This document shows, one piece after another, positions 1-46,502 of a stretch of DNA of 46,502 nt. A program made the translations under genes and the position numbers. Position 1 is the first letter of the stretch. Each line of letters starts with the position of its first letter. The notes under the pieces are model-generated. The model worked only from the letters and a program-made list of their open reading frames with translations. It did no database searches and was not told the origin of the DNA. Source of the DNA: Asanoa siamensis (GTDB lineage Bacteria > Actinomycetota > Actinomycetes > Mycobacteriales > Micromonosporaceae); the NCBI RefSeq assembly GCF_016862555.1, contig NZ_BONE01000060.1, positions 1 to 46,502 of the forward strand, in the 5' to 3' direction.

Positions 1-660
1 CGCCCCGCGCCGCCCCGCGCCGCCCCGCGCCGCCCCGCGCCGCCCCGCGCCGCCCCGCGCCGCCCCGCGCCGCCCCGCGCCGCGTCGCCCTGCGTCGCCC
101 CGCGTCGCCCCGCGTCGCCCCGCGTCGCCCCGCGTCGCCCCGCGTCGCCCCGCGTCGCCACGCGCCGCCCGCGCCGCCACGCGCCGCCCGCGCCGCCCGC
201 GCCGCCACGCGCCGCCCGCGCCGCCACGCGCCGCGCGCCGCGCCATGCCGCCACGCGCCGCGCCACGCCGCGCCACGCCGCCACGCGCCACACCGTCCCG
301 CTCCGCGCCACGCCGCCCCACGCCACACCGCCCCGCGCCGCGCCACGCGCCCCGGGCCACGCGCCCCGCGCCGCGCCGCCCCGCGCCGTTCTGCCCCGCG
401 CCGCCCCGCGCCGCGCCACGCCACCCCGCGCCACGCCGCGCTGTCCCGGGCCGCGCCGTGCTGTCCCGGGCCGCGCCGCGCTGTCCCGCGCTGGGCCGCG
501 TCCCGTGCTGCGCCACGCCGCCCCGCGCCACACCGTCCCGCCCCGCGCCGTGCTCTCCCGCGCCGGGCCGCCACGGTCAGCATCCCTCCGCGCCGGGCTG
601 TTCCGCGCCGCTCCGCGCCGCTCCGCGCCGGGCCGCCACGCTCCGCGCCCACCGGGCGTC
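1..660. repeat. C-rich low-complexity decamer tandem array
   Basis: The first 80 bases are eight exact copies of the decamer CGCCCCGCGC. They are followed by about eight copies of a CGCGTCGCCC-like decamer, then by progressively degenerate C/G-rich sequence to about 660. The plus strand is strongly C-rich; the complement carries GGGG runs every ten bases, a pattern compatible with G-quadruplex formation. The array starts at base 1, so it probably extends beyond the window. An open frame at 245-682 reads only Arg/Pro/Ala-rich sequence and is not called as a gene. Confidence 0.85.
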
Positions 661-776
661 GCGCTGCCTCGGGCCTTTCTAAGGTCGCTTAGGGCGTCGG
701 AGTGCTGAGGAGCATGTGTCGTGCGTTGGACGTGGATCTTGCGGTTGCCCTGAGGTTCGCGACTCTTCGTTAACGT

Positions 777-837
777 CTCCCGCCGCGGGCCTGGCAGGGA
801 CGGGCCCCCTTGGGCCCGGCCCGGTGTCCGGCGGGAG
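777..837. other. Strong GC inverted repeat in the intergenic region
   Basis: CTCCCGCCG at 777-785 pairs perfectly with CGGCGGGAG at 829-837. Further G/C-run complementarity lies between the arms (GGGCCC and GGCCCG blocks). It sits in the gene-free stretch before the STAS gene, so it may be a terminator for an unseen gene, a structured leader or a small RNA. No U-tract follows on either strand and no known riboswitch core was recognised. The rest of 660-929 shows nothing else I can support. Confidence 0.4.
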
Positions 838-929
838 CAACGGTCGTGCCCACCACGGACCCGGGAACCGATCCAGATCTTGATCTTCGCCAAGAACAGG
901 CGGTGAAGGACGCCGAGTGACCTACGGAA

Positions 930-1292
930 TCAAGCGGTGGCCGCGTCGGCCGCCGGCTGGGTGGCGGGACGAGAAAGCAACTCGCCCACGCCGGTGATGT
1001 CGAGGATTGAGCGTAGGAACGGCGGCACGCTGCGCAGTGTGACCGGGATGTTCGCGTCCTGGCCGCGGCGCCAGCCGTGGATCAGGATTGCTAAGCCCGT
1101 GCTGTCGATGAAGGTCAGGCGTTCCACGTCGATCGTCAGCGTGGTCGGGCCGCGGTCCAAGGCCGCCGTGAGGGCCAGGCGGAGGGCGTCGGCGCAGGGG
1201 AAGTCGAGGTCGCCGCGGATGGTGACTACCGCGTGTGTGCCGTCCGTGACTTCGACCACGAGCGGGGTCTGGTCCGGGACCAGCCGACTCAC
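930..1292 (-). CDS. STAS-domain anti-sigma factor antagonist
   Basis: About 120 aa, essentially one STAS domain of the SpoIIAA/RsbV type. The motif FIDSTGLAIL carries the serine that is phosphorylated by an RsbW-like kinase and dephosphorylated by a PP2C phosphatase in the family. The GTG start at 1292 is preferred because GGAGG lies 8 nt upstream; a TTG at 1337 would add 15 residues without a ribosome site. The gene is divergent from a SpoIIE-type phosphatase, so the pair fits a partner-switching module controlling a sigma factor or another regulator. No RsbW-like kinase is in the window, so that partner must be elsewhere. The STAS call is firm; the link to the neighbouring phosphatase is inferred from position. 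Confidence 0.88.
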   Translation of the reverse strand: MSRLVPDQTPLVVEVTDGTHAVVTIRGDLDFPCADALRLALTAALDRGPTTLTIDVERLTFIDSTGLAILIHGWRRGQDANIPVTLRSVPPFLRSILDITGVGELLSRPATQPAADAATA

Positions 1293-1475
1293 CGTTGCCA
1301 CCTCCGTGCCGTTTCTGACTGGTCCACTGTAGGGCAACCATGACGAGACCGCCTGGTGGCATGGGGGCGTACGGTCGAACGGGTGATCACGTCAGTTGGC
1401 GACGCATGCCGCATGACAAACGTAAGCGTAGGGTGGGTTTCCGAAGGCTGACCGATCAGGGAGTTGCGGACCGAC

Positions 1476-3176
1476 GTGAACACCGCCGACGTAGCGGGAT
1501 CCGAGTCGGGGGGTCGCCCGGTGCCAGCCGCGGCGGCGCCCGACTGGTCCGCGGGCACGCCGTCGGCCGCTCGGCGGGCCTCCGCGATTCTGCCGACCGC
1601 CGACGCGCTCGTCGACGGCTTTCGTGAAGGTGTCGTCGTCACCGATCCCGCCGGCGTGATTCGCGAGTTCAGCCGGCCCGCCGCGCGGCTGATGCCGGGG
1701 CTGGTCGTCGGCCGGACCCTTGCCGGCTGCGGCGAAGGCCCACTCGCTCCCGGCGAGCTGACCCTCGGCGAGCGCCGCGTGCGGTGCCGCCGCGTCGAGC
1801 TCACGGTCGCCGGCACCACGAGCATCGCCTGGTACGTCGAGGACGTCACCGATGCCGTCGCGCGCTCTGATGCCCTGCTCGCCGAGCGTGGGCGCGCCCG
1901 GTTCCTCGCGACCGCGAGTCAGAAGCTGGGCAACCCGCTGCACGAGGACCGGGCGGCCCGGGCGGCGGTCCGGCTCGCCGTGCCCACGCTGGGTGAGGTC
2001 GCCGTCGTCGTGCTCGCGCCGCGGCGTGGCCGGGCCCGGTGGTGGCGGGCTACCGCCGGCGAGGGCGAGGCGCCCCCGATCGTCGACGGCGGCGTGCAAC
2101 CCGCCGACGAGCTGCCGCCCGCGCTCGACGAGGCGATGCGCGGCGCCGAGCCGTCCGCGGCCGACTGGCTCGCCGACCAGCTCGCCGAGGCGGGCTGGCT
2201 GGGCGACCGCGACCCGGCCCGGGTGGCCGTGCGGGTGGTGACCCTGCCCGGCAGCGCGTCCGCGACCGGAGCCCTGCTGGTCGTGCGCTCCCACGACCTC
2301 GACGACCACGACATGGAGATGCTGCGCGGGTTCGCGGCCCGGGCCGGTGCGGCGCTCGACGCCGCCGTGCTCTACCGCGACCAGGCCGAGGTGGCCGATA
2401 CGCTGCAGGCCAGCCTCTCCCCGACCGAGCCGCCCGAGGTGGGCGGCGTGCAGTGGGGCGCCGCGTACCGGCCCGCGCAGAGTTCGTTGCGGATCGGCGG
2501 TGACTTCTACGGCGCGCACGAGCTGTCGGACGGCGGGGCGCTGTTCTATCTCGGCGACGTGTCCGGCAAGGGTGTCGACGCGGCGGTCTTCACCGGGCAG
2601 ATCCGGCAGGGGCTGCAGGCGTTGCGCCGCATCGAGGCCGAGCCGGCGCGGCTGCTCACGCTGCTCAACCACTCGGTGCTGGAGACCACGCGGGCGCACG
2701 GGCACGGGCGGTTCGCCACGATGGTGCTCGGGCGCGCGTACCCCGGCCCGGGTGGCGGGTTGTCCCTGACCCTGGCCAGTGGGGGCCACCTGCCGCCGGT
2801 GGTGCTGCGCGGCGACGGGACCGTGGAGACCGTCGACCTGCGCGGCATGTTGATCGGCGTGGTGCCCGATCCGCGGATCGCGTCGGTCACCCTGCAACTC
2901 GCGCCCGGGGAGACCTGCCTGCTGTTCAGTGACGGCGTCACCGAGGCGCGGGGTGGTGTGCGCGGCGAGCAGTTCGGTGCGCACAGGCTCGTCGACGCGC
3001 TGGCCGGTTGCCAGCGGATGCCGGCGCCGGCGCTGGCCGAGCGGGTCGAGCAGGTGATCGGCGACTGGCTGGGCGGCCGCAACCACGACGACATCGCGGT
3101 GTTCGCGGTGCGGGCCGTGGCGCCGGGGTCGCCCGCGCGGCATCTGCACGCCGTGCCGGATCGGCGGTCGGCGTAG
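1476..3176 (+). CDS. PAS/GAF-type sensor SpoIIE-family PP2C serine phosphatase
   Basis: About 566 aa. A short N-terminal tail precedes a PAS-like segment (roughly residues 40-125, including GVVVTDPAGVIREFS), a GAF-like region (about 135-310) and a C-terminal PP2C/SpoIIE domain (about 325-550). The metal-binding phosphatase motifs are all present: GGDFY, GDVSGKG, FSDGVTEAR and NHDDIAV. The family dephosphorylates phospho-STAS proteins, releasing sigma factors, and the sensor domains set its activity. The GTG at 1476 is preferred over the TTG at 1464, because the AGGGAG at 1458-1463 directly abuts the TTG. The stop codon overlaps the start of the B12-binding gene by one base (TAGTG), which argues for translational coupling. 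Function is well supported by motifs; the stimulus is inferred. Confidence 0.9.
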   Translation: MNTADVAGSESGGRPVPAAAAPDWSAGTPSAARRASAILPTADALVDGFREGVVVTDPAGVIREFSRPAARLMPGLVVGRTLAGCGEGPLAPGELTLGERRVRCRRVELTVAGTTSIAWYVEDVTDAVARSDALLAERGRARFLATASQKLGNPLHEDRAARAAVRLAVPTLGEVAVVVLAPRRGRARWWRATAGEGEAPPIVDGGVQPADELPPALDEAMRGAEPSAADWLADQLAEAGWLGDRDPARVAVRVVTLPGSASATGALLVVRSHDLDDHDMEMLRGFAARAGAALDAAVLYRDQAEVADTLQASLSPTEPPEVGGVQWGAAYRPAQSSLRIGGDFYGAHELSDGGALFYLGDVSGKGVDAAVFTGQIRQGLQALRRIEAEPARLLTLLNHSVLETTRAHGHGRFATMVLGRAYPGPGGGLSLTLASGGHLPPVVLRGDGTVETVDLRGMLIGVVPDPRIASVTLQLAPGETCLLFSDGVTEARGGVRGEQFGAHRLVDALAGCQRMPAPALAERVEQVIGDWLGGRNHDDIAVFAVRAVAPGSPARHLHAVPDRRSA

Positions 3177-4165
3177 TGACCGCGGTGCTGTCGCCGACGG
3201 TGCGCGAGGCGTACCCCGACTATCTCCGCTGTCTCGACGCCGCCGACGAGCACGGCGCGATCGACCTGGCGCTCGCCCTGATCGAGGGTGGCGTGCCGGC
3301 CGAGGACGTGCTGCTCGGTCTGGTCGCGCCCGCCCAGGCGCAGGTCGGCGAATTCTGGCAGCGCAACGAGTGGAGCGTCGCGCAGGAACACGCGGCGACG
3401 CACGTCAGCGAGCGGGTGGTGGCGGCGGTGGCCACCACTGTCCGGCCGCGGCCGCACCGCGATCGGATCGTGGTCGCCTGCATGGACGGCGAGTGGCACG
3501 CGTTGCCCGCCCGACTCGTCGCGGAGGTGCTGCGGCTCGACGGGTGGGACGTCACGTTCCTCGGCGCGAGCGTGCCGTCACCGCACCTCGTCTCCTACCT
3601 GCACCGGCAGGATCCGCGGGCGGTGCTGCTGGCGTGCGCGTTGCCGATGCGGCTGCCGTTCGCGTACCGGGCGATCGAGGCCTGCCGGCGCACCGACGTC
3701 CCGGTGCTCGTCGGTGGCCGCGGGTTCGGGACCGACGGGCGGTGGGCGCGGACGCTCGGGGTGCCGTTCGCGGCCGACGCCCGGGCCGCGTCGTCGTTGC
3801 TGGCCGCGCCCGTGCTGGCCGGCGTCGAGGAGCCGGCGCCGCTGGGCGATGCGGAGTACGCGGGCCTGGTCGCGGCCCGGGTCGAGTTGATCGACCTGGT
3901 GCTCGAGCGACTCGACCTGTCCCGCTACTCGCCGGCACAGATCGACGCGACCGTCGCCGATCTGGGGTACATCGTCGACTCGCTGGCCGCGGCCGTCTAC
4001 GTCGACGACGTGACGCTGTTCGGCGAGTTCGTGAGCTGGCTGTGCACGGTGCTGGCCAGCCGGGGAGTGCCGCTGCACACGGTCGGGCTGACGTTCGACG
4101 TCATGGCCGATCGGCTGCGGGACTTCCCGCGGGCGCACGCCTATCTGCGGTCGACCGCCGTCTGA
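3176..4165 (+). CDS. B12-binding sensor protein with CarH-type W-x9-EH signature
   Basis: 329 aa from GTG. Residues about 10-90 form the helical cap of a B12-binding module: W61, nine residues, then E71-H72, matching the W-x9-EH motif by which CarH/LitR photoreceptors cap the adenosyl group of adenosylcobalamin. Residues about 95-215 are a Rossmann-like B12-binding domain with E106-W-H108, where the histidine would be the lower axial ligand (ExHxx; a Pro replaces the usual Gly). Residues about 225-329 are a helical domain I do not recognise. No MerR DNA-binding domain is present, unlike CarH. The one-base overlap with the upstream SpoIIE phosphatase suggests the two act together, with B12 or light state as input. 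That role is inference; the fold and motif are seen. A strong terminator follows. Confidence 0.85.
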   Translation: MTAVLSPTVREAYPDYLRCLDAADEHGAIDLALALIEGGVPAEDVLLGLVAPAQAQVGEFWQRNEWSVAQEHAATHVSERVVAAVATTVRPRPHRDRIVVACMDGEWHALPARLVAEVLRLDGWDVTFLGASVPSPHLVSYLHRQDPRAVLLACALPMRLPFAYRAIEACRRTDVPVLVGGRGFGTDGRWARTLGVPFAADARAASSLLAAPVLAGVEEPAPLGDAEYAGLVAARVELIDLVLERLDLSRYSPAQIDATVADLGYIVDSLAAAVYVDDVTLFGEFVSWLCTVLASRGVPLHTVGLTFDVMADRLRDFPRAHAYLRSTAV

Positions 4166-4177
4166 CCCCGCACGTGA

Positions 4178-4206
4178 AAGATCCCGGCGGGCTCCGCCGG
4201 GATCTT
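4178..4206. terminator. Bidirectional terminator hairpin
   Basis: A perfect 13-bp inverted repeat: AAGATCCCGGCGG at 4178-4190, loop GCT, CCGCCGGGATCTT at 4194-4206. It lies between the convergent B12-protein gene and the small acidic protein gene, and ends in CTT on both strands. Confidence 0.8.
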
Positions 4207-4210
4207 CCTG

Positions 4211-4420
4211 CTATTCGGCTGCTTCTTCAGAGGTACGGCGTTCGATCTTCTCCGGGTCCTCGTGCTGGAGGACCGATTGCTCGGTGGCCTCGGGTTCTTC
4301 CTCCCGGATGTCCGATTCGAGCAGGATCGCTTCCGACTGTTCCTGGAAGTCGTCGCTGCCCACCACTTCCTCTTCGGGGAGCGGGTGCTCGGCTCGGGAC
4401 TTGGCACGGTCGTCGGTCAT
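4211..4420 (-). CDS. Small acidic hypothetical protein
   Basis: 69 aa, very rich in Glu/Asp (for example LPEEEVVGSDD and IREEEPEATE), with no hydrophobic segment and probably largely disordered. No family was recognised. The ATG overlaps the stop of the upstream DUF998 gene in an ATGA arrangement (4417-4420), so it is probably translated by coupling with it. The gene ends just before a strong convergent terminator. Codon use and the tight overlap support a real gene; function unknown. Confidence 0.65.
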   Translation of the reverse strand: MTDDRAKSRAEHPLPEEEVVGSDDFQEQSEAILLESDIREEEPEATEQSVLQHEDPEKIERRTSEEAAE

Positions 4421-5250
4421 GCGACCGGGTTACCCCGGTGACCGGGCCCGCTAACCGCCCCGACCAGGTCACGAGCGCTGATCGGGGTGTCCGTCGGGCT
4501 GACCGCGGTGGCGGCGGTGGGGCTGGCCGCGGTGGCCGCGGCGGTGGGGCTGGCCGCGGTGGCCGCAGTGGGGCGGACCGCAGTGGCTGCGGCGGTCGGG
4601 CTGACCGCCGTGGCCAGGGAGGCCGCGGTCCGGGCCGGGCGTGCCGCGCGGAAGACCCCGATCGAGAGGACCGCGATGATCGCGATCTCGACCACGACCA
4701 GCGACCGCTCGACCAGGCCCATCATCACCCGCTCGCCGGGGAAGGCGACGTACCAGAGCAGCCCGACACCGACGGCGCAGGAGACGCAGAGCCACCGGAC
4801 GGCGGCGGCCATCCGCAGGCCGAGTCCGGCGAACCGGGCGGCGATCACCGTGGCGGCGATGGGCAGGACGACGAACGCGGCCACCGACGCGTATCGGTGG
4901 ACCAGGGCGGCGGTCGACATGACCGGGATCCCCGGCGGGTCGGTCGGGACGATCGCGGCGACGAGCAGCCCCACCGACCAGATCGACATGAGCCAGACCG
5001 GCAGGCCGCGGACCGCGACGCCGACGGCGCGCAGACCGGCCAGCAGTGCGGGAGCACCGAGCGCGAGCGCGACCATCGCGATCTCGATCGTCACCCCGCG
5101 GTTGGACAGGGCGTAGTCACTGATCGTCAACTTGAGAGGGTCGTAGCCGGGACCAAGTCCGATGTGTCCGATCACCGTGGCCACGACAGCGGTGACCAGT
5201 CCAACCATGGAGACGGTTCCGAAAACCCGGGCGGCGGTGGTCTTCTGCAT
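4417..5250 (-). CDS. DUF998-family membrane protein with repetitive Ala/Thr/Pro tail
   Basis: 277 aa. Residues 1-200 hold about six hydrophobic segments. The LTISDYALSNRG stretch just after the first segment and the later ALVHRYAS stretch fit the DUF998 membrane family, whose role is not known. The C-terminal part (about 208-255) is built from repeats of ATAVSPTAA and ATAASPTAA type, encoded by a G-rich imperfect repeat at about 4490-4620. That tail is probably cytosolic or disordered and may vary in length between strains. AAGGG precedes the ATG. The following acidic gene overlaps by 4 nt. Confidence 0.75.
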   Translation of the reverse strand: MQKTTAARVFGTVSMVGLVTAVVATVIGHIGLGPGYDPLKLTISDYALSNRGVTIEIAMVALALGAPALLAGLRAVGVAVRGLPVWLMSIWSVGLLVAAIVPTDPPGIPVMSTAALVHRYASVAAFVVLPIAATVIAARFAGLGLRMAAAVRWLCVSCAVGVGLLWYVAFPGERVMMGLVERSLVVVEIAIIAVLSIGVFRAARPARTAASLATAVSPTAAATAVRPTAATAASPTAAATAASPTAATAVSPTDTPISARDLVGAVSGPGHRGNPVA

Positions 5251-5422
5251 GCCCTTAAGGCTTCCGGCCAGGCCGTTTCACGGACATCGGGAAGCGCCCG
5301 GGTCGACCCCTTGGATCGAGCCCCGACGTACGTGGGGGGAATGTCCTGGCCCACCGCTCAGGGTCGGGAAAACTCCACCACTACCCAGGGTGCTCCCGGG
5401 CTGTCGTCACGCGGAAGCGGGG

Positions 5423-6547
5423 CTATTCCGGTGCGATCCGGCCCGCGAGGACGTCGGCGACGTCGAAGCGTACCGGTTGGTCCAATTGGTCGTAGCCGCA
5501 GGATTCCGGCTCCCGGTCGGGTCGCCATCGGACGAACTGGGCCGTGTGCCGGAACCGGTGGCCCTCGAGGTGGTCGTAGCGGACCTCGACCACCCGCTCC
5601 GGCCGCAGCGGCACGAACGACAGATCCTTCTCCGGGTTCCACCGGCTCGCCTCGCGCCGCGTCTCGCTGGTCGTGCCCTCGAACGCGGCCGCCCAGTTCC
5701 ACGGATGGTGTGCGAAGTCGGTGACCAGCGGCTGCAACTCGGCGAACAGTTCCTTGCGCCGGGCCATCGGGAACGCGCCGATCACCCCGACGGAGCTCAG
5801 GTTGGAGCCGCCGCCGTATTCGCGGTAGGCCGCCGGCAGCATCGGGTTGGCCGGGTCGTCGTAGAGCCCGAGCAACAGCGACCCGATCGCCTCGGGTTCG
5901 GTCTTGTGCACCCGGTAGCCCGCGACCACGCAGTCCGCGGTGCGCTCATGCTTGATCTTCGCCATGACCCGCTTGTTGGGCTGGTAGGTCTCCTCGCCGC
6001 TCTTGGCGATCAGCCCGTCCAGCCCGGCGCCCTCGAACAGGTCGAACCACCGGCGCGCCACCTCCCGGTCGGTGGTGATCGGCGTCAGGTGCACCGGCGG
6101 CCGCGCGCCCCGCAGCGCCTGCTCGAGCGCCGCCCGCAGCTCGTGGAACGGCCGACCGGTGTAGTCGTCGTCGCCGAGCGCGAGCAGGTCGAACGCGATG
6201 AAGCTGGCCGGCGTCTGCTCGGCCAGCAGCCGCACCCGACTGGCGGCCGGATGCAGCCGCAACTGCAGGGCCCCGAAGTCGAGCCCGCGCGTGTCGGTGC
6301 TCGCGATGACGATCTCGCCGTCGACCACGCACCGCGGCGGCAGGCTCTCCCGCACGGCCGCGACGATCTCGGGGAAGTAGCGGGTCATCGGCCGCTCGTT
6401 GCGGCTGCCCACCTCGACCTCGTCACCGTCGCGGAACACGATCGACCGGAACCCGTCCCACTTGGGCTCGTAGAACCGATCGTCGGGGATTTCGGTCACC
6501 GACCGGGCCAACATCGGCTGCACCGGCGGCATGACGGGCAACTGCAC
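5423..6547 (-). CDS. ligC: ATP-dependent DNA ligase, LigC type
   Basis: 374 aa from a GTG preceded by a G-run. The nucleotidyltransferase motif I is EPKWDGFR, with the AMP-accepting lysine at K29. Motif III-like FIAFDLLALG, motif IV-like DGLIAKSGEETYQPNKR and motif V MAKIKHERTADCVV follow, and then a C-terminal OB-fold (about 230-370). Length and the absence of polymerase or nuclease domains fit the stand-alone LigC group of actinobacteria, associated with repair rather than replication. It sits 44 bp downstream of the large T7SS substrate gene on the same strand; a functional link is not obvious. The ligase call is firm and the LigC subtype likely. Confidence 0.9.
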   Translation of the reverse strand: MQLPVMPPVQPMLARSVTEIPDDRFYEPKWDGFRSIVFRDGDEVEVGSRNERPMTRYFPEIVAAVRESLPPRCVVDGEIVIASTDTRGLDFGALQLRLHPAASRVRLLAEQTPASFIAFDLLALGDDDYTGRPFHELRAALEQALRGARPPVHLTPITTDREVARRWFDLFEGAGLDGLIAKSGEETYQPNKRVMAKIKHERTADCVVAGYRVHKTEPEAIGSLLLGLYDDPANPMLPAAYREYGGGSNLSSVGVIGAFPMARRKELFAELQPLVTDFAHHPWNWAAAFEGTTSETRREASRWNPEKDLSFVPLRPERVVEVRYDHLEGHRFRHTAQFVRWRPDREPESCGYDQLDQPVRFDVADVLAGRIAPE

Positions 6548-6591
6548 GCCCCCATCTTGCCCCGCCGCACCGACAAACCGCGGCCCATCGG

Positions 6592-7893
6592 TCAGGCGGT
6601 GCCCAGCACCGGCGGTGGGACGTCGTCGGAGTCGCGCCAGACCAGGTCGTCTTCGGTCAGCCAGGTGGTGTGCTCGTCGGTCTCGTCCTCGTGCGGCTGG
6701 GTGCCCCGCGCCCCGGCCGCCGCCTGCGCCGCCCGACCCGCCGCCGACGTGCTGTTGCCCCGACCCTCCGGGCCGGTCGCGCCCTGGGCGCCACCGCCCG
6801 GTCGCCCGGCCGCCGACTGCGACCCGCTCACCCCGACGCCGCGGCCACCCGCACCCCGCGGACCCGTCGCCGCCTGCCCCGAGGCCGGGGACGGCTTGAC
6901 CGTGTTGGCGCCCTTGCCCGTCGCGGACGCCGCGGTGGTCGGGCCGCCGCCCGGCGTGCCGTTGGTGACCTGGCCCAGCACCCCGCCCGGCGGCAAGGTG
7001 CTCGACGTCAGACCGGTGCCGGTGACCGAGGTCGCGTTGGGCATGCCGCCCAGTTGCGTCAGCGCGCCGACCGTCACCGCGCCGGCCGCCAAAGCCCCTT
7101 CGCCACTGCCGGTGAGCTGCGAGCCGACCTGCGTGCCGGTGTCGACGGTCGCCGCGCCCGGCGTCCCCGGCCCACCGGCCAGGCCAGGGTCGGCGGCCAC
7201 GTGCGCCGGGTTGTGGATGCCCCCGGTCTGGCCGGACCCACCCGGACCGGTGCCCGGATCGAGCGCCGGCGCCCCGACCCGCGGCCCGCCGGCCGGCGTC
7301 GACGCCCGATGGGGGTCACCCTCCGGCAGCCCGGACGGCGGCGCCGGGAACGGCCGCCAGTCAGCCTGGTCGGCTACCTCGTATTGGGCGGCCACGCCGG
7401 CGACCAGCGCCGCCATCCGCTCCCGGGCGCGTTCCTTCTCTTCCTCGTCCTGGTTGTGGCCCATGATGCCGCCGATCAGCGCGCCACCGACCGTGCCCAC
7501 CGGCCCCGCGACCGAGCCCTTGCCCGCACCGCTGACGACCCCGCTCCACAGCTTGTCGTTGTCGTCGTGCTCCTCGGGCGTCTCGGCCTTGGCCTGCGCG
7601 TCGGCCAGGGCCGTGCTCATCTGGCTCAGGCCGCTGTGGGTCGCCAGGAAGTTGCCCGACAACTGGCGCGAGTAGGTGGCGATCGTGCCGACCCGGTCGC
7701 GGAACTCGGTGCCGGCCGCGCCTTCCCAGCCCGCCAGCACCCGGGACAGGTCGCGGTCGATCGCGCCGGCCAGGGTGTCGGCCTGCTGCTCGGCGGACTT
7801 CCACGCCGCGATCGTGTTCTCGACCTGGCACGGGACGCCCGCGAACAACTGGTCGTAGAGCTCCCGGTGACTCATCCCCGCGTAGTCAGCCAT
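6592..7893 (-). CDS. Large T7SS substrate-like protein, WXG/PPE-like head and Gly-rich tail
   Basis: 433 aa. Residues about 1-110 are helical and WXG100/PPE-like, with VLAGWEGAAGTEF carrying a W-x-G turn. Residues about 125-150 are a Gly/Ala-rich hydrophobic segment (SGAGKGSVAGPVGTVGGALI). From about 180 the protein is Gly/Pro/Thr/Ala-rich and probably disordered. It ends with TTWLTEDDLVWRDSDD followed by VPPPVLG. That ending is shared with the second large protein at 22029-23405. The start overlaps the small partner's stop by 8 nt, and CTGGGGGG lies just upstream. Context (downstream of eccB) and domain order suggest a secreted ESX substrate or surface component that pairs with the upstream small protein. 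That role is inferred. Confidence 0.75.
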   Translation of the reverse strand: MADYAGMSHRELYDQLFAGVPCQVENTIAAWKSAEQQADTLAGAIDRDLSRVLAGWEGAAGTEFRDRVGTIATYSRQLSGNFLATHSGLSQMSTALADAQAKAETPEEHDDNDKLWSGVVSGAGKGSVAGPVGTVGGALIGGIMGHNQDEEEKERARERMAALVAGVAAQYEVADQADWRPFPAPPSGLPEGDPHRASTPAGGPRVGAPALDPGTGPGGSGQTGGIHNPAHVAADPGLAGGPGTPGAATVDTGTQVGSQLTGSGEGALAAGAVTVGALTQLGGMPNATSVTGTGLTSSTLPPGGVLGQVTNGTPGGGPTTAASATGKGANTVKPSPASGQAATGPRGAGGRGVGVSGSQSAAGRPGGGAQGATGPEGRGNSTSAAGRAAQAAAGARGTQPHEDETDEHTTWLTEDDLVWRDSDDVPPPVLGTA

Positions 7894-8248
7894 TGCTCGA
7901 ACCCCCCAGAGCCCGCTGCACCCCGCCGAGCACGTCGGCGATGTCGGCCGAGTTGGCCGCGTTGCGCGCCTCGGTCGTGCGGTAGTTGCTGATGATCGTG
8001 TCGGTGGCCGACCGTGCCGCGCGGATCGCGTCGATCAGGCGCCGGACCCGGGCCACCTGCGCGTCCTGCCGCGTGTCATGCGTGTCGGTGATCCGCTTGG
8101 CGTCGGCGAACCCGCCCAGCGGCGGCCGGGCGGCGGCGGTGCCGTTGACGGTCCGCAGCAGCGTCTCGGCCTCGGTCAGGCGCGCGTCGAGCGCTCGACG
8201 GAAGTCTTCCAGTGAGAGAATGTCGACCTTGGTCTGTTCGTTCCCCAT
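7886..8248 (-). CDS. Small ESX-like helical partner protein with YxxxE signal
   Basis: 120 aa, mostly helical, with no membrane segment. Near the C-terminus it has NYRTTEARNAANSADI. Y-R-T-T-E matches the general T7SS secretion signal YxxxD/E, which in characterised systems sits on one member of a helical heterodimer. A similar NYAAAEERNA occurs in the small partner of the second pair (23433-24050). It is followed, with an 8-nt overlap, by the large WXG/PPE-like protein, consistent with a co-secreted pair. I see no strong ribosome site. Confidence 0.72.
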   Translation of the reverse strand: MGNEQTKVDILSLEDFRRALDARLTEAETLLRTVNGTAAARPPLGGFADAKRITDTHDTRQDAQVARVRRLIDAIRAARSATDTIISNYRTTEARNAANSADIADVLGGVQRALGGSSNG

Positions 8249-8364
8249 CGATCAGATGTCCAGTCTCTATCCGGGTGGCCCCGCTCGCCGGGGTCGCCGA
8301 GCCGATTAAGAACCTCACGCTCCACAGTCGAGACTAGCGCTAGGCAACGACACTTTTCGACCCG
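8249..8364 (-). promoter_or_regulatory. Leader region between eccB and the substrate pair
   Basis: This 116-bp gap holds a perfect palindrome CTAGCGCTAG (8334-8343) and a GGCCCCG/CGGGGTC hairpin (about 8278-8296). It may carry a separate promoter or processing site for the small/large substrate pair. No convincing -35/-10 pair was found. Confidence 0.3.
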
Positions 8365-9768
8365 TCAACCCGTCGGCCGGACGAACCGCTGCGCCGCCGC
8401 CGGATCCAGCACCGGACCGTTCGGTACCAGCGCCAGCAGCGCCGACGGGACCGGCAACGGATCGACACCGCCATAACCGAGCGCCGTCGCCGCGTTGACC
8501 TGACCGTCGTTCCGCAACGGGAACTTGAGGCCCTGATCGGTGATCAGATACGTCGTCGTGTCGACGCGTACGCCCGGCGCCGGCTCGACCCGGACCAGCG
8601 CGCCCTTGCCGCTCGCGACGATCACCCGGTCGGCGGTGGCCACGCCGTCAGCGCCCTGACCAGCGGCGGAGCCGGCACCGCCCGGCAGACCCGCCGGCAC
8701 CGCGGCATAGCGGTGGACCGCGGGCGCGACCCCACCGGTCTGCACCGCGCACAACAGCGGTGGCGCCGCCTGCCCGGGCGCGATCGCCGGCAACGTCCGC
8801 GGGAAACCGGCCGGCTCCACCGACGCGTCCCGGACCAGCACCGCCGCCGCCTCAGCGGCCGAGATCACGGTCTCCTGCGGATCGTCGGCCAGCAGCAGCT
8901 TCGCCGACACGTCGCCGATCGTCACCAGGCCCTCGCGCGTCAGCACGTAGCGCTGCTGCCCCGCCCGGTAGACCTGGCCGATGTCACCCCGCGCCCCGCC
9001 GACCCGCCGCGGGCTGGCCTGCCCCGCACCGTCGATCACCGGCTGCCGCAGGTCAGGCCCGCCGGTGATGCCGTTGAGCAACGCCTTGCCGACCGGCACC
9101 GGGTCGACCGCCGCCAACTCGAGCGCGGTCAGCGTGATCTCGTCGACCACCCGGAACCGGCGATCACCGAAGACCACATAGGTCGCCGCGGGCCCGCTCG
9201 TGTCGGCCGGCGTGCTGACCAGCAGTGCCGTGTCAGGCCCGAGCGACGTGCCGCCGGCCGGCTCGCGACCCACGAACACCATCGTCGTCGGCCCGCCGGC
9301 ACCCTGCGGCGGCGCGCCGCACACGCTCCACGGCAGGCCGAGCAGCGCGCCACGATCGGGCGGTGGGTCCGGCGCGCCCGGGATGCCGATCGGCTCACCC
9401 ACCGCGTACGCACCGAGCGAGTCGCGCGACATCTGCCGGATGGCCGGTTTGTCGTTGCCCGCGAAGAGCAGGGCGGAACTCCAGTTGAGTACGGGGTGCA
9501 GCGTCTCGTCGACCAGCACGTACCGTGCGCCGGTCTCCCGCATGATGATCAGCTCACCGGTCGCCGGCCGGCCGCCGCCGGGGTTGACCAGCCCGATCAC
9601 GCCGATGATCGCGAACACGATGGCGGCCACCATGACACTGCCGAACATCGCGAGCCCGAACCGCCGCATGGGCAGCTCGGTGGTCTCGGGCTCGCCGCTG
9701 AGCAGGCCCGACACGATGCGCCGGGTGATGAACCGGTGCGCCTGCACCTGTTCCTGCCGGCTGCGCAT
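8365..9768 (-). CDS. eccB: Type VII secretion membrane protein EccB
   Basis: 467 aa. The N-terminus MRSRQEQVQAHRF followed by ITRRIVSGLL is the EccB cytosolic signature. One transmembrane helix lies at about 39-61, and the large periplasmic domain follows. Two cysteines in that domain (WSVCGAPP and LLCAVQ) match the conserved EccB disulfide pair. An upstream extension in frame (from 9903) is rejected because the ATG at 9768 has the ribosome site CCTGGGGAGGG and the expected family start. EccB is part of the EccBCDE inner-membrane core of ESX machines. It diverges from eccE, and the small/large substrate pair follows downstream. Confidence 0.95.
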   Translation of the reverse strand: MRSRQEQVQAHRFITRRIVSGLLSGEPETTELPMRRFGLAMFGSVMVAAIVFAIIGVIGLVNPGGGRPATGELIIMRETGARYVLVDETLHPVLNWSSALLFAGNDKPAIRQMSRDSLGAYAVGEPIGIPGAPDPPPDRGALLGLPWSVCGAPPQGAGGPTTMVFVGREPAGGTSLGPDTALLVSTPADTSGPAATYVVFGDRRFRVVDEITLTALELAAVDPVPVGKALLNGITGGPDLRQPVIDGAGQASPRRVGGARGDIGQVYRAGQQRYVLTREGLVTIGDVSAKLLLADDPQETVISAAEAAAVLVRDASVEPAGFPRTLPAIAPGQAAPPLLCAVQTGGVAPAVHRYAAVPAGLPGGAGSAAGQGADGVATADRVIVASGKGALVRVEPAPGVRVDTTTYLITDQGLKFPLRNDGQVNAATALGYGGVDPLPVPSALLALVPNGPVLDPAAAQRFVRPTG

Positions 9769-9850
9769 CGACGACCCTCCCCAGGCTCGCGGCCACCCTA
9801 CGATAGGTGACTCGTCGTACGCTGTCCCCGCCCCTGGGGAGGAGGACGCG
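9769..9850. promoter_or_regulatory. Divergent eccB/eccE promoter region with mirrored CCTGGGGAGG elements
   Basis: 82 bp. CCTGGGGAGGG reads toward eccB (9775-9785, minus strand) and CCTGGGGAGGAGG toward eccE (9833-9845, plus strand), each just before the start codon. A minus-strand -10 candidate TATCGT (9800-9805) with GGGACA 17 bp upstream would serve eccB. A plus-strand TACGCT (9818-9823) could serve eccE. Confidence 0.5.
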
Positions 9851-10945
9851 ATGCGCACGGCTGTGTGGCGACTGGTTGTCGCCGAGATCGCCATCGTCGC
9901 CATCGCCCTCGCCGCGTTCAGCGGATCCCTCGTCGTCCTGGCCGTGGCCGTGGTGCTCGCGCTGCTGGCGGTCGGTCTCGGCTACGCGCGCCGCGACGGT
10001 CGATGGTGGACCGCCTCGCTGCGCACCCGTCGCCGCTGGCGGCGCAGGCGGGGAGCCGGTCGCGCGCTCCAGGAACATTCGATCAACGGGTACGACGATC
10101 GCGGCACCAGTGTCGGCATCGGCTGCGACGCGGGCGGCTGGTACGCGGCCGTCGCGATCGCACCCCCGCGCGGTGTCAACGGCGCCCGCGGCGTCCCTGT
10201 CCCGGTCGACCGCCTCGCCGAGTTGCTCGACGACGTGACCCTGCCGGTCAGCGGCATCCAGGTGGTCAGTTGGGCCGCGCCCGCGCCGCACCACCTGCTG
10301 CCCAGCCAGGTGCCCAGCGTCGCCTCCTACCAGCAGCTCGCCGCGGATCTGCTGCCCGCCGGCCCGGCCCCGATCGACCAGCGCGACTGGGTCGCGGTGC
10401 GGCTCGACGTGGCCGACGGCGCTGTCGCCGCGCACCGCCGAGGCGGTGGTGTCGACGGCGTGCACCGCGCGGTCGCCGCCGCCGTCGGCCGGGTGAGCAA
10501 GGCGCTGAACAGCGTCGGCGTCGCCACGGAGATCCTCGGCCCGCAGCAGCTCGCGGCGGCCGTGCGGCTCTGCGCCGGCGTCGACGAGCAGGAGCCGCCC
10601 GCCGAGGACTGGACCACGTTCTACGCCGCCGGCCTGCACCACCTGGCATTCGAGGTGCAGGGTCTGCCGCCGCGGGAGGCGCCGCTGTCCGCGCTGCTGC
10701 GCGCACCCGCCGCCCAGGTGGTGCTCTCGGTCGACCTGCGCCCCAGGCCCGGCCGCGACGACGACCGCGGCCCGGTGCTGGCGCGCACGGTGGTGCGGAT
10801 GTCGGCCCCGGCACCGCAGCTACCCGACCTGGCCCGCACGCTGTCGGGCCGGGCGAGCCAACTCGGCCTGCGACTACGCCGGCTCGACGGGTTGCAGGGC
10901 CCGGCCGCCTACGCCAGCGCCCCGACGGGCGGTGGCGCATGGTGA
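9851..10945 (+). CDS. eccE: Type VII secretion protein EccE
   Basis: 364 aa. Two N-terminal hydrophobic helices (about 5-23 and 26-45) are followed by a basic stretch (RTRRRWRRRRGAGR) and a cytosolic domain, the EccE architecture. The motif GYDDRGTSVGIGCDAGGWYAAV is typical of the region after the helices in actinobacterial EccE. The ATG at 9851 has GGGGAGGAGG at about 9836-9845; upstream in-frame extension is not needed. EccE sits at the periphery of the EccBCDE complex. The last codons overlap the ATG of the next gene by 7 nt (10939-10945). Confidence 0.88.
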   Translation: MRTAVWRLVVAEIAIVAIALAAFSGSLVVLAVAVVLALLAVGLGYARRDGRWWTASLRTRRRWRRRRGAGRALQEHSINGYDDRGTSVGIGCDAGGWYAAVAIAPPRGVNGARGVPVPVDRLAELLDDVTLPVSGIQVVSWAAPAPHHLLPSQVPSVASYQQLAADLLPAGPAPIDQRDWVAVRLDVADGAVAAHRRGGGVDGVHRAVAAAVGRVSKALNSVGVATEILGPQQLAAAVRLCAGVDEQEPPAEDWTTFYAAGLHHLAFEVQGLPPREAPLSALLRAPAAQVVLSVDLRPRPGRDDDRGPVLARTVVRMSAPAPQLPDLARTLSGRASQLGLRLRRLDGLQGPAAYASAPTGGGAW

Positions 10946-11601
10946 TCGGCCACCCGCTCCCACCCGCGTCGGCCGGCGCGATCGGTCTGCGCGCCGAGCA
11001 CACGGGCCTGCTGCTCGGCCGGGGTGCTGACGGTGACGCCGTGCTGCTGCGCCTGTTCCGGCCGCAGCCGACGCGGATCGCCCTGATCGGCGGCCTGTGG
11101 CTGGCCCGGGTCGCCGTCTTCCGCGCGCTGGCACTCGGTGCGCGGGTCTTCGTCCGCACCTCCGACGAGCGGCGCTGGCACGGCCTCGGCGAGGTCGCGG
11201 TCGGCGACCCCGATCGCGTACGCGTCGTCACCGGTGGCCGTCCCACGGTCGCCGGCCGGTTCGGCGAGCCCGTGCTGCACGTACACGATGTCGAAGGTCA
11301 GCGGGTTTTCGATCTGCGCCCCGACGAGGCCTGGCAGGCCACGTTGACGATCTCCGCGCAGCTCACCGACACCGCGGCCGACGCGCTCTCCGTGGCCGAT
11401 GCCGCGCTGGTGCAACGGATGTGGGCACAGCAGGCGGTCTACGTGGCGGCCCGGCTGGGCGTCGACCCCGACGCGGCGTCCGAAGTGGAGACTCTGCCCG
11501 ACGACACGGTCGCGCTGCTCAGCGACGGCCAGGTCAGGGTCGCCTGGGTCTCCGCGACCGACATCGAGCAGCAGATGTTCGGCCCGCCCGGCCGCCTCTA
11601 G
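10939..11601 (+). CDS. Unrecognised T7SS-locus protein, 220 aa
   Basis: 220 aa with no clear signal peptide. A mildly hydrophobic stretch (IGGLWLARVAVFRALALG, about residues 47-64) may be an amphipathic or buried helix. A beta-rich middle follows (VRVVTGGRPTVAGRFG, VLHVHDVEG), and a helical C-terminus. I do not recognise a family. The start overlaps eccE by 7 nt, and the stop overlaps the convergent eccD stop in a CTAG palindrome (11598-11601). Its fixed place between eccE and eccD suggests a cytosolic accessory of this T7SS, but that is only inferred. Confidence 0.8.
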   Translation: MVIGHPLPPASAGAIGLRAEHTGLLLGRGADGDAVLLRLFRPQPTRIALIGGLWLARVAVFRALALGARVFVRTSDERRWHGLGEVAVGDPDRVRVVTGGRPTVAGRFGEPVLHVHDVEGQRVFDLRPDEAWQATLTISAQLTDTAADALSVADAALVQRMWAQQAVYVAARLGVDPDAASEVETLPDDTVALLSDGQVRVAWVSATDIEQQMFGPPGRL

Positions 11602-12995
11602 CTCTCCCGGATGGCCCGGATCCAGCCGTAGAGGCCGCTGGCCCAGACCACCAGCGGCAGGATGCCGAGAATCAGCAGGATCTCCAGGATGTCGACGGTA
11701 CGGCCGAGCAGCGGCGACTGGCGGCGTCCGGCGCCGAGGGCCGCGCCGACGCTGATCGCGGCGACCACCAGGAGCCCCACGACGATCAGGGCGAGCCGGC
11801 CGACCATGCTCGCGTCGACGAAGCCGGCGACCGCGAGCGCGGCGATGGCGATCACCCCGGCGCCGAGCAACGGCAGCCGTTGCGCGATCGAGATGAACCA
11901 GCGCGCCCGCATGAACAGCAGCAGGCCGAGCGCCGCGCAGAGCGCGTACCCGGCCGTCCCTCCGGTCGTGACCAGCGCGATCGCGGATCCGGCCGCGATC
12001 AGGCCGACCGCCCCGAGCATGCCGGCGAGCAGGTCGTCGGCGCGCTCGGCGAGCCGCAGCACCCGCGCGCCGTCGACGGTCTCGGTGTCGCTGCGCAGGT
12101 CGTCGGTGCCGGACGGCACGGTCGGCACGGGCAGCCCGGCCAGCCGGTAGGACATCATCGGCATCGCCGGCACCACCACCAGGGCGAGCGCGAGGACGAT
12201 CGAGGCGGCCCCGGCCGGTGTGGCACCGAAGATCATGCAGATGGCGGCGGCCACGCCCAGCCCGAAGGCCGCGGCGGTGGCGGCGAGGAAGACCTGGCCG
12301 TACGCGGCGACGGCGGCACTGCCCGCGACGGCTGACACGAAGACCACGGCGGCCGCGCAGACCAGCAGGTCAGGGGCCGCCAGGGCGCCGAGTCCGCGGT
12401 CACCCGCGAACAGGGTCAGTCCGCCGACGGCGGCGTACACCATGGACACCAGGGCGAGCAGCAAGCCGTTGCGGTGATCGCCGAAGCCGCGCGCCGCGAC
12501 GGCCGAGGTCGCGAGCAGGAGCAGCGCGAGTACGAGGGCGATGGCCGGCGCGACGCCGCGGGGCGGGCCGGTCAGCGCGAGGGCGACGGCACCGCCGACC
12601 AGCGCGGCCGCGCCCAGGCCGAGGCCGAAGACCTTGGTGCTGCTGGCCGACCAGCGACCGGGTCGCATCCGGGTGGCGGTGGCGATCGCGTCGACCACGT
12701 CGTCGAAGACGGGCTCGGGCTGTTCGCCGCCGCGCGGGCGCAGGTAGAGCAACTCGCCGTCGCGGATCTCCAACTGGGCCGGCGACTGGGCGATGTCGAG
12801 CGCCGGGCCGGCCAACCGGGCCAGCGACCAGCCGTACCGGCCGTCGGGCTCGTCGGCCAGGCGATCACCGGCGAACCGCAGCAGCGTCGGCAACACGTCA
12901 CCGAGCGGCACATCGGACGGTAGCGCGAGGTCGACGCGGGTCTTCGGAGCCACGATCGTCACGCGGCTCGATCCGGCCGTCGGGGCGCCCGCCAC
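11598..12995 (-). CDS. eccD: Type VII secretion integral membrane protein EccD
   Basis: 465 aa. A ubiquitin-like N-terminal domain (about 8-90: [41 protein letters not shown]) is followed by about eleven transmembrane helices to the end. This is the EccD layout; EccD dimers form the membrane cavity of the ESX core. The GTG at 12995 is chosen because GAGGAGG lies 5 nt upstream; in-frame upstream sequence to 13250 overlaps eccC antisense and is rejected. The stop shares four bases with the convergent neighbour's stop. It diverges from eccC. Confidence 0.93.
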
Positions 12996-13122
12996 GATGT
13001 CCTCCTCGTCCACAGGCCGCGCCCGGGCGTATCGCGGGCGCCACCGCTTCCGGCAGAGTACATACGATGGCCCCGGCCCGGTGTCCACCCGGGCCGCCAG
13101 CGCCGCCCTGGGGAGGAGAGGC
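12996..13122. promoter_or_regulatory. Divergent eccD/eccC promoter region
   Basis: About 127 bp. CCTGGGGAGGAG at 13107-13118 precedes the eccC GTG, as before eccE. Plus-strand TACGAT (13063-13068) and minus-strand TACTCT (13055-13060) are candidate -10 boxes; no strong -35 is seen for either. Confidence 0.4.
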
Positions 13123-16100
13123 GTGAGCACCGTCCTGTTCCGTCGGCCACCGCGCCGGCCGGGTCCGGCCATGCCGCGCGGCGAGTTGCTGGTCGAGTCG
13201 CCGCCGGAGCTGCCCGAGCAGCTGCCCCGCGGCATCGGCCAGCTGCTCATGGTGCTGCCGATGGTCTGCGGCGTCGGTGCGATGGCCTTCCTCTACGCGG
13301 GTCGCGGCGGCGGTGCGGTCACCTGGATCGCGGGTGGCCTGTTCGGTGTGTCCATGTTGGGCATGGCGATCGGCACGATGGGCAACGGCGGCAACAAGAA
13401 GGCCGAGCTCGACGCGGAACGCCGCGACTACATGCGCTATCTGGCCCAGATCCGCAAACGCGTACGCCGGGCGTCCGACCAGCAACGCGCGGCGGCGATG
13501 TGGGTGCACCCGGCGCCCGACGCGCTCTGGTCGCTGGCGGCGTCGCGGCGCATGTGGGAGCGGCGGTCGACCGACGAGGACTTCGGCCAGGTCCGCATCG
13601 CGGTCGGCCCGCAGCAGCTCGCCGTCGACGTGACCCCGCCCGAGACCAAGCCGGTCGAAGACCTCGAGCCGATGTCCGCGATCGCCCTGCGCCGCTTCAT
13701 GAACACCTTCCGCGCCGTGCCCGACCTACCGATCGCGCTGTCGCTGCGGGCGTTCGGCCGGGTGTCGTTGCGCGGCGACCGCGCGCAGGTGCTGGCGGTG
13801 ACCCGCGCGGCGATCGGCCAGCTCGTCACCTTCCACTCGCCCGAAGACGTCCGGATCGCGCTGGTCGTCGCGCCCGAGCGGGTCGCCGAGTGGGACTGGG
13901 TCAAGTGGCTGCCACACGCCCAGGTCGACCGCGTCGTCGACGGCGCGGGTTCGGCCCGGCTGGTCTTCGAGTCGATGACCGAGCTGGAGGACGCGCTCGA
14001 CGAGGAGCTCGCCAGTCGCGGCCGGTTCAACCCGTCGGCCAAGGCGCTGACGACCCAGGCGCACCTGGTGGTGATCCTCGACGGTGGTGAGGCTCCGGCG
14101 GCGGCCCAGCTCACCGGGCCCGGTCTGCTCGGCACCACGGTGTTCGACCTGTCCGGCGTAGTGCCCCGCGACGCCGGCCGCTGGCTGCTGGCGCTGACGG
14201 TCAACGGCGACCGGATCGAGGTCAACCAGGGCAACCGGAGCACGTCGCTGGGCCGGGCCGACACGCTGGCGCTGTCCGCCGCCGAGTCGCTGGCCCGCCA
14301 GCTCGCTCCTTTCCGGCTGTCCCACCAGACCACCAGCGAGGAGCCGCTGTCCCGCAGCCCCGAGCTGCCCGAGCTGGTCGGCGTCGGTGACGCCGCGGCC
14401 GTCGACCCGCGCCGCAACTGGCGTCCGCGCCCGGTCCGCGAGACCCTGCGCATCCCGCTGGGCCTCGGGCCCGACGGCGCGGTGGTCGAGCTCGACCTCA
14501 AGGAGTCGGCGCTCGAGGGCATGGGCCCGCACGGCCTGATCATCGGCGCGACCGGCTCCGGCAAGAGCGAGTTGCTGCGCACGATCGTCGCCGCGCTGGC
14601 GATCACCCACTCGTCCGAAGAGCTCAACTTCGTGCTCGTCGACTTCAAGGGCGGTGCGACCTTCGCGTCGCTCGACGCGTTGCCGCACACCAGCGCCGTG
14701 ATCACCAACCTGGCCGACGAGCTGCCGCTGGTCGACCGCATGCACGACGCGATCGCGGGCGAGTTGCAGCGGCGGCAGGAGCTGTTGCGCTCGTCGGGCA
14801 ACTACGTCTCCCGGCACGAATACGAGCGGGCCCGCGCCGGCGGGGAGAACCTCCAGCCGCTGCCCAGCCTCCTGATCATCTGCGACGAGTTCAGCGAGCT
14901 GCTGGCCGCCAAGCCCGACTTCATCGACCTGTTCCTGCAGATCGGCCGGCTGGGCCGTTCGCTCGGCATCCACCTGCTGCTGGCGTCGCAGCGGCTCGAG
15001 GAGGGGCGGCTGCGCGGGCTCGACACGCACCTGTCCTACCGGATCGGCTTGCGTACGTTCTCCGCCGTCGAGAGCCGCATCGTGCTCGGCGTGCCCGACG
15101 CCTACGAGCTGCCCAACGCGCCGGGGCACGGCTATCTCAAGATCGACACGCAGACGATGCTGCGGTTCCGCGGCGCGTACGTCTCCGGGCCTTATCGGCA
15201 GGCCAACGCCACCGGGTCGGCGGCCCAGGCGCGGGTACGCGGTCAGGTCGTGCCCTACACGATGGCCCACGTCCCACTGCCCAAGGCGCCCCCGGTGCCG
15301 GCCGAACCCGTCCCGGCGGCGCCCGCGGGGCCCGAGGCGGCGCGCCAGGTGACGATGCTCGACGTGGTCACCGGCCGGCTGCGGGGCCAGGGGCCGCCGG
15401 CCCACCAGGTCTGGCTGCCGCCGCTCGACCAGCCGGTGCCGCTCGACGCGCTGCTGCCCCAGCTCCAGCGCGACCCCGACCGGGGCCTGCAGGCGGCGGG
15501 CTGGCCGGGTGCCGCCCGGCTCGCGGTGCCCGTCGGCGTCGTCGACCGGCCCTACGACCAGCGCCGCGACCCGATGGTCGTCGACCTGTCCGCCGCGGCC
15601 GGCAACACCGTGATCGTCGGCGGGCCGCGGTCCGGCAAGAGCACGTTGCTGCGCACGCTGATCTCGTCGCTGGCGTTGACGCACACGCCGCGCGAGGTGG
15701 CGTTCATGTGCCTCGACTTCGGCGGCGGCACCCTGCGCGGGCTGTCCGGGCTTCCGCACATGTCCGGGGTGGCCGGCCGGCGCGACGTCGAGGCGGTGCG
15801 CCGGTCGGTCGGCGAGGCCACGGCCCTGCTCGACGAGCGCGAGCAGCGGTTCACCGAGCGCGGCATCGAGTCGATCGGCGCCTACCGCCGGATGCGGGCG
15901 ACCGGCCGGTTCCCCGAAGATCCGTTCGGCGACCTGTTCCTGGTCGTCGACGGCTGGGGCACGCTACGGGAAGACTTCGAAGAGCTGGAAACGCGGATCA
16001 CCCGGCTCGCGGCGCGCGGCCTCGGCTACGGCATCCACGTGGTGGTCACCGTCAACCGCTGGGCCGAGCTGCGGATGAACGCCCGCGACCTGTTCGGCAC

Positions 16101-17082
16101 GCGGCTCGAGCTGCGGCTGGGCGACCCGACCGAGTCCGAGATCGACCGCCGCGCCGCGGTCAACGTGCCGAGCGGCGCGCCGGGCCGCGGCCTCACGCGC
16201 GACAAGTTGCACTATCTGAGCGCGCTGCCGCGAGCCGACGGGATGGGCGACCCCGACACGCTGGTCGACGGCACGGCCGCGATGGTGGCGGCCGTCGCGG
16301 AGTCCTGGGTGCACCCGCCGGCACCCAAGGTCCGCCTGCTGCCGCGCCGACTACCGGCCGACGAGCTGGTCAAGCTGGCAGGCACCGACGCGCCGGGTGT
16401 CGCCATCGGCCTCAACGACTCCCACCTGGCGCCGGTGCGCCTCGACTTCTCGGTCGACCCGCACCTGCTGGTCTTCGGCGACGTCGAGTCGGGCAAGACC
16501 AACCTGCTGCGGTTGATCGCGCGCTCCATTGTGGATCGCTATACGCCGCAGGAGGCACGGCTGGTCATCATCGACTACCGCCGAGGCCTGCTCGACGCGG
16601 TCTCCGGCGACCACCTGCTCGGCTACGCGCCGTCGGCCACTGTGGTCGGCGAGATGGTCGGCTTCCTGCGCGACTCGATGAAGCAACGCTTGCCGGGCCC
16701 CGACATCACGCCTGACCAGCTACGCAGCCGCAGTTGGTGGCACGGCCCAGAGCTGTTCGTGATCGTCGACGACTACGACCTGGTCGCCACGACGGGCAAC
16801 AATCCACTGTCACCATTGCTGGAACTGTTGCCCCAGGCCAGCGACGTGGGCCTGCACCTGATCCTGACCCGCCGGGTCGGCGGCGCGGCGCGAGCCCTTT
16901 ACGAGCAGGTCATCCAGCGGATGCGCGAGCTGGACACACCCGTTTTCCTCATGTCCGGCAAGCCCGAGGAGGGCGCGCTGGTCGGCAGCCTCAAGCCGAG
17001 CCCGCAACCGCCGGGCCGCGGCACGCTTGTCCGCCGCCAGGACGGGCAGCAATTGGTCCAGACCGCCTGGATAGAGCCATGA
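13123..17082 (+). CDS. eccC: Type VII secretion ATPase EccC (single polypeptide, three FtsK/SpoIIIE domains)
   Basis: 1319 aa from GTG. The start region ([28 protein letters not shown]) is the canonical EccC opening. Two transmembrane helices lie at about 38-58 and 64-84. Three FtsK/SpoIIIE ATPase domains follow, with Walker A motifs GATGSGKSE (K481), GGPRSGKST (K839) and GDVESGKTN (K1125). Walker B is DE in domain 1 (LLIICDEF), DG in domain 2 (LFLVVDGW) and DD in domain 3 (LFVIVDDYD). Domain 1 thus looks like the main catalytic unit, as in known EccC. It is one polypeptide, not split into EccCa and EccCb. EccC recruits substrates through its C-terminal domain; the WXG100 pair begins 82 nt downstream. 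Confidence 0.96.
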
Positions 17083-17164
17083 CGATCCGGGGCTGCGCTG
17101 TGACGGCCGCGTCCGTTACGGTGAGTCCGGACATGTCGCACGAGTCAAGCAAGGGGTGAGTGTT

Positions 17165-17479
17165 ATGGGTCAGCCGTTCTCGGTTGATGCCGCGACGCTC
17201 CACAAGGCTGCGGGGGATGTGCGGTCGACAAGGTCTGATGTCGACGGTGATCTCAAGCGGCTTTGGGGCGTGTTGGACGATCTGGCTGTCGCATGGCAGG
17301 GCCAGGCCTCCGCCGGTTTCCAGAACCTGATGACGCGTTGGCAGGGTGACGTCTCCAAGCTGCTGACCGCGCTGGACAACATCGGGGACCTGCTCGACCA
17401 GGGCGGCACCACGCACCAGGTCAACGACGAGCAGCAGAACGAGATGCTCAACAAGTTCAACTCGGCCTTGAACCCGTGA
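17165..17479 (+). CDS. WXG100 family protein (CFP-10/EsxB-like)
   Basis: 104 aa, two-helix hairpin, with the W-x-G turn as WQG in LAVAWQGQASAGFQ. No YxxxD/E is visible at the C-terminus (ending LNKFNSALNP). The ATG at 17165 is preferred to the GTG at 17156, because AAGGGG lies at a usable distance only from the ATG. It is followed after 23 nt by a second WXG100 gene that does carry the signal, so the two are expected to form the heterodimer secreted by the EccC machine encoded upstream. Confidence 0.93.
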   Translation: MGQPFSVDAATLHKAAGDVRSTRSDVDGDLKRLWGVLDDLAVAWQGQASAGFQNLMTRWQGDVSKLLTALDNIGDLLDQGGTTHQVNDEQQNEMLNKFNSALNP

Positions 17480-17502
17480 TCTGAGCGAAGGATTCCGAGA
17501 TC

Positions 17503-17784
17503 ATGTCGCAGATCCAAGTCAACTACGCCGCGCTCGAAAACGCGCAGTCCCAGATGCAGTCGATCTCGAAGACCATCGACGGCCGCCTCGACGCGCTCCG
17601 CTCGCAGCTGCAGCAGATGCAGTGGAACGGCTCGGACCGCGAGGCCTACCAGGCCTACCAGGCCCAGTGGGACGCGGCAGTAGCCGACATCAACGCAATC
17701 CTGAGCGAAATCGGCGCCGCCGTCGGCGTCGCCAACCAGAACTACATCACGACCGAGGCGAACAACGCCAAGGTCTGGGGCTGA
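17503..17784 (+). CDS. WXG100 family protein (ESAT-6-like) with YxxxE signal
   Basis: 93 aa. It has the WNG turn in MQWNGSDREAYQ and NQNYITTEANNAKVWG at the C-terminus, where Y-I-T-T-E matches the YxxxD/E T7SS signal. It is the probable heterodimer partner of the preceding WXG100 protein. The gene ends before a convergent block of three unrelated genes. Confidence 0.94.
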   Translation: MSQIQVNYAALENAQSQMQSISKTIDGRLDALRSQLQQMQWNGSDREAYQAYQAQWDAAVADINAILSEIGAAVGVANQNYITTEANNAKVWG

Positions 17785-17809
17785 CGCCCCAACGCCATCC
17801 GCAGCCGAC

Positions 17810-17828
17810 GCCCGGGCGACGCCCGGGC
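17810..17828. terminator. Possible terminator hairpin after the WXG100 pair
   Basis: GCCCGGGC at 17810-17817, loop GAC, GCCCGGGC at 17821-17828 forms an 8-bp GC stem. It lies between the convergent WXG100 and F420-type reductase genes. There is no U-tract, so confidence is moderate. Confidence 0.45.
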
Positions 17829-17880
17829 CACGCTGCACCCTGCGGCGGCCCGCGCCCAACGGACCGGGTGTGACGCCCTT

Positions 17881-18363
17881 CTAGAACGGCAGCCCCCGTT
17901 CGGGATCATGGCCGACGTTCGAGGTTGAGGCCGCGTGTGTAGCGGGAACGCCTTCGAGGACGATGACGGGGAATACCCGGTTGGTGTTCTGCTCGTAGGG
18001 GGAAGTGCCGTCGGAGACCGTGCGGTAGAGCCGGTCGCGTTCCTCACCTGCCACGATGACGGCTCGGGCGCGGTAGGAGTTGCCGCCGAGTTCGACCGTC
18101 ACCGCTGGGTTGGCTCGCAGGTTGTGGAACCAGGCGGGATGCCTGGGAGCACCGGCCTTGGAGGCGACCACGAACACGCGGCCTTGGTCGTCGACCTGGA
18201 AGCCGAGTGGCACGGTCGCTTGCCGTCCCGTCCGCGCGCCGGTCGTGGTCAGCAGCAGGATCGGGAACGGCGGTTGGCTGACCCTGCCGTGATTAGCGCG
18301 GAACTCGCTGATGACGCCCTGGTTGTAGGTCCGGAATTCCTCGTCAGATGGCACTGTGCTCAT
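17881..18363 (-). CDS. Deazaflavin (F420)-dependent nitroreductase/quinone reductase-like protein
   Basis: 160 aa, the usual length of the Ddn-like split-barrel family. Supporting segments are the LLLTTTGARTGRQATVPLGF stretch, then FVVASKAGAPRHPAWFHNLRANP and VTVELGGNSYRARA; the family binds F420 and reduces nitro compounds or quinones. AAGGAG lies just upstream of the ATG. It is 37 nt downstream of the ECF sigma gene on the same strand, so it is probably the last gene of a three-gene unit. Family is well supported; substrate unknown. Confidence 0.9.
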   Translation of the reverse strand: MSTVPSDEEFRTYNQGVISEFRANHGRVSQPPFPILLLTTTGARTGRQATVPLGFQVDDQGRVFVVASKAGAPRHPAWFHNLRANPAVTVELGGNSYRARAVIVAGEERDRLYRTVSDGTSPYEQNTNRVFPVIVLEGVPATHAASTSNVGHDPERGLPF

Positions 18364-18400
18364 GATGTCTCCTTGGTTCTCGAGGACAGCCAGCTCGTAC

Positions 18401-19288
18401 TCAAGGCCTCGGTGTAAAGGGTTCCGTCAGTTTCGGGTCTCCGAAGAGGGCGATCGTGACGATCCCTTCCTGGGCGACAGTCAGCACCGCCACGCCGAAG
18501 GGCTCGCCGCGGAACCACACCGCCGCGGCCGGCTGGCCATTCGCCTCGGTCGCGACCATCCGCCATTCCCCCGGGGCGCCCATTGACGGCGTCGCGAAGG
18601 CCAGGCACGCCTCACGACCGGTGTACGAGGTCGGGGAGCCGACCGGCACGATGGCCGCATCCGCGCGCAGCACGTCACGGAAGGCGTCGGCGTCGGACGC
18701 CTCCCAAGCGGCGATGTACCCGGCGAGCAGCGCTTTGGCCCGGGGCGAGGCCGCGTCCAGCACGTCGTCGCGGGCCGGTGCCGCCTCGGCGAGCCGGGCC
18801 CGGGCCCGCTGCAGGGTGCTCTTCACGGCCGGTACCGACATGCCCAGCACCTCGCCGGTCTCGGCCGCGGAGAAGGCCAGCACCTCCCGCAGCAGCAGGA
18901 CCGCCCGCTGCTGGGGGGTGAGGTGCTGCAACCCGGCCACGAAGGCGAGCCGCACGCTCTCCCGCGCGACCACCAGGTCGGCCGGATCCGTCGGGAACGG
19001 CTGCAGCGGCGCATCGAGGTCGTCCGGTCCGAGACCGGACAGGAGCGCGCGCCGCCCGCGGCCCTCCAGCGCGGTCAGGCAGACGTTGGTGGCGATCCGG
19101 TAGAGCCAGGTGCGCAGCGACGAACGCGACTCGAAGGTCGCCCACCCGCGCAGCGCCCGCACGTACGTGTCCTGCACCACGTCCTCGGCCTCGTCATAAG
19201 CGCCCAGCATCCGGTATGCGTGGGCGAGCAACCCCGGGCGTTCCGCCTCGAACGCCTCGGTCAGAGCCCCAGCTTCGGGCGTACCCAC
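18401..19288 (-). CDS. ECF RNA polymerase sigma factor with C-terminal SnoaL-like domain
   Basis: 295 aa from GTG. Region 2 is HAYRMLGAYDEAEDVVQDTY and region 4 is LTPQQRAVLLLREVL with the helix-turn-helix VLGMSVPAVKSTLQRARARL. A C-terminal domain (about 180-295; GYIAAWEASDADAFRDVLRA) is SnoaL/NTF2-like, which places it in the TIGR02960 (SigX5-type) group. Sigma factors of this kind often have no separate anti-sigma factor; the extra domain may regulate them. It overlaps the upstream hydrolase gene by 28 nt and is followed by an F420-type reductase, suggesting an operon. Role in the surrounding T7SS locus is unknown. Confidence 0.9.
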   Translation of the reverse strand: MGTPEAGALTEAFEAERPGLLAHAYRMLGAYDEAEDVVQDTYVRALRGWATFESRSSLRTWLYRIATNVCLTALEGRGRRALLSGLGPDDLDAPLQPFPTDPADLVVARESVRLAFVAGLQHLTPQQRAVLLLREVLAFSAAETGEVLGMSVPAVKSTLQRARARLAEAAPARDDVLDAASPRAKALLAGYIAAWEASDADAFRDVLRADAAIVPVGSPTSYTGREACLAFATPSMGAPGEWRMVATEANGQPAAAVWFRGEPFGVAVLTVAQEGIVTIALFGDPKLTEPFTPRP

Positions 19289-20088
19289 GCGGCCAACCTC
19301 CCGATCGCCTCGTCGGCAACCGGTGAGCGTCCGGCGGCCATCTGGAACGTGTGCAGCTGCCCGTCGAAGACGTCGAGCCGTGCGTCGGTCAGCTTCGCGA
19401 GGCGCTCGCTGTCACCCCGACCGCTCTCGTCGCCGCCGCACTGCACGTACACCGGCGGCAGCGCGGACAGATCGGCGTAGAAGGCGTTGACCTCCGGCGC
19501 CAAGCCGCTCGTCCCCTCGGCCAGGTACTGCTCGATGAGACCCTGCACCATCGGTCGGGTGAAGAACAGGTCGGTGCCGGCGTTCTCCTCGTACGACGTC
19601 GCGGTCTGCGCCGGGTCCATATCGATCCACGGCGACAGCAACAGCAGCGCGGCCGCGCCCGGCTCGCGGAGGGCGACCTGCACCGCCAGGCCGCCGCCGG
19701 AGGAGTCACCGGCCAGCGCCACCGCAGCGGTGCGCGCCGCCGCCCACCGGAACGCCGTGACCGCGTCCTCGATCTGCGCCGGGTAGCGGAACTCGGGAGC
19801 GAGCCGGTAGGTGGCCAGCAGCACCCGCACGCCGGCCGCCTTCGCGAGGTGCCCGTACATCTTGCGGTGGGTATACAGCGACCCGCCCACGAAACCGCCA
19901 CCGTGCAGCGCGAGGATCGCCCGGTCGCGGTCGGCGTCGTGCGGGACGAGCCACATTGCCGGCACGCCGCCCGCCGACACCTCCGCGTAATCCAGGCCGC
20001 GCGGTTCCGCCGTCACGTCGCCCCACTGGTCATCCGCACCCATGTCCCCGACGGCCCACCGGGCGTACATCTCCCTTATCGCATCCAT
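19261..20088 (-). CDS. Alpha/beta hydrolase, hormone-sensitive-lipase-like
   Basis: About 275 aa from ATG 20088. The oxyanion motif LHGGGF, the nucleophile motif GDSSGGG, an acid near CGGDESGRGDS and the histidine in GQLHTFQ follow the HSL/esterase order. No signal peptide, so probably a cytosolic esterase. No clear ribosome site precedes the ATG; an in-frame GTG at 20211 would add 41 residues that do not look like the family. The 3' end overlaps the sigma factor start by 28 nt. Confidence 0.85.
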   Translation of the reverse strand: MDAIREMYARWAVGDMGADDQWGDVTAEPRGLDYAEVSAGGVPAMWLVPHDADRDRAILALHGGGFVGGSLYTHRKMYGHLAKAAGVRVLLATYRLAPEFRYPAQIEDAVTAFRWAAARTAAVALAGDSSGGGLAVQVALREPGAAALLLLSPWIDMDPAQTATSYEENAGTDLFFTRPMVQGLIEQYLAEGTSGLAPEVNAFYADLSALPPVYVQCGGDESGRGDSERLAKLTDARLDVFDGQLHTFQMAAGRSPVADEAIGRLAAWVRPKLGL

Positions 20089-20309
20089 GCCAGTACAGAC
20101 CGCGGAGGTGCCCGAAAGGAATCGCGAGGCACCCACATCGGCTACGTATCCGGACGTCGATCGTTCAGGTGACTGCTGGACGTCCACGGAATGTCCGCTC
20201 GTCATCGGCACGGTTCGCCCACCAGTCGGAGAGGTTCTCAGTAATGCGGCTACTGCCGCCGCCCGTGCCGCCCGTGCCGCCCGTGCCGCCCGCCAGCCCG
20301 CCGCTCGAG

Positions 20310-22010
20310 TCAGGACGGCGGCACTTGGGCCCGTCCGCTGTAATTCGAGCTGGTTTGATTCGGCGGTTGGCGGCGTTCCGGCGTCGGACTTTGCTGATGC
20401 GCATCTGGTTGCCAGCTGAGCGGCTGATGCCGGCCAGACGTTTCCTCGGCCCCCTTGTCTCCGCGAAGACGAGCCTTCATACCGGAGACCGCCGCTTCTG
20501 AAGGCTGACCTGCGTGGTCCTTTCGAGACCGACGCGCTGCTGGAGCGGTCACCGGTTCTCCTATCGGTGCGCTAGCCGTTCCCGCCCGCGCGCCGCCCGT
20601 TCTCGCCGGTGCGCCAACCTTTGTCGCTTGTGCGCCGACCGTTCCTGCCAGGACGCCGCGGCGACGCGTGCGGCGGGCGACTCCTGCGCTGATCGCGATC
20701 ACGAGCGCCAGCGCCGCGAGCCCGGTCGCCGTCCATGTGGCCAGCGCGCGGGTGCCGCCCATCGGATCCTCGGGTAGCGCGACCGGGGCGAGGGCCGCCG
20801 CGGCGGGCGATGGCTCCGATGCTCCGGCGATCGCGGTCAGGGCGCGATAGGGATTGATCATGCCGAAGCCCACCTGGTTGTTGCGGCCCTCGGCCGGGTG
20901 ATCAGCGGTCGCGGTGATGCGCGCCGCGACCTGCGCCGGCGTGAGCGTCGGCTCGGCGGACCGGATCAGCGCCGCGAGCCCCGACACGTACGCGGCCGCG
21001 AAGCTGGTCCCACCGTCCTTGAACTGCGCGTACTTGTCGCCTCGCGGCATCGGCCCGTCAACCTCGGCACCGGGCGCCGCGACGTCCACATAGGGCCCCG
21101 ACGTCGACGTGTTGACGTGATGCCCGACCTTGTCGATGCCGGCGACGGCGATCACGCCCTCGTACGCCGCGGGATAAGCCGTCTGCTCGCTCCCGTTGCT
21201 CCCGCCGTCGTTGCCGGCCGCGGCGACGACCACGACGCCACGATCGAGCGCGTACTCGATCGCGTCCTCCAAACCGGCCGTCGGATCCGTGGTCAGCGAC
21301 AGGTTGATGACCTCGACATCCTGGTCGGCAGCCCACTTGATGGCCGTAGCGATGTCCGCCGACGTGCTCGGGTTGAAGTCCTTCGTGAGATCCCGCAGCA
21401 CGCGGACCGGCAGGATCTCCGCCTTCGGCGCGATGCCGCTGAACACCGAGCCTTGAGGCGTACGCCCGGCGATCACCCCGGCAACCAACGTCCCGTGCGC
21501 CACCTCGTCACATTGCCCACGGGCCGACGGCTCGACGAAGTCCCGCCCCTCCAGGACCTTGCCGGCCAATGCCGGGTGCGTCGCCGAAACCCCCGAATCG
21601 ATCACCGCGACCGTGATCCCCGCACCCTCGCTGATGGGCCATGCGAGATCAGGCCGCAACTGCTGCAGGGGCCACGGCGTCTCGGTCATCGCCTGCCCCG
21701 TATCGGGCCCGCACGACGGCGCCCGCCCCGCAGCCGCCGCGGGGACGTTCACACGCACGGCCGCCGCCGGGACGTTCATACCCGCGGACGCCGCGGGGAC
21801 GTTCACACGCGCAGCCGGCGCCGGGACGTTCATACCCGCGGCCGCCGCCGTTACGTTTATACCCGCGGCCGCCGCCGGGACGCTCATACCCGCGGCCGCG
21901 ACGGCCGCAATCACCGCCGCACCGGCGACCCCGGCCATCAGCCGCACAGCGCGCGGGGCACCGAGACGCCAAGGCGACGACCATGTCGGAGAGACGTTGG
22001 ACGTGGACAT
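20310..22010 (-). CDS. mycP: Type VII secretion mycosin (subtilisin-like protease) MycP
   Basis: 566 aa. Signal peptide/anchor at about 18-40, then six 9-aa repeats of GMNVPAAAA type (about 41-94). The subtilase domain (about 100-395) has the catalytic D138 (AVIDSG), H172 (AHGTLVAG), oxyanion N267 (AAGND) and S336 (GGTSFAAA). C100 and C167 could form the mycosin disulfide. A transmembrane helix (about 423-445) and a long polar tail follow. Mycosins are essential, membrane-bound parts of ESX systems; they stabilise the complex and process substrates. It is the last gene of a four-gene run with another mycosin and a substrate pair. The repeat insertion in the propeptide region is unusual. Confidence 0.93.
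   Translation of the reverse strand: MSTSNVSPTWSSPWRLGAPRAVRLMAGVAGAAVIAAVAAAGMSVPAAAAGINVTAAAAGMNVPAPAARVNVPAASAGMNVPAAAVRVNVPAAAAGRAPSCGPDTGQAMTETPWPLQQLRPDLAWPISEGAGITVAVIDSGVSATHPALAGKVLEGRDFVEPSARGQCDEVAHGTLVAGVIAGRTPQGSVFSGIAPKAEILPVRVLRDLTKDFNPSTSADIATAIKWAADQDVEVINLSLTTDPTAGLEDAIEYALDRGVVVVAAAGNDGGSNGSEQTAYPAAYEGVIAVAGIDKVGHHVNTSTSGPYVDVAAPGAEVDGPMPRGDKYAQFKDGGTSFAAAYVSGLAALIRSAEPTLTPAQVAARITATADHPAEGRNNQVGFGMINPYRALTAIAGASEPSPAAAALAPVALPEDPMGGTRALATWTATGLAALALVIAISAGVARRTRRRGVLAGTVGAQATKVGAPARTGGARAGTASAPIGEPVTAPAARRSRKDHAGQPSEAAVSGMKARLRGDKGAEETSGRHQPLSWQPDAHQQSPTPERRQPPNQTSSNYSGRAQVPPS
21729..21890 (-). repeat. 27-bp minisatellite inside mycP
   Basis: Six in-frame 27-bp units encode the 9-aa repeats GMSVPAAAA, GINVTAAAA, GMNVPAPAA, RVNVPAASA, GMNVPAAAV and RVNVPAAAA. 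The DNA unit reads like GGGACGTTCATACCCGCGGC plus a GC-rich remainder on the plus strand. Confidence 0.85.
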
Positions 22011-22028
22011 GTGCGACGCCTCGACCGG

Positions 22029-23405
22029 TCAGTTGCCGAGGACCGGGGGCGGTGGGGCGTCGTTGTTGTCGCTCCACACGTTGTCGTCCTCGTGTAGCCA
22101 GCTGTCGTACTCGTCTTCCTCACCGTGCCCGCCGGCTCCTGCCCCGGGCCCGCCGATGAAGCCGGCCCCGCGCCCCGCGGCGCCCTTGCCGGTCGCTCCA
22201 CCGCGGCCCGCGCCGCCGCCGCCCGCCCCGACGCCGCCGATGCCGGCCATGCCGCCCGCACCGCGCCCGGCGCCGCGACCGCCGCCAGCCGCGCCGGCAC
22301 CGATGCCACCCACGGCGCCTGCGCCGCCGGCGCCCAGTCGACCGCTGCCCGCGCGGGCGGTGCCGCCGCCACCACGGCCCGCCGCGCCGCCGGCCATCGG
22401 GGCGATGGTGGGCGTGACGGGCTTGCCGAGCGATCCGCCGCCAGGGATCTTGCCGAGGCCACCTGGGCCGACGCCGATGCCTCCGCTGCCGAGACCCGCG
22501 CCGCCGCCGAGCCCGGACGTACCCAGCCCGCCCGAGCCGAGGCCGCCGCCGCCCAAACCCGGGGGAGTGCCGGTGGTCAGGCCGCCGCCCGCGCCCGCCA
22601 GGCCCGAGCCCGGCTCGAACTCGCCCAGGTCAGGGCTGGTGGGCTTGTCGATCGGGGAGCCGTCGAGCAGGCCCGGCATGTTGCCCACTCCGCTGCCGCC
22701 AGGCTTGGGTAGGTCCAGGCCACCGGCACCGGCACCTGCCCCGCCGCCACCGATGCCGGGAACGCCCCCACCGCCGACGCCCGGGCCGCCACCGCCCAGG
22801 TCGGGAGTCTCCAGGCCCGGGATGTTGTCGGTGCCGACCACGGCCGCGTTGGGTGCACGGTCGGCCGCGGCCTGGTGCTGCGCGCTGACCGTGTCGTACG
22901 CCGCCCGCGCGTCGCCCTCGACGTCGGTGAGCAGCTTGCGGAACTGGTCGCCCAGCCAACCCGCGAAGCTCATCGGTGCGTTGTTGAAGAAGCCCGCCTC
23001 GAGCTCGACCTCGAGCGCCCCCGGGCCGAAGGAGATGCGCGCGTCGCGCGCGGCCATGATCTCGCCGAGCATGCTCGCCGGGACCGGCATCGCGGCCTGC
23101 GCGGCCTGCAGGTCCTGGGCCGCGGTGCGGAGCGTCTCGACGATGCCGACACCGCTCTCGGGCGCGGCGCTGTCGGTGAGCCTGGTGAGCTCCTTGCTCA
23201 CGGACTTCACCCGCTCGGTGAACGCGTCCGCGGCCTTGCCTGTCCAGAACGCGTCGATGCCCTTGATGTCGCGTTCCAGCGAGGTGCAGACGTCGCGTAC
23301 GTTGCCGATCAGCTCCTGCCAACCGAGCGCGGCATCCTCCACATCACCGGGACGGCCGGCGATGACGACGTGGTTGACCATCGTCGTCCAGTCGGTTGGC
23401 GGCAT
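22029..23405 (-). CDS. Large T7SS substrate-like protein, WXG head and very Gly-rich tail
   Basis: 458 aa. Residues about 1-170 are helical, with a W-x-G turn in DAFWTGKAADAF. From about 190 to 425 the sequence is Gly/Ala/Pro-rich with many GGGG and GLGG runs. It ends EYDSWLHEDDNVWSDNND followed by APPPPVLGN, closely matching the end of the protein at 6592-7893. GGGGAGGA precedes the ATG. It is paired with the small protein 27 nt upstream and flanked by two mycosins on the same strand. Probably a secreted or surface ESX substrate; the function of the Gly-rich part is unknown. Confidence 0.75.
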   Translation of the reverse strand: MPPTDWTTMVNHVVIAGRPGDVEDAALGWQELIGNVRDVCTSLERDIKGIDAFWTGKAADAFTERVKSVSKELTRLTDSAAPESGVGIVETLRTAAQDLQAAQAAMPVPASMLGEIMAARDARISFGPGALEVELEAGFFNNAPMSFAGWLGDQFRKLLTDVEGDARAAYDTVSAQHQAAADRAPNAAVVGTDNIPGLETPDLGGGGPGVGGGGVPGIGGGGAGAGAGGLDLPKPGGSGVGNMPGLLDGSPIDKPTSPDLGEFEPGSGLAGAGGGLTTGTPPGLGGGGLGSGGLGTSGLGGGAGLGSGGIGVGPGGLGKIPGGGSLGKPVTPTIAPMAGGAAGRGGGGTARAGSGRLGAGGAGAVGGIGAGAAGGGRGAGRGAGGMAGIGGVGAGGGGAGRGGATGKGAAGRGAGFIGGPGAGAGGHGEEDEYDSWLHEDDNVWSDNNDAPPPPVLGN

Positions 23406-23432
23406 CTGCTCTTTCCTCCCCCTGGCAGATCG

Positions 23433-24050
23433 CTAAATCTGGTGGTCCTTCGCCGAGGCCTCGGTGAAGATCGAGGCCCACTGCTGCGCGGTGAGCGCGT
23501 TCCGTTCCTCGGCGGCCGCGTAGTTCTCTTTGATCTTGCCAAGCGCGTCGACCGTGTCGTGGATCTGCTCGATGGTGAGCTCGAGCCCATTGCGGAAGGA
23601 CTCGTAGACCTCGGTGTGCTTGAGATGGACCTTGCCCGCGCCCGGGAACTGGCCCAGCGTCGGAGCGCCCGCACTTGCCGGCCCGTCGATCTTCTCCAGG
23701 ATGCCGGGCATGGCGTGGTAGAGCCGGCCCAGGTATGCGGCCCGCTCGCGCAACCAGTCCTGCGTGGACTCGAGCGACGCGAGGTCGACACCGGTCTGCG
23801 CGCCGGGCGCCGCCTCGGTCAAACCCCTGGGGGCGACGTCGGGGCGTGACGTGCCGACGTTGGCCTGGTCCGAATGCAGGTCGAAGGCGAACGGGCGGTC
23901 CCAGTCGGCGCTGATCCGGTCACCGTTGTTGTCAACGGTCATGACCGAGCCATCCTTGAGCGTCAGCTCCACAGTGTTCTGGTCGATTCGCCGGAAGCTG
24001 TCGACCTTCGCGTCAAGCTCCTCGTTGCCCGACTCGAACTTCTCCCCCAT
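23433..24050 (-). CDS. Helical T7SS partner protein with YxxxE signal
   Basis: 205 aa. The N-terminus (about 20-60; TVELTLKDGSVMTVDNNGD) is beta-rich and not seen in the paralogue at 7886-8248. The C-terminal half is helical and ends with ENYAAAEERNALTAQQWAS; Y-A-A-A-E matches the T7SS signal. CCTGGGGAG precedes the ATG. It is followed by the Gly-rich large protein and fits the small partner of a co-secreted pair. Confidence 0.7.
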   Translation of the reverse strand: MGEKFESGNEELDAKVDSFRRIDQNTVELTLKDGSVMTVDNNGDRISADWDRPFAFDLHSDQANVGTSRPDVAPRGLTEAAPGAQTGVDLASLESTQDWLRERAAYLGRLYHAMPGILEKIDGPASAGAPTLGQFPGAGKVHLKHTEVYESFRNGLELTIEQIHDTVDALGKIKENYAAAEERNALTAQQWASIFTEASAKDHQI

Positions 24051-24104
24051 CGCGACTCCCCAGGTCTCGGCGGCCGTTGCTGGTGCCGGACGTCAATGCG
24101 TACC

Positions 24105-25931
24105 CTACCGGTCACCCATCGGCGGCGGTTGCCGCTGCTCCGCCGGCTGAGCGCCGGAACCAGCGCCCGCATCACCGTCTGCCTGCGGCGACATCGGCCC
24201 CTGGCCGGTCGACTGAACTGGTGGTGGCGGATTGCCGTCACCGCCTCCTCGCGGGGGCGACCCATATGCCGGTTGTGGCGGCGGAGAACCGAACGCGGAC
24301 TGCGGTGGCGGCCCATATGCCGGCGGCTGAGGAGGGTACGGCGGCTGCGGCGCGTGCCCAGGCACGGAGCCATGGCTCGGCGGCGCCATCGGACCCCGGT
24401 GACCCGGCGGCGGTGCACCCCACTGGCCAGGTGGCGGTGCGCCTGCCTGACCTGGAGCGGTTGGTGCTCCCCACTGGCCCGGGGGCAGTGCTCCTGCCTG
24501 ACCTGGCGCAGTTGGCCCGCCCCACTGGCCAGGCGGCGGCGCTCCTGCCTGACCTGGCGCAGTTGGCCCGCCCCACTGGCCCGGCGGCGGTGCTCCCACC
24601 TGACCTGGCGCAGTCGGTGCTCCCCACTGGCCGGGGGGCGGTGCGCCATGAAGACCGCCCGCGTACGGACCTGGTGGCGCCGCGCCCGGCGGGCCACCCG
24701 GGAAGCCGCCTGGCGGCATCCGACCAGGGGGGACGGGACCGCCCGGGCCATACGCGGCCAATCGCCGGCGTCGGCGGCGGTTGGACCAGACCACCAGCGC
24801 CACGATCGCGGCCACGACCGCCAGGCAGCCCAACCCGTACAGGAGCAGGCCACCCGGGTCGGCGTTGACGTTGATGCCCAGGCCCGAGCCTTCGTCAGCG
24901 TCCTCGCCGGTGGCCGCCGCGCCGGCGGACTCCGACGGCAACGGGGCAGTCGCGCCGAGCGGATTGACGTCGACGGCCGGGACTTCGGCGGTCAACGCGC
25001 GCACCGGGTCGATGAGCCCGAAGCCGTAGAAGCCGTCCCGGCCCTTCTCGCCCTGGTCTGTGGCCGTTCTGACAAGCCGGTTGATGACGTTGGTGGCGTC
25101 GAGGTCGGGGAAGCGCGATCTGATCAGGGCGACCACGCCGGATGTGATGGCGGCGGCCGCGCTGGTGCCGCTGCCCACGCCGTACCCATTGCCGGTGTTG
25201 ACGGACATGATCATGTCGACGCCCGGCGCGCTCAGCGCGAGCTGGTGACCCCTCGCCGTGCCTTCCCACAGCTTGCCCTTGCGGTCGACGGCGGCGACCG
25301 ACACCACGCCCGGGTGCCGGGCGATCTGGCCGAGGTCACCGCCCTGGTTGCCCGCGCTCGCCACGACGACGACGTCGCGCTGGAGCGCGTGGGTCAGAGC
25401 GTCGTCGAGCCCCGGGTCGAAGACGGTCGTCGTCGGCTCCATCGAAATGTTGATCACACCGATCCGTTGATCGGCCGCCCAACGGATGGCTTCGGCCATC
25501 GTCGCCTTCGCGGTGCCGACCGCGGCCGGCATGACCTTGGCTTGCGGCGCGATGCCGAGCATGCGCTGGTCGCCGCCGCCGCGGCCGGCGATCAGGCTGG
25601 CCATGGCGGTGCCGTGGCTCAGGTCTTTGTCGGGGTCGACGCGGCCGTCGCCGGGCACGTCCGACGCGAAACCCTTGCCGGGGACGACCTGGCCGACGAG
25701 GTCCCGGTTGTTGGCCTGCACGCCGCCGTCAACGATGGCCACGGTCACGCCCGCGCCCTTGGTGATCTGTTGTGCGCGCAAGATGCGGAGCGAGTCGAGG
25801 TGCCACGACAGCGACCGCACGGTGTCGGCGTGCGCGGGCGTCGCGAGCAGCGGAAGCGTCGCCAACGTGAGCACAGCCGTCGTCGCCGCGAGCCACCGTG
25901 CCCGCGAACGTCGGTCCTTGAACTGCTTCAT
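24105..25931 (-). CDS. Second type VII mycosin with proline-rich repeat tail
   Basis: 608 aa from ATG 25931. Signal peptide about 10-35 (ending TPAHAD). The subtilase domain has D68 (AIVDGG), H107 (SHGTAMAS), N195 (SAGNQGG) and S257 (GSGTSAAAA), so it appears catalytically intact. A transmembrane helix lies at about 361-382, followed by RRRRRR and a roughly 220-residue Gly/Pro-rich cytosolic tail with five 17-aa repeats. No cysteine is visible in the protease domain, unlike the other mycosin, so the usual disulfide is absent. Two different mycosins in one T7SS locus, flanking a substrate pair, suggest division of labour. It opens the four-gene minus-strand run. An in-frame upstream start (26105) lacks support. 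Confidence 0.9.
   Translation of the reverse strand: MKQFKDRRSRARWLAATTAVLTLATLPLLATPAHADTVRSLSWHLDSLRILRAQQITKGAGVTVAIVDGGVQANNRDLVGQVVPGKGFASDVPGDGRVDPDKDLSHGTAMASLIAGRGGGDQRMLGIAPQAKVMPAAVGTAKATMAEAIRWAADQRIGVINISMEPTTTVFDPGLDDALTHALQRDVVVVASAGNQGGDLGQIARHPGVVSVAAVDRKGKLWEGTARGHQLALSAPGVDMIMSVNTGNGYGVGSGTSAAAAITSGVVALIRSRFPDLDATNVINRLVRTATDQGEKGRDGFYGFGLIDPVRALTAEVPAVDVNPLGATAPLPSESAGAAATGEDADEGSGLGINVNADPGGLLLYGLGCLAVVAAIVALVVWSNRRRRRRLAAYGPGGPVPPGRMPPGGFPGGPPGAAPPGPYAGGLHGAPPPGQWGAPTAPGQVGAPPPGQWGGPTAPGQAGAPPPGQWGGPTAPGQAGALPPGQWGAPTAPGQAGAPPPGQWGAPPPGHRGPMAPPSHGSVPGHAPQPPYPPQPPAYGPPPQSAFGSPPPQPAYGSPPRGGGDGNPPPPVQSTGQGPMSPQADGDAGAGSGAQPAEQRQPPPMGDR
24396..24647 (-). repeat. 51-bp minisatellite in the tail of the second mycosin
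   Basis: Five in-frame 51-bp units encode 17-aa repeats of GAPPPGQWGAPTAPGQA type, the last one diverged. The units are close to identical at the DNA level, so copy number may vary between strains. Confidence 0.88.
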
Positions 25932-26046
25932 CTCACCCGCCCGGGTCGCTGTCGAAGCGGCCAGCGCGACCGACGCATCGGTGGTCGTAACTGTCCGTGA
26001 GGCCAGTGTAGAGGCCGGGGGCAGACGACGAACGACCCGCGATCGA

Positions 26047-26077
26047 GCCTGTGGATAACCCGATGCCTGTGGATAAC
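26047..26077. promoter_or_regulatory. Two DnaA-box-like direct repeats
   Basis: The 13-mer GCCTGTGGATAAC occurs at 26047-26059 and 26065-26077, 18 bp apart. It contains TGTGGATAA, the complement of the consensus DnaA box TTATCCACA. It lies between the second mycosin and ggt. No dnaA/dnaN or AT-rich unwinding element is nearby, so this is not an origin. Confidence 0.55.
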
Positions 26078-26183
26078 TCGGTCGGGTGACCTCTGGCTGA
26101 TCCAAACTGGGCCGACCACAGCGGACGCGGCGGCGACATCGATCGTCGCCGCCGCGTCCAGGGATCTATCCGCGGGGGAGGTT

Positions 26184-27992
26184 CTAGTGAGGCTTGCCAG
26201 GACGTACGACGCCCGCCGCACCGCCACCACGACGCACCGGCTCGGCTGTCGCGATCATGCCGTGCCGGGTGAACTCGATCGCCGTGGCCGCACCGAGCTC
26301 GGGTGTGCTGACGAAGGTCGGTTGGCCGAGGGCTTGCAGATCAGCGCCGTACGCGGTGATGAAAGCCGGCTCGGCCTGCGGCGCGGCGCTGTTGCGCTGC
26401 GACGCTCGCGGGGCGGCCATCGCCTCCGGCAGCGTCATGCCGAGGTCGATGCGGTTGACCAGCATCTGCAGCACGGTGGTGATGATGGTCGCGCCACCCG
26501 GGGTGCCCAGCGCCAGGAACGGCTTGCCGTCGTCGAAGACGATCGTCGGCGACATCGACGAGCGCGGCCGCTTGTTGGGAGCGGGCAGGTTCGGGTCCGG
26601 CGGGGCGCCCGGCGTCTGGATGAAGGTGAAGTCGGTCATCTCGTTGTTGAGCAGGAAGCCGCGGCCCGGCACCACCATGGCGTTGCCGCCGGTCTGCTCG
26701 ATGGTCAGGGTGTACTCGACGACATTGCCCCACTTGTCGGCGACGGTGAGGTTGGTCGTGCTCTGCCCGGGGTTGCCCTCCGCGGCGGCCGCCGCGGTCG
26801 CGCAGTCGCCGTAGCGGCCGTCGGGGTTGCCCGGTGCCACCGGCTTGACGAGCGCCTTCGCCGGGTCGATCAGGCAGGCACGCTCGGCCGCGTACCGGTC
26901 GCGCAGCAGTTCGTCGATCAGCTTGCGCGAGGTGTCGGCGCCGACATAGCGGTTGCGGTCCGCGAACGACAGCGCGCTCGCCTCGAGGTAGTGATGCAGC
27001 GCCTCGACCGCGCTCATGTCCGAGAGGTCGAACCGCTCGAGGATGTTGAGGGCCTCGCCCACCGCGATGCCACCGCTGGAAGGCGTCGACATGCCGTAGA
27101 CCGTGTAGCCGCGATAGTCGGAGCGGGTCGGTGCCGGGAACCGCAGCTCGTACCGGTCGAGGTCGGCGAGGGTCATCTCGCCGGGGCGGATCTCGAAGCC
27201 CCACGGCATCGCGGGGTCGGCGGCAACCGGCGGGTGCTGCACGGTCTGCACGATGTCCCGGGCGATCCGGCCCTCGTAGAAGACGTCGGTGCCGTGCCGG
27301 GAGATCTCGCGGTACGTGTCGGCCAGATCGGGGTTCCGGAACCGCGAGCCGACGGTCGGCGGCTGCCCGCCGGGCAGATAGAGCTCGCGGGTCGACCCGA
27401 ACTGGGCGAACTGGGCCTGGTTGTCGGCGATCTGTTGGCGGAAGGTGGAGTCGACGGTGAAGCCGCGCTGGGCCACGTCCGCGGCCGGCGCGAGCGCCGC
27501 GGGCAGCGAGCGGCTGCCCCACTTGCGCAGGGCCTCTTTCCACGTGAGCAGCGTTCCGGGCACGCCGGCCGAGATCCCGCTGACCCGGGCCTCCTGGAAG
27601 GCCATCGCAGTGCCGTCGGGCTTCAGGAAGGCGTCTTCGCCCATGGCCCGAGGTGCCGACTCGCGACCGTCGATCGTGTGGACGCGGCGGGTCTTGGCGT
27701 CGTAGTAGACGAAGAAGCCGCCGCCGCCGATCCCGGCGGAGAACGGCTCGGTCACGCCGAGGGTCGCGGCGGCCGCGACCGCGGCGTCGACGGCGTTGCC
27801 GCCCCTGCGCAACACGTCGAGCCCGACCGCGGTGGCGGTGGGGTCGACGGTGGCGACGGCCCCGCCGTACCCGACGGCGGTGGCGTCCCTCGGTGGCTCG
27901 CCGCCACCGTGCGCGAGCGCCGGGGCGGAGCCCGGCACCACCAGCCCCGCCGCGGCCACGACAGCGACGACTGCGATCTTTCCGAGCTTCAT
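26184..27992 (-). CDS. ggt: Secreted gamma-glutamyltransferase
   Basis: 602 aa. A signal peptide (about 1-28; ending APALAHG) is followed by the Ntn-hydrolase GGT fold. The autocleavage/nucleophile site is STTNLTV with T412 as the probable catalytic threonine. Typical GGT segments include GLDVLRRGGNAVDAAVAAAATLGV and GIGGGGFFVYYD. The enzyme would hydrolyse or transfer gamma-glutamyl groups (for example from glutathione-like compounds) outside the cell. GGGAGGGGCA precedes the ATG. It lies downstream of the ABC exporter genes on the same strand, 107 bp away; co-transcription is possible. Confidence 0.95.
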   Translation of the reverse strand: MKLGKIAVVAVVAAAGLVVPGSAPALAHGGGEPPRDATAVGYGGAVATVDPTATAVGLDVLRRGGNAVDAAVAAAATLGVTEPFSAGIGGGGFFVYYDAKTRRVHTIDGRESAPRAMGEDAFLKPDGTAMAFQEARVSGISAGVPGTLLTWKEALRKWGSRSLPAALAPAADVAQRGFTVDSTFRQQIADNQAQFAQFGSTRELYLPGGQPPTVGSRFRNPDLADTYREISRHGTDVFYEGRIARDIVQTVQHPPVAADPAMPWGFEIRPGEMTLADLDRYELRFPAPTRSDYRGYTVYGMSTPSSGGIAVGEALNILERFDLSDMSAVEALHHYLEASALSFADRNRYVGADTSRKLIDELLRDRYAAERACLIDPAKALVKPVAPGNPDGRYGDCATAAAAAEGNPGQSTTNLTVADKWGNVVEYTLTIEQTGGNAMVVPGRGFLLNNEMTDFTFIQTPGAPPDPNLPAPNKRPRSSMSPTIVFDDGKPFLALGTPGGATIITTVLQMLVNRIDLGMTLPEAMAAPRASQRNSAAPQAEPAFITAYGADLQALGQPTFVSTPELGAATAIEFTRHGMIATAEPVRRGGGAAGVVRPGKPH

Positions 27993-28099
27993 TGCCCCTC
28001 CCGGATCAGCATGCGTCTCTATGTCCTACCGCCACCGTCCACGATCGGCAACAGGGCGTGCGGGCGCACTGCCTGTCAGTTCGGGCGGCATGAGCGTGA

Positions 28100-28855
28100 T
28101 CAGGTCAGCAGGAGGACGGCCAGCCGGCGCCGGGCGAGCGCGGTGGCGCCGATGCCGAGGACGAGGAGGTACGCGACGGCGATCGGCAGACCGGCACCCA
28201 ACTGGCCCGTGGTCAGACCGCGCATGAGCTCGATGCTCTGGTAGAGCGGCAGTGCCGCGACGATGCCCTGGAGGACGGGAGGATAGATCGACAACGGATA
28301 GAACGTGGTCGCGAAGAGGAACATCGGGAGCATCACCAACTGCAGGTACTGATGGTGGTGCGGCTCGCGGATGAAGGTGGCGGCGGCCAGGCCGGCCGCG
28401 GAGAAGGCGTACGCGATCAGCGCCGCCGCGGGCACGGCCAGCACGGCCCACCAGGAGTGCACCATCCCGAGCAGTGCGATCACCGCGAAGAAGCAGCTCG
28501 ACGACAGCGTGCTGCGCAGGACCGACGCGGCGATCTCGCCCAACGCGATGTCGCCGATCCGCATGGGCGTCGTGACGATCGCGTCGTACACCTTGTCGAA
28601 CCGGCCCCGCCACCAGACGTTGCTGGTCGTCTCGTTGACCGCGCTGTTCATCGCCGAGGTGGCCAGCAGCGCGGGCGCCACGAACGCGGCATAGCTCGCG
28701 GCGCCCGACTCCCCGCTGACCAGCTGACCGATGCCGATGCCGACGGAGAGCAGATACAGAAAGGGCTCGAAGATGCCGTTCACGACGAGGTTCCACGGCC
28801 GGCCGTGCCGCAGCACCCAGAGGTGGCGCACGACGATCAGGTGGGCGGACGACAC
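28100..28855 (-). CDS. ABC-2 type transporter permease (second)
   Basis: 251 aa from GTG 28855, with AGAGGGA upstream. About six transmembrane helices in ABC-2/NodJ order; FDKVYDAIVTTPMRIGDIALGE is the conserved cytosolic loop region and MLPMFLFATTFYPL the later helix signature. It is 14 nt downstream of a similar permease, so the exporter is probably a heterodimer with one ATPase. Substrate unknown. Confidence 0.9.
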   Translation of the reverse strand: MSSAHLIVVRHLWVLRHGRPWNLVVNGIFEPFLYLLSVGIGIGQLVSGESGAASYAAFVAPALLATSAMNSAVNETTSNVWWRGRFDKVYDAIVTTPMRIGDIALGEIAASVLRSTLSSSCFFAVIALLGMVHSWWAVLAVPAAALIAYAFSAAGLAAATFIREPHHHQYLQLVMLPMFLFATTFYPLSIYPPVLQGIVAALPLYQSIELMRGLTTGQLGAGLPIAVAYLLVLGIGATALARRRLAVLLLT

Positions 28856-28869
28856 GGTCCCTCTTCCCT

Positions 28870-29649
28870 TCACGCGTGGAGGTGGCGTCGGTAGGTGCGG
28901 CGCGCCACCAGGTAGCCCAGGCAGCAGAGCGCGCCGAGGTAGCCGACGTGCACCGCCGCCAGCGGCCACGACACCGTGCCGAGACTCAGCGCGCGGCACA
29001 GGTCGACTCCGTGCCACAGCGGGGTGGCGTAGACGAGCGGACGGACCACCGACGGCAGCTGCTCGACCGCGAAGAACGTGCCGGAGAACAGGTAGAGCGG
29101 CATGACCACCCACTTGAAGATGCCGTTCACCGGCCGCACGTCGGGCAGCGTCACCGCCCACGCAGCGGACGGCAGCGCGAACGCCATCGCGGTGAGCGCC
29201 GCCGCGGGCAGGGCCAGCAGCACCAGGGGCGAGTGGGCGGCGCCGAACGCGACCATCACCGCCACGAACACCGCGGCGCTCAACGTGACGCGCGACGCCA
29301 TGAAGAGGAGATGACCATGCAGGATGTCTTCGGGTTCGAGTGGCGTGCCGGCGGCGACCGGGTACGCGCCGCCTGGGCCGCGGTTCACCGCCACCGGGAA
29401 TGCCGCTTCCACGATGCCGTTCTGCATCGCGGCGGCGGCCAATATGCCAGGCGCGAAGAACGCGAGGTAGTCGACGCCGCCGAGGGTTGCCGAGTCCGGA
29501 GCGATCAGGCGACCGAGACCCACGCCGATCGCGACCAGGAACAGCAACGGGTTGGCGATGCTGATCACCACGGTGCCGCGCCAGGTGCGGCGGTAGCGCA
29601 GGATCCAGTACTGGTACGCGCGGAGCGCCATCGGGTCGGCGGTCGCCAT
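28870..29649 (-). CDS. ABC-2 type transporter permease (first)
   Basis: 259 aa from ATG 29649. About six transmembrane helices; FAPGILAAAAMQNGIVEAAFPV, TPLEPEDILHGHLLFM and MPLYLFSGTFFAVEQLP follow the NodJ/DrrB-like pattern. The start overlaps the ATPase stop by one base (TGATG). A glycine-rich insertion-like stretch (VNRGPGGAYPV) sits where related permeases have a charged loop. Confidence 0.9.
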   Translation of the reverse strand: MATADPMALRAYQYWILRYRRTWRGTVVISIANPLLFLVAIGVGLGRLIAPDSATLGGVDYLAFFAPGILAAAAMQNGIVEAAFPVAVNRGPGGAYPVAAGTPLEPEDILHGHLLFMASRVTLSAAVFVAVMVAFGAAHSPLVLLALPAAALTAMAFALPSAAWAVTLPDVRPVNGIFKWVVMPLYLFSGTFFAVEQLPSVVRPLVYATPLWHGVDLCRALSLGTVSWPLAAVHVGYLGALCCLGYLVARRTYRRHLHA

Positions 29650-30602
29650 CAGTCCACCAGAGTCCGGCCGGTCAGGGCGAGGAACACGTCCTCGAGGCTG
29701 GCGCGGCGGACCATCGCCGTCACCGGCCGCAGGCCGACCTGATGGACGATCGCCAGCGCCGCCTCGCCCTCGGCGGTGTACCAGAGGACGCGGTCCGGCA
29801 GTTCCTCCAGCCGGTCCCGGATCGCGGCGTCGCGGAGCTTGGCCACGGCCTTGTCCTGCTCGCCGATCCCGAAGCGCAGTTCGAGCACCTCTCGCGTGGA
29901 GTGCGCGGCGATCAACTCGGCCGGCGACCCCTGCGCCACGATGCGGCCCTTGTCCATCACGATCAACCTGTCGCAGAGCTGCTCGGCCTCGTCCATGTAA
30001 TGCGTGGTCAGGATCAGGCTGACGCCCTGCTGCTTGAGCCGGAACAGCCGGTCCCACAGCACGTGCCGGGCCTGTGGATCGAGCCCCGTGGTGGGTTCGT
30101 CGAGGAGGAGCATCTCCGGCTCGTTGATCAGCGAGCGGGCGATGGTGAGCCGGCGCCGCATACCGCCGGAGAGCGCGTCGACCCGGTCGCGGCCGCGCTC
30201 CGCGAGCTGGGCGAACTCCAGCAGGTGCGCGCTTCGGGCCGCGATGGTCGACTTCGGCAGGCCGAAGTAGCGGCCGTAGATCAGCAGGTTCTCCAGAACG
30301 GTGAGCTCCCGGTCCAGCGCGTCGTCCTGGGGCACCACCCCGAGCCGCGCCCGGATCTGGCGGCCCTGCGTGAGCGGGTTCAACCCGAGTACCCGCAGCG
30401 TGCCCGCGGTCGGCGGCGACACGCACGCGATCATCCGCATCGTCGACGACTTGCCGGCTCCGTTCGGGCCGAGGAACCCGAACGACTCGCCGCGACGCAG
30501 CGTGAAGTCGATGCCGTCGACCGCCGTGAACGGGGACCCATGACGGTCGCGGGGCGGATAGCGCTTGACGAGGCCGGCCGCCTCCACGAGGACATCGGGC
30601 AT
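29649..30602 (-). CDS. ABC transporter ATP-binding protein, NodI/DrrA type
   Basis: 317 aa from ATG 30602. Walker A GPNGAGKSS, signature LSGGMRRRL, Walker B LLLDEPTTGLDP and a switch histidine (LTTHYMDEAEQL) are all intact. The C-terminal extension (about 220-317) is usual for the NodI/DrrA exporter group. It forms a transcription unit with two permeases downstream. A plausible promoter lies so close that the mRNA would be leaderless (see 30610-30638). Confidence 0.94.
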   Translation of the reverse strand: MPDVLVEAAGLVKRYPPRDRHGSPFTAVDGIDFTLRRGESFGFLGPNGAGKSSTMRMIACVSPPTAGTLRVLGLNPLTQGRQIRARLGVVPQDDALDRELTVLENLLIYGRYFGLPKSTIAARSAHLLEFAQLAERGRDRVDALSGGMRRRLTIARSLINEPEMLLLDEPTTGLDPQARHVLWDRLFRLKQQGVSLILTTHYMDEAEQLCDRLIVMDKGRIVAQGSPAELIAAHSTREVLELRFGIGEQDKAVAKLRDAAIRDRLEELPDRVLWYTAEGEAALAIVHQVGLRPVTAMVRRASLEDVFLALTGRTLVD

Positions 30603-30609
30603 GAGCAAG

Positions 30610-30638
30610 AGCGTATGAATCTTGCGAGGCGTTGTCGA
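30610..30638 (-). promoter_or_regulatory. Predicted leaderless promoter of the ABC operon
   Basis: On the minus strand TCGACA (30633-30638), a 17-bp spacer, then TACGCT (30610-30615). The -10 ends 7 nt before the ATG, placing the transcription start at or next to the start codon. No Shine-Dalgarno sequence is present. Confidence 0.5.
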
Positions 30639-30735
30639 TAGATTTCAACGATGAGTACGACTATTGCGCCTGTGCGTCGCGTCCTGGCACGATGACCATC
30701 GATATCCCGTCCCGACCCCTCAAGGAGCGGCAGAC

Positions 30736-33126
30736 ATGGCGGTTTCGCGCCGAAGATTCGTGACCTCAGTGGCGGCCGGCTCCGCCCTGGCCGCTGTCTC
30801 CACGACGGAACTGGCCGCCGTCCTGGCCAGTCCCGCGAGTGCGGCCAGTCCGCCCGGCGACGTGGTCGGCAAGATCTCCGTGGGCTACCAGGGTTGGTTC
30901 GCCTGCCCGGGTGACGGTGCCCCGATCGGTGGCTGGTGGCACTGGTCGCGCGACCGGTTCCAGCCGCCGTCGCCGTCGAACACGACGATCGTGTCCTGGC
31001 CCGACATGCGCGAGTACACGCGGGGCTACACGACCGCGTACCCGAATCTCGGCAACGGGCAGCCGGCCCAGTTGTTCTCGTGCTACGACGACCAGACGGT
31101 GGACACCCACTTCAAGTGGATGCAGCAGTACAACTGCGACACCGCCGCGCTGCAGCGGTTCAACCCGGTCGGTGACGAGGGGCCGACCCGGGACGCGATG
31201 GCGCAGAAGGTACGGGCGGCGGCCGAGAAGTACGGGCGCAAGTTCTACATCATGTACGACGTCACGAGCTGGACGAGCATGCAGTCGCAGATCAAGACCG
31301 ACTGGACGTCGAAGATGTCGGCGCACACGGCGTCATCCGCGTACGCCCGACAGAACGGCAAGCCGGTCGTCTGCATCTGGGGCTTCGGCTTCAACGACGA
31401 CGGTCGCCCGTTCGCGCCGGCGCCGTGCCTGGACGTGGTCAACTGGTTCAAGGCGCAGGGTTGCTACGTGATCGGCGGCGTGCCCACCTACTGGCGACAG
31501 GGCATCAACGACTCGCGCCCCGGTTTCTCCGAGGTCTACCACGCGTTCAACATGATCTCGCCGTGGATGGTCGGCCGTACCGGTGATCTTCCCGGGCTGG
31601 ACTCCTTCTACAACAACGTCAACGTGCCGGACAAGGCCGACTGCGACGCGCATGGCATCGACTACCAGCCGTGCGTCATGCCGGGTGACCTGTCCTCCGG
31701 GCATCGGCGGCACGGTGACTTCTACTGGCGGCACCTCTACAACATGATCCGGCTGGGGTCCGCGGGGCTGTATGTGTCGATGTTCGACGAGTACAACGAG
31801 GGCAACCAGATCGCCAAGACGTCGGAGAGCGCGGCCACGACGCCGCCGGGGATCCGGGCGCTCGACGAGGACGGCGTGTTCTGCTCGTCGGACTACTACC
31901 TGCGGATCACGGCCGACGGCGGCCGGATGCTCAAGGGGCAGCTAGCCCTGACGCCGAATCGCCCCACCCAACCGACGACCGGTGGCGGTCCGCCGGACCC
32001 GCCGACCGGCAACCTCGCCCTCAACAAGCCGACGTCGGCGAGTTCGCAGAACGGCGGCTTCGTCGCCGGCAATGCCGTCGACGCCAACGCGGGCAGCTAC
32101 TGGGAGAGTGCCAACAACGCCTTCCCGCAATGGCTCCAGGTCGACCTCGGCAGCTCCGCCCAGGTCAACCGGGTCGTGCTGAAGCTGCCGCCCGGATGGG
32201 GGACGCGTACGCAGACGATCCTGCTGCAAGGCAGCACCAATGGATCACAGTGGACGACCCTCGTGCCGAGCGCCGGTGTGACCTTCAATCCCGCCACCGG
32301 CAACAGCGCGACACTGTCGGTGCTGGCGACGACGGCCCGCTACGTCCGGCTCACCGTCACCGGCAACACCGGCTGGCCGGCCGCCCAGATCGCCGGTTTC
32401 GAGGTGTACGGCGGTGTCACCGAGCCGGGCAGCCCGCCCACCGCGCCCGCCAATCTCACGGTGACCGGCAAGACCACCACCAGCGTGTCGCTGTCGTGGT
32501 CGGCGTCGTCCGACGACGGCACGATCGTGGGTTACGACGTGCGGCAGGGCGGCACCGTGGTCGGCTCGCCCAGCGGCACGTCGCACACGGTCAGCGGCCT
32601 GAGCCCGAACACCGCGTACGCGTTCTCGGTCGTCGCGAAGGACAACAACGGCAACGTGTCGAATTCCTCCAATGTGGTCACGGTGACCACCGACGCGCCG
32701 CCGGCCAACACCAACCTGGCGCTGGGCCGGCCGACGGCGGAGAGCGGACACACGCAGAACTACGGCTCGGGCAACGTCGTCGACGGCAACGCCAACAGCT
32801 ATTGGGAGAGCCCGAACAACGCGTTCCCGCAATGGGTGCAGGTCGACCTCGGCGCGGCGCCGGCGGTCGGGCGGGTCGTGCTCAAGCTGCCGCCGCAGGC
32901 TGCCTGGCAGACCCGCACCCAGACGCTGTCGATCCAGGGCAGCACCAACGGGTCGTCGTGGAGCACGCTCGCGGGCTCCGCCGGCCGCGTGTTCAACCCG
33001 GCGTCCGGCAACGCGGTGACGATCACGTTCACGGCGACATCGACGAGGTATGTCCGAGTCAACGTCACCGGCAACACGGGCTGGCCGGCGGGCCAGCTCT
33101 CCGAGCTGGAGGTCTATGCGAGCTGA
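30736..33126 (+). CDS. Tat-exported GH99-like glycoside hydrolase with discoidin and FN3 domains
   Basis: 796 aa. AAGGAG lies 8 nt before the ATG. The N-terminus SRRRFVTSVAAG is a twin-arginine signal. Residues about 42-395 form a GH71/GH99-like barrel (KISVGYQGWFACPGDG, GGWWHWSRD, FYIMYDVTSW, MFDEYNEG near the end), acting on mannan- or xylan-like glycans in the family. A discoidin/F5-8C domain (about 424-559), a fibronectin type III domain (about 567-653) and a second discoidin domain (about 657-796) follow. The two discoidin domains share long stretches such as YWES(A/P)NNAFPQW, so they arose by duplication. Secreted polysaccharide degradation is likely; the exact substrate is unknown. It diverges from the ABC exporter. 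Confidence 0.9.
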   Translation: MAVSRRRFVTSVAAGSALAAVSTTELAAVLASPASAASPPGDVVGKISVGYQGWFACPGDGAPIGGWWHWSRDRFQPPSPSNTTIVSWPDMREYTRGYTTAYPNLGNGQPAQLFSCYDDQTVDTHFKWMQQYNCDTAALQRFNPVGDEGPTRDAMAQKVRAAAEKYGRKFYIMYDVTSWTSMQSQIKTDWTSKMSAHTASSAYARQNGKPVVCIWGFGFNDDGRPFAPAPCLDVVNWFKAQGCYVIGGVPTYWRQGINDSRPGFSEVYHAFNMISPWMVGRTGDLPGLDSFYNNVNVPDKADCDAHGIDYQPCVMPGDLSSGHRRHGDFYWRHLYNMIRLGSAGLYVSMFDEYNEGNQIAKTSESAATTPPGIRALDEDGVFCSSDYYLRITADGGRMLKGQLALTPNRPTQPTTGGGPPDPPTGNLALNKPTSASSQNGGFVAGNAVDANAGSYWESANNAFPQWLQVDLGSSAQVNRVVLKLPPGWGTRTQTILLQGSTNGSQWTTLVPSAGVTFNPATGNSATLSVLATTARYVRLTVTGNTGWPAAQIAGFEVYGGVTEPGSPPTAPANLTVTGKTTTSVSLSWSASSDDGTIVGYDVRQGGTVVGSPSGTSHTVSGLSPNTAYAFSVVAKDNNGNVSNSSNVVTVTTDAPPANTNLALGRPTAESGHTQNYGSGNVVDGNANSYWESPNNAFPQWVQVDLGAAPAVGRVVLKLPPQAAWQTRTQTLSIQGSTNGSSWSTLAGSAGRVFNPASGNAVTITFTATSTRYVRVNVTGNTGWPAGQLSELEVYAS

Positions 33127-33134
33127 CCCGAACT

Positions 33135-33174
33135 CCGCCGGCCGCTGTCAATCGCCCTTCGCAGCGGCCGGCGG
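33135..33174. terminator. Convergent terminator hairpin
   Basis: A perfect 13-bp stem: CCGCCGGCCGCTG at 33135-33147 and CAGCGGCCGGCGG at 33162-33174, with a 14-nt loop. It starts 8 nt after the stop of the GH99-like gene and overlaps the 3' end of the convergent membrane protein gene. Confidence 0.7.
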
Positions 33175-33960
33175 CCCACCACCAGCCTCGGTATCCCCAG
33201 GCGCGGGGAGCGGTGTGCGGTCGTCCGTGTCGGTGGGAGTTCCTCCCGGGGATCGAGCCGGATCCTCACCGGCGAGCGGGACGGGTCGGCCTGCGGCGGG
33301 ACCGGCGAGCGGGACGGGCTGGCCTGCGGCGGGACCGGCGAGCGGGACGGGTCGGCCCGCGGCGGGCGCATCGGTCGGAGTGCCACCTCGCGAACCCGCC
33401 GGGACACCGCCGGGCCGATAGCCCAGCAGCTGTCGCCGGCGGCGCAGGAGCAGGACCGCTGCTGTCAGGAGAGCCGCGGCGGATCCGCCCAGGAGGACCC
33501 GGGCGAAGGTCTCCTCGCCGATCACCGCGGCCGCCGCGACCCCCACGCCTCCGGCGCACAAGGCCGCGGCGGTCCAGCCGAGCTGTCGGGCCGTGCCGGC
33601 GTCTCGCAGGTCGACCACCAGATCATCGATCCGCTCATCGGTGGACGAGCCGGCGGTGATCGCTCGCAGCACCGCCTTGCGCGTCGCCGGATCCGCGCCG
33701 TCGACCAACGGCCCGGGCCCGCGCTTACGCAGCCGGATCAGCAACGGCACGAAGAAGGCAGCGAAGACCGCGAAGGGAATGAACGGCAGCACCACGTTCC
33801 AGGGCGAAGACAGCCCGTCGGTGCCGCCGCGGGTCGCGAAGATCGCTGCGAGGGCCGCGAAGCCCAGCACCAACGCCAACACGATCCAGCCGACCGGAGC
33901 CGCCGACCGACGCTCCACATTGGATCGGAGTTCGGCCCGCTCCTGCGCGGTGAGGCCCAT
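33148..33960 (-). CDS. Four-helix membrane protein with repetitive tail
   Basis: 270 aa. Two transmembrane helices at about 22-43 and 55-75, a polar segment (about 76-125), and two more helices at about 127-172. The tail (about 185-270) contains three copies of AAG(R/Q)PVPLAG and is Pro/Gly-rich. No family was recognised. GGGGG lies before the ATG. It is 54 bp downstream of galT on the same strand; a hairpin between them suggests separate transcripts. Confidence 0.7.
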   Translation of the reverse strand: MGLTAQERAELRSNVERRSAAPVGWIVLALVLGFAALAAIFATRGGTDGLSSPWNVVLPFIPFAVFAAFFVPLLIRLRKRGPGPLVDGADPATRKAVLRAITAGSSTDERIDDLVVDLRDAGTARQLGWTAAALCAGGVGVAAAAVIGEETFARVLLGGSAAALLTAAVLLLRRRRQLLGYRPGGVPAGSRGGTPTDAPAAGRPVPLAGPAAGQPVPLAGPAAGRPVPLAGEDPARSPGGTPTDTDDRTPLPAPGDTEAGGGPPAAAKGD

Positions 33961-33997
33961 GGCGCACCCCCTTCCAGATGTGGGAGGGAGAAACGTA

Positions 33998-34012
33998 CCC
34001 GCCGGCGGCGGG
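33998..34012 (-). terminator. Possible terminator after galT
   Basis: CCCGCC, loop GGC, GGCGGG forms a 6-bp stem just after the galT stop. On the minus strand it is followed by TACGTTTCTCC, a weak T-rich run. Confidence 0.4.
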
Positions 34013-34014
34013 AA

Positions 34015-35028
34015 TCAATCGTTGTCGAGGTCCCGCAGCCGCTGGGCGGCACTTTCCGGCGTGATGTCGCGCTGCGGACCAGCCAGCAACTCGAAGCCGA
34101 CCATGAACTTGCGGATCGTGGCCGAGCGCAGCAGCGGCGGGTAGAAGTGCGCGTGCAGGTGCGACTTCGGGTGCTCGCCGCCGTCGGTGGGTCGCTGGTG
34201 GAAGCCCATCGAGTACGGGAACGTGATGCCGAACAGCCGGTCGTACCGCCGGGTGACCTTGCCGAGGACGTCGGCCAGGCCGTCGCGGTCGGCGTCGCCC
34301 AGGTCGGTCAGCGCACCGTGGTGCGCGCGCGGCAGCACCAGCGTCTCGAACGGCCACACGGCCCAGAACGGTACGAGCGAGACGAACTGCTCGTTGGTGT
34401 CGACGATCCGGGAGCCGTCCTTCAGTTCGGCCGCGAGGTAGTCGCAGAGCAGACAGGCACCCTCGTAGGTCGCCTGCTGCGCGAGTTCCTTCGCCGGTTC
34501 GTTCGGCAGGCTCTCGGTCGCCCAGATCTGGCCGTGCGGGTGCGGGTTGCTCGCACCCATCATCGCGCCGCGGTTCTCGAAGATCTGGACGTGGCTGACC
34601 CAGTCGAGCGCGCCGAGCGACGCGGTCTGCGCGGCCCACGTGTCGACGACGGTACGCACGTCGGCCAGCGGCATGTCGCCGAGCGTCAGGTCGTGCCGGG
34701 GCGAGAGACAGACCACGCGGCAGATGCCGCGCTCCGGCCGGGCGACCAGCAGGCCGTCGTCGACTCCGCCGCCCGACGCGTCGGGCAGCAGGGCGGCGAA
34801 GTCGTTGTCGAACACGTACGTCGAGTCGTACACCGGCGTGTGCACCCCGCCGGCCCGTGTGTTGCCGGGGCAGAGATAGCACGACGGGTCGTACTCGGGG
34901 CGCTTCTCAGGTGTCGTCTCCTCGATCTGGCCTTGCCAGGGTCGAGCGGTGCGGTGCGGTGAGACCTGAACCCACTCGCCGGTCAGCCGGTTGAGCCGGC
35001 GATGCGGCGCGTCTGGAAGTAGGCCCAT
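34015..35028 (-). CDS. galT: Galactose-1-phosphate uridylyltransferase
   Basis: 337 aa. Active-site motif NPHPHGQIW with the nucleophile histidine, zinc-type cysteines in CYLCPGN, and [17 protein letters not shown] at the start, as in Gal[12 protein letters not shown] is the second histidine block. The Leloir pathway enzyme converts galactose-1-phosphate and UDP-glucose. The start overlaps galE by 46 nt; it is kept because the family's N-terminal motif begins within that overlap. Confidence 0.96.
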
Positions 35029-35972
35029 GAGTCCCCCACGATCGATGCCAGGTCGGGCTTCGCGGCGACCCAGCCCAGCTCAGCGCGTGCGCGGACCGAC
35101 GACGCGATGAGCGTAGCCGGGTCTCCGGCGCGGCGCGGAGCGGGTGCGACCTTCACCTCCTCGCCGGTCACCTGACGCACCATCTCGACGATCTGCAGGT
35201 TGGAGAAGCCCTTGCCGTTGCCCAGGTTGTAGATCTTGTGTCGGCCCGGCTCGATCGCCTCCAGGGCGAGCAGGTGCGCCGCCGCCAGGTCTTCGACGTG
35301 GATGTAGTCGCGCACGCAGGTGCCGTCGCGCGTCGGGTAGTCGCCGCCGAAGATCCGCAGGCTCGGCCGCAGCCCGGCGGCCACCTCGAGCGCGGCCGGG
35401 ATCAGGTGTGTCTCGGGCTCGTGACACTCGCCGAGCGGGATCGGGCCGTCGAGGGCCGCGCCGGCGACGTTGAAGTAGCGCAGGCTCGTCGCGCCGAGTT
35501 GGTGCGCCTTGGCCGCGTGGGCGATGGCCATGTCGACGGCGAGCTTGGTCCAGCCGTACGGGTTGGTCGGCGCGACCGGCGCCTGCTCGGTGATCGGGAG
35601 GGTGCTCGGGTTGCCGTAGACGGCGGCGGTCGAACTGAACACCAGACGCTGCACGCCGGCGAGGCGCATCGCGTCGAGCAGGGCCAGCGACCCGGCGACG
35701 TTGGTGTGCCAGTAGATCTCCGGCCGCTCCACCGACTCGCCCGCGGCGATCTTGGCGGCGAAATGCAGCACACCGTCGAACCCGGCGCCGGGGGTGAGCA
35801 CCTCGGCGACCTCGTGCAGGTCGCGTTTGTGCAGCATGACCTCGCCGGGAAGCGAGCCGACGTGCCCGGCCGACAGGTCGTCGATGACCTCGACCGTGTG
35901 GCCGGCATCGAGCAATTGGTGCACGACGACGGACCCGATATATCCGGCACCGCCGGTCACGAGCAACTTCAT
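34983..35972 (-). CDS. galE: UDP-glucose 4-epimerase
   Basis: 329 aa. The NAD-binding GGAGYIG near residue 7, catalytic SSTAAVYG and YGWTK (YxxxK), and the substrate region [10 protein letters not shown] identify GalE. It interconverts UDP-glucose and UDP-galactose. A long in-frame upstream extension (to 36380) is Arg/Pro-rich and rejected. A -10 element TATCGT ends 6 nt before the ATG, so the transcript is probably leaderless. It forms an operon with galT. Confidence 0.96.
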
Positions 35973-35978
35973 GGGACG

Positions 35979-35984
35979 ACGATA
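35979..35984 (-). promoter_or_regulatory. Candidate -10 box for leaderless galE
   Basis: TATCGT on the minus strand, followed by CGTCCC and the ATG. There is no Shine-Dalgarno sequence. The -35 region is weak. Confidence 0.45.
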
Positions 35985-36129
35985 GGGCCACGAGCGCCCC
36001 GTGGGCATCCGCGATGGGCAATCAGCGGAAATGTCGTCGTAACACGAGAGAGGATCGGCGGAACGGCGCTCGGAGGAACGTTCACGGTAGGTCGGAAAAC
36101 GGCCATCGGGTACGGCGGCGAAGGCGTGA

Positions 36130-37212
36130 TCAACAGCGCGACCGCCTACATTCGGGCAGCTCAAGACGCCCGCAGCCCGGCGCAGTCGTCGAGCCCGGGC
36201 CGGCCGCCGCGCCGAGGGTCGGGCGCCGGGCCGGTGCCGTCGTCGCGGTGCGCGCGGTGGTGGTCGTCGGGCCCTGACCGGCCGCCGCGCGGTGGGTCGG
36301 GCGCCGGGCCGGTGCCGTCGTCGCGGTGCGCGCGGTGGTGGTTGTCGGGCCCTGACCCGCCGCCACCAGGGGCCGGTCACGAACCCCGACCCGCCACCAG
36401 GGGCCGGTCACGAACCCTGACCCGCCGCCACGGGGGCCCGGCCACGGACCCTGACCCGCCGCTTCGTCAACGCCGGGTAGGGCTCCGCCGTTCACCTGGA
36501 TGATCTGGGCGGTGACGTGACCGGCGTCGGGCGACGTCAGCCAGCGGATCGTCGCCGCGACGTCGTCGGTGTGGCCGGCGCGCTTGTTGAGGGCCTGCCC
36601 GACCAGCAGGTCGTGGCGCTGGTCGGTCATCGTGGCGCCGAAGAACTCGGTATCCGTCGTGTAGCCCGGTGCCACCACGTTGACCGTGATGCCCCGCGGG
36701 CCGAGGGCGGCCGCCAGGTCGATCGCGTAGGGATGCAGCGCCGCCTTGCTGCCGCCGTAGGAGCCCGAGCCCGAACCGCGGAACGCGGCGATCGAGCTGA
36801 GCAGGACGACCCGGGCGTTGTCTGCGAGCACGTCGCGTAGCGCCTCGGTGAGGTGCACCGCCGTCAGCACGTTGGACCGTAGGTTGGCCAGCCAGGCTGC
36901 GGACGCACGGGCCACCGGACTCGTCGCAGGGGCCGGGTCGGTGAGGGCCAGCAGCGCGTTGCCGCCCGCGTTGTTGACCAGCACGTCGACGTGCCCGAAG
37001 CGCTTGGCCACCTCGGTCGCCGCCCGCTCCGCTTCGGCCACCTCGCCGACGTCGGCGACGATCGCGTGCGCGTCGATCTCGGCGGCCGTCGAGGCCAGGA
37101 CCTCGGGTCGCCGACCGATGATCACGACGGCGTCGCCGTCCTTCACACAGGACGCGGCCACCGCGCGACCGATGCCGGTGCCGCCGCCGCTGACTACCAC
37201 CACCCGTGACAT
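36130..37212 (-). CDS. Short-chain dehydrogenase/reductase with repeat-expanded C-terminal tail
   Basis: 360 aa. Residues 1 to about 245 are a complete classical SDR: GGGTGIG cofactor loop, LVNNAGG, SSIAAFRG with the catalytic serine, YGGSK (YxxxK), and the family end VNGGALPG. The remaining roughly 115 residues are Gly/Pro/Thr/Arg-rich and include two 26-aa repeats (AAAGQGPTTTTARTATTAP plus ARRPT). They are encoded by tandem repeats at 36201-36460. Most SDRs stop near residue 250, so the tail looks like read-through into an expanded repeat after loss of the original stop. Reductase function is likely; substrate unknown. Confidence 0.85.
   Translation of the reverse strand: MSRVVVVSGGGTGIGRAVAASCVKDGDAVVIIGRRPEVLASTAAEIDAHAIVADVGEVAEAERAATEVAKRFGHVDVLVNNAGGNALLALTDPAPATSPVARASAAWLANLRSNVLTAVHLTEALRDVLADNARVVLLSSIAAFRGSGSGSYGGSKAALHPYAIDLAAALGPRGITVNVVAPGYTTDTEFFGATMTDQRHDLLVGQALNKRAGHTDDVAATIRWLTSPDAGHVTAQIIQVNGGALPGVDEAAGQGPWPGPRGGGSGFVTGPWWRVGVRDRPLVAAGQGPTTTTARTATTAPARRPTHRAAAGQGPTTTTARTATTAPARRPTLGAAAGPGSTTAPGCGRLELPECRRSRC
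36201..36460. repeat. Tandem repeats, 78 bp x2 and about 33 bp x3
   Basis: A 78-bp unit is repeated at 36201-36278 and 36279-36356, nearly identical. From 36357 about three 33-bp units follow, each containing a CCACCAGGGGCCGGTCACGA-like core, the third diverged. The array forms the 3' end of the SDR reading frame and the adjacent intergenic DNA. Confidence 0.85.
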
Positions 37213-37250
37213 GCCGCTGAGCGTAGCCAGCGCGCAGCCGCCGCAGTGAG

Positions 37251-37263
37251 GCCTGTGGATAAC
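37251..37263. promoter_or_regulatory. DnaA-box-like element
   Basis: GCCTGTGGATAAC, the same 13-mer seen twice near 26050. It lies between the divergent SDR and ArsR-family genes, just upstream of the ArsR promoter. Confidence 0.5.
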
Positions 37264-37283
37264 CCCGACCCGACGTATATTCC

Positions 37284-37313
37284 TTGACAGGCATATGCCT
37301 GAAGGGCCATATT
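37284..37313 (+). promoter_or_regulatory. Promoter/operator of the ArsR-AHSA1 operon
   Basis: A perfect -35 TTGACA (37284-37289), an 18-bp spacer and -10 CATATT (37308-37313). The spacer contains the 14-bp palindrome CAGGCATATGCCTG (37288-37301), a likely operator for the dimeric ArsR-family product. The predicted start site coincides with the GTG at 37320, so the mRNA would be leaderless. Confidence 0.7.
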
Positions 37314-37319
37314 GGGTAC

Positions 37320-37631
37320 GTGCCAACCGACGTGTTCGCGGTCCTCGCCGAGCCGGCCCGCCGCCGCATCCTCGACGAGCTGCGGGTCGCCGACCGCAGC
37401 GTCGGTGAGCTGGTCGTCGCACTGACGATCAGCCAGCCGACGGTGTCCAAGCACCTCAAGGTCCTGCGCGACGCGGGCTTCGTCTCGGCCCGCACCGCCG
37501 CACAGCAACGCATCTACCACGTCGAGCCGACCCAGTTCGCGGCGCTCGACGAATGGCTCGCGCCGTACCGTCGATTGTGGACCAATCACCTCGACGAACT
37601 GGCGCGCCATCTCGACAGGATGGAGCAGTGA
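37320..37631 (+). CDS. ArsR-family transcriptional regulator
   Basis: 103 aa from GTG 37320. A winged helix-turn-helix: FAVLAEPARRRILDELR, then SVGELVVALTISQPTVSKHL and RDAGFVSARTAAQQRIYHV. No metal-binding cysteine motif is seen, which fits the subgroup paired with AHSA1-type proteins. The stop overlaps the next gene's start by one base. It probably represses its own operon through the palindrome upstream. A TTG at 37284 would lie inside the -35 box and is rejected. Confidence 0.92.
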   Translation: MPTDVFAVLAEPARRRILDELRVADRSVGELVVALTISQPTVSKHLKVLRDAGFVSARTAAQQRIYHVEPTQFAALDEWLAPYRRLWTNHLDELARHLDRMEQ

Positions 37632-38170
37632 TGGAAGCGTACGAACCCAGCACCCTGGCAGACGCGAGCGTCGAGCAGGCGGCCGACGGCCGCGCAACCC
37701 TCGTGTTCGTCCGCGACTTCCCCCACCCGCCGCACCGCGTGTGGCGCGCGCTCACGAGCCCGAGCGAGATCGGCGAGTGGGCGCCGTACACGGCCGACCG
37801 CGACCTCGCCACCACCGGCCCGGCCACGCTCACCATGATCGACAGCGACACGCGCACGGACATCGCGGTCGAGGTGACGCGGGTCGACCCGGAACGCACG
37901 CTGGTCTACAGCTGGGGCACCGACACGCTCCGATGGGACCTGACGCCGACCGCGGCCGGCACCCGCCTCACCCTGCGCCACACGCTCGAGGACCCGTCCT
38001 GGATCGCCAAGGTGGCGGCGGGCTGGCACATCTGCCTTGACGTCGCCGACCACCTGCTGACGGGCAACCCGATCGGCCCGATCCGCGGCGAAGCGGCCCG
38101 CGCCCACGGCTGGGACGCCCTCCACGACGCCTACGCCACAAAGCTGAACGTCCCACAAGAAGAGTCCTGA
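37631..38170 (+). CDS. SRPBCC/AHSA1-domain protein
   Basis: 179 aa. A START-like fold of the AHSA1 group: VFVRDFPHPPHRVWRALTSP, EIGEWAPYTADRDL, LVYSWGTDTLRWDLTP and WHICLDVADHLLTG. Such proteins bind hydrophobic ligands and are often encoded with ArsR-type repressors, as here (one-base overlap). Ligand unknown. Confidence 0.9.
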   Translation: MEAYEPSTLADASVEQAADGRATLVFVRDFPHPPHRVWRALTSPSEIGEWAPYTADRDLATTGPATLTMIDSDTRTDIAVEVTRVDPERTLVYSWGTDTLRWDLTPTAAGTRLTLRHTLEDPSWIAKVAAGWHICLDVADHLLTGNPIGPIRGEAARAHGWDALHDAYATKLNVPQEES

Positions 38171-38329
38171 ACACCCGCAGGGGTACGGCCGAGCGACTCA
38201 CGCTCGCGCGCCAGCCACCGCCACCAACGCGCGTCCGTCCGGACCACAACAGGCCAATCCTCGGGTGGGCCACGGCGGCCAAGAACGAAGCGGCGGCAGC
38301 AAGTGAGAAACAGGCGAGCGCCATCATGA

Positions 38330-38352
38330 TCGGGCCGGGATACTCGGCCCGA
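38330..38352 (+). promoter_or_regulatory. Hairpin and -10-like element at the Nudix start codon
   Basis: TCGGGCCG (38330-38337) pairs perfectly with CGGCCCGA (38345-38352), whose last base is the A of the ATG. A GATACT element (38339-38344) ends 7 nt before the ATG. It could be the -10 of a leaderless promoter, or the hairpin could occlude the start; both cannot act on the same RNA. The rest of 38171-38329 shows no gene. Confidence 0.35.
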
Positions 38353-38897
38353 TGAGTATCGCGGCGTTGGTGGATCTTGTTGAGGGGCTTGTCGCCGGCG
38401 ATCAGACCGAGGCCGACCAGCGCGCCGACGTCCTCGCCTGGCTGCGCGACACCGACGACGTCTATCGGCGGGCCAAGCCCGACACGCCACCCCGCCATCT
38501 CGTTTCCTACGTCGTGCCCGTCGACCGACGCGACGGCAGCATCCTGTTGATCGACCACATCAACGCCGGGCTCTGGCTGCCGCCAGGCGGCCATGTCGAG
38601 GTCAAAGAGGACCCCGCCGAGACCGCCCGGCGTGAGGCGCTTGAGGAACTCGGCCTGGACGTCACCGTAGGAAAGCCGATCTTCATCACCGTGACCACCA
38701 CCGTCGGCATCGACAAGGGGCATACCGACGTGAGCCTCTGGTATCCCGTCCTCGCCGACCGTCACCAACCGCTCGTCACCGACGCGGGTGAGTTCACCGA
38801 GGCGCGGTGGTGGTCGCTCGACGACGTCGACCGCGCGGATCCCGGGCTCTTCGACCCGCACCTCGGACGCTTCCTGCGCAAGCTCCGTCAGAGGTAG
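38352..38897 (+). CDS. Nudix hydrolase
   Basis: 181 aa. An intact Nudix box (GGHVEVKEDPAE through REALEELGL, residues about 78-101) with the GX5EX7REUXEEXGU pattern. An N-terminal helical region (1-40) precedes it. The substrate, a nucleoside diphosphate derivative in the family, cannot be read from sequence. No Shine-Dalgarno sequence is seen. The 3' end overlaps the convergent AAA gene by 10 bp. Confidence 0.93.
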   Translation: MSIAALVDLVEGLVAGDQTEADQRADVLAWLRDTDDVYRRAKPDTPPRHLVSYVVPVDRRDGSILLIDHINAGLWLPPGGHVEVKEDPAETARREALEELGLDVTVGKPIFITVTTTVGIDKGHTDVSLWYPVLADRHQPLVTDAGEFTEARWWSLDDVDRADPGLFDPHLGRFLRKLRQR

Positions 38898-39997
38898 AAG
38901 CCGCTCGACGCCGGGGTCACCGGCGTGGCCACCGACGGCTTGCCGTCGCGCAGAGCCAGCAGTTCGGCCAGCGTCGCACCGTACGCGCCGACGCCCGTCG
39001 ACGTGCCGAGCCAGGCCGATGCCTGCTCGAACGGCAGCGGGCCGACCTCGATCTGCGCCATGCACCGGCCCGGCCGCAGCACCGCGGGGTGCAGGCGGCC
39101 GATCTTCTCGTTGGTGGTCACCGCGACGATCACGTTGCCGCCCTGGCCGAGGAGGCCGTCGGTCAGGTTGAGCAGGCGGGAGAGCTGCTGGGTGTTGGTC
39201 GCCAGCCCGTCGGCGCGGATCAGGTCGTCGCTGTCCTCGAGCAGCAGCAGCCGCCAGCGGCGGCTGTCGGTCGGGCCGCCGGCCGCGACCTTGGCCAGGT
39301 ACGACGGGTCCGTGAACAGCTGCTGGGGGTCGATCACCAGGTCGACCTGGCACCAGTCGCGCCACGCGCGGGCCAGCGAGCGCAGCGCCGTGGTCTTACC
39401 GGTGCCGGGGGAGCCGTGCATGATCAGCAGGCGGCCGTGCACGGTCGTGGGGGTGAGGTCCACCAGGCGCTCGATCGCGTCGCCGGCGGTCTTCTCGTAG
39501 TTGTCGCGGATCGTCGACCACTCGTCGCACGCCACGTTCCGGGCGGTGCGGGTCGGGCCCATCTGCGACTGGTGCCAGAAGCCGATCTCCACCTCGCCGG
39601 TGTCGACCTTCTCCGGCTCGGTGGCGCCGGTCGTGCATTCCGCGAGTACGGACTCCGCGAGCTCCTCCGTGACCGCGGTCACGGTGATCGAGGCGCCGCC
39701 CGTACGCCAGCGGACCGCGCGGACCGTCCAGCCCTCGCCGATCGCCAGGCGCGCGTCGCGGCCCTCGTCGACCGCGACCCGGGCGAGCTTTGCGCCGACG
39801 GGGAGCAGCGTGGCTTCGGCACGGACGCGGTCGAGGCGCTTGGTCCGCGCCCACGGCTGGTCGCCGGAGACGAAGCTGGACAGCGCCAGCGCGTCGACGA
39901 CGTCGGACGGCACGTCCATGTCGTCGAAGTGCAGCATGCGACCTAGGGGACCGGTGTGTTCGGGACCGCCACCGGTGGGCATTCGGCCATCGAGCAT
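38888..39997 (-). CDS. AAA-family ATPase with DUF5925-like N-terminal region
   Basis: 369 aa from ATG 39997. The N-terminal part (about 1-150) resembles the DUF5925 region that precedes AAA domains in actinobacteria. Walker A is GSPGTGKTTALR, Walker B LLLLEDSDDL, sensor-like VAVTTNEKIGRLHPAVLRPGR with the arginine finger region. Closest in pattern to CbbX/BCS1-like AAA proteins. The starts at 40069 and 39982 are alternatives; no clear ribosome site decides. Role unknown. Confidence 0.85.
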   Translation of the reverse strand: MLDGRMPTGGGPEHTGPLGRMLHFDDMDVPSDVVDALALSSFVSGDQPWARTKRLDRVRAEATLLPVGAKLARVAVDEGRDARLAIGEGWTVRAVRWRTGGASITVTAVTEELAESVLAECTTGATEPEKVDTGEVEIGFWHQSQMGPTRTARNVACDEWSTIRDNYEKTAGDAIERLVDLTPTTVHGRLLIMHGSPGTGKTTALRSLARAWRDWCQVDLVIDPQQLFTDPSYLAKVAAGGPTDSRRWRLLLLEDSDDLIRADGLATNTQQLSRLLNLTDGLLGQGGNVIVAVTTNEKIGRLHPAVLRPGRCMAQIEVGPLPFEQASAWLGTSTGVGAYGATLAELLALRDGKPSVATPVTPASSGFYL

Positions 39998-40097
39998 GCA
40001 CCGATAGTGACTACTCTCGGCAACGATCGTCCACCCGGTATGCACGATGTGTGGCCTTTGTCGCGGCAACCGAAGCAGAAACGATCACTGACAGTGA

Positions 40098-41399
40098 TTA
40101 CGAGACAGCGGACCGCTCCAGGATCGCCACGACACCCTGGCCACCGGCGGCACAGATGGAGATGAGCCCTCGCCCGCTCCCGCGCGCGGCCAGCAGCTTC
40201 GCCAGCGTCGCCACGATCCGCCCACCGGTGGCCGCGAACGGGTGCCCGGCCGCCAGCGACGACCCGGTGACGTTGAGCTTGGCCCGGTCGATCGACCCGA
40301 GCGGCGCGTCCAGCCCCAGCCGCTCCTTGCAGAACTCCGGCGACTCCCAGGCGGCCAGCGTGGCCAGCACCTGCGACGCGAACGCCTCGTGGATCTCGTA
40401 GTAGTCGAAGTCCTGCAGGCTCAGCCCGTGCCGGGCGAGCAGGCGCGGCACCGCGTAGGCGGGCGCCATCAGCAGCCCCTCGTCGCCATGCACGAAGTCG
40501 ACCGCCGCCGTCTCCGCGTCGACGAAGTGCGCCAGCACCGGCAACCGCCGCGCGGCCGCCCACTCGTCGGACGCCAGCAGCACGGTCGACGCCCCGTCGG
40601 TCAACGGCGAGGAGTTGCCGGCCGTCATCGTCGCCCGCGCGGCGTCGGGGCCGCGGGTGCCGAACACCGGCCGCAGCGAACCCAGCTTCTCGAGAGACGT
40701 GTCCGCGCGCAGGTTCTGGTCGCGGGTCAATCCCAGATAAGGCGTAACAAGATCATCAAAGAAGCCCCGGTCGTACGCCGCCGCCAGCCGCTGGTGCGAG
40801 GCCAGCGCCAGCGCGTCCTGCGCGGCCCGGTCGATGCTCCAGCGCAACGCGGTGATCGCGGCATGATCACCCATGGATAGCCCGGTACGCGGCTCCGCGT
40901 TGCGCGGTGCCTCCGGCAGGAAGGCGTGGTGCGGCCGGATCCGGGTGGCCGCGCGCAGCCGCGCGCCGACCGTGCGGGCCGCGTTCATCTGCAGCAGCGT
41001 GCGGCGCAGGTCCTCGTTGAGCGCGAGCGGCGCGTCGGAGGTGGTGTCCACACCGCCCGCGATGCCCGCGTCGATCTGCCCCAGCGCGATCTTGTTGGCG
41101 ACCAGGATCGCCGCCTCGAGCCCGGTGCCACAGGCCTGCTGGATGTCGTACGCCGGCGTCGTGGGGTCGAGCCGCGAACCCAGCACCGCCTCGCGGGTCA
41201 GGTTGAAGTCGCGTGAGTGCTTGAGCACCGCGCCGGCGACCAACTCGCCGACCCGGGCCCCGGCCAGCCCGAACCGGGCGACGAGCCCGTCGAGCGCGGC
41301 GGTGAGCATGTCCAGGTTGCTGGCCGCGGCATAGCGGCTGTTGGAGCGGGCGAACGGGATCCGGTTGCCACCGACGATCGCGACTCGTCTGGTCTCCAT
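40098..41399 (-). CDS. fadA2: Acetyl-CoA acyltransferase (thiolase), FadA2-like
   Basis: 433 aa from ATG 41399, with AGGGAGG 6 nt upstream. Thiolase motifs: QQACGTGLEAAI with the nucleophilic cysteine, NVTGSSLAAGHPF, the catalytic histidine region YEIHEAFASQVLA, and CAAGGQGVVAI at the end. A huge in-frame extension to 43631 covers antisense of fabG4 and htdX and is rejected. The neighbourhood (divergent fabG4 and htdX) matches the mycobacterial fadA2-fabG4-htdX cluster, so a role in fatty acid beta-oxidation or remodelling is likely. Confidence 0.92.
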   Translation of the reverse strand: METRRVAIVGGNRIPFARSNSRYAAASNLDMLTAALDGLVARFGLAGARVGELVAGAVLKHSRDFNLTREAVLGSRLDPTTPAYDIQQACGTGLEAAILVANKIALGQIDAGIAGGVDTTSDAPLALNEDLRRTLLQMNAARTVGARLRAATRIRPHHAFLPEAPRNAEPRTGLSMGDHAAITALRWSIDRAAQDALALASHQRLAAAYDRGFFDDLVTPYLGLTRDQNLRADTSLEKLGSLRPVFGTRGPDAARATMTAGNSSPLTDGASTVLLASDEWAAARRLPVLAHFVDAETAAVDFVHGDEGLLMAPAYAVPRLLARHGLSLQDFDYYEIHEAFASQVLATLAAWESPEFCKERLGLDAPLGSIDRAKLNVTGSSLAAGHPFAATGGRIVATLAKLLAARGSGRGLISICAAGGQGVVAILERSAVS

Positions 41400-41419
41400 C
41401 AGTCGCCTCCCTGAAGGGT

Positions 41420-41431
41420 TACTGATTAGTA
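41420..41431. promoter_or_regulatory. Operator-like inverted repeat between fadA2 and fabG4
   Basis: TACTGATTAGTA: arms TACT/AGTA around GATT, in a 42-bp divergent gap. TAGGCT (41430-41435) is a -10 candidate 6 nt before the fabG4 ATG, so fabG4 would be leaderless. The repeat overlaps it and a TACTAA on the opposite strand toward fadA2. One repressor could control both directions. Confidence 0.5.
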
Positions 41432-41441
41432 GGCTACTTCC

Positions 41442-42761
41442 ATGAGCGACCGCTACGCGAGCTTCGCGAACTCTGGTCCCGGCCGGATGCTGGTCAAGCG
41501 GCTCGGGCTCCCCAATCCGCCGGTGCTGCGCCGCTTCCGGCCCGGCGATCCGCTGGTCACCGGCCCGGTCCTGGTCGGCGCCGCGCCCGGCGGCCGGCTC
41601 GAGGGCCCGGTGCGCAAGATGCTCACCGTCGCCGAGGTCCCGATGGACGGCGGCCCGCCGTGGTCGGCACTGGTGTTCGACGCGAGCGGCGTCCAGGACG
41701 CCGCCGCGCTGCACCCGCTCTACGAGTTCTTCCACGGCAACGCCAAGGCCCTGGCCCGCAACGGCCGGGTGATCGTCCTCGGCACGCCGCCCGCCGCCTG
41801 CGCCTCGCCGCGGGAGGCCACCGCCCAGCGCGCGCTGGAGGGGCTGACCCGCAGCATCGGCAAGGAGTTCGGCCGCGGCAGCACCGCACAGCTCATCTAC
41901 GTCGCACCCGGCGCCGAGGAGTTCACCGACTCCGCGATGCGCTTCCTGCTCTCGAGCCGCTCCGCGTACGTGTCGGGTCAGGTGATCCGGATCGGCCCGG
42001 TGACGTCGTCGCCGCTGACCGACTGGGAGCACCCGCTGGAAGGCAAGGTCGCGTTGGTGACCGGCGCCGCCCAGGGCATCGGCGCCGCGATCGCGCGCGT
42101 GCTGGCCCGTGACGGCGCCCGGGTGGTCGCGCTGGACGTGCCCGCCGCCGGCGAGGCGCTGGCCCGGGTCGCCAACGAGATCGGCGGGACCGCGCTGCAG
42201 CTCGACCTGACCCGGCCCGACGCGCCTTCGACGCTGGCCGCCCAGCTGCTGAGCCGGCACGGCAAGGTCGACGTCGTGGTGCACAACGCCGGCATCACCC
42301 GCGACAAGACGATCGCCAAGATGTCCGCCGAACAGTGGGACGCGGTCGTCGACGTCAACCTGTCGAGCCAGGAGCGGATCAACGACGCGCTGATCCCGCT
42401 GCTGCCCGAGGGCGGCCGGATCATCGCGGTCTCGTCGACGAGCGGCATCGCCGGCAATCGGGGCCAGACCAACTACGCCACCTCGAAGGCGGGCGTGATC
42501 GGGCTGGTGCAGTCGATGGCGCCGATCCTGGCGAGCCAGGGCGTCACGATCAACGCGGTGGCGCCGGGCTTCATCGAGACCCGGATGACCGCCCGGATGC
42601 CGCTCGCGACCCGCGAGGTCGGCCGCCGGATGAACAGCCTGTCGCAGGGTGGCCTGCCGGTCGACGTGGCCGAGACCATCGCCTGGCTGGCCGCGCCCGG
42701 CTCGTCCGGCATCACCGGCAACGTGATCCGCGTCTGCGGCCAGATGTGGTTGGGTGCCTAG
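41442..42761 (+). CDS. fabG4: High-molecular-weight 3-oxoacyl-ACP/CoA reductase FabG4
   Basis: 439 aa, the length of HMwFabG rather than the 250-aa FabG. The N-terminal 200 residues are a degenerate Rossmann-like domain. The C-terminal SDR (about 205-439) has GAAQGIG, HNAGITRDKT, SSTSGIAG with the catalytic serine, and NYATSK (YxxxK). Mycobacterial FabG4 has this same two-domain layout and reduces 3-oxoacyl-CoA/ACP. No Shine-Dalgarno sequence; leaderless transcription is likely. htdX starts on the base after its stop. Confidence 0.93.
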   Translation: MSDRYASFANSGPGRMLVKRLGLPNPPVLRRFRPGDPLVTGPVLVGAAPGGRLEGPVRKMLTVAEVPMDGGPPWSALVFDASGVQDAAALHPLYEFFHGNAKALARNGRVIVLGTPPAACASPREATAQRALEGLTRSIGKEFGRGSTAQLIYVAPGAEEFTDSAMRFLLSSRSAYVSGQVIRIGPVTSSPLTDWEHPLEGKVALVTGAAQGIGAAIARVLARDGARVVALDVPAAGEALARVANEIGGTALQLDLTRPDAPSTLAAQLLSRHGKVDVVVHNAGITRDKTIAKMSAEQWDAVVDVNLSSQERINDALIPLLPEGGRIIAVSSTSGIAGNRGQTNYATSKAGVIGLVQSMAPILASQGVTINAVAPGFIETRMTARMPLATREVGRRMNSLSQGGLPVDVAETIAWLAAPGSSGITGNVIRVCGQMWLGA

Positions 42762-43622
42762 ATGTCCATCGTCGAGCTCGACGGCCCGCCGGAGCTGGGT
42801 CCGCTCTACCGGCGGGCGGCGATCCGCGCGCTGCCCAGGATCGGCCTCGTGCCGGGCACCGACCGGCGGCCGCCGATCCAGGTGTTGCCCGACGTCGAGC
42901 TCGTGCTGCGCGGCGTCGAGGTCGACCGGAGCCGGCTGGCCGACTACGACCGGGTCTGCGAATTCCGGCTGACCGACCGGCTGCCGGTGACGTTCCCGCA
43001 CGTGCTGGCCACGCCACTGGCGATGCGGCTGATGACGAGCGCCGACTTCCCGTACCCGGTGGTCGGGTTGGTGCACGTCGCCAACAAGATCACCCAACTG
43101 CGGCCGCTGGACGCCAACGAGCGGCTCGACCTGTCCGTGCGGGCGGTCGACCTGCGCCCGCACGAGCGGGGCCGCCAGTTCGACGTGGTCGCGGTGGCGA
43201 CGGTCGACGGCGAGGAGGTCTGGCGGGACGTGTCGACCTACCTGCGCAGGGGCCGAACGCCCGACAAAGCCCCCAAGACTGCACAGGACGTGCCGCCGCC
43301 GGCCTCGGCCACGTGGCGCGTCACGCCCCGGATCGGTGTCGACTACGCCCGGGTCTCCGGCGACCGCAACCCCATCCACACCTCCCGCCTCGGCGCCCGG
43401 CTGTTCGGCTTCCCGCGGCCGATCGCCCACGGCATGTGGAGCAAGGCCCGCTGCCTGGCGGCTATGGAGGGCCGCCTGCCCGACGCGTACACGGTCGAGG
43501 TCGCCTTCAAGCGGCCCATCCTGCTGCCCGGCACGGTCGCCTTCTCGGCGACTCCGGGCGAGACGTTCGCGCTGCACGACCCGAAGAGCGGCGCGCCCCA
43601 CCTCATCGGCACCATGAGCTAA
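42762..43622 (+). CDS. htdX: MaoC-like (R)-3-hydroxyacyl thioester dehydratase, HtdX-like
   Basis: 286 aa, a double hot-dog. The hydratase-2 motif is in the C-terminal half: DYARVSGDRNPIHTSRLGA followed by IAHGMWSKARCL, with the catalytic Asp and His. The N-terminal half is a non-catalytic hot-dog. It starts directly after the fabG4 stop. With fadA2 and fabG4 it makes the mycobacterial-type fatty acid set (ketoreduction, dehydration, thiolysis). Confidence 0.92.
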   Translation: MSIVELDGPPELGPLYRRAAIRALPRIGLVPGTDRRPPIQVLPDVELVLRGVEVDRSRLADYDRVCEFRLTDRLPVTFPHVLATPLAMRLMTSADFPYPVVGLVHVANKITQLRPLDANERLDLSVRAVDLRPHERGRQFDVVAVATVDGEEVWRDVSTYLRRGRTPDKAPKTAQDVPPPASATWRVTPRIGVDYARVSGDRNPIHTSRLGARLFGFPRPIAHGMWSKARCLAAMEGRLPDAYTVEVAFKRPILLPGTVAFSATPGETFALHDPKSGAPHLIGTMS

Positions 43623-43665
43623 CTGACACATCTGTAGCGCCCTTGTCGCCGCGCCGAGCCCAGGG

Positions 43666-43713
43666 TTATTCTCAGCTTGAGTTATTCTTAGGCAGAGAAG
43701 TTCTTAGGGCGAG
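43666..43713 (+). promoter_or_regulatory. Three 16-bp direct repeats, likely NrtR-family operator
   Basis: TTATTCTCAGCTTGAG (43666-43681), TTATTCTTAGGCAGAG (43682-43697) and AAGTTCTTAGGGCGAG (43698-43713) are head-to-tail with no gap. Each has an internal inverted half (for example CTCA-GCT-TGAG or TTCT...AGAA). They end 15 nt before the GTG of the Nudix-wHTH gene and are AT-rich against the surrounding DNA. Autoregulation by the downstream product is inferred. Confidence 0.65.
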
Positions 43714-43728
43714 AAGGACAGGGGAGCT

Positions 43729-44484
43729 GTGGTCAACGAGCAGGAGTTCCTGGCCGGTTACGACCCGCGGGCCTACCCCGCCGTCGCCGTCACGGTCGAC
43801 GTGGTCGCCCTGACCATCCGCGACAACGAGCTCCAGGTCCTGCTGATCCAGCGCGCCGCGCCGCCGTTCGCCGGCTTCTGGGCCCTGCCGGGCGGCTTCG
43901 TCCGGCCCGAGGAGGACCTCGGCGTCGCCGCCCGTCGGGAGTTCGCCGAAGAGACCGGCCTCGGCGGCGAGCCGCTGCGCCGGGTGCATTTCGAGCAGCT
44001 CGCCTCGTACGGCACACCCGAGCGCGACCCCCGGATGCGGATCTTCTCGATCGCCTACCTCGCCTTCGCGCCCGACCTGCCCGAGCCGACCGCCGGTTCC
44101 GACGCCGGCGACGCCCAGTGGCTCGCGCTGACCGCGCTGCCGACCCGCGAGCTGGCCTTCGACCACCGCAAGATCATCGAAGACGGCATCGAGCGCGCCC
44201 GCTCGAAGCTCGAATACACGCCGCTGGCGACCCGGTTCGTCGGCGAGGAGTTCACCATCGCCGACCTGCGGGCCGTCTACGAGACGGTGTGGGGCCACCC
44301 GCTGCACGCCGGCAACTTCCACCGCAAGGTGCTCTCGGTCCCCGGGCTCGTGGAAGGCACCGGCGCCACCACCGAGCACGGCGGCCCCCGCGGCGGGCCC
44401 CGCGCCCGCCTCTACCGCGCCGGCGACGCCCGGCTGCTGCACCCGGCCCTGCTCCGGCCCGCCCGAGAGGAGACCGTCCGATGA
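43729..44484 (+). CDS. NrtR-like Nudix-winged-helix transcriptional regulator
   Basis: 251 aa from GTG, with GGGGAG upstream. The N-terminal Nudix domain (about 15-145) has an intact Nudix box (GGFVRPEEDLGVAARREFAEETGL spans about 64-88; core REFAEE). The C-terminal winged helix (about 175-220: FTIADLRAVYETVWGHPLHA, NFHRKVLSVPGLVEGTG) is the NrtR type. NrtR proteins sense ADP-ribose or related NAD metabolites and repress NAD genes. The catalytic box being intact means hydrolysis cannot be excluded. It overlaps the next gene by 4 nt (ATGA). A disordered tail of about 30 residues ends the protein. Confidence 0.88.
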   Translation: MVNEQEFLAGYDPRAYPAVAVTVDVVALTIRDNELQVLLIQRAAPPFAGFWALPGGFVRPEEDLGVAARREFAEETGLGGEPLRRVHFEQLASYGTPERDPRMRIFSIAYLAFAPDLPEPTAGSDAGDAQWLALTALPTRELAFDHRKIIEDGIERARSKLEYTPLATRFVGEEFTIADLRAVYETVWGHPLHAGNFHRKVLSVPGLVEGTGATTEHGGPRGGPRARLYRAGDARLLHPALLRPAREETVR

Positions 44485-45446
44485 CGACCATCGACGAGGC
44501 GATTCGTCTGGTCCACGCGGCCAACAGCGACGAGGAACTGTTCGGCTCCACCGACCCGCACCGCGGCTACCTGCGGCTGGCCGCGCTGCTGCACCCCGAC
44601 CGGGCCGCGCCGTCGGCCCGGGCGGCGGCCACCGACGCGTTCGTCGCGCTGACCAACCGCTGGCGGGCCCGGGGCACGGTGCTCTTCGGCCGCTACCGGG
44701 TCGGCGGGGTGGCGCACACCGGCGACCTCGCCAACCTCTACGCGATCGGCCACGGGCTGTTCCTCAAGCAGCCGCGGCTGCCCGCCAACAACGACCTGAT
44801 GGAGCGCGAGGCGGCGGCGCTGCGCCGGATCGCCGCCGAAGGCGACCCGCGCTACCTGCCCTACGTGCCGCGCCTGGTCGACACGTTCCGGCACCGTGAC
44901 CCGGGCAGCGGCGCGGAGCGCCGGGTCAACGTGCTCGGCTCCGTGCCCCACCTGTGCAGCGTGGCCGACCTCATCCGGATGAAGCCCGAAGGACTCGACC
45001 CGCGCGACGCCGCGTGGATCTGGCGGCGGCTGCTGGTCGCGCTGGGCCTGGCGCACCGGGCCGGCGTGGTGCACGGCGCCGTGCTGCCCGAGCACATCCT
45101 GGTCGAGACCACCGACCACGGCGTGGTGCTGGTCGACTGGTGCTACTCCGTGATCGACGGTCTCGACCACGTGCCGGCGATGGTTCCGCGCTACGCCGAC
45201 TGGTACCCGCCGGAGGTGCACAAGCGACAGACGCCGAGCCCGGGCACCGACATCGCGATGGCCGCGCGGTCGATGACCGCGCTGATGGGCGGGCACGCGC
45301 CGGCGGCGCTGGTGGCGTTCGCCCGAGGGTGTGCGCTCCCGTCGCAGCAGTCCCGGCCGGACGACGCATGGGAGCTTCTCGCCGAACTCGACGGCGTGCT
45401 CGAAGGACTCTACGGCGAGCGGAAGTTCCGCCCGCTCAACCTTTAA
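44481..45446 (+). CDS. J-domain-like/pseudokinase fusion protein
   Basis: 321 aa. Residues about 5-65 look like a J-domain: helix, the HPD tripeptide (LLHPDRA, residues 38-40) and a third helix (AATDAFVALTNRW). Residues about 70-300 are kinase-like (YRVGGVAHTGDLANLYAI; a catalytic-loop position reading HGAVLPEHIL near 197; VLVDWCYS where DFG would be). The catalytic-loop Asp is replaced by Ala and the Asn by His, so it is probably a pseudokinase or nucleotide-binding scaffold. It overlaps the NrtR-like gene by 4 nt. Function unknown; it may recruit an Hsp70 or a client to the operon's VWA and PurA-like proteins. Confidence 0.75.
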   Translation: MTTIDEAIRLVHAANSDEELFGSTDPHRGYLRLAALLHPDRAAPSARAAATDAFVALTNRWRARGTVLFGRYRVGGVAHTGDLANLYAIGHGLFLKQPRLPANNDLMEREAAALRRIAAEGDPRYLPYVPRLVDTFRHRDPGSGAERRVNVLGSVPHLCSVADLIRMKPEGLDPRDAAWIWRRLLVALGLAHRAGVVHGAVLPEHILVETTDHGVVLVDWCYSVIDGLDHVPAMVPRYADWYPPEVHKRQTPSPGTDIAMAARSMTALMGGHAPAALVAFARGCALPSQQSRPDDAWELLAELDGVLEGLYGERKFRPLNL

Positions 45447-45457
45447 GGAGGCCCGCG

Positions 45458-46420
45458 ATGGGCAGCGGAGTCTGGTCAACCGACGTCTACGATGCCGCCG
45501 ACCGCTACCGGCGCTCGACCGGCCGGAGCGCCTTCGCCTACAGCGACAGCGGCGCACGCACCGTCCACCCCACCCTCGACCCGCACAACACCGTCCGGGA
45601 GAGCCGGGACTCGACCGAGCACCCGGAGTCGCTCTCGATCGCCGTGATCTTCGACGTCACCGGCTCCATGGGTGACGTGCCCCGGGTGCTCCAGACCAAG
45701 CTGCCCAAGCTCCTCAGCCTCCTGCTGCGCAAGAACTACGCCCGCGACCCGCAGATCCTCTTCGGCGCGGTCGGGGACGCCACCTGCGACCGGGTGCCGC
45801 TGCAGATCGGCCAGTTCGAGTCCGACAACCGGATGGACGACCACCTCGGCCGGATCGTGCTCGAGGGCGGTGGCGGCGGGCAGATGTCCGAGTCGTACGA
45901 GCTGGCGTTCTACTACCTCGCCCGGCACACCGAGCTGGACTGCTTCACCAAGCGCGGCCGGCGCGGCTACCTGTTCGTGATCGGCGACGAGCTTGCGTAC
46001 GACCGGGTCAAGGCCCGTGAGGTGCGCAACGTCTGCGGCGACGACCTGCGCGAGGACATCCCGCTGCGGCGGATCGTCTCGGAGGTGCGCCGCAAGTACG
46101 ACACCTACTACCTGCTCCCGAAGGGCGCCAACTATGCCGGCAACGGCACTGTGCTGGACTTCTGGCGCGGGTTGCTCGGCCAGAACGCGATCGAGCTCGA
46201 CGACCCGGACGCGGTCAGCGAGACGATCGCCCTCCTGGTCGGGCTCGGCGAGTCGGCCATCGACCTCGAGTCGGGGCTGGCCGACCTGGCCGACGCGGGC
46301 AGCACGGTGACCAGCGCCGTGTCCTCCGCGTTGGCGCCGGTCGATCGGGGCGGTCGGGTCCTCTCCACCTGGGGCCTGCCGACCACGCTGCAGGGCGACG
46401 ACCGGATCAGCCGGCTATGA
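45458..46420 (+). CDS. VWA-domain protein
   Basis: 320 aa, with AAGGAGG before the ATG. A von Willebrand factor A fold: the metal-site motif DVTGSMGDVP (D66; a DxTxS form of DxSxS), later conserved GGGGGQMSESYELAFYYL and LFVIGDELAYDRV. No signal peptide, so it is cytosolic. VWA proteins typically act as metal-dependent docking partners of AAA or other enzymes. The ATGA overlap with the next gene argues for co-translation. Specific role unknown. Confidence 0.85.
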   Translation: MGSGVWSTDVYDAADRYRRSTGRSAFAYSDSGARTVHPTLDPHNTVRESRDSTEHPESLSIAVIFDVTGSMGDVPRVLQTKLPKLLSLLLRKNYARDPQILFGAVGDATCDRVPLQIGQFESDNRMDDHLGRIVLEGGGGGQMSESYELAFYYLARHTELDCFTKRGRRGYLFVIGDELAYDRVKAREVRNVCGDDLREDIPLRRIVSEVRRKYDTYYLLPKGANYAGNGTVLDFWRGLLGQNAIELDDPDAVSETIALLVGLGESAIDLESGLADLADAGSTVTSAVSSALAPVDRGGRVLSTWGLPTTLQGDDRISRL

Positions 46421-46502
46421 ACCACGTGCTGGTAGCCGACCTGGGATACGGCGACGCGGGCAAGGGGACCGTCGTCGACTGGTTGTGCGCGAAGGGGATC
46501 GA
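46417..46502 (+). CDS. PurA-like protein, truncated by the window end
   Basis: Only the first 28 codons are in view. They read VLVADLGYGDAGKGTVVDWL, which aligns with the GDEGKG P-loop-like opening of adenylosuccinate synthetase. The catalytic Asp and the Lys are kept but Glu is Ala. It overlaps the VWA gene by 4 nt. A divergent paralogue of PurA, not the housekeeping enzyme, is likely. Confidence 0.7.
   Translation, partial: MNHVLVADLGYGDAGKGTVVDWLCAKGI

Follow-up and report, generated by a model that had tools for sequence, protein, structure and literature searches.

A conserved gene module of VWA and PurA-like proteins, often with a J-domain pseudokinase, in bacteria and large phages

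Stand-alone vWA genes next to kinase-fold genes are found in TerY-type triads and other vWA-kinase operons. Sets of kinase, PP2C, and vWA genes are mentioned in the available part of a 2020 eLife article (PMC7159879). In ADP-ribosylglycohydrolase (ARG)-centered NrtR/WYL-vWA systems, which occur in actinobacteria and proteobacteria, a single operon encodes a vWA chaperone together with a Nudix-HTH repressor; they are described as host systems against viruses (Viruses 2022, PMC9503650, available sections). MsNrtR of Mycobacterium smegmatis is a Nudix and wHTH regulator that precedes its own operon and has a 23-bp palindromic operator (PMC6800001, available sections). PurZ and PurZ0 of Z-DNA phages are divergent PurA homologues borne by phages, and in PurZ a Ser replaces the catalytic Asp in 147/147 phage sequences (PMC12884076, available sections).

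The locus presented here lies in a 46,502-nucleotide stretch of Asanoa siamensis DNA (contig NZ_BONE01000060.1; the window) and contains four forward-strand genes. These code for an NrtR-like regulator (43729 to 44484), a J-domain/pseudokinase protein (KIN; 44481 to 45446), a VWA protein (45458 to 46420), and a PurA-like protein with a GDAGKG motif (46417 to 46502, cut by the contig end). Genes are coupled by ATGA overlaps at 44481 to 44484 and 46417 to 46420, KIN and VWA are parted by 11 nt (45447 to 45457), and three tandem operator-like repeats (43669 to 43713, forward strand) lie just upstream of the regulator gene; the sequence-only reading had described this arrangement in the same terms and had called the operon undescribed, and a search of the open-access literature, to which it was confined (subscription papers lay outside it), found no description of the gene set. 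Past position 46502, the PurA-like gene goes on at positions 2 to 1195 of a second contig (G000:C34), and this continuation matched PF00709 (9.8e-48) and phrog_1211 (4.9e-61). A single gene of Asanoa iriomotensis (L017) takes both contig ends, at 7844 to 8045 and 8055 to 8454, so that 9 nt of the PurA-like gene are unsequenced in the window genome. All four genes were found on a single contig in an Asanoa relative. A separate housekeeping PurA (G000:C42, 606 bits) in the same genome rules out the PurA-like protein as its standard or only PurA.

The operon is like the ARG-centered systems in pairing a Nudix-HTH repressor with a vWA protein but has a PurA-like enzyme in place of the ADP-ribosylglycohydrolase, and it includes a J-pseudokinase that the available text on those systems (PMC9503650) does not mention. 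No ARG domain was found by Pfam among the operon proteins. It resembles TerY-type triads in its stand-alone vWA adjoining a kinase-fold gene. It differs from them in that the kinase is dead and is joined to a J domain, in that Pfam detected no PP2C phosphatase among the operon proteins, and in the presence of a PurA-like ligase. The adjacent AAA+ ATPase typical of MoxR-vWA chaperones was likewise not seen among the operon genes.

Linkage of the genes was determined in 80 bacterial and 80 viral loci retrieved by their VWA gene, the best-scoring of 578 and 238, respectively, which lean to close relatives and in which some "viral" contigs may be prophages or plasmids. The PurA-like gene was within 300 nt of VWA in 79/80 of these bacterial loci and within 1 kb in 68/80 (6 kb in 78/80) of the viral loci. 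KIN was present in 74/80 bacterial and 66/80 viral loci, with some absences reflecting contig edges, and Nudix genes were present in 78/80 bacterial loci versus 1/80 viral loci. Searched from the PurA-like side, VWA was directly beside in 27/27 genomes (gaps by coordinates), and strong KIN matches (E < 1e-27) were found in 26/27 genomes, one of them on another contig; the unfiltered KIN tally of 27/27 takes in ordinary kinases. Sequence identities of the partners were correlated across 105 loci remaining from 140 after thinning of similar ones (Mantel r = 0.91 to 0.93; 0/500 permutations as high), a relationship to which shared descent contributes. VWA and the PurA-like protein are the core of the module, from which KIN is sometimes absent, and the module recurs in bacteria and in large phages, nearly all of the latter without the regulator. 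The earlier reading held up in its operon and its pseudokinase, and neither of the two outcomes that it had named as refuting was observed: the four families co-occur, and do so widely, and the PurA-like protein is not the only or standard PurA of the genome. It missed both the sharing with phages and the VWA/PurA-like core.

Presence of the module was patchy, with 109/200 genomes positive in the family. A class-level scan by the PurA-like protein (up to 6 candidates per genome) gave 28/296 genomes, counted by hand from rows of >225 bits and including two with the gene split in two pieces, and a further PurA-family match was present in 28/28 of them. A phylum-level scan by VWA gave 2/396 genomes, an undercount with 5 candidates scored per genome. 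Bacterial sequences nested inside phage diversity, and at least three changes of label were forced by the starred branches of the tree, which was built quickly, is arbitrarily rooted, and has weak support for its deep branches.

The VWA protein of the window matched no Pfam or NCBIfam model, and no Pfam model matched any of 48 family members. It contains a MIDAS motif (DxTGS, residues 66 to 70), and its predicted structure is I-domain-like. VWA was detected in 207/50,697 phage records and in at least 578 bacterial and at least 238 viral stretches; both Bixzunavirus records fetched annotate it as "hypothetical protein."

KIN combines a J domain (44490 to 44672, forward strand; residues 4 to 64), in which four helices with an HPD loop (residues 38 to 40) were assigned from the secondary structure of the predicted model, with a kinase-like domain. 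Pfam reported no J domain in the window protein at E ≤ 1, while DnaJ (PF00226) matched 25/50 KIN homologues, and the KIN family profile matched J domains of solved DnaJ structures (1.4e-6). HPD was present in 128/150 KIN sequences; in 13 viral rows the region was a gap, of which trimming may be the cause, and in three KINs a zinc ribbon replaces the J domain. The catalytic HRD-Asp was retained in 1/150 sequences and is Ala200 in the window protein, which extends to the whole family the lack of a catalytic Asp pointed out from the window alone. KIN was not found near the VWA/PurA-like pair in one Vibrio phage and one Rhizobium phage, even by unfiltered profile, and its absence from some loci means that recruitment of DnaK would not be universal.

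The regulator matched Pfam NUDIX (4.5e-22) and NrtR_WHD (1.6e-10), both above the Pfam cutoffs, has a Nudix box that is intact by pattern match, and scored 132.6 bits against the NCBIfam equivalog for ADPR-responsive NtrR (NF050029), below its cutoff of 400. Operator-like repeats (TTCT[CT]A-N4-GAG) begin at 43669, 43685, and 43701, a 16-nt pitch, with a chance expectation for the tandem pattern of 0.00 within the window. Genome-wide, the tandem pattern occurred only before this operon, both as an exact match and with up to 2 mismatches (backwards control, 1 and 1). Of 78 bacterial loci, 61 had the related motif TCTCA-N4-GAG in the 130 nt preceding the regulator (background for a stretch of that length, 0.0011), and 17 lacked this strict motif. 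MsNrtR, by comparison, has a palindromic operator rather than 16-nt-pitch repeats, and it differs from this regulator, whose Nudix box is intact, in that box and in the genes of its operon (PMC6800001, available sections). Even when up to 3 mismatches were allowed, the window contained no match to the mycobacterial NrtR box GTTTTCGA-N7-TCGAAAAC. A wider regulon was therefore not indicated by the scan, which covered tandem operators genome-wide rather than single sites. The link to NAD put forward in the earlier reading is not supported beyond the family of the regulator and, weakly, genes near the VWA/PurA-like pair in one Rhizobium phage that are annotated as NAD salvage; for these, Pfam confirms no more than a NUDIX domain and a PRTase of ComF-like type.

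The PurA-like proteins share with PurA (PF00709) the fold, the catalytic Asp and His, and the EGAQ motif but differ at the Asp-loop Thr, the Val after TTR, the Asn before AGH, and the TKxD Lys, and they are extra copies in fixed partnership with VWA. Except for Asp13 and R303, residues were numbered and given roles after PurA according to the position of their motifs. The catalytic Asp was aligned in 168/169 rows, with a gap in the remaining row; one of the rows is a canonical PurA from an uncultured phage (L014), which was dropped before the 168-row counts below. The catalytic His was retained in 167/168 rows (the remaining row is a gap), the Asp-loop Thr was Gln in 163/168, the Val after TTR was His in 167/168, and the guanine-motif Lys was found in 0/168, being His or Cys in 163/168. 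The aspartate loop, which in PurA carries R303, is one residue shorter than in PurA, and the residue after its Gly was Arg in 34/168 rows, a count for which gap placement is unsure. Another Arg of the loop was kept in 166/168 rows; because the loop is shorter, the Arg of PurA to which it corresponds is uncertain, and aspartate may still be bound to some extent.

The Glu of GDEGKG matters in Escherichia coli PurA. It is Ala in 77/79 bacterial PurA-like sequences and kept in 60/78 viral ones, and the bacterial branch could consequently be inactive or work differently. That substitution, the changes at several substrate-recognition positions, and the association with another dead enzyme, KIN, are compatible with a pseudoenzyme or nucleotide sensor that would bind a nucleotide and switch the VWA/pseudokinase complex without forming a product. 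Such a role is unlikely: most viral members retain the Glu, and every readable row has the catalytic Asp and His, residues that a protein serving only to bind could do without.

Housekeeping PurA is a known target of ppGpp. Loss of the guanine-recognition Lys from a PurA fold with its catalytic core intact, and the presence of purB and purQ 6 to 10 kb downstream in the window genome, could fit a bypass of normal PurA, insensitive to ppGpp or feedback, that sustains AMP synthesis under stress or infection. We regard this as highly unlikely, since positions near aspartate and ribose are also changed, both genes are at least hundreds of kilobases apart on one contig in three other genomes (G676, G684, and G699), and the VWA partner is left unexplained.

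Phage annotations as "2-aminooxy" or "PurA-like" adenylosuccinate synthetase, including those in both Bixzunavirus records, would suit a base-modification enzyme such as PurZ, which serves 2-aminoadenine DNA. PurZ has Ser in place of Asp13, however, whereas the PurA-like proteins keep the Asp, and the PurA-like profile scored PurZ structures at 30 to 45 bits and PurA structures at up to 206 bits. Identity with PurZ is ruled out on these two grounds, leaving the idea of a phage base-modification enzyme scarcely credible. A published tree of viral PurA homologues (481 sequences; PMC12884076) probably includes the phage PurA-like proteins, although the available text does not discuss them.

Genes around the module were compared for additional components. 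Viral neighbors, clustered into families of which the top ones were named from one representative each, included R2K ATP-grasp (14/83 loci), DNA ligase (10/83), HAD RNA-repair-type (9/83), and exoribonuclease (7/83) genes, and besides KIN no family recurred in more than 14/83 viral loci. MaoC and TetR/SCP2/acyl-CoA dehydrogenase genes on the flanks of the cassette were confined to loci of Asanoa and of the Micromonospora type; they are read as marking place rather than function, and a fatty-acid link was rejected. A DUF5925-AAA gene 3.7 kb upstream of the operon in the window genome was rejected as a fifth component because it was too local, being found in 11/80 bacterial loci (10 Actinoplanes type and one Asanoa).

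The patchy distribution, the sharing with phages, the repressor and vWA chaperone logic in common with ARG-centered operons (PMC9503650, available portion), and the proximity of R2K ATP-grasp or HAD RNA-repair-type genes in some phages raise the question of a conflict system, in which the enzyme would repair or counter a nucleotide-based phage attack and phage copies would be a countermeasure. KIN also matched the defense-system kinases MkoA (2.8e-9) and PD-T4-6 (3.1e-7), both weakly. Against this, the operon has no ARG domain, neither VWA nor the PurA-like protein had a match in PADLOC, and Asanoa and Micromonospora-type loci share one chromosomal location. A conflict system appears doubtful, but a looser tie to defense may exist, as most of the clustered neighboring genes are unnamed.

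The best explanation of the locus as a whole, to which we give slightly less than even credence, is a conserved, horizontally spread ligase machine of VWA, PurA-like protein, and KIN, the bacterial copies of which are under a nucleotide-sensing repressor. The PurA-like protein would be an NTP-dependent ligase of the adenylosuccinate synthetase fold that keeps the purine-activating core but differs from PurA in the nucleotide that it joins, in the amine, or in both. VWA, its nearly constant partner, may bind the client or the ligase via a Mg-MIDAS, and the J-domain pseudokinase may be an accessory scaffold recruiting host DnaK; together these two would chaperone or gate the ligase, as first supposed from the window. 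Large phages would carry the bare machine without a regulator, and bacteria would have acquired it, most likely through repeated transfer from phages. In bacteria, the NrtR-like repressor is predicted to occupy the tandem operators of 16-nt pitch that precede its own operon, which would limit production of the machine to times of a rising nucleotide signal.

A bolder form of this explanation is offered tentatively, with less confidence. Large phages may have invented the machine of PurA-like enzyme, MIDAS-VWA, and DnaK-recruiting pseudokinase, which would make a new purine-derived conjugate (neither adenylosuccinate nor 2-aminoadenine) or couple such a conjugate to a client protein. By adding the NrtR-like repressor, bacteria may have domesticated the machine on several occasions as a response triggered by nucleotides. 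The gene set is common in phages and bacteria, yet unnamed. If the PurA-like protein works as an enzyme, PurA chemistry would have a third branch in addition to those of PurA and PurZ, and nucleotide metabolism would be connected with a VWA protein and a J-domain pseudokinase.

ORFs for the NrtR-like regulator (NUD), the J-domain/pseudokinase protein (KIN), the VWA protein, and the start of the PurA-like protein (PUR) were arranged head to tail on the forward strand at positions 43729 to 46502. ORF calls and inspection of the gene junctions (two ATGA overlaps and one gap of 11 nt) bore out the four coupled genes of the sequence-only reading. The source assembly comprises 8.78 Mb in 219 contigs, and the PurA-like gene was truncated by the contig end. 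Extension past 46502, which that reading had proposed, showed the gene resuming on contig C34, the start of which lay inside a PurA-family reading frame (Pfam search, PF00709, 9.8e-48). The closest named relatives in the scan were Asanoa species, with the VWA of Asanoa iriomotensis 93% identical. The ends of the window's contig (C60) and of C34 aligned to positions 7844 to 8045 and 8055 to 8454 of the A. iriomotensis locus, within a single gene; 9 nt are therefore absent between the two contigs. Downstream of the PurA-like gene, a TetR gene on the opposite strand faced the operon.

VWA-encoding stretches numbered at least 578 in genome contigs and 238 in viral contigs, and locus counts rest on the best 80 of each. 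Among these bacterial loci, NUD was present in 78, KIN in 74, and the PurA-like gene in 79, and the order was exactly NUD-KIN-VWA-PUR in 69, showing wide co-occurrence of the four families. Among the best 80 viral loci (33 on contigs of ≥100 kb), KIN was present in 66, the PurA-like gene in 78, and NUD in 1, with the order exactly KIN-VWA-PUR in 63. The PurA-like gene lay within 300 nt of VWA in 79 bacterial and 53 viral loci, the viral count rising to 68 at 1 kb. KIN lay within 1 kb of VWA in 73 bacterial and 60 viral loci. In the reverse search, 28 of 296 genomes of the class carried the PurA-like gene. VWA adjoined it in all 27 besides the window's own (one VWA matching only in part and another having a stop in frame), and 26 of the 27 had a strong KIN match, one on a separate contig. 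Of the 207 records of the phage collection with a VWA match, 188 were named Mycobacterium phage, 10 Rhizobium, and 6 Vibrio; KIN matched 191 records, and the PurA-like search returned 225, some of them plain PurA. VWA matched 21 plasmid records and was beside the PurA-like gene in 7 of 8 plasmid loci fetched (exception, L010). The single Vibrio phage and single Rhizobium phage retrieved both had VWA and PurA-like genes, and KIN was found in neither. Based on the linkage counts from both search directions, the plasmids, and the KIN-less phages, VWA and the PurA-like protein are the core of the set; KIN is a frequent companion, and the regulator is almost confined to bacteria. Distribution was uneven, with presence in 109 of the 200 genomes from the window's family. 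The sole viral locus of the 80 with Nudix-profile matches, a 416-kb contig, had the order NUD-VWA-NUD-PUR-KIN.

Of 83 viral loci, 14 had an R2K-clade ATP-grasp gene after the cassette and 9 had a HAD "Swiss Army Knife" gene of the RNA-repair type before it (both seen among loci L128 to L167). In Bixzunavirus MoMoMixon, KIN was preceded, two genes upstream, by a phosphatase of the polynucleotide-kinase type. These neighbors, none of them constant, give a hint of the setting of the cassette in phages. KIN variants in a Variovorax plasmid locus (L007, 5849 to 6958) and in L168 and L170, "viral" contigs apparently close to it, had a zinc ribbon (CPQC...CSYC) instead of the J domain. Similar-looking Met-rich proteins, with no Pfam match, were encoded upstream of the VWA/PurA-like pair, at the place of KIN in other phages, in the Vibrio phage (L012, 6141 to 6860) and in Rhizobium phage RHph_Y65 (L013, 5663 to 6454). 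Genes annotated as phosphoribosyltransferase-like and NMN adenylyltransferase/NUDIX lay 3 to 4 kb upstream of the pair in RHph_Y65 (2456 to 4131); by Pfam, these contained only ComF-like PRTase and NUDIX domains.

Alignment of 168 PurA-like rows (169 when L014 was included, as for the catalytic Asp) showed that the catalytic His (167/168) and Asp (168/169) were kept, with a gap in the remaining row, and that recognition positions were altered relative to PurA. The Asn before AGH was Gln (166/168), the Asp-loop Thr was Gln (163/168), the Val after TTR was His (167/168), and the TKxD Lys was His or Cys (163/168), with the TKxD Asp retained (166/168). GTTGRG became GS[C/V]G-x-G in most rows, its Arg being kept in 2 of 169. 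Relative to PurA, the aspartate loop was shorter by one residue. Its Gly was followed by Arg in 34/168 rows, and a later Arg was conserved in 166/168, its PurA equivalent depending on gap placement. In Escherichia coli PurA, R303 contacts IMP O2' and aspartate (PMC8342488). In PurZ, a Val beside an Arg packs against the 2' side of the ribose, and we take the invariant His to occupy the place of this Val. The family profile scored up to 206 bits against PurA structures and 30 to 45 bits against PurZ. Since the recognition positions are changed, the catalytic Asp is kept, and PurZ scores are low, the PurA-like protein is neither housekeeping PurA nor PurZ; PurZ identity was ruled out by these scores and by the Asp, which is Ser in 147/147 phage PurZ sequences (PMC12884076). 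The protein had been read as divergent, a reading that its being the genome's only, standard PurA would have refuted, and a separate housekeeping PurA was found on contig C42 (606 bits); all 28 class genomes with the PurA-like gene had a further PurA-family match. The Glu of GDEGKG was Ala in 77 of 79 bacterial members, the strongest point against a ligase; the PurA-like protein may instead be a sensor or pseudoenzyme. An uncultured phage (LR756501, 735 kb; L014) encoded a canonical PurA that grouped with housekeeping PurA by alignment and tree.

Of 78 bacterial loci, 61 had TCTCA-N4-GAG no more than 130 nt upstream of the regulator (0.0011 expected), and 38 had two TCTCA half-sites 16 nt apart. 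The three operator-like repeats noted earlier were confirmed as degenerate copies in the window. The tandem pattern was found nowhere else in the whole genome, either exactly or within two mismatches of the strict form (backwards control at two mismatches, one match per strand). Its position upstream of the regulator, and only there, supports the NrtR-like protein as a putative autoregulator of its own operon. By family, one might guess ADP-ribose as the ligand; in a study of Mycobacterium smegmatis NrtR, 50 mM ADP-ribose freed the protein from DNA, and the operator described there differs from the repeats of the cassette (PMC6800001).

Pairwise identities of the three partners were correlated (r, 0.91 to 0.93). 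In a quick PurA tree (111 rows, arbitrary root), viral rows were the most diverse, bacterial rows fell at several places inside, and starred branches forced at least three label changes. Transfer from phage to bacterium is likely rather than certain, given the arbitrary root and the possibility that prophages or plasmids are among the "viral" contigs. Asanoa and Micromonospora-type loci shared the same chromosomal place, with different neighbors in other genera. On C34 (6997 to 12945), purB (adenylosuccinate lyase), purQ, and, by eye, purL lay 6 to 13 kb downstream of the PurA-like gene. Housekeeping purA was ~9 to 13 kb from the PurA-like gene in two genomes of the window's family (G003 and G045) and far from it in G676, G684, and G699. 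A DUF5925-AAA ATPase gene (38888 to 40069, reverse strand), 3.7 kb upstream of the cassette, is possibly a loose partner of VWA; 10 Actinoplanes-type loci and 1 Asanoa locus had homologues close to the cassette.

The closest published system, an ARG-centered NrtR/vWA operon, shares the regulator-plus-vWA logic but has a different enzyme and no J-pseudokinase in its section 3.8 (PMC9503650). A phage paper lists kinase and PurA-like genes apart (PMC9476963), and no description of the whole set was found in the open-access papers searched. All folds are known, and the set misses a defining feature of every system family tested; the system is thus new as a combination, within the open-access literature searched. 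From its anatomy, we infer a mechanism in which a nucleotide signal would relieve the repressor and VWA, KIN, and the PurA-like protein would be produced as a single unit. The VWA/MIDAS would grip the ligase or a client, with the J domain of KIN recruiting DnaK; no phage-encoded HSP70 was found in the three phage records searched, so host DnaK would serve. With ligase activity, the PurA-like protein would activate a 6-oxopurine using NTP and couple it to an amine, possibly other than aspartate.
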